The translations under genes and the position numbers were made by a program. A stretch of DNA of 32,208 nucleotides from Thermoplasmata archaeon (GTDB lineage Archaea > Thermoplasmatota > Thermoplasmata > Halarchaeoplasmatales > Halarchaeoplasmataceae), in the NCBI GenBank assembly GCA_019594305.1, contig JAFDTZ010000003.1, forward strand, positions 1-32,208. The letters are read 5' to 3'. Below, piece after piece: positions 1-32,208 of the stretch. Positions within the stretch are counted from its first letter, which is position 1. Each line of letters opens with the position of its first letter. The notes below the pieces were generated by a model. That model did not search any database and had not been told where the DNA came from. It was given only the letters and a program-made list of their open reading frames with translations.

Positions 1-54
1 GTGATAGAACAAGTGACGAGAGACCTTTATGGAATTACGGTCAAGGAAGTATAA
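1..54 (+). CDS. 3' end of an upstream CDS (partial; C-terminus ...VIEQVTRDLYGITVKEV*)
   Basis: Open frame 1 from the window edge to a TAA at 52-54; protein-like composition; too short to identify. Confidence 0.4.
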   Translation: MIEQVTRDLYGITVKEV

Positions 55-124
55 GACTATCTAATGGGATGTAGCGATGAGATATAATGAACTGGAACTC
101 TGAAAGGTAACGGAATACCCGAGA

Positions 125-937
125 TTGTCTAGGAAAGAAGTAGACCGATGGCGGAAGGCGAGGTTAAAAGAAGATCTTAGGAATGTACCCTTTTTCATCC
201 TTTTTATTGGAAGTATAAGCGGTTTACTAGCAGGCCTGTGGTTCGGACAAGATATTTTTTCCATGTACGGCTTAGGATCCCTCGGCAAATTACTCTACTT
301 CCACCTCATAGCCACAGGCATATACATATTGTTCATCCACAATGCCGTGTGTGAGTGGAATAACCTAAGGGTGATAAGCGGCATAATTCTACCTCTTGCC
401 CTATTTTCTGAAATAACTTTGTCCACATTGGGTATCTTGGAGTTCCCTTTTTTTATCTACGTAGCTTTTATCTTGGTTTACATATCATTTTTTGATATAT
501 TAAGAGGTCGTGTCAAGTTAAAAGCTACATCATACACTCACGAAAACCCGGATGTTTATCACGACGACGGTTCCGTGAGGTGCTACAAGCGAAGATTGAT
601 CCTGGAACGTTGGAACAACACCAAGTACATAATCGTTTTTTTTCTAAGCTTTGTATTATTGGGTGCAGGGGCTTTGGGTTTTGAAGATATAATGGTATAT
701 CTCGGGCATGATGCCGTACAAATCTTTGTGGTACTTAATATGATCTCTTTGGGATTCATACTGATGACAGCAGAAATGGCATTTACCGAGTTCAAAGAAA
801 GAATGTACATAAGCTCTATCGTAGCGTTACTATTTTGCGAGGCATTTTTCGCTCTGTATGCATTGGGGAGCCTGGTGATCGTGCTCGAAGGAAGCATATT
901 CCTCGGTTCAATTTTTGTGCTTCTAGTCTTTGTATAA
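125..937 (+). CDS. Multi-pass integral membrane protein of unknown function
   Basis: 270-aa ORF with a TTG start and several hydrophobic segments. Confidence 0.7.
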   Translation: MSRKEVDRWRKARLKEDLRNVPFFILFIGSISGLLAGLWFGQDIFSMYGLGSLGKLLYFHLIATGIYILFIHNAVCEWNNLRVISGIILPLALFSEITLSTLGILEFPFFIYVAFILVYISFFDILRGRVKLKATSYTHENPDVYHDDGSVRCYKRRLILERWNNTKYIIVFFLSFVLLGAGALGFEDIMVYLGHDAVQIFVVLNMISLGFILMTAEMAFTEFKERMYISSIVALLFCEAFFALYALGSLVIVLEGSIFLGSIFVLLVFV

Positions 938-1177
938 CCTCTCGACATGCTGATAGAAAAAATTAAAGGAATTTATCGAGAGAACAGGTAACATAGTATG
1001 TGCATAAAGATGAATTTACGGACCGAAAAAGCGAAATTGAGGTTACCTATACAAAAATTATTTATCTTCAGAGTGGTAAGACGGAGTGTATTACTATGAA
1101 AAAAGCCGAGCAACCTGAACTGGTTCCGCTTTTTTTTCATCTCATAGAAAATATGAACCATCCAGACGAGATATGAA

Positions 1178-1516
1178 ATGAAAAAAGATAAGGATCAGAT
1201 CGGAGAACTGACGGGCAGTGTGTTTAGGCTGGAAGAGCTGATAGAGTACCAGAAGGGCGCCATCGTCAGCAGAACATTGGTGGACAAGGATTCGGGTACG
1301 CTTACCGTATTCGCCTTCGACGAAGGCCAGAGCCTCAGCGAGCACACCGCGCCTTTCCATGCTTTCATACAGGTGCTCGACGGTTCATCGAGGGTTACCA
1401 TCGACGGCAAGCCCTACGAGTTAAAAAAGGGTGAAAGCATCATAATGCCCGCGGATATACCACACGCGGTGGAGGCCCTGGCCAGATTCAAGATGCTGCT
1501 CACCATGATCCGATAG
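1178..1516 (+). CDS. Cupin-domain protein
   Basis: Small beta-barrel type sequence with EHTAPFHAFIQVLDGSSRVTIDGKPYELKKGESIIMPADIPHAVEA, typical of the cupin 2 fold. Confidence 0.88.
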   Translation: MKKDKDQIGELTGSVFRLEELIEYQKGAIVSRTLVDKDSGTLTVFAFDEGQSLSEHTAPFHAFIQVLDGSSRVTIDGKPYELKKGESIIMPADIPHAVEALARFKMLLTMIR

Positions 1517-1565
1517 GCATCTGTAAAAATATATTATACAACCGGGGTATACAGGGGGGATAACC

Positions 1566-2846
1566 ATGGTCGATACCACAGAGGAATACTCACGGGCACT
1601 GGATAGCGATGCCGAGCTGGCCGTTTACCGAAAGGAATTTTACATACCCGACGGAGTCATATATCTATTGGGCAATTCCCTCGGATTGATGTGCAAATCC
1701 TCGGAAAAGCACGTGGAACGGGTGACGAAGGAATGGGGCGAGCTGGGGATCAAGGGATGGTTAAAGGGTGAACCTCCGTGGTTCTATTACGCCGAAAGGT
1801 TGGGCGAGAAGGCGTCCAAGCTGGTGGGTGCCCGCAAGGGCGAGGTCATATGCACGGGTACCACCACGGTGAACATACATCAGCTGGTTAGCACTTTTTA
1901 TTCGCCCTCCGGAAGTAAAAAGAAGATACTGGCGGACGAGCTTAATTTTCCCACGGATATCTACGCCCTGAGCAGTCAGCTGAAATTGAAGGGATACGAA
2001 CCCGAAGAGGATCTCGTACTGGTGAAAAGCGACGACGGTAGGTTCCTAGACGAGGACAGGATAGTGGAAGAGATGACCCCCAAGGTAGCCCTGGTGTTGC
2101 TGCCTTCGGTTCTCTACCGAAGCGGTCAGCTCCTGGACATGGAGTACCTTACCAAGGAAGCCCACAAGAGGGATATACCGATAGGGTTCGACTGCTCGCA
2201 TTCGGTGGGTGTGATCCCACATCATTTTGATGAATGGGGTGTCGATTTTGCCGTGTGGTGCAGCTACAAGTACATGAACGGCGGTCCCGGCAGTCCCGCT
2301 TTCCTGTACATCAACAAAAAACATTTTTGTAAGGAACCCGGGCTCACCGGCTGGTTCGGATATGTGAAGGAAAAACAGTTCGATCTTCTCTTGGATTTCC
2401 GATCCGAAAGTAACGCCGGCGGATTGCAGATATCGTCCCCCGGCATAACCGGGTTCGCGGCGGTACACGGCGCTCTGGACATACTCCTGGAAGCCGGGAT
2501 AGAGAACGTACGAAAAAAATCGGAGAAGATGACATCCTACATGATATCCCTGGTTGACGAACTTCTGGTGGAAGAGCCTTACGATTTCAACATAGGCACT
2601 CCCCGGGACGTATGCAAGAGGGGCGGGCATGTAGCCCTGGAAAGGGAGGATTCTTACCGCATAAACCAGGCACTCCGGGCAAGGGGTGTGATCACGGATT
2701 TCAGACCGCCCGATGTTATCAGGATGGCATTTTCGCCCCTGTACAATACATATCACGATATATGGCGAACGGTGATGCACCTGAAGGAGATAGTTGACGG
2801 AGACGAACACCTGGAATATTCCAGGGAAAGGGCCGCTGTGACGTGA
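1566..2846 (+). CDS. kynU: Kynureninase (PLP-dependent, class V aminotransferase fold)
   Basis: YLLGNSLGLM, ADELNFPTDIYAL, FDCSHSVGVIPHHFDEWGVDFAVWCSYKYMNGGPGSPAFLY (PLP lysine context) are characteristic of kynureninase. Confidence 0.88.
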   Translation: MVDTTEEYSRALDSDAELAVYRKEFYIPDGVIYLLGNSLGLMCKSSEKHVERVTKEWGELGIKGWLKGEPPWFYYAERLGEKASKLVGARKGEVICTGTTTVNIHQLVSTFYSPSGSKKKILADELNFPTDIYALSSQLKLKGYEPEEDLVLVKSDDGRFLDEDRIVEEMTPKVALVLLPSVLYRSGQLLDMEYLTKEAHKRDIPIGFDCSHSVGVIPHHFDEWGVDFAVWCSYKYMNGGPGSPAFLYINKKHFCKEPGLTGWFGYVKEKQFDLLLDFRSESNAGGLQISSPGITGFAAVHGALDILLEAGIENVRKKSEKMTSYMISLVDELLVEEPYDFNIGTPRDVCKRGGHVALEREDSYRINQALRARGVITDFRPPDVIRMAFSPLYNTYHDIWRTVMHLKEIVDGDEHLEYSRERAAVT

Positions 2847-3074
2847 ACCACTGTGCTGGTGTAAAGGGGCGGTCCCTAATGTTTCGGGTCTACTAATGCT
2901 TACGAGTATATTGGAAAAAGAAGGAAAACACTCTCGTATCATGTGATTTCAAAACAAATAATTCAAATATTCACCTAAACACTTTTCCACAGATCATCAT
3001 GTTTCTCGGATCTCCCTGACAACCCAACTATCGCAAGGGAAAGATTGATGTTCTCCAAATAAATCCCTCATTAC

Positions 3075-4175
3075 ATGGATGATGCCCCACCCATGAGATA
3101 CAACCTTCAGGAATTGGCAGGAGCGGTGGGAGATTACGGTACTCTATTTCCCCTGGTCTTCGTTATCGCAGTGGTAACAGATCTCAACCTGGGCCACATG
3201 CTCCTGTTCTTCGCTCTATGGTATATTATCACCGGCTTTTACTACCGAAGGCCGGTTCCCGTGGAGCCCATGAAGGCGGTGGGTGCGTTGGTGATCGTCG
3301 GCAGCTTCACAACGGGCGAAATAGTTGCATCGGGAATAGTCCTGGGCCTATTCTTCCTGGCACTTGGTTTCGCAGGGGGTATGAAGTGGCTGAGGGACAA
3401 GGTGCCCCAAAGCGTTATACGGGGTATACAGCTCGGTCTGGCCCTGATACTTCTGCGAACCTCCTGGAATTTCGTTGCCGAAGACCTCTTGCTCGCTCTT
3501 CTTGGTGTCGGAATAATCCTACTCTTCTTCTACCTGAGCACCACCAAAGGGTTCACGGACCCGTCATCTTTGGTTGTTCTTGCAATGGGTCTGGTAATAG
3601 GTATAGCCATCAAGGGTTTTCCGGTGGTAACCCTGATATCAGTTCCCTCGATCACATTGCCCAACAGTTCCGACTTCGTCAACGGTACCCTGTATCTGGT
3701 GATACCACAGATACCCTTGACCATCACCAATTCCATACTTGCAACCTCATTGCTGATGAAGGATCTCCTAAACACGAGAATCGACCCTGACAAACTGTCC
3801 AAGACGGTGGGTATGATGAACTTGACCGCATCGCCTTTAGGCGGTATGCCCATGTGCCACGGTGCCGGGGGTCTTGCGGCCCAATATCGATTCGGTGCAC
3901 GAACCGGGGGCTCCAACGTTATGAGCGGGCTTATACTGATACCGATAGCCCTGTTCTTCTCCGGCCCTACGGTGGTCGGGCTCGTTCCCTTGGCGGTATT
4001 CGGTGCACTTTTGATCTTCGTGGCCCTGGAGCTGGGCAAGCACGGGTTGAAGACCGATTCCTTGGTGGTAACCCTGCCCATGGCGGTGATAGCACTCCTG
4101 ACCAACCTCACCGTCGCCTTCGCGGTAGGTATGGTAATAGCCTATGCCCTGAGATACAAAAAGGATAAGCCGTAG
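3075..4175 (+). CDS. MOT1-type sulfate/molybdate transporter
   Basis: NLQELAGAVGDYGTLFPLVFV...YYRRPVPVEPMKAVGA and the PMCHGAGGLAAQYRFGARTGGSNVMSG motif match the MFS_MOT1/SulP-like family; multi-pass. Confidence 0.85.
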   Translation: MDDAPPMRYNLQELAGAVGDYGTLFPLVFVIAVVTDLNLGHMLLFFALWYIITGFYYRRPVPVEPMKAVGALVIVGSFTTGEIVASGIVLGLFFLALGFAGGMKWLRDKVPQSVIRGIQLGLALILLRTSWNFVAEDLLLALLGVGIILLFFYLSTTKGFTDPSSLVVLAMGLVIGIAIKGFPVVTLISVPSITLPNSSDFVNGTLYLVIPQIPLTITNSILATSLLMKDLLNTRIDPDKLSKTVGMMNLTASPLGGMPMCHGAGGLAAQYRFGARTGGSNVMSGLILIPIALFFSGPTVVGLVPLAVFGALLIFVALELGKHGLKTDSLVVTLPMAVIALLTNLTVAFAVGMVIAYALRYKKDKP

Positions 4176-4203
4176 TTTTTTTAACCACCTAGCCGATGGC
4201 AGC

Positions 4204-4899
4204 GTGATGCGCATCACCTACATATCCCACAGCTCCTTCGCCTTAAAACTTCGAGAAGATGTACTGCTGTTCGACTATCCGTCCCAAGGTTCACTTGAAC
4301 CCGGAGGTGAAAAGGTGGCCAGGGAAGCCGTCAGGGGTTCCAACCTGTACGTTTTCGTCAGTCATTCCCACGGGGACCACTACGGCAGGGGCGTTTTCGA
4401 CATATCAAAAGAAGCGAAAAGTACGACATTCATCGTTAGCGAGGATGTACCCCTGAAGAACGCTCACCGTTTGGCCGGCGGCCATAGATTGCATCTGGAT
4501 TCACTGGATATCGAAACCTTCGCCAGCAACGACGCCGGTGTGGCCTATCTGATACGCACAGGTTCCTCCCTTATATACTACGGTGGCGACCTCGCAAAAT
4601 GGGACTGGGACGACTTCGACGAGGCCACCCGAAGATACATGGTGGACGTATTCGAGAAGATGATCCGCCACCTATCGAAACTGGACGTGGACATCGCCTT
4701 CTCCAACACCGACCAGCGTCTGGAAAGCTGGGGCGGTCCTTTGGAATTCCTGGAAGTTGTAAAACCCTCCTACTTCGTGCCCATGCACACCTTCGGGCAT
4801 CATGAGTGGATAGATGATCTTGTGGAGAAAACCGATCATCCCGAAGAACGTATCTTCCGGTACGTACGGCCCGGGGATTTCGTAGAGTTGAAGATATAG
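4204..4899 (+). CDS. MBL-fold metallo-hydrolase
   Basis: VSHSHGDHYGRGVF (HxHxDH-like), LIYYGGDL, PMHTFGHHE metal-ligand motifs. Confidence 0.85.
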   Translation: MMRITYISHSSFALKLREDVLLFDYPSQGSLEPGGEKVAREAVRGSNLYVFVSHSHGDHYGRGVFDISKEAKSTTFIVSEDVPLKNAHRLAGGHRLHLDSLDIETFASNDAGVAYLIRTGSSLIYYGGDLAKWDWDDFDEATRRYMVDVFEKMIRHLSKLDVDIAFSNTDQRLESWGGPLEFLEVVKPSYFVPMHTFGHHEWIDDLVEKTDHPEERIFRYVRPGDFVELKI

Positions 4900-4904
4900 A
4901 AGAA

Positions 4905-5135
4905 CTACGGGCCCGTATCCGCCTCGATACGCAGTATCTCGTCCCAGGCATCGAGACTCTTTTTCGCCTCTTCCTCGTCGAGTATCTGAATGGCGTATCC
5001 GGCGTGTACTATCACGTAATCGTCCACCCCTGCCTCCACCAGAGATATATTGGCCTTACGGGTTACACCGCCGAAGTCTATGATCGCGTTGTCGCCGTTG
5101 ATACTGACCACGCGTCCGGGTACTGCTAGGCACAT
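4905..5135 (-). CDS. hypC: HypC/HybG/HupF-family hydrogenase maturation chaperone
   Basis: N-terminal MCLAVPGRV and DYVIVHAGYAIQILDEEEA are diagnostic of HypC. Confidence 0.93.
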   Translation of the reverse strand: MCLAVPGRVVSINGDNAIIDFGGVTRKANISLVEAGVDDYVIVHAGYAIQILDEEEAKKSLDAWDEILRIEADTGP

Positions 5136-5158
5136 GATCGTGATTACCTACGAGTGGG

Positions 5159-5166
5159 ATATAAAA
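5159..5166 (-). promoter_or_regulatory. TATA box of hypC (leaderless spacing)
   Basis: Minus strand TTTTATATCC about 25 nt upstream of the ATG at 5135. Confidence 0.5.
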
Positions 5167-5255
5167 CTTGTGGAATATACCGCTTGTGATAGTTAGTTGT
5201 CACAAATAACGTTTTTTGTGATAATGTATTGTCACTATTTTCTCATTAAAGTATC

Positions 5256-5468
5256 CTACAACACTTTTAGTGGCGTTACATCGAATGTTACTCGTGGCGG
5301 GAAGAAATACTTTTCATATACGTCCGAAACGGGAGAAAGGCCCTCAACGAACTTATCCGGATGTTTCTCTACACACTCGCATGTAAGAAGGATGTAACTG
5401 GATGACGACGTTTTATCAATGCCTTTGTTCAGCGTACCCCGGAAACACGTGTTCAATGGAAGGTGCAA
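5256..5468 (-). CDS. Possible small protein of unknown function
   Basis: 70-aa ORF filling most of an otherwise empty intergenic gap; no recognised motif. Confidence 0.25.
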   Translation of the reverse strand: MHLPLNTCFRGTLNKGIDKTSSSSYILLTCECVEKHPDKFVEGLSPVSDVYEKYFFPPRVTFDVTPLKVL

Positions 5469-5551
5469 AAAAGGAGGGAGGGTGATTATCGTGAGTTATG
5501 ATATTCGAGTATGTGCATATTATGTTATAAACCTTACGACAATATTGCAGG

Positions 5552-6935
<1,384 letters not shown>

Positions 6936-7003
6936 ACAGTGTTATCCTTTATGCCATGTAAAACATATCATTTTGTCCACATTATTGTCTATCGCACCGA
7001 TTA

Positions 7004-7022
7004 GGGATTACACCGTTATATT
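7004..7022. promoter_or_regulatory. Candidate operator GGGATTACACCGTTATATT in the promoter of the HTH regulator
   Basis: Shares ATTACRCCGTTATATT with the metY site and overlaps the TATA box (TATATTTAAG) of the 7052 gene. Confidence 0.5.
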
Positions 7023-7051
7023 TAAGTAGCTTCGAACCGTTAAAGCGATCG

Positions 7052-7402
7052 ATGCCGATAAAACCACCCTGTGAAATAATCGTGCAGGCTATCATCCCTG
7101 CTATACGTTCGGAGCTAGTTCGTATATTGTTCAACGTGCATGGAATAAAGCAGACCGAGATAGCTGAAAAACTGGGGATAACACAACCCGCGGTGAGCCA
7201 ATACATTACGGGATCCAGAGGAAACTATCCGGGTTTATTTGAGGAACACCCGGATATCCGGGAATACATCGAGGAAATGGCCAAGGACATCGCTTCCGGT
7301 AAGATCGATGGGAAGAACATATCCATGTGTGGTCCGTGCCAATTCCTGAAAAAGGGACAGGGAGTTGAAGGTTCACCTCAATTTTGCGATGGAACAGAAT
7401 GA
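7052..7402 (+). CDS. XRE-type HTH transcriptional regulator (ThiR-HTH/COG2522-like) with C-terminal cysteine cluster
   Basis: IKQTEIAEKLGITQPAVSQYITGSRG helix-turn-helix; CGPC...FC at the C-terminus and a Cys near the N-terminus. Confidence 0.85.
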   Translation: MPIKPPCEIIVQAIIPAIRSELVRILFNVHGIKQTEIAEKLGITQPAVSQYITGSRGNYPGLFEEHPDIREYIEEMAKDIASGKIDGKNISMCGPCQFLKKGQGVEGSPQFCDGTE

Positions 7403-8548
7403 ATTGAAAGCCCTTTCCATATCTTCGATTATATCCTTGATGTTCTCTATACCCACCGATACTCGGATCAGGGTTTCCGGAATATCTTTCATATCTTTCG
7501 CAGGGACAGATGAATGTGTCATCAGTGAAGGTATTTCAATCAATCCTTCAACACCCCCCAAACTTTCGGCTAGGGCAAAGACCTCCAGGGATTCCACAAA
7601 TTTTCTTGCTTCATCCAATGTGCCTTCCATTTCGAAGGATAACATACCTCCGAACCCATCCATTTGTCGAACCGCCAAACTGTGCTGAGGGTGTGATTTC
7701 AATCCAGGGTAAAGCACCCTTCTAACTTTTGGATGATTCTCTAACCATCGGGCTACTTCCAGTGCGTTTTTATCATGCCTTTCCATTCTTAAACCCAAGG
7801 TCTTTAATCCTCTCATTACCAACCAGGAGTCAAATGGAGAGAGTACGGCACCAATGGCGTTCTGATAGAATGCAAGTTTTTTGTATATCTTTTCATCATT
7901 TGTCATCAGTGCGCCTCCGAGACTGTCGGAATGACCACACATGTATTTCGTAGTACTATATAGTACTACATCGGCCCCTAATTCTATAGGACGCTGATAA
8001 AATGGGCTCATAAAGGTATTGTCGACCAACAATTTCACACATTTTTTTTTACAAATTTTCGCGATTGTAGATATATCCGCCATCTTCATTAGTGGATTGG
8101 TTGGGCTCTCTATCCATACCAACGTTGTATTTTCTCTAAGAGCAGATTCGATTTCATTTACCTTGGTTGCATCGACATATGAAACCTCGATTCCAAAATT
8201 ACCCAAAACCTCATGGAAAATTCTTTTAGTCCCTCCATAAAGGTCATCAAAGGCCACGATATGATCTCCTTTTTTTAGCATTGCTAGGAGAAAGGTAGTT
8301 TGGGCTGACGATCCGGAGCTAAAGGCGAGTGAATATCCGGCACCTTCCAAAGACGCCAGTTTCCTTTCAAGATTATCTCTGGTGGGATTTGAGGTGCGTG
8401 TATAAACATACCCTTTTTCTATATCATCTATACCTATTTTTGCAAATGTTGTTGAAAGATGTATAGGTGACACAACGTCTCCGTGTAGTGTTCTTTCAGG
8501 CTCATCTCCGATATGTATTGCATTTGTTTCAAATTCCATTTTTTTCAC
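7373..8548 (-). CDS. Cystathionine gamma-lyase/gamma-synthase family PLP enzyme
   Basis: FETNAIHIGDEPERTLHGDVVSPIHLSTTFA, YSTTKYMCGHSDSLGGALM, SLGGVEGLIEIPSLMTHSS motifs. Confidence 0.92.
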   Translation of the reverse strand: MKKMEFETNAIHIGDEPERTLHGDVVSPIHLSTTFAKIGIDDIEKGYVYTRTSNPTRDNLERKLASLEGAGYSLAFSSGSSAQTTFLLAMLKKGDHIVAFDDLYGGTKRIFHEVLGNFGIEVSYVDATKVNEIESALRENTTLVWIESPTNPLMKMADISTIAKICKKKCVKLLVDNTFMSPFYQRPIELGADVVLYSTTKYMCGHSDSLGGALMTNDEKIYKKLAFYQNAIGAVLSPFDSWLVMRGLKTLGLRMERHDKNALEVARWLENHPKVRRVLYPGLKSHPQHSLAVRQMDGFGGMLSFEMEGTLDEARKFVESLEVFALAESLGGVEGLIEIPSLMTHSSVPAKDMKDIPETLIRVSVGIENIKDIIEDMERAFNSFCSIAKLR

Positions 8549-9336
8549 ATCCTACTGGCTATCACTATGTAACCAGATTCCGTTGTAACAAGTTTTTTTG
8601 TATTTTTCATGAGTTCTACCATGAGGCTATCTACAGCTTCTTTTTTTAGCTTCTTGGATAAGTCTGAAAAATATTGGCGGTCACTTTTAGCATTTACCCT
8701 CTGAAGGCAGGTTTCGATCGAAGTGTTTTCCTTAAATGAAAATTTGTTGATGGATTGTATCGAAAATCCTTCTTTTTCAAAGTAATTTTCAATGTCGTCA
8801 AGTTGATAAATACGTCGACCCACGATCTCTCTGGTCTTTAGATTATATTTATCCATCACAACTCGGTAAGCTTCCTGTACTTCCCAATACCATTCCGGTG
8901 AAGGGGATATCAAACCGATTTTGCCATTTTCTTTAAGCGAATTTCTCACCCATTTAAGGAATATTATTGGGTCATCGAGCCAGTGGAATAGATAAGAGCT
9001 CACACATACATCAAATATATCTGTATAATTCATTTCAGAGTAGTCTGCATTGATGTATGATACATTTCTTAACCCCTCTGTTTCAGTTCTTTTTTTGGCT
9101 AATTCAATCATGTTGTTTGAAATGTCTAGGCCAAATACATATCCCCGATCCAATCTCTTTCCAAGAGTACGAGTTAGTTCACCGGGTCCGCACCCAACAT
9201 CGATTCCGGCTTCGTTTCCTCGAAGATCAAGGGCCTCGATCAACATGATATACTGACATTTTTTGCAAGGAATCACCCATCGATCATAATCCTCGGCAGT
9301 TTTTTCGTATATTTCTTTAACTTCATTCGATGTCAA
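8545..9336 (-). CDS. Class I SAM-dependent methyltransferase
   Basis: GIDVGCGPGELTRTLGKRL motif I, VFGLDISNNMIELAKKR, YINADYSEM. Confidence 0.88.
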   Translation of the reverse strand: MTSNEVKEIYEKTAEDYDRWVIPCKKCQYIMLIEALDLRGNEAGIDVGCGPGELTRTLGKRLDRGYVFGLDISNNMIELAKKRTETEGLRNVSYINADYSEMNYTDIFDVCVSSYLFHWLDDPIIFLKWVRNSLKENGKIGLISPSPEWYWEVQEAYRVVMDKYNLKTREIVGRRIYQLDDIENYFEKEGFSIQSINKFSFKENTSIETCLQRVNAKSDRQYFSDLSKKLKKEAVDSLMVELMKNTKKLVTTESGYIVIASRM

Positions 9337-10310
9337 GGTAGACCACCGTTGAAACCTTTATCTCGGAGCCAATCGTTGTTCAAAAGGGTGCTGTAGTAGT
9401 TTCTTGCAGTATCGGGGATCAAAATGACTACTAGGTCTTCAGGGACTAGTTCTATTAATTTCAATGCACCGGCAACAGCCGCCCCTGAGGAAGATCCACA
9501 TAAAATACCTTCTTCTCTGATAAGCCTTCGTGCCATATGAAAAGCCTCTTTATCAGTAACCTTTACGATATCATCAATCAAGTTCAAATCTATGGTTTCA
9601 GGGATGAAATCTTCACCTATACCTTCTATGAAATAAGAATAGACTTCACCTTCGTTGTTGTTGTACTTGTGATGATATAAAGATCCTTCAGGATCCACAC
9701 CAATTATTTTTATATTCTTATTTCTTTCCTTTAAATACCTTGCCACGCCGGTTATAGTCCCTCCTGTACCCATCCCTGCAACGAAGTGAGTGATCTTATT
9801 ATCCGTATCTCTCCAGATTTCGGGACCTGTTGTCTCATAGTGAGTTCGTGGGTTAATCTCATTGAAGTACTGATTCGGTGAAAAGGAATTAGTTTTTTCT
9901 TTGAGAATACGTTTGGCCACACTGTAGTAACTTCTTGAATCCTCGGGAGGAACATCCGTGGGCGTAATAATCACATCTGCCCCCAAAGCTCGAAGAATCT
10001 TCACCTTCTCTCGACTCATTTTATCAGGCATGGTAAATATCAAATTATAACCTTTATTTTGGGCCGCTAAAGCCAGCCCGACACCTGTGTTTCCCGAAGT
10101 GGGTTCTACGATAGTGCCACCAGGCTTTATAAGTCCTTTTTCTTCAGCATCTTCGATCATAGCCACCCCTATTCGGTCCTTTACACTTCCACCGGGATTA
10201 AGATATTCCAGTTTGACTGCGATTGTGGCATCGATACCTTCTGTCACTCGATTCAATTTTACCAGAGGTGTATTCCCGATGGTTTCTATTATGCTTGAGC
10301 GAATACCCAT
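9333..10310 (-). CDS. Cystathionine beta-synthase / cysteine synthase family PLP enzyme (catalytic domain only)
   Basis: IGNTPLVKLNRV, NPGGSVKDRIG, PTSGNTGVGLALAA, GMGTGGTITGVARYL. Start re-placed at the ATG at 10310 because the ORF-track start (10355) lies upstream of the TATA box. Confidence 0.92.
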   Translation of the reverse strand: MGIRSSIIETIGNTPLVKLNRVTEGIDATIAVKLEYLNPGGSVKDRIGVAMIEDAEEKGLIKPGGTIVEPTSGNTGVGLALAAQNKGYNLIFTMPDKMSREKVKILRALGADVIITPTDVPPEDSRSYYSVAKRILKEKTNSFSPNQYFNEINPRTHYETTGPEIWRDTDNKITHFVAGMGTGGTITGVARYLKERNKNIKIIGVDPEGSLYHHKYNNNEGEVYSYFIEGIGEDFIPETIDLNLIDDIVKVTDKEAFHMARRLIREEGILCGSSSGAAVAGALKLIELVPEDLVVILIPDTARNYYSTLLNNDWLRDKGFNGGLP

Positions 10311-10329
10311 AATATCACGCCGTGATATC
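10311..10329. promoter_or_regulatory. Candidate operator AATATCACGCCGTGATATC immediately 5' of the CBS start codon
   Basis: Contains the perfect palindrome ATATCACG-C-CGTGATAT (10312-10328) between the TATA box and the ATG. Confidence 0.6.
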
Positions 10330-10342
10330 GCACCGTTATATT
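10324..10342. promoter_or_regulatory. Second candidate operator copy GATATCGCACCGTTATATT overlapping the CBS TATA box
   Basis: CRCCGTTATATT core identical to other sites; TATATTTAAA (10337-10346) is the minus-strand TATA box. Confidence 0.45.
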
Positions 10343-10414
10343 TAAACATTTCCACTATGCTGTGTTATATTCCGAGAACACACCATATGCAATATCTCGG
10401 TCTTTCAAAAAAGT

Positions 10415-10433
10415 TATATATCGCCGTTATATT
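10415..10433. promoter_or_regulatory. Candidate operator TATATATCGCCGTTATATT in the thi4 promoter
   Basis: 16/19 match to the metY operator; lies between the TATA-like TTATATAT and the ATG at 10443. Confidence 0.5.
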
Positions 10434-10442
10434 CCGGGGTAC

Positions 10443-11213
10443 ATGTTTGAAAGAGCCACGGAAAAGGATGTTACGAGAGCTATAGTGAAGGAATTCGGAA
10501 ATCTCATGGAGGAGCATGCGGATTCCGAAGTGGTGGTCATCGGTGGAGGGCCCAGCGGACTCATGGCCGCCCGTGATCTCGCCATCAAAGGCCGGAACGT
10601 ACTGGTGATCGAAAGGAACAATTATCTTGGCGGCGGATTCTGGCTGGGTGGTTTTCTGATGAACACCGTTACTGTAAGACATCCCGGCGAGGAGATATTG
10701 GACGAACTGGGGATACCGTACAAAAAACAGGGTAATCTTTACACGGCACTGGGCCCTCACGCCTGTTCGAAGTTGATAGCCTCGGCATGCGACGAGGGTG
10801 TGCACATACTGAACATGACGGAATTCGACGATGTGGTGTTTCGCGGAAAAGATAGGATAGGTGGTGTGGTAGTTAACTGGACCCCCGTATCCAGTCTGCC
10901 GAGACAGCTTACCTGTGTCGACCCCATCGCGTTGGAGTGCAAGGTGGTCATCGACGCTACCGGTCACGATGCCTGCGTGGTAAGGAAGATGGAGGAACGC
11001 GGTCTACTGAAGACGAGAGGTTTCGGCGGTATGTGGGTGGAGGAATCCGAGGACCTGGTGGTAGAGCATACAGGCAGGGTCCACGATGGTCTTGTGGTAA
11101 CCGGGATGGCGGTTTCCACCACCTTCGGTCTGCCCAGGATGGGCCCTACCTTCGGATCAATGCTCATGTCCGGGCGTAGGGGGGCGAAGATAACTGATGA
11201 GATGCTCGGCTGA
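10443..11213 (+). CDS. thi4: Thi4-family thiazole synthase
   Basis: DSEVVVIGGGPSGLMAARDLA (GxGxxG), NYLGGGFWLGGFLMN, PRMGPTFGSMLMSGRRGA. Start re-placed at 10443, consistent with the promoter position. Confidence 0.93.
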   Translation: MFERATEKDVTRAIVKEFGNLMEEHADSEVVVIGGGPSGLMAARDLAIKGRNVLVIERNNYLGGGFWLGGFLMNTVTVRHPGEEILDELGIPYKKQGNLYTALGPHACSKLIASACDEGVHILNMTEFDDVVFRGKDRIGGVVVNWTPVSSLPRQLTCVDPIALECKVVIDATGHDACVVRKMEERGLLKTRGFGGMWVEESEDLVVEHTGRVHDGLVVTGMAVSTTFGLPRMGPTFGSMLMSGRRGAKITDEMLG

Positions 11214-11214
11214 G

Positions 11215-11934
11215 ATGCCCTATGGGCGTATAATACTACACATCGACGAAACCATCGAAAACCTGGACCACGATTACATAGCCAACGAATTGGAGAAATA
11301 TACGGGAAAGGATGTGAAGGTAAAGGGAGGTATATTCAGAGAATACGGAAGAGAAAGTACGCCTGAAAAGATCGCACGCACAAGGATAGCCAGTCTGGAA
11401 TCAAGGATTTTCCGCTCCCCCCTACCTGTGGAAATAGACGTAGAAAAAAGGATGCTCGCCGGTAAACATGTTAGAGGTATAATCTACGACGGCTGGAAGC
11501 TTCTACATGTGATGTTGGATCATCTACCTGTGGAAAGTATCCCTGATCACAATATTGTCGTCACTTCACGTTTGATCGGGACACTGGAGAAAGGTGATAA
11601 TCGGTATCATATACGAACGGTTCTTCATTCGGTGCCGTCGGTTATATCCACAGGCGGTATTGTACAGGGTCCCGCCAGGCCGAGGGCGTATTACATGGAA
11701 GACAATGAAGCTTGTAACGTACCCTACATGGGGTACGGCGACGATAGAATGAGTAAGGCTGTAACCTCCTATGCACTTCAAACGATAATGTGGAGGCATA
11801 CGGGTAAACCGTTTTGTTCGAAAAGGGGTTGTCCCCTGTACAACTCACACTGGCAGGAAGAGCTTATCGACAGCCAGGTGGATGGTCGGTTGTGCGAGGA
11901 GCATCGGCCAAAATTATATTTATCTTCGGGGTGA
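11215..11934 (+). CDS. Archaeal protein with archaemetzincin-like C-terminal zinc site (DUF6775-like), HExxH absent
   Basis: Translationally coupled to thi4 (start 1 nt after the stop). C-terminal CSKRGCPLYNSHWQEELIDSQVDGRLCEEH resembles the CX4CXM...C..C module of archaemetzincins. Confidence 0.6.
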   Translation: MPYGRIILHIDETIENLDHDYIANELEKYTGKDVKVKGGIFREYGRESTPEKIARTRIASLESRIFRSPLPVEIDVEKRMLAGKHVRGIIYDGWKLLHVMLDHLPVESIPDHNIVVTSRLIGTLEKGDNRYHIRTVLHSVPSVISTGGIVQGPARPRAYYMEDNEACNVPYMGYGDDRMSKAVTSYALQTIMWRHTGKPFCSKRGCPLYNSHWQEELIDSQVDGRLCEEHRPKLYLSSG

Positions 11935-11943
11935 TTACCGTAC

Positions 11944-12936
11944 ATGGATAGATACTCCCGGCAGACGGTGCTCAAGGAAGTGGGTGAGGAAGGTCAGAAA
12001 CGTATAGGCCAGGGACATGTCGTTATTATCGGACTCGGTGGACTGGGTTCCGTAACGGCAGATGCCTTGGTGAGATGTGGTGTAGGTAATGTAACCCTTA
12101 TCGATAGGGACTTCGTGGAAATGTCCAACCTTCAAAGACAGACGGTATATAGCGAAGATGATATCGGTAAGCCAAAGGCCGAGGTCATGTTTAAACGGTT
12201 GAAGAAAGTGAATTCCGATGTAAAACTGAAAACGCTGGTTACCGACATCAACAGGAACAACATAGAAGATACGATCAACGAGGCGGACATAGTAATGGAC
12301 TGTACCGACAACATGAAAGCCCGCTACATTATCAACGACGCGTGTGTAAAACATGGCATACCATGGATATACACCGCTATCCTGGGCACATACGGTATGA
12401 CCATGAACGTCACACCGGGCGAGGGTCCGTGTTTGAGATGTTTACTTCCGAAGAAACCGAAAGCGGGTAGCCTAGAAACATGTGCCACGGCGGGAGTACT
12501 TTTCAGCATACCCCGGGTCATGGCGAACATTGCGGCAACCGAAGCTGTAAAGATACTGTTGAAAGCTGAAATAAGAAGGGAGATGCTCACCGTGGACCTC
12601 TGGAAGAACGAATACGAACTTACATTTGTGTCCAGGAACAGCGACTGCCCATGCTGTGGAAAACACGATTTTACATACCTTGACGAGGAAGAAGATCTGG
12701 TGGTGGAACTGTGTGGAAGAAATTCCGTGCAGGTGTCTCCCGGAGAAGAAATTATACTTGACCTCGGAGCTATCGCGGATAGATACCCCCGATCAAGGTT
12801 GATGGGAGATTCGATGCTGAAGATACCTTTGGAAGAACACGAATTGAACCTTTTTAAGGACGGCCGATTGATAGTTAAGGGTACAGACGATATAAATAAA
12901 GCTAAAGCACTTTACTCGGAGTACGTGGGTAGATGA
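11944..12936 (+). CDS. ThiF/MoeB/UbaA-family E1-like adenylyltransferase
   Basis: YSRQTVLKEVGEEGQKRIGQGHVVIIGLGGLGSVTADALVRCGVGNVTLIDRDFVEMSNLQRQ; CLRC...CPCC zinc site; ETCATAGVL catalytic-Cys context. Confidence 0.93.
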   Translation: MDRYSRQTVLKEVGEEGQKRIGQGHVVIIGLGGLGSVTADALVRCGVGNVTLIDRDFVEMSNLQRQTVYSEDDIGKPKAEVMFKRLKKVNSDVKLKTLVTDINRNNIEDTINEADIVMDCTDNMKARYIINDACVKHGIPWIYTAILGTYGMTMNVTPGEGPCLRCLLPKKPKAGSLETCATAGVLFSIPRVMANIAATEAVKILLKAEIRREMLTVDLWKNEYELTFVSRNSDCPCCGKHDFTYLDEEEDLVVELCGRNSVQVSPGEEIILDLGAIADRYPRSRLMGDSMLKIPLEEHELNLFKDGRLIVKGTDDINKAKALYSEYVGR

Positions 12937-12937
12937 A

Positions 12938-14113
12938 ATGAATGTATCTAAAATAAGAAAGGATTTTCCCATTGTAAACGACTGGATATACCTCGATAAC
13001 GCCTGCACCGGCCTAAAACCACGTCAGGTAACCGATGCGGTAAGTGAATATTACGAAAAATACTCGGTATGCAGTGGAAGGAGCACCCATTCACTTTCCA
13101 CGGAACTGCAGCGTAGGATAGAAGCAGGTAGAGATTCCCTCCGGGAATTGCTAAACGCCGAATCAGCAGATGAAATAATTTACACCAAGAACTGCACGGA
13201 AGGCATCAACCTGGTGTCCCGGGGTTTAGGATTCAAAAAAGAAGATGTCGTTCTGACTACGGACAAGGAGCACAACAGTAATCTGGTTCCATGGATAAAA
13301 CTACATGAGACTACAGGAACAATCTATCGACAAGTCCCAACCGACAAGGGCGACTTCGATATCGAGGCCTTTAAAGAAAACATGAGCCCGAAGGTTAAAT
13401 TGGTCTCCATGGTTCACACGTCCAATCTCGACGGCTCCACTATACCCGCAAGAGAAATAGCCGAAGTGGTTCATGACCACGGCGGACTCTTCATGCTGGA
13501 CGCTGCACAGAGCGTCCCTCACCGCCCGGTGGACGTAAAAAAAATTGATGTGGATTTGATGGCATTTTCGGTGCACAAGATGATAGGCCCCACCGGCGTC
13601 GGCGTTCTCTACGGTAAAAAAGATCTACTGGAAGATATGGAGCCATTACTTTACGGAGGAGGCGGGGTAAAGAACACCACGTCCCGGGGAGTGGTTCTTC
13701 AAGACCGTCCGCAAAAATTCGAAAGCGGTCAGCAAAATTACGCGAGCCTCTTCGCCGTCAAGACCGCCGTTGATTATCTAACGGATATAGGCACGGAAAA
13801 CATACAAAATCACGAAACCGAGCTAAACGAATACGTTACCAAGGAGTTAATGGGATACGTAAAAATAATCGGTCCTGAAGAAGCGTCCGAAAGAAGCGGC
13901 ATATTCAATTTTTACATCGATGAACTCGGCCCGCACGAAGTAGCCCTTTTGCTGGAAGAACAAGGTATACTCACAAGAGGCGGCATGCAGTGCGTTCATT
14001 CTTGGTACAACGAAAATAGGATACAAGGGGGAACCCGGGCATCTTTCTATCTCTACAATACCCTGAATGAAGCAAAAAAGTTCTTAGAGGTAGTGAAAGA
14101 GTACATTGGATAG
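12938..14113 (+). CDS. SufS/CsdA-type cysteine desulfurase (class V aminotransferase)
   Basis: DNACTGLKPRQV, DAAQSVPHRPVDVKKIDVDLMAFSVHKMIGPTGVGVLYG (PLP Lys), RGGMQCVHSW (active-site Cys). Confidence 0.9.
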   Translation: MNVSKIRKDFPIVNDWIYLDNACTGLKPRQVTDAVSEYYEKYSVCSGRSTHSLSTELQRRIEAGRDSLRELLNAESADEIIYTKNCTEGINLVSRGLGFKKEDVVLTTDKEHNSNLVPWIKLHETTGTIYRQVPTDKGDFDIEAFKENMSPKVKLVSMVHTSNLDGSTIPAREIAEVVHDHGGLFMLDAAQSVPHRPVDVKKIDVDLMAFSVHKMIGPTGVGVLYGKKDLLEDMEPLLYGGGGVKNTTSRGVVLQDRPQKFESGQQNYASLFAVKTAVDYLTDIGTENIQNHETELNEYVTKELMGYVKIIGPEEASERSGIFNFYIDELGPHEVALLLEEQGILTRGGMQCVHSWYNENRIQGGTRASFYLYNTLNEAKKFLEVVKEYIG

Positions 14114-14164
14114 CTTTCGGATATAGAACCAAATAGATCATAAGTAGTTCTTTTCGTTCAAATA

Positions 14165-14524
14165 CTATATAACCTCTGTCACAAACTTTTCAGCACTTAT
14201 ATGCAGTTCCTCTGCCTCACTATTAGAAATTACGAAAGTGTATTCGTAATCTCCCAATTGTCTTTTCTCAAAACCACGATTTAACTCCCTACCCATCCAT
14301 CTCGGGAATATATTTGTTTTCACGAAATACTTACCAAAGCTGGAGATAATACCTTTGTGCGAAGAGTAAGTTTTATCTATTGTAAGAAGAACGGCTTCCG
14401 ATGCGTAGAACATGGCGTAATAATCCCGGGATACCGATGATTCGTAATCACCGGATTCGTACAATAACTTGCTGCTATCGAGATATTTCTTCGCCCTTTT
14501 TATGAGATTTTTGATCTCTTTCAT
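14165..14524 (-). CDS. HEPN-domain protein (putative toxin/RNase of an MNT-HEPN pair)
   Basis: KRAKKYLDSSKLLYESGDYESSVSRDYYAMFYASEAVLL is the canonical HEPN signature. Confidence 0.85.
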   Translation of the reverse strand: MKEIKNLIKRAKKYLDSSKLLYESGDYESSVSRDYYAMFYASEAVLLTIDKTYSSHKGIISSFGKYFVKTNIFPRWMGRELNRGFEKRQLGDYEYTFVISNSEAEELHISAEKFVTEVI

Positions 14525-14810
14525 GCGGGCATTCCCTCTCCCTTTTTAACATCCCCTGACAGAATTACTGCTATATCTATGTCCGAGTGTTCTATCGCTT
14601 CTCCTCTTGCATAAGAACCATAAAGTAGAATATCTTCAACCCATTTCCGTACAAATCTTTTACCCTCGTTTTGAATCCATCTATTCTCTCTTCGATTAAA
14701 GGCATATTTTCATTGTAACAAGGGGAGTTATTATAGATATATGTTTTTACGAAAAAGGTTTTGATCTTGTTCCGAAGACGTTCTTTTTCCACCCAGACCT
14801 TCAAATACAT
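14521..14810 (-). pseudogene. Frameshifted and C-terminally short MNT nucleotidyltransferase
   Basis: ...DGFKTRVKDLYGNGLK in one frame; DILLYGSYARGEAIEHSDIDIAVILSGDVKKGEGMPA* in another; stop overlaps the HEPN ATG (ATGA). Confidence 0.75.
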
Positions 14811-15082
14811 TTTTCCATAACGGGTCTAATGGATTCAAACAGTTTGTTGACAACTTCTTGTTCCGTGCTCTTGAACAGCAACTTTCCTGAGGGGTATACC
14901 CCCACTTCTATATGTTCCGTCGTATCCTCTATCAACAGGATGACTTTTGAAGAGAATTTGACGGTATAGCCTTTTTCACGAAATTTCTTTTCACACAAGG
15001 TCATATCCAGCCTAACCTTACCTTTAGGTTCGGCAACGAAGGCACCGGAATCCGAACAGGGCTTTACCATACGATACATCAA
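14801..15082 (-). CDS. Small conserved-looking protein coupled to ThiI-like gene
   Basis: 93-aa ORF overlapping the upstream gene by 4 nt; EHIEVGVYPSGKLLFKSTEQEVVNKLFESI. Confidence 0.65.
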   Translation of the reverse strand: MMYRMVKPCSDSGAFVAEPKGKVRLDMTLCEKKFREKGYTVKFSSKVILLIEDTTEHIEVGVYPSGKLLFKSTEQEVVNKLFESIRPVMEKCI

Positions 15083-15708
15083 ACTTCACCTATGGTTTTG
15101 AACACCAGTGCGTCAATAAGTTTCTCCCAGTCCAATTTCTCTTCTTCACTTAGCACATCATCCTTTTTACATGATAACTTTGGCCCGTCCGGTGTGAGCA
15201 TGCAGCATACCGCAGGTTGTATCGATATCTCATACGTGCCTATCTCTCTTCCGATCTCAACTACTTCGTTCTTGTCCAGACCTATGAGCGGTCGGTGCAC
15301 CGTCATATGGACAGCGTCATCCTCGCCCACAAGGTTGGAAAGTGTCTGGGACGCCACCTGCCCCAAGCTTTCACCGGTAGCGACGGCATCCGCTTCTATA
15401 TCACGGGCCAGTTTAGCGGCTGCACGGTACATCATGCGTTTGCACAGTATGCACTGGTACCTCGGATTCGCCTTACCGGCGATCTCCTTCTCCACTTCGC
15501 CGAATTCGGCTGTATAAGCCGCAATACCCGGATGATGCGCCCTCAACCTATCCACAAGCGAGCGGACGTTTTCCATGGTTCGGTCATCTGTGAACGGTCT
15601 CGTATCCATATGCAGAAGTATCACATCCGCTCCGCTCTCAGCAAGCATGTGGGCCGCTACCGGCGAGTCTATGCCAGCGGACATCAGTACCACCAACGAG
15701 TATCTCAT
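15079..15708 (-). CDS. ThiI-like PP-loop ATPase lacking a THUMP domain (tRNA/thiazole sulfur transfer)
   Basis: MSAGIDSPVAAHML PP-loop; CILCKRMMYR and SCK cysteines; ATGESLGQVASQTLSNL is characteristic of ThiI. Confidence 0.88.
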   Translation of the reverse strand: MRYSLVVLMSAGIDSPVAAHMLAESGADVILLHMDTRPFTDDRTMENVRSLVDRLRAHHPGIAAYTAEFGEVEKEIAGKANPRYQCILCKRMMYRAAAKLARDIEADAVATGESLGQVASQTLSNLVGEDDAVHMTVHRPLIGLDKNEVVEIGREIGTYEISIQPAVCCMLTPDGPKLSCKKDDVLSEEEKLDWEKLIDALVFKTIGEV

Positions 15709-15875
15709 TGCCTTACTGAAAAGGTGGATGAGTATTAATCTTGTGATGTTCTCCCTTACGATATTTTCGTTATCTGCGATTACCGTTCGCAGTTCACATC
15801 GAAATAGACCGATATTACCGAAAAATCTTCTCGACCGTCAACAATCTTAAATTACCTCTATCGGTATACGCATCC

Positions 15876-19602
<3,727 letters not shown>

Positions 19603-19708
19603 AACAACAATAGATACTACTACTTTTTAAGTTCATCAAAGGTAGTATAAAATGTAAAAGAATTTCAATATAAGAGGATCATTAAGATGCCCAAGTTGTA
19701 CCGTATCA

Positions 19709-19903
19709 TTGGATGACGCTCTGGGATGTCCTGATTGTAACTATTATTATGCTACTACAGAAGAAGGCATATATGATTTCGTACCCAAAGATATCGATAA
19801 TGAAATTGAAGATATATCCTCCAAATTAGTTGGATGGATCAAGGAAGATGGTTTGGAAAATGTTCAAAGAAAATACATGGTGACAATGAACGATGAAAAG
19901 TGA
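19709..19903 (+). CDS. Small zinc-ribbon protein (CPSC...CPDC; start uncertain, possibly truncated)
   Basis: Frame reads ...RCPSCTVSLDDALGCPDCNYYY upstream of the annotated TTG start; overlaps the next gene's ATG. Confidence 0.5.
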   Translation: MDDALGCPDCNYYYATTEEGIYDFVPKDIDNEIEDISSKLVGWIKEDGLENVQRKYMVTMNDEK

Positions 19904-20408
19904 GAATACCAAGAGGCTATTCTGCCTTTTAATAGCAGTATTAGTTTTAACCTTATCGTCAACGGTATGCTCCGCTAGAACCATTTACACCGGATCAACC
20001 CTTGGGAATCTTCATTCGGAAGGCCTGTTTAACATAAACGATGAAGAAAACGATTCACAACCACAGATTCCAAGTATTTTTAACGATATCAAAAATGCAG
20101 CGTTAATTACGTTATTGGTCTTCCTGTTTTGCATGGCAATTATCGGTTTTATTTTTATTATGCGGTGGAAAAAGAAAGAGGGCACGGAATCCTGGACCAT
20201 GATTCTGAAAAAGAGATCTTACCGATTGGATAAGACAACGTACAATTATATTCTTTACATAGGGTCCGTTGTTATGGTAGTCGGTGTGATTTTGCTCATT
20301 GCAGGGTATGTTCTATCTTTGGGCGAACCTTTAAAGATAATCGGAATTGTGGCTACCTTCATAGGTGCATATTCTGCGTTCATGCCTTTTCTGGGGTATA
20401 AAGGATAA
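19893..20408 (+). CDS. Signal-peptide-bearing membrane protein of unknown function
   Basis: 171-aa ORF with N-terminal signal-like segment and three further TM segments. Confidence 0.65.
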   Translation: MKSENTKRLFCLLIAVLVLTLSSTVCSARTIYTGSTLGNLHSEGLFNINDEENDSQPQIPSIFNDIKNAALITLLVFLFCMAIIGFIFIMRWKKKEGTESWTMILKKRSYRLDKTTYNYILYIGSVVMVVGVILLIAGYVLSLGEPLKIIGIVATFIGAYSAFMPFLGYKG

Positions 20409-20447
20409 AAATGTCTCAAGGAAAAGGAGAGAAAACTGTAGGATGAA
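20357..20447 (+). repeat. Tandem-duplication copy 1 (3' end of the 19893 gene)
   Basis: Gapless 91-bp alignment to 21389-21479, identical over AAGGAAAAGGAGAGAAAACTGTAGGATGAA. Confidence 0.9.
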
Positions 20448-20509
20448 AAATTGAATTAGTTATTCGTTTACAATGGAAATATTGAAATATTGATCAAAAT
20501 TTGGGTGTC

Positions 20510-20640
20510 CTGGAGATAACCGTACTCGACGAGAACGGATTCAGGCGATTGCTGGACGAAAGCTAACCGAACTGTCTCTTTATCATCCTGTCGGCCAGGG
20601 CCAAGCTTCCCTTGGGTATGGATTTGAGATGTAGGTGTTT
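20510..20640. pseudogene. Remnant of ligA 3' end (+) abutting remnant of the DHH gene 3' end (-)
   Basis: Plus frame LEITVLDENGFRRLLDES* resembles Lig[16 protein letters not shown]; minus frame IPKGSLALADRMIKRQFG* resembles DHH C-terminus IPEGSEDEFLALADKMIKRQFG*. Confidence 0.8.
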
Positions 20641-20834
20641 GCCATTTTCATAGGTCCGCACTTATCCATTGTAAGAGATCAGGGACAACTGCGCTAATGA
20701 TGATATAACTAAGAGGGTGACCTTCACTGACTTCTCCAAATGCTACGCATTTCTCATATCCCTGAACGTTATACGGAATTTAACTCTAGCACTTTGTCGA
20801 AAGCTATAAATACTTTGGTATACCATAGTATAAC

Positions 20835-21083
20835 GTGATAAACGTGGATGCTACGACCATAAAGGTTCACAGGGACACCAAACATGAATTGGATCAGTTC
20901 AGGGAATATAAGAATGAGAGTTACGACGAAGTGATCCGGAAGATGGTTTACATTGTAAAAAATCTCAAAGAACACCCTGAATTAAGCAACGAAGCTATTT
21001 TTGCCATAGAGAAGGCGAGGGAAAGAATTAAAAGGGGAGATTTTGTAACCGAGGAAGAGGCGAGAAAAAGGCTCGGTTTCTAA
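20835..21083 (+). CDS. Antitoxin of a RelBE-type toxin-antitoxin pair
   Basis: 82-aa ribbon-type protein (TTIKVHRDTKHELDQFREYKNESYDEVIRKMV) directly abutting a RelE-like gene. Confidence 0.8.
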   Translation: MINVDATTIKVHRDTKHELDQFREYKNESYDEVIRKMVYIVKNLKEHPELSNEAIFAIEKARERIKRGDFVTEEEARKRLGF

Positions 21084-21332
21084 ATGTATGGTGTGGTTTT
21101 CGATCCCAAGGCGGTCGATTTTTTAGAAAAAGCGGAGAAAGCGATCGCTAAAAGGATATGGGATAAGATAATGTCAACAAAATCAAACCCACATCGTTAT
21201 TTTGAAAGATTGACAGGAAGAACCGATTATAGATTAAGGATTGGAGATTACAGGGTAATAGCCGATATACTTGAACAGGAAAAAAGAATACAAATAACAC
21301 TGATCGACCATCGAAAAAAAATCTATAGGTAA
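21084..21332 (+). CDS. RelE/ParE-family toxin
   Basis: YGVVFDPKAVDFLEKAEKAIAKRIWDKI...RLTGRTDYRLRIGDYRVIADI...LIDHRKKIYR is a canonical RelE fold signature. Confidence 0.92.
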   Translation: MYGVVFDPKAVDFLEKAEKAIAKRIWDKIMSTKSNPHRYFERLTGRTDYRLRIGDYRVIADILEQEKRIQITLIDHRKKIYR

Positions 21333-21388
21333 TTATAGCCCAAGTTTTGTGCACTGACAGGATGAGTTTTTAACCGTGGTTGTTTTGA

Positions 21389-21479
21389 CTTCATAGGTGC
21401 ATACTCTGCGTTAACGTCTATACTGGTATATAAAGAAGAAAAACGCCTTAAGGAAAAGGAGAGAAAACTGTAGGATGAA
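21389..21479 (+). repeat. Tandem-duplication copy 2 (orphan gene tail)
   Basis: Matches 20357-20447; encodes FIGAYSALTSILVYKEEKRLKEKERKL*. Confidence 0.9.
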
Positions 21480-21503
21480 TACACGGAAAGGAGGTCATTT
21501 ACA

Positions 21504-21587
21504 ATGAAGGTTTTGAGGAGGTTATCACGAGTTATTCGGCGGTATAAGGCCAAAAAACCAAGGATCACCATATTCGACGAAGGCTAA
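21504..21587 (+). CDS. Possible 27-aa basic peptide MKVLRRLSRVIRRYKAKKPRITIFDEG
   Basis: ATG preceded by GGAGG at suitable spacing; stop overlaps the DHH gene stop on the other strand. May be a degenerate ligA tail instead. Confidence 0.3.
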   Translation: MKVLRRLSRVIRRYKAKKPRITIFDEG

Positions 21588-23002
21588 CCGAACTGTCTCT
21601 TTATCATCTTGTCCGCAAGAGCCAAAAATTCATCCTCGCTTCCCTCGGGTATGAACGCACCGGCGGCGATGTTGTGCCCGCCACCTTCGCCCCCAAGCTT
21701 TTTGGAGCATTCCGACATCACCACAGACAGGTCCAGCCCTTTATCGATCATCTCCTTCGTTCCCCTGGAGGATACCTTAAGTCCTTCCTTTTCCACCGAC
21801 TCCACGAATCCGAGCATGGGTAGGCTGTTATCTACCTCGCCGGAGCCCAGCATCATCCCCACCACGGTCCCTATAACAGTATCGGGGATGCGATCTTCAC
21901 CGTGGAAATATTGGAGATTCTCCATCTTCTCGATGCCCGTGTCCTTGACCACCTTCATACAGTCCACAAGGACCTGTCGATGCCCCCTGAGCAGGTTCAT
22001 GGCCTTCTTGTAGTACTCGTCCCTGTCACCGAGGCATATCTCCAACCCGATATCCCCCTTGCGGTAACGGCCGCACGAATTGAGCAGGGTGGAAAATTCC
22101 TTCGCCTCGTGGACCATACCTCCCCATTCCTCGTCCGGGAAGGTATATACCTCGCCAACCAACGATTCCACATAGGACGGAGGGTAACCGTACCGCAGCA
22201 TCCTTTTGCCTACGGCCGACAGGATATTCCTCTTCTCTTCCTTGCTAAGTTGATACCACATCCTCCACCTATCATTTTCCTTCAGCGGTATGTTCAACTC
22301 GGTAAGAAAATCCATGCACGCCGTTCCGTCACCGGATAATCCAGGAAGCGGCGGGTCACTGGCGTACTGAAGTAGCTTCTGCAAGGGCCGGCTCTCGAGC
22401 CCGTAGAAGGATGCGTCCTTCCTCGCATCGATGTACCCGCTGTCGGTTGCCTCCGCTAATATCTCCCTGTTCTTACCCACCAGCCTTCCCTCTCTGGACG
22501 CCTGAAGATCGCCGACGGCCCCTATTATGGCCAGTTTCGAAAGGTCCTTATTATCCCCGAGCTCCCTGGCAACCAGGTACGTGGCGCCGGCGCCGGAAAG
22601 TTCGGTGGAACCGTCAAGCCCGTAGCGATGGGGGTTGAGCTCCAGGATGGTGTTATTGCAGTAACTGAGTATGTTTCCCCTGTGCATCCCCGAAGGTATC
22701 CCCGCATTACCCCTGGGTTCATGATGGTCCGTTATCACACAGTCGATACCGGTAAGGGAATCAAGCTGGCCGCTTCCGAGGTCAGTGAACCATATCATCT
22801 CATGGTTCTCTTCCCTGAACCTTTCGATCTCATCCCCCTCCAGCTGTTTGATGAACTGGTAGCTCACCTCCTTGCCCGCCCTCTTCAATGCCCGATAAGC
22901 AATACTGGCGGATGTGATACCGTCCGCATCGATGTGTGACACGATGTGTACCTTTTTGCATTTCAAAAGCTTTTTTGCGATCTCTTTTGCTCTTTCTTCC
23001 AA
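21584..23002 (-). CDS. Archaeal DHH/DHHA1 phosphoesterase, RecJ-like
   Basis: VHIVSHIDADGITSASIAYRAL, ITDHHEPRGN, C-terminal GGEGGGHNIAAGAFIP (DHHA1). Confidence 0.92.
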   Translation of the reverse strand: MEERAKEIAKKLLKCKKVHIVSHIDADGITSASIAYRALKRAGKEVSYQFIKQLEGDEIERFREENHEMIWFTDLGSGQLDSLTGIDCVITDHHEPRGNAGIPSGMHRGNILSYCNNTILELNPHRYGLDGSTELSGAGATYLVARELGDNKDLSKLAIIGAVGDLQASREGRLVGKNREILAEATDSGYIDARKDASFYGLESRPLQKLLQYASDPPLPGLSGDGTACMDFLTELNIPLKENDRWRMWYQLSKEEKRNILSAVGKRMLRYGYPPSYVESLVGEVYTFPDEEWGGMVHEAKEFSTLLNSCGRYRKGDIGLEICLGDRDEYYKKAMNLLRGHRQVLVDCMKVVKDTGIEKMENLQYFHGEDRIPDTVIGTVVGMMLGSGEVDNSLPMLGFVESVEKEGLKVSSRGTKEMIDKGLDLSVVMSECSKKLGGEGGGHNIAAGAFIPEGSEDEFLALADKMIKRQFG

Positions 23003-23108
23003 GTTATCTCCGGGGCATATAATAGGTTAGAAATAAAGCTTGCCTTCAAGTACTTGTTATTAAACACTTTCTTGATATATCAATATTTACTTATACCTCC
23101 TACGTATT

Positions 23109-25628
23109 ATGTCCCTGTATATGAGCAAGGAATTCACAACTAAAGAAAAGGTTCTTGTTAATCTCCTTGAGTTCTTTTCCGTCAAAGATAGGTATCCGAG
23201 ACCTATTGAAATGACACAAGAGGGTATGGCCGAGAGGACAGGCTCCAAACAAAATACCATATCCTATGCCGTAAGGAATCTGGTGGATGAAGGGTTAATT
23301 TATGAAAAAACAACCAGGGTAAAAGGCAAAAAACAACGTCTAAAGGCATATTTTCTTACAGAGAAAGGTATCGAGGAGGCCAGAAATATTAGGAGTAAGA
23401 TGGCCCACCTTCCGGTTAAAATAGAAATAGACGGTGCGAAAAAAGAAGTACAGGCAAAGGATATAAACATGTACTTCCACACAAGGTACAGATTACTCGA
23501 TATAATACTACACATGGAGCAGGGCATCTTCAAGATGATTAAGTCTAAAAGCGATATTCCCAAGGTGGCCTATCTTCACCATATCGCCGAAAATACTAAT
23601 GTAGATCCAGAAGGATATGACGACTTGATCGGGTGGTGGTCAGGGGAAAAAAAGGTTTATATGGTTCTAGGTGAGGAAGGCTCAGGAAAAACGACTCTTC
23701 TAACCAAATTTGTACACTCTATTATTGAAAAACAAAACATCTTTTATTTTAAAATTAGAGATTGGTACACTCAGAGACACCTCTGGGATCACCTGGCTAA
23801 CTTTTTATCATCAACAGGTGAGCATAAACTATACGCATATTTGGATGCATCCAAAAACATCACCTTTAAAGAGGCTTTGAGGGCATTGATATCTGATCTA
23901 AACCATCTTTCCGATGCGGTTATCATCATTGAGGATCTAGACAGGAATGAAAGTATATCCGACTTGGTATACATGATATGCGATAATATCAAAGAAATAA
24001 AAAAAACTAAGATATTATTGTCAGGAAAACCAGGCATGGGTTCACAAGAAATTGTGGAAAAAATCGGTATGGATACATTGAGCCTGGATTACGATGAATG
24101 TACCAAGCCTATGTTCGTAGAATTAGGTAAAGCATACGATCTGGACGAAGGTTGTGACATCGTTCTCGACGTAGTGTTAGAAAGCAAACTCACCCCCGAA
24201 GAGTTCATCGCTACTGCTTATATGTCAATACACCGTCTTCCGGTTGAAAGGTCGGAGATAATTAAGGTGGGCGAGGTTAACAAATACCTATTTAATGAAT
24301 TATTACAAACTCCATTACTTTCACGCACCGTTGAAGACAAAGTGCTTCTGCACGATTTTGTAGTGGATCGGGTAGGAAGCCGGCTATGGATAGAGGAAAA
24401 GGAGATACTGCATTCCTTTGCTGAAGAGTATTATTATGTTATACCCGGTAAGACGGTAGAAGATGAAATTGAGTTTCTATATCACTCAGTGAGGGCCGGA
24501 GATGTCGAAGGCTTCTTAAAAGGCTTGCACGAATACGCAGAGGACATAATATCGTCCGGGTATAGCAGGCAATTGATTAACGAGATAGAAAGTATAGATG
24601 TTCCAACAGATAAAAAAGATGAAGAAGGTATTATGAGATTTTGGAAGGCTGAAGCATACCGTACAATTAACGAACTTGAAGAGGCCATAGTCTCTTACAA
24701 TGATATATTGGAACTATGTACCGATGAGGAGATAAAAACAAGAGCACATATGGGTATAGCGGCGGTGATGGAGGAACAGAAAAAATACGAATTGGCTATT
24801 GAGCAATACGAGTCGGCTGTTGAATGCACTCATAATGTGGGAAGAAACCGAGAGGCCCTTCTGGGAAATATATATCAAAAATTATCCAATATATACAGCA
24901 GGCAGGGCAGCTTTGAAAAAGCTAGAAAGTCTCTTAAAAAGGCTATTACTTTACTTGAGGAGCAGAATGATTATTCACTATTAACAACATTATATCTTTT
25001 ATCCGCTAAACTAGAAAAAGAAAGCGGTGATCTGAGAACAGCATTGAAATATCTGGAGAAAGGTATGAAGTCGTGGAGACTTATAGAAGAAACCTATAAG
25101 AGAGCAGGAGGGCTGCACGATATCGGCTCCTTCTACAAAGTATTGAGAGAACTGGAAGGTGCCGAAGAGTTCCTAAAGGAAGCCGTCGATACATGCGAGC
25201 AATTTGGATACAATCACCTCAAGGGATTAGCTCTTTTAACCTTGACTGAATGCTACATAGAGAAAGGAGAGGCAAATAAAGCTATAACAAATGCAGAAGA
25301 AGCGCAGGAGATTTTTAATTTCCTCGATATCGATGAAGAAGAGGCATACAGCTATGCATTGTTGGGTCAAGCATATGCTAAAATGGATAAAAACGAAGAA
25401 GCAGAACGAAATTTCAACAGGTCTATCACTATCTATCATAAGATCAATTCTTCATACGCCCTAGGTCTTGTTTACTTTTCAATGGCAAAGCTGCAGGAAA
25501 GATCCGGTAATAAAACGGGTGTAGCTGAGAACTATAGAAAGTCGGTGATCTCATTAATATCAAGTGGTGCCGACGATATGGCCGAGCAGGTTGAAAGGGT
25601 AATGAAGACTGTCCCGCTCAATATGTGA
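23109..25628 (+). CDS. wHTH - STAND-type NTPase - TPR protein
   Basis: N-terminal winged helix (GMAERTGSKQNTISYAVRNLVDEGLIYE), Walker A GEEGSGKTTLL, Walker B DAVIIIEDLDR, C-terminal TPR repeats. Confidence 0.88.
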   Translation: MSLYMSKEFTTKEKVLVNLLEFFSVKDRYPRPIEMTQEGMAERTGSKQNTISYAVRNLVDEGLIYEKTTRVKGKKQRLKAYFLTEKGIEEARNIRSKMAHLPVKIEIDGAKKEVQAKDINMYFHTRYRLLDIILHMEQGIFKMIKSKSDIPKVAYLHHIAENTNVDPEGYDDLIGWWSGEKKVYMVLGEEGSGKTTLLTKFVHSIIEKQNIFYFKIRDWYTQRHLWDHLANFLSSTGEHKLYAYLDASKNITFKEALRALISDLNHLSDAVIIIEDLDRNESISDLVYMICDNIKEIKKTKILLSGKPGMGSQEIVEKIGMDTLSLDYDECTKPMFVELGKAYDLDEGCDIVLDVVLESKLTPEEFIATAYMSIHRLPVERSEIIKVGEVNKYLFNELLQTPLLSRTVEDKVLLHDFVVDRVGSRLWIEEKEILHSFAEEYYYVIPGKTVEDEIEFLYHSVRAGDVEGFLKGLHEYAEDIISSGYSRQLINEIESIDVPTDKKDEEGIMRFWKAEAYRTINELEEAIVSYNDILELCTDEEIKTRAHMGIAAVMEEQKKYELAIEQYESAVECTHNVGRNREALLGNIYQKLSNIYSRQGSFEKARKSLKKAITLLEEQNDYSLLTTLYLLSAKLEKESGDLRTALKYLEKGMKSWRLIEETYKRAGGLHDIGSFYKVLRELEGAEEFLKEAVDTCEQFGYNHLKGLALLTLTECYIEKGEANKAITNAEEAQEIFNFLDIDEEEAYSYALLGQAYAKMDKNEEAERNFNRSITIYHKINSSYALGLVYFSMAKLQERSGNKTGVAENYRKSVISLISSGADDMAEQVERVMKTVPLNM

Positions 25629-25632
25629 GAAC

Positions 25633-26574
25633 ATGCCTAAACTACCGAGAGAGTTCCTTGAAAGGTTTTTTTCCGACGAAGTAAAAGATTCACAAATTAT
25701 CAAAGGACCCGAATATGGTGAGGATGCAGCTGTGATTAGCATAGGTGATGAGTTTCTTATTGTACATCCTGACCCTATATCCGGTGCGGCAAAGAACATA
25801 GGATGGTTGGCGTTACATATCCCTTCTAATGATGTAGCAGTAAGTGGTGCGAGACCTAGGTGGGCGCTTCCAACAATACAGTTTCCCGAAGATTATTCAC
25901 AGGATCAAATATCAACTATTATGGGTGAATTAAGAGAAGCTGCTAAACTACTTGAAATAGGTATAATCGGAGGACACACAGAGTTTGTTGACGATATAAC
26001 AAAACCGCTTATCACCACTACTGTTATGGGTTTGACGGACAGACCGATTTTCACATCAGGTTCAAATCCCGGCGACATCATCGTCCAGATAGGTGATGCA
26101 GGTATAGAAGGTACCTGGATATTGGCCAGTGATTATGGTGATGAATTGGTAAGCAGGGGTGTGTCCCCTGATACCATCGAAACGGCTTCGAAATGGCGTG
26201 ATCAAATAAGTGTGGTGGACTATGCTTTACAAATTGCTGATATAGCAACTTCTATGCACGATGCCACAGAAGGCGGTATTCTTCAATGCCTTTACGAAAT
26301 GGCGGTGTGCTCGGGTAACCGATTTTTGGTAGATGGGAATTTTAAGTGTAAAAAAGAAACCGGTATTATATGTGATGTTTTAGAGCTCGATATCAATCGG
26401 TTGATATCCTCGGGATGTTTAATAGCAACATTCCCGGAAGATATAAAACCTCCACTTGGAAAGGTAATAGGTCGCGTTGAAGAGGGGGTCGGAGAACTAA
26501 TTTATAACGATAATACCGTAGTTGAGGAAACGGAGGACGAGCTCTTTAGGGCCATAAGGAATTTTATGTGTTAG
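25633..26574 (+). CDS. AIR synthase-like protein (HypE/ThiL superfamily)
   Basis: GPEYGEDAAVISIGDEFLIVHPDPISGAAKNIGWLALHIPSNDVAVSGARPRW; SMHDATEGGILQCLYEM. Confidence 0.88.
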   Translation: MPKLPREFLERFFSDEVKDSQIIKGPEYGEDAAVISIGDEFLIVHPDPISGAAKNIGWLALHIPSNDVAVSGARPRWALPTIQFPEDYSQDQISTIMGELREAAKLLEIGIIGGHTEFVDDITKPLITTTVMGLTDRPIFTSGSNPGDIIVQIGDAGIEGTWILASDYGDELVSRGVSPDTIETASKWRDQISVVDYALQIADIATSMHDATEGGILQCLYEMAVCSGNRFLVDGNFKCKKETGIICDVLELDINRLISSGCLIATFPEDIKPPLGKVIGRVEEGVGELIYNDNTVVEETEDELFRAIRNFMC

Positions 26575-26575
26575 A

Positions 26576-27013
26576 TTATTTATAGGAATGACACTCCTGG
26601 CAGTACCAACTTTGGTATTCTTCTCTCCAAACCAGTTCGTTCTTACAATCGCTGCAAATATTTTTTTTGCCTAATACGGAGAAAAATGTATCCTTGCTAT
26701 CTTTGACCTTTCTATCAATATTGTCCATATACGTACTCTTAGACCTATCGCTTTTTTCGTAATATTGGTCTTGGGTATAATCCGGAGGTTTATTTATGTA
26801 GCTTTCATCTATTTTGTGTCCGCACCATTGGCATTCACGCCTTGATTTTAATACCGGGCCATTACATATAGGGCATCTTCTTATATCGGTTTCCTTTTCC
26901 TTTTTTGAATAGTAGTATAGTACCCCTATCACGATTATAATGATAAATATTATTCCGCAACAAGCGAAAAATGTAAGTTGAGTTTCTGGAGTTTGATCAA
27001 GAGCGATGTTCAT
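26576..27013 (-). CDS. Single-TM double zinc-ribbon protein
   Basis: One hydrophobic segment then CPIC...CQWCGH and CSDC...CQEC ribbons. Confidence 0.7.
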   Translation of the reverse strand: MNIALDQTPETQLTFFACCGIIFIIIIVIGVLYYYSKKEKETDIRRCPICNGPVLKSRRECQWCGHKIDESYINKPPDYTQDQYYEKSDRSKSTYMDNIDRKVKDSKDTFFSVLGKKNICSDCKNELVWREEYQSWYCQECHSYK

Positions 27014-27103
27014 TGTATATCAAATACGTATAGCTATAAATAAAAGTATTGGAAGTAAAGATGAGCACAATATTTATACAATCTAAATCAGATGACCTAA
27101 AAC

Positions 27104-27745
27104 ATGGTATGTCATGTTAACTTAAAAGAAGTGAATTACTATTTCATTACCAACGAAGTTATGGATTTACCGGCACCTGAACAGGCCGTTATCGCTATAG
27201 ACTGCGGTGTAAAGATGATACAATACCGTAGAAAGGAGGGAAATACGAAGGATATCTACATGGAGGCCTGTGAGTTAAAAGAAATATGTGATAAAAAAGC
27301 TATCTTCATCGTTAATGATAGAGTGGATATAGCTCTCGCAGTAGGTGCGGACGGTGTCCACTTAGGGCAGAACGATTTACCGGCTGATATAGCCAGGGAA
27401 TTGATAGGCGATGGAATACTCGGTGTGTCAACACATGATATGAAACAAGCTTTATCGGCTGAAAAGATTGCTGATTACATAGGTATAGGCCCTGTTCACA
27501 GAACAAGAACTAAGAAAGGAGCCGATAAGGAACTCGGTATCAAAGGCGTTCTTGATATAGCCAAGGAGGTAGCAGTACCGACGGCCGCCATAGGCGGGAT
27601 AGATGAGAATGACCTGGACCCCCTCGCAGAAGGTACTGACATGGTGTGTGCAATATCAAGTGTGTGCCAACACGGAACTCTCCGAGAGCGAATAAAGATG
27701 TTCGAAAAAAAATATTGTGAAGAGAAGAGTAGGTGGCGGAGATGA
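27104..27745 (+). CDS. thiE: Thiamine phosphate synthase
   Basis: MIQYRRKE, FIVNDRVDIALAVGADGVHLGQNDLPADIAREL, IGIGPVHRTRTKKGADKELG. Confidence 0.95.
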   Translation: MVCHVNLKEVNYYFITNEVMDLPAPEQAVIAIDCGVKMIQYRRKEGNTKDIYMEACELKEICDKKAIFIVNDRVDIALAVGADGVHLGQNDLPADIARELIGDGILGVSTHDMKQALSAEKIADYIGIGPVHRTRTKKGADKELGIKGVLDIAKEVAVPTAAIGGIDENDLDPLAEGTDMVCAISSVCQHGTLRERIKMFEKKYCEEKSRWRR

Positions 27746-28689
27746 CGGATATAAAGGAGTTAGGCGAGTTCGGATTGTTGGAGCGTTTGACCGGTGACAT
27801 AAAACCGGGACATGGTGTCGTAAAAGGTATAGGCGACGACTGTGCGGTTATCGAGGGAGAAGATTTTTACAAACTCGTTACAACTGATATGTTGGTATCT
27901 GGTGACCATTTCAGATGCGACTGGCACAGTCCCTGGCAGATAGGTTGGAAGTCCATTGTGGTGAACGTATCCGATATAGCCTCCATGGGCGGTCTGCCGG
28001 ACTACGCCCTTGTATCCATGGCCTTACCCGACGGGACGGAGGTGGAGTTCATGGAAGAGGTGTTCAAAGGTATGAAGGATGCCTGCGATTCACATGGAGT
28101 CGATATAATAGGTGGTGACACAACCCACGGGAACGAGCTTGTTATCAATGTTGCAATGCTGGGGCATGTGGAGCGTGAATTACTGTGCCTGAGGAGTGAT
28201 GCCCGTCTAGGCGATATGATTTGTATCACGGGCGATCTGGGTAAAAGCTGGGCCGGCCTTGAGCTCCTGAGGGCTAGCAAAACGGGTTACACCGAATTTT
28301 ACCTTCAACCCCAATGCCAACTCGATACCGGAAGAATGCTGGCACCCTACGTTAACGCAATGATAGACGTAAGTGACGGCCTGGCCTCTGAGGTTAAGCA
28401 CATATGTCGTGAGAGTGGTGTCGGTGCCGAAATAAAAATGAAGGATATTCCGATATCAGAAAAAACCATTGAAGCCGGCTCAAGTCTAGGTAAGGATCCT
28501 TTAGAATGGGCCCTTTCGGGTGGGGAAGATTTTGAGCTACTGTACACGGTATCCCGTGAGCAATACAAAAACGTCAAAAGCACGGGTCCGATAGTCATCG
28601 GCTCGATTTTAGACGACGGCGTGTATCTTTTTGACGGTCATAGGAAACCATTGAAAGGCGGATACGATCACTTCAAGAGGGATGGTTAG
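27733..28689 (+). CDS. thiL: Thiamine-monophosphate kinase
   Basis: GIGDDCAVIEGEDFYKLVTTDMLVSGDHF, NVSDIASMGGLPDYALVSMALP, MIDVSDGLASEVKHICRESGVGAEI; GTG start overlapping thiE. Confidence 0.95.
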   Translation: MAEMTDIKELGEFGLLERLTGDIKPGHGVVKGIGDDCAVIEGEDFYKLVTTDMLVSGDHFRCDWHSPWQIGWKSIVVNVSDIASMGGLPDYALVSMALPDGTEVEFMEEVFKGMKDACDSHGVDIIGGDTTHGNELVINVAMLGHVERELLCLRSDARLGDMICITGDLGKSWAGLELLRASKTGYTEFYLQPQCQLDTGRMLAPYVNAMIDVSDGLASEVKHICRESGVGAEIKMKDIPISEKTIEAGSSLGKDPLEWALSGGEDFELLYTVSREQYKNVKSTGPIVIGSILDDGVYLFDGHRKPLKGGYDHFKRDG

Positions 28690-29165
28690 AGTTCTTTCCT
28701 CTTTCGTAGGAGGTAGGTCTCATAGCCGCACTCACTCCAGAATTCGTTAGCTATATCGTTTTCAGGCGCAACGGTAACAACAGCTAGTCTGACACCTTTT
28801 CTTCGAATCCAGTCTTCCGCTGCCTGCACCAAAAGACTACCTATGCCCTCCTCCCTCCTGTTTTCCTTTATATATATATCCATTATGACTCCCATGTATC
28901 TAACACTGAAAAAAGATGCTCGCTTCCTCAATGTAGCACTGGCAAAGCCGAGGATCTCGTTATTATCTTTTGCGACGAACGTTGTATAGTTTTCCTCCTC
29001 TATATTCTCCTCCATCATGCCTAGCCACTGTTTTTTTGGATCTTTCGAAAGATTGTATCCCTTCATTATCTTTTCATGCATTCTAGCTAATTCGTACCAC
29101 AAATTCGCTAATTCGTAGAGGTCTTCCTTTCTAGCTTTCCTTACTCTTATGTTCATGGGCAACAC
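28686..29165 (-). CDS. GNAT-family N-acetyltransferase
   Basis: MDIYIKENRREEGIGSLLVQAAEDWIRRKG acetyl-CoA binding motif. Confidence 0.9.
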   Translation of the reverse strand: MLPMNIRVRKARKEDLYELANLWYELARMHEKIMKGYNLSKDPKKQWLGMMEENIEEENYTTFVAKDNNEILGFASATLRKRASFFSVRYMGVIMDIYIKENRREEGIGSLLVQAAEDWIRRKGVRLAVVTVAPENDIANEFWSECGYETYLLRKRKEL

Positions 29166-29314
29166 TAGATGTTATCCTATTCAAAGGTATTTTGTATTAA
29201 TATATATCTGTAATATCGTCGAAATTATTCTTTGATAGCATCGAAAAGGGATAAAACTATAAATATGCAAAGGCATTAGGGAGGGTAAAATAGAGAATAT
29301 TGGAGGCATAAAAC

Positions 29315-30592
29315 ATGGCAGAAAAACCACATTTGAACCTCGTGTTCATCGGCCACGTAGACCACGGGAAGTCAACCCTTGTGGGTCGTACCCTGTTCGA
29401 GACAGGGGCAGTCGAAGCTCACAAGATCGCGGAATACAAGAAAAAGGCAGAAGAAATGGGTAAGGGTACCTTTGAGTTTGCCTGGGTAATGGATCGTTTA
29501 AAGGAAGAAAGAGAACGAGGTCTTACGATAGACGTAATGCACCAGCGGTTCGACACCGATAAGTATTATTTCACAATCATAGACGCCCCAGGACACCGAG
29601 ATTTTGTAAAAAACATGATCACAGGTACTAGCCAAGCAGACGCTGCAGTTATGGTTGTAGCCGCACCCGAAGGTATCATGGCTCAAACAAGGGAACACGC
29701 ATTCCTTGCAAGAACATTAGGCGTAGGTCAGTTAATAGTTGCAGTTAACAAGATGGACGCGACAAAACCGGAGTACAGCGAAGAAAGATTCAATGCTGTG
29801 AAAGATGATATGACCAAGTTGCTTAAGCAAATTGGTTACAAGGATGAACAATATCAAATACTTCCATTAAGTGGACTCCAGGGTGATAATGTTAAAGAAA
29901 AGAGTGATAATTTGCCTTGGTGGGACGGAACACAGTTCCTTAAAGCAATCGATAATTTGAATGTTCCGGAGAAACCCATCAACAAACCACTTAGGTTACC
30001 CGTGCAGGACGTATACACTATTACCGGAATCGGTACTGTCCCTGTAGGAAGAGTTGAAACAGGCGTGATGAAACCCGGGGACAAGATAATGTTCAATCCT
30101 GCGAATGTTACAGGAGAGGTAAAATCTATAGAACAGCATCACGAACAGATCCCAAAAGCTGAACCCGGCGATAACTGCGGATTCAACGTTAGAGGTGTAG
30201 GTAAGAACGACATTAGAAGAGGCGATGTTGCAGGACCTGTCGACAACCCACCAACTGTTGCAGAAACATTCGATGCCCGCATCATCATCCTAGACCATCC
30301 AAGTGTAGTCACCGTAGGATATACACCGGTGTTCCATGCCCATACGGCCCAGGTAGCTTGCACTTTCATAGAGTTAAAGCAAAAACTGAATCCTAGGACC
30401 GGAGAGGTAGTTGAAGAGAATCCAACCATCCTCAAAAATGGCGATGCCGCAATAGTGACCGTGAAGCCCACAAGGTTGTTCTCACTTGAGACTGCAAAGG
30501 ACTTCCCGGAGATGGCAAGATTCGCTATTAGGGACATGGGGAAAACAGTTGCTGCGGGACAGTGCATCAGCATTGTGCCGAAGAAAATGTAA
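29315..30592 (+). CDS. tuf: Translation elongation factor 1 alpha (aEF1A)
   Basis: [48 protein letters not shown]. Confidence 0.98.
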
Positions 30593-30642
30593 AACCCCTT
30601 TCCAAACCTTTTTATTATACCCATTTTTCTGAGGAATCGAAG

Positions 30643-30954
30643 ATGGCACAAAGAGCTAGAATTTCACTGAGCGGGACGAGCCCACAACGCGTGGACGACA
30701 TATGCAATCAAATCAAGAGAATTTCCGAAAGAACAGGTGTAGCTATCAAAGGACCTATCCCACTACCCACCAAAAAATTGGTAGTACCCTGCAGAAAGTC
30801 ACCGGACGGAGAGGGTTCTGAGACCTGGGAACGATGGGAGATGAGAATTCATAAAAGACTTATCGACATCGATGCAGACGAAAGAGCACTTAGACAGCTC
30901 ATGCGGATACAGGTTCCCGATGAAGTTCAGATTGAGATAGTATTGAAGGGTTAG
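30643..30954 (+). CDS. rpsJ: Ribosomal protein S10 (uS10)
   Basis: [75 protein letters not shown] at 30643 (ORF track starts too early). Confidence 0.97.
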
Positions 30955-31062
30955 TATTGGACTCATACTTTCGTTCACGTATCTTATAATAGATTATGTA
31001 ATGAAGGTTAGACCTATCTACTTTCCAAAACCCTTATAGATATGTACATTATAATCTGGTTG

Positions 31063-31103
31063 TTCGCAAACAGCTCATTTCGGGCCCATAGATATTGGCT
31101 CAA
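31063..31103 (+). repeat. tRNA-Ala 5'-end fragment copy 1 (TTCGCAAACAGCTCATTTCGGGCCCATAGATATTGGCTCAA)
   Basis: Shares TTCGCAA(A)CAGCTCATTTCGGGCCCATAGAT with the intact tRNA start and ATTGGCTCAA with copy 2. Confidence 0.85.
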
Positions 31104-31202
31104 TCAAAGATTCGCAGGGAACTTGTTCCTGCTCTCGTCAATTTAAAAAAATTGACGATTCAGCTCATCTATGCACCCACTTATTCACTCACGTTCATTC
31201 GT

Positions 31203-31224
31203 GGGCCCATAGACATTGGCTCAA
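31203..31224 (+). repeat. tRNA-Ala 5'-end fragment copy 2 (GGGCCCATAGACATTGGCTCAA)
   Basis: 21/22 identity to 31082-31103. Confidence 0.85.
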
Positions 31225-31274
31225 CAAAAAGTGTTCAGCCTATCGATGGCCCCTCATTCGCAACAGCTCATTTC

Positions 31275-31348
31275 GGGCCCATAGATCAGACCGGAAGATC
31301 GCGACCTTTGCAAGGTTGAGGCCGCGGGTTCAAATCCCGCTGGGTCCA
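31275..31348 (+). tRNA. tRNA-Ala (anticodon UGC)
   Basis: Cloverleaf: GGGCCCA/TGGGTCC acceptor with G3-U70, D arm GATC/GATC, anticodon arm CGACC-TTTGCAA-GGTTG, T arm GCGGG-TTCAAAT-CCCGC, discriminator A, no encoded CCA. Confidence 0.93.
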
Positions 31349-31475
31349 CTCAACTTCGTTTCGTGTCCCATTCGGGATTTGAAAACACGTGGGAACAAGT
31401 TTCCACTACTCACAAATTTTCGCTGAAAATTTGTTCGTCCCGCTGGGTGAGTTTAATTTGATAAACGAGCTATTA
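31341..31475 (+). repeat. Post-tRNA repeat unit 1
   Basis: TGGGTCCACTCAAC...GTTTCGTGTCC...ATTCGGGATTT...TTCGTCCCGCTGGGTGAGTTT...AAACGAGCTATT, matching landmarks in unit 2. Confidence 0.75.
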
Positions 31476-31607
31476 GAAAGCGCCAGCTTTGTTATTGGTC
31501 CATTAAAACTTTTTTTAGTGGACATCGAAAAGTTCGTTAGATCTTTTGGAGGGGTCCATTTATTTTCGAAGAAAATCAATGGGCACAGAGAATGCGATAG
31601 CTTTCTT

Positions 31608-31845
31608 TGGGGTCCACTCCACTATGTTTCGTGTCCTCATCGGGATTTTTCAACTCGTTGGAATTATAAATTCCACTTGCTCACAAAACATAGTTTTGTT
31701 CAACAATGGGGGACACGTTTCCCACGGTCACAAATTTTCGGTGAAAATTTGTTGTAAACTGGAATCGCTGATTCCAGTAATTCACAAATCGAGAACGATT
31801 TGTTCGTCCCGCTGGGCGAGTTTCCACATGTAAACGAGCTATTTG
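31608..31845 (+). repeat. Post-tRNA repeat unit 2 (longer)
   Basis: TGGGGTCCACTCCAC...GTTTCGTGTCC...ATCGGGATTT...TTCGTCCCGCTGGGCGAGTTT...AAACGAGCTATT. Confidence 0.75.
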
Positions 31846-31901
31846 AGAGAGCATCTGATTTTGATAGACCAAATACCCAGTTCATGAAAAAAGAAAGGGC
31901 G

Positions 31902-32117
31902 TTAGCTTCTTCTATGTCCAAGGAAAAAGATAACCCAGATGTAGTACCCTGCAATCACAGCAATCACTCCGAAAAGATGCAAAAAGAAGTATCCTATGAC
32001 CAGTGAAATCAACCATACCCAACGATATTTACTTTCTACTCTCCTTCTGGTCATGTCCCAAGACAGCCAAAACAGTACAATTAACGCCAAGATGAGGTCT
32101 AATATTTGATAAAGCAT
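31902..32117 (-). CDS. Small membrane protein (two TM segments)
   Basis: 71-aa ORF with two hydrophobic helices. Confidence 0.55.
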   Translation of the reverse strand: MLYQILDLILALIVLFWLSWDMTRRRVESKYRWVWLISLVIGYFFLHLFGVIAVIAGYYIWVIFFLGHRRS

Positions 32118-32208
32118 ATTCTTAACTCACTTTTTTCTATGTATTAAACGATGTGCAACATATTCGAGAAAATCTCTGCCTTCAGAATGTAATTCTACGG
32201 CATTTAAC

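Follow-up and report, generated by a model that had tools for sequence, protein, structure and literature searches.

The question raised by this locus is whether the dense array of short hairpins around its tRNA-Ala gene is a structured non-coding RNA (ncRNA) or a family of palindromic repeats, the two candidates named in an initial annotation. The stretch analysed, here called the window (32,208 nt), is the whole of contig C38 of an archaeal draft genome (G000; 2.08 Mb in 197 contigs), and its end comprises the genes for aEF-1A (29315-30592), ribosomal protein S10 (up to 30954) and tRNA-Ala(TGC) (31275-31348). The nearest named relatives of the aEF-1A belong to Thermoplasmata MAGs, including Ca. 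Saliniplasma halalkaliphilum (82% identity), which NCBI places in Ca. Halarchaeoplasmatales, and isolate names trace many of these relatives to hypersaline and soda lakes. The family sample (f1) comprised 16 genomes. Elsewhere in the window, an 839-aa protein with AAA/STAND-like NTPase and TPR repeats (23109-25628) adjoins two AIRS-family genes, and a Family-X DNA polymerase with a PHP domain adjoins an NAD-dependent DNA ligase (LigA; 15876-19602), a bacterial-type ligase in an archaeal host.

All nine hairpins claimed for 31114-31803 were found at their coordinates; seven are perfect (stems of at least 7 bp), the hairpin at 31114-31132 being bulged and that at 31389-31406 carrying a G.T pair, a wobble in tRNA-sense RNA. 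The region 31060-31850 has the highest hairpin density in the window: it contains seven perfect stems of 7 bp or more, where dinucleotide shuffles gave 0.38 (maximum 3 in 300), and five of 8 bp or more, where they gave 0.085. RNA folding of these 791 nt, which had been proposed as a check, gave z of about -9 on either strand, as palindromes would. Above the Rfam gathering score, the tRNA alone matched in the window and tRNAs alone in 19 further loci, and a known ncRNA was rejected for these loci.

The main feature of the locus was missing from the initial annotation: the flanks hold repeated copies of the tRNA-Ala's own 5' and 3' ends. The 5'-end copies (GGGCCCATAGA) lie at 31082 and 31203, and the 3'-end copies read GGTCCA at 31497, 31553 and 31611 and TCCCGCTGGG at 31438 and 31807. 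The parts of the array are given below, those starting at 31033, 31203, 31498, 31551 and 31641 as read from the sequence, the last also from shuffles.

31033..31038, plus strand: TATA-like CTTATA in CCAAAACCCTTATAGATATGTA, likely promoter, ahead of both 5' units
31082..31178, plus strand: 5' unit A, a copy of tRNA nt 1-12 (GGGCCCATAGAT), two hairpins (GCAGGGAAC..GTTCCTGC, then CGTCAATTT..AAATTGACG) and the closing complement ATCTATGcaCCC
31203..31253, plus strand: 5' unit B, a tRNA 5'-end copy starting GGGCCCATAGA, closed by ATGGCCCC
31262..31274, plus strand: leader linker AACAGCTCATTTC (repeat family D5), with a second copy at 31069-31081
31275..31348, plus strand: tRNA-Ala(TGC), intact, discriminator A at 31348 (ARAGORN; Rfam RF00005, 63 bits)
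31373..31448, plus strand: 3' unit 1, T-arm mimic CGGGATTTGAA, two hairpins (GTGGGAAC..GTTTCCAC, then ACAAATTTTC..GAAAATTTGT) and TTCGTCCCGCTGGGT, a copy of the tRNA 3' part
31472..31502, plus strand: trailer hairpin of the TTAGAA..TTCTGA type (window form ATTAGAAAGCgccaGCTTTGTTAT), then the 3'-end copy GGTCCA
31498..31523, plus strand: hairpin GTCCATTAAAA..TTTTAGTGGAC, its 5' arm containing a tRNA 3'-end copy
31551..31616, plus strand: further 3' unit, GGGGTCCA, hairpins GTCCATT..AATGGGC and AGAATGC..GCTTTCT, then the next GGGGTCCA
31641..31817, plus strand: 3' unit 2, CGGGAT...TCCCGCTGGGC around three tandem hairpin pairs

In 5' unit A, the complement closes an outer stem that is present in the MFE fold (z -4.4), and the linker together with the tRNA 5' end forms a 25-nt perfect direct repeat. 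Since CTTATA precedes both 5' units, these would fall within the pre-tRNA leader. The three pairs of 3' unit 2 (31659-31699, ~31706-31752 and 31758-31803) alternate GGAA..TTCC and ACAAA..TTTGT types.

The same association with tRNA genes was found across the genome and the family. Tight hairpins (stem of at least 7, loop of 3-5) occurred at 2.03/kb within 450 nt of a tRNA versus 0.223/kb elsewhere (9.1-fold, binomial p=5e-29) in a sample of 729 kb (35% of the genome), for part of which tRNA contigs were deliberately chosen, so that more tRNAs were included and the near/far contrast was unaffected. This background density and the shuffles together rule out a chance origin. The sample contained six clusters of three or more hairpins, each no more than 318 nt from a tRNA gene (two at Glu loci, the others at Gln/Arg, Val, Ala and a tRNA identified in the Rfam scan); one cluster contig, C2, is probably misbinned from a strain like that of genome G001, with which it shares 98.6% identity over 1.6 kb (L186), other shared stretches being mostly around 65-85% identical. 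Upstream arrays repeat the initial ~12 nt of the tRNA that they flank, downstream arrays its last 7-20 nt, and each copy closes around one or more hairpins. Among 142 upstream and 131 downstream tRNA flanks from five family genomes, an own 3'-end copy (12 nt, no more than 2 mismatches) was found downstream of 21.4% of tRNAs versus 0.8% in the flanks of other tRNAs, and an own 5'-end copy upstream of 14.8% versus 1.5%; controls for own-end copies on the wrong side were negative in the same five genomes. In the outgroup genome G027, no own 3'-end copy and one own 5'-end copy were found, and outside the family the 791-bp query matched only at the tRNA, which together rule out a class-wide feature. 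In all searches made, the tRNA-anchored hairpin units were restricted to one archaeal family. About 10 of the 37 tRNA genes are no farther than 250 nt from a contig end, versus about 1.8 expected by hand calculation (contigs C123, C190, C146, C89, C2, C179, C166, C118 and C30 of this genome have tRNAs near their ends); from this crowding, the arrays seem to cause breaks in assemblies and may conceal tRNAs in these MAGs.

Several unit types were recognised around other tRNAs. The 5' units consist of tRNA nt 1-12 and one or two hairpins, to which the Ala, Leu and Gln units add a complement of the tRNA 5' end (for example GGGCCCATAGAT...ATCTATGcaCCC and GCGGGGGTAGC...CTCCCCGC); the reverse complement of the 5' end showed no general upstream enrichment in the five family genomes, so the closing complement is not universal. 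The units of tRNA-Arg(TCT) and tRNA-Met comprise a longer 5' half that extends roughly as far as the anticodon loop and carries a double hairpin within its D-stem. Acceptor-type 3' units contain the tRNA 3' end, a hairpin with a 3'-end copy in its 5' arm, a TTAGAA..TTCTGAC hairpin and the next copy (four stand in tandem at tRNA-Val, locus L158), and T-arm 3' units, of which the window holds two, contain a T-stem-like strand, 1-3 hairpins or hairpin pairs, and the T-stem 3' strand with the acceptor strand. Hairpins were also found inside tRNA-like sequences: in pseudo-tRNA-Ala copies a double hairpin sits within the T-loop itself (L036, L045 and L035/L169), L045 has a further double hairpin in the anticodon loop at position 37/38, and L163, L170 and L336 have one in the D-stem. 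A functional-looking tRNA-Met of genome G004 (L366, 1211-1431) contains an intron of ~150 nt with four array-type hairpins. Arrays of the same style without a nearby tRNA were seen at L367 (~1370-1500) and L374 (minus strand, ~1455-1620), with no Rfam match. At 600-1500 of L190 (contig C6), two near-identical units (CCACCAGTC...GACTGGTGG) stand on either side of an IS200-type TnpA gene (759-1235, minus strand). The arrangement lies downstream of a threonyl-tRNA synthetase-like ORF and seems to intrude into a further ORF.

The evidence makes the hairpins a tRNA-anchored unit family around many tRNAs in all 16 family genomes, not a lone ncRNA at the tRNA-Ala gene. The choice offered at the outset, structured ncRNA or palindromic repeat family, stands, except that a stand-alone ncRNA of one locus is not what is present.

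That structure rather than sequence is maintained, as initially proposed, was borne out in two places. Each of the 16 family genomes contains the trailer motif GTTAGAA-N4-20-TTCTGAC, usually in several copies. Of 284 other Thermoplasmata, 9 have it, with a single copy apiece, which is roughly what the reversed control gave. Within the family, 25 copies lie downstream on the tRNA strand, 2 antisense and 2/3 upstream. Its inner arms covary in the family, with 43/45 Watson-Crick pairs at the first pair against 17.9 expected from column make-up, and 33/42 against 12.8 and 24/27 against 7.0 at two further pairs, several pair types being represented; outside the family, inner-arm covariation was not found. 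At the third pair, every one of the 29 directional motifs has T.G and none has T-A (both strands were scanned, the 29 C.A cases being the same motifs on the other strand), which gives the trailer hairpin a direction. In one-mismatch trailer stems, G.U outnumbered A.C by 20:6, in hairpins that are only partly independent of each other. The second place is the 86-nt unit that follows tRNA-Ala, represented in the window by 3' unit 1, which is conserved across several genera and gave a near gap-free alignment of 14 distinct copies from family genomes. In this alignment 92.6% of cells are paired and 9 of 23 pairs have changed on both sides; double-changed cells number 29 versus 7.7 +/- 2.4 in shuffles (none of 500 as high), and slid controls gave 5 at most. 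Compensatory changes at homologous positions, by which a structured RNA is recognised, are therefore present in this unit. The unpaired stretch ATTTGAAAA is invariant, and the outer stem tracks the tRNA, the T-stem change CCCGC to CCCAC being accompanied by a change in the partner strand (C-G to U-A, 3 sequences).

As the best explanation, which we would place a little short of an even chance, the sequences suggest structured leader and trailer modules of the pre-tRNA, formed by partial tRNA duplications with hairpin-bearing loops and transcribed with the tRNA. The outer arms hold the tRNA-end copy and the hairpins take the place of the D- or T-loop. From the apparent position of the units between promoter and terminator, they would be transcribed as leader, trailer and, in some tRNAs, intron, and RNase P and tRNase Z would cut them away. 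They would have originated by partial duplication of tRNA ends, into which paired hairpins then inserted and spread, and would be retained because each folds independently as a local RNA structure. Their likely role would be in pre-tRNA folding and processing, with the extra tRNA ends locked in stems of their own, and the trailer hairpin, in which U.G is invariant, may be a recognition or boundary element. In favour of this reading are the tRNA linkage of the hairpins, own-end copies confined to the correct side, the directional, family-restricted trailer hairpin and the covariation; further points in favour of RNA are the hairpins in an intron, the promoter-like CTTATA before the 5' units and the G.U bias of trailer stems. 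For plain tRNAs in this family, TATA is most frequent at -40 to -31, and in several relatives, at many tRNA-Ala loci, the same CTTATA motif stands ahead of the outermost 5' unit; this displacement is clear for tRNA-Ala and is not general (13 of 48 loci). Counted against RNA modules were the near-equal folding of both strands, the strongly differing array contents between species of one genus, one-mismatch leader stems with no G.U bias (6 versus 9), and the units away from tRNAs, near the IS200 transposase of L190 and at L367 and L374. Palindrome-correcting mutation in DNA could also be a source of paired changes. A further reading, in which the arrays form a cis-acting pre-tRNA switch that places the maturation of individual tRNAs under RNA-folding control, for instance by salt or temperature, appears distinctly improbable; the order would be decoy 5' end, hairpins, anti-5' end, tRNA, anti-3' end, hairpins and decoy 3' end, and the extra ends and complements would swap strands with the acceptor stem and T-arm of the true tRNA.

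We consider the leader/trailer modules the most likely reading of the sequences, with mobile, tRNA-seeking palindromes a close rival. The latter, a substantial possibility though the less probable of the two, would be selfish short palindromes of one or two types, inserted into tRNA-derived sequence (D-stem, anticodon loop, T-loop) by an IS200/IS605 TnpA-like single-strand transposase and piling up in duplicated, dispensable tRNA pieces. Such insertion would account for the double hairpins in the T-loops of the pseudo-tRNA-Ala copies, the 37/38 insert of L045 and the D-stem inserts of L163, L170 and L336, as well as for the three tandem hairpin pairs within one T-loop of the window and the fast turnover of arrays inside a genus. 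A Y1_Tnp is present, and one of two intact genes, on contig C6, lies between two unit copies; however, the second (C107) has no surrounding hairpin array, and no target-site duplication was demonstrated. Random insertion would not predict the fixed sense strand and the tRNA-end copies on the correct side, and the conservation of the tRNA-Ala 86-nt unit across genera also speaks against it. The two readings are compatible, in that the hairpins may have arrived as mobile elements and then been kept as RNA structure.

Integrative elements are another candidate source of the tRNA-end copies. If these were att half-sites and the hairpins element remains, which we regard as unlikely, the many 3' copies that run from the T-loop to the 3' end (Cys, Asp, Gly, Arg, Met) would be att duplications such as SSV-type and pNOB8-type elements leave, and Caldiarchaeum does have a 5' tRNA fragment beside an intact tRNA (PMC3293823). 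The units, however, are 50-180 nt long, tandem and without coding remnant (direct repeats were present in the flanks examined, with no coding element between them), and they carry upstream of the copy a T-stem partner strand that att half-sites do not have. A single integrase-domain protein was found in the genome, the lone PF00589 protein, which adjoins tRNA-Lys. Phage records gave no match and plasmid records no similar array, the plasmid matches being to the tRNA itself only, so that a phage or plasmid origin was rejected; the exact hairpin pattern was absent from viral contigs. Integrases cross over at tRNA loops, and the mimics flank both sides of the tRNA and are broken at the loops, as would be expected of decoy attachment sites selected to shield the true tRNA. 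This agrees with the idea of Randau and Soll, as cited in PMC3293823, that a disrupted tRNA blocks integration, yet no element was found inside a decoy and many copies are just 7-9 nt, below att-site length, which leaves decoys very improbable. Ordinary intrinsic terminators or chance palindromes are scarcely credible: T-runs are frequent in trailers after the tRNA 3' end, but many units lie upstream of the tRNA, and the density excess, the own-end copies and the covariation would be left unexplained.

Several known systems share some of these features. REP/BIME elements with RAYT (Y1) likewise have hairpin pairs, and one Y1 gene stands here between two unit copies; REP elements, however, are dispersed in intergenic DNA and lack tRNA-end copies, and of the GTAG/GGAG foot typical of their hairpins only occasional GTAG was seen here. 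Rickettsia palindromic elements are palindromic inserts that invade genes and RNA genes, as one dispersed family of 100-150 nt not made from neighbouring tRNA ends. Integron attC core sites read RYYYAAC / GTTRRRY, and as an attC core GTTAGAA...TTCTGAC departs from GTTRRRY at its final base, and its arms stand in the opposite order. Archaeal tRNA introns resemble the hairpin inserts at 37/38, in the D-arm and in the T-loop of tRNA-like copies, although such copies, where the insert is in the D- or T-loop, are incomplete and do not look functional. The small inverted repeats of mitochondria (placozoans, sponges, yeasts, chytrids) are likewise short perfect hairpins of related types that proliferate, and in placozoans they lie inside the tRNA gene trnS (PMC7813641); they are spread over intergenic DNA, whereas the archaeal units are tied to tRNA genes with own-end copies and carry a side- and strand-specific motif. 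The tRNA-Thr of Caldiarchaeum (PMC3293823) has tRNA fragments beside an intact gene and a link to intron gain, as in our arrays, although a 1.8-kb coding element lies there between fragment and gene, where tandem non-coding units occur here at many tRNAs. The literature searched describes palindromes that lie in tRNA genes of organelles (PMC7813641) and a tRNA fragmented by an integrative element (PMC3293823), but gave no account of such hairpin arrays or of long hairpin-bearing tRNA leaders, an absence that is weak evidence because the search was largely outside subscription journals.

The arrangement is lineage-specific and structurally conserved, and it surrounds many tRNA genes of a salt-lake archaeal family. 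tRNA genes are usually viewed as compact, with short leaders and trailers; here, family-wide, they have long structured flanks built from each tRNA's own pieces. Under either of the leading readings, the arrays seem to hinder assembly. If the arrays are RNA elements, pre-tRNA organisation would gain a new layer; if instead they are mobile palindromes, they would be a selfish family specialised on tRNA sequence and a route by which tRNA fragments, introns and pseudogenes arise, a question in archaeal tRNA evolution.
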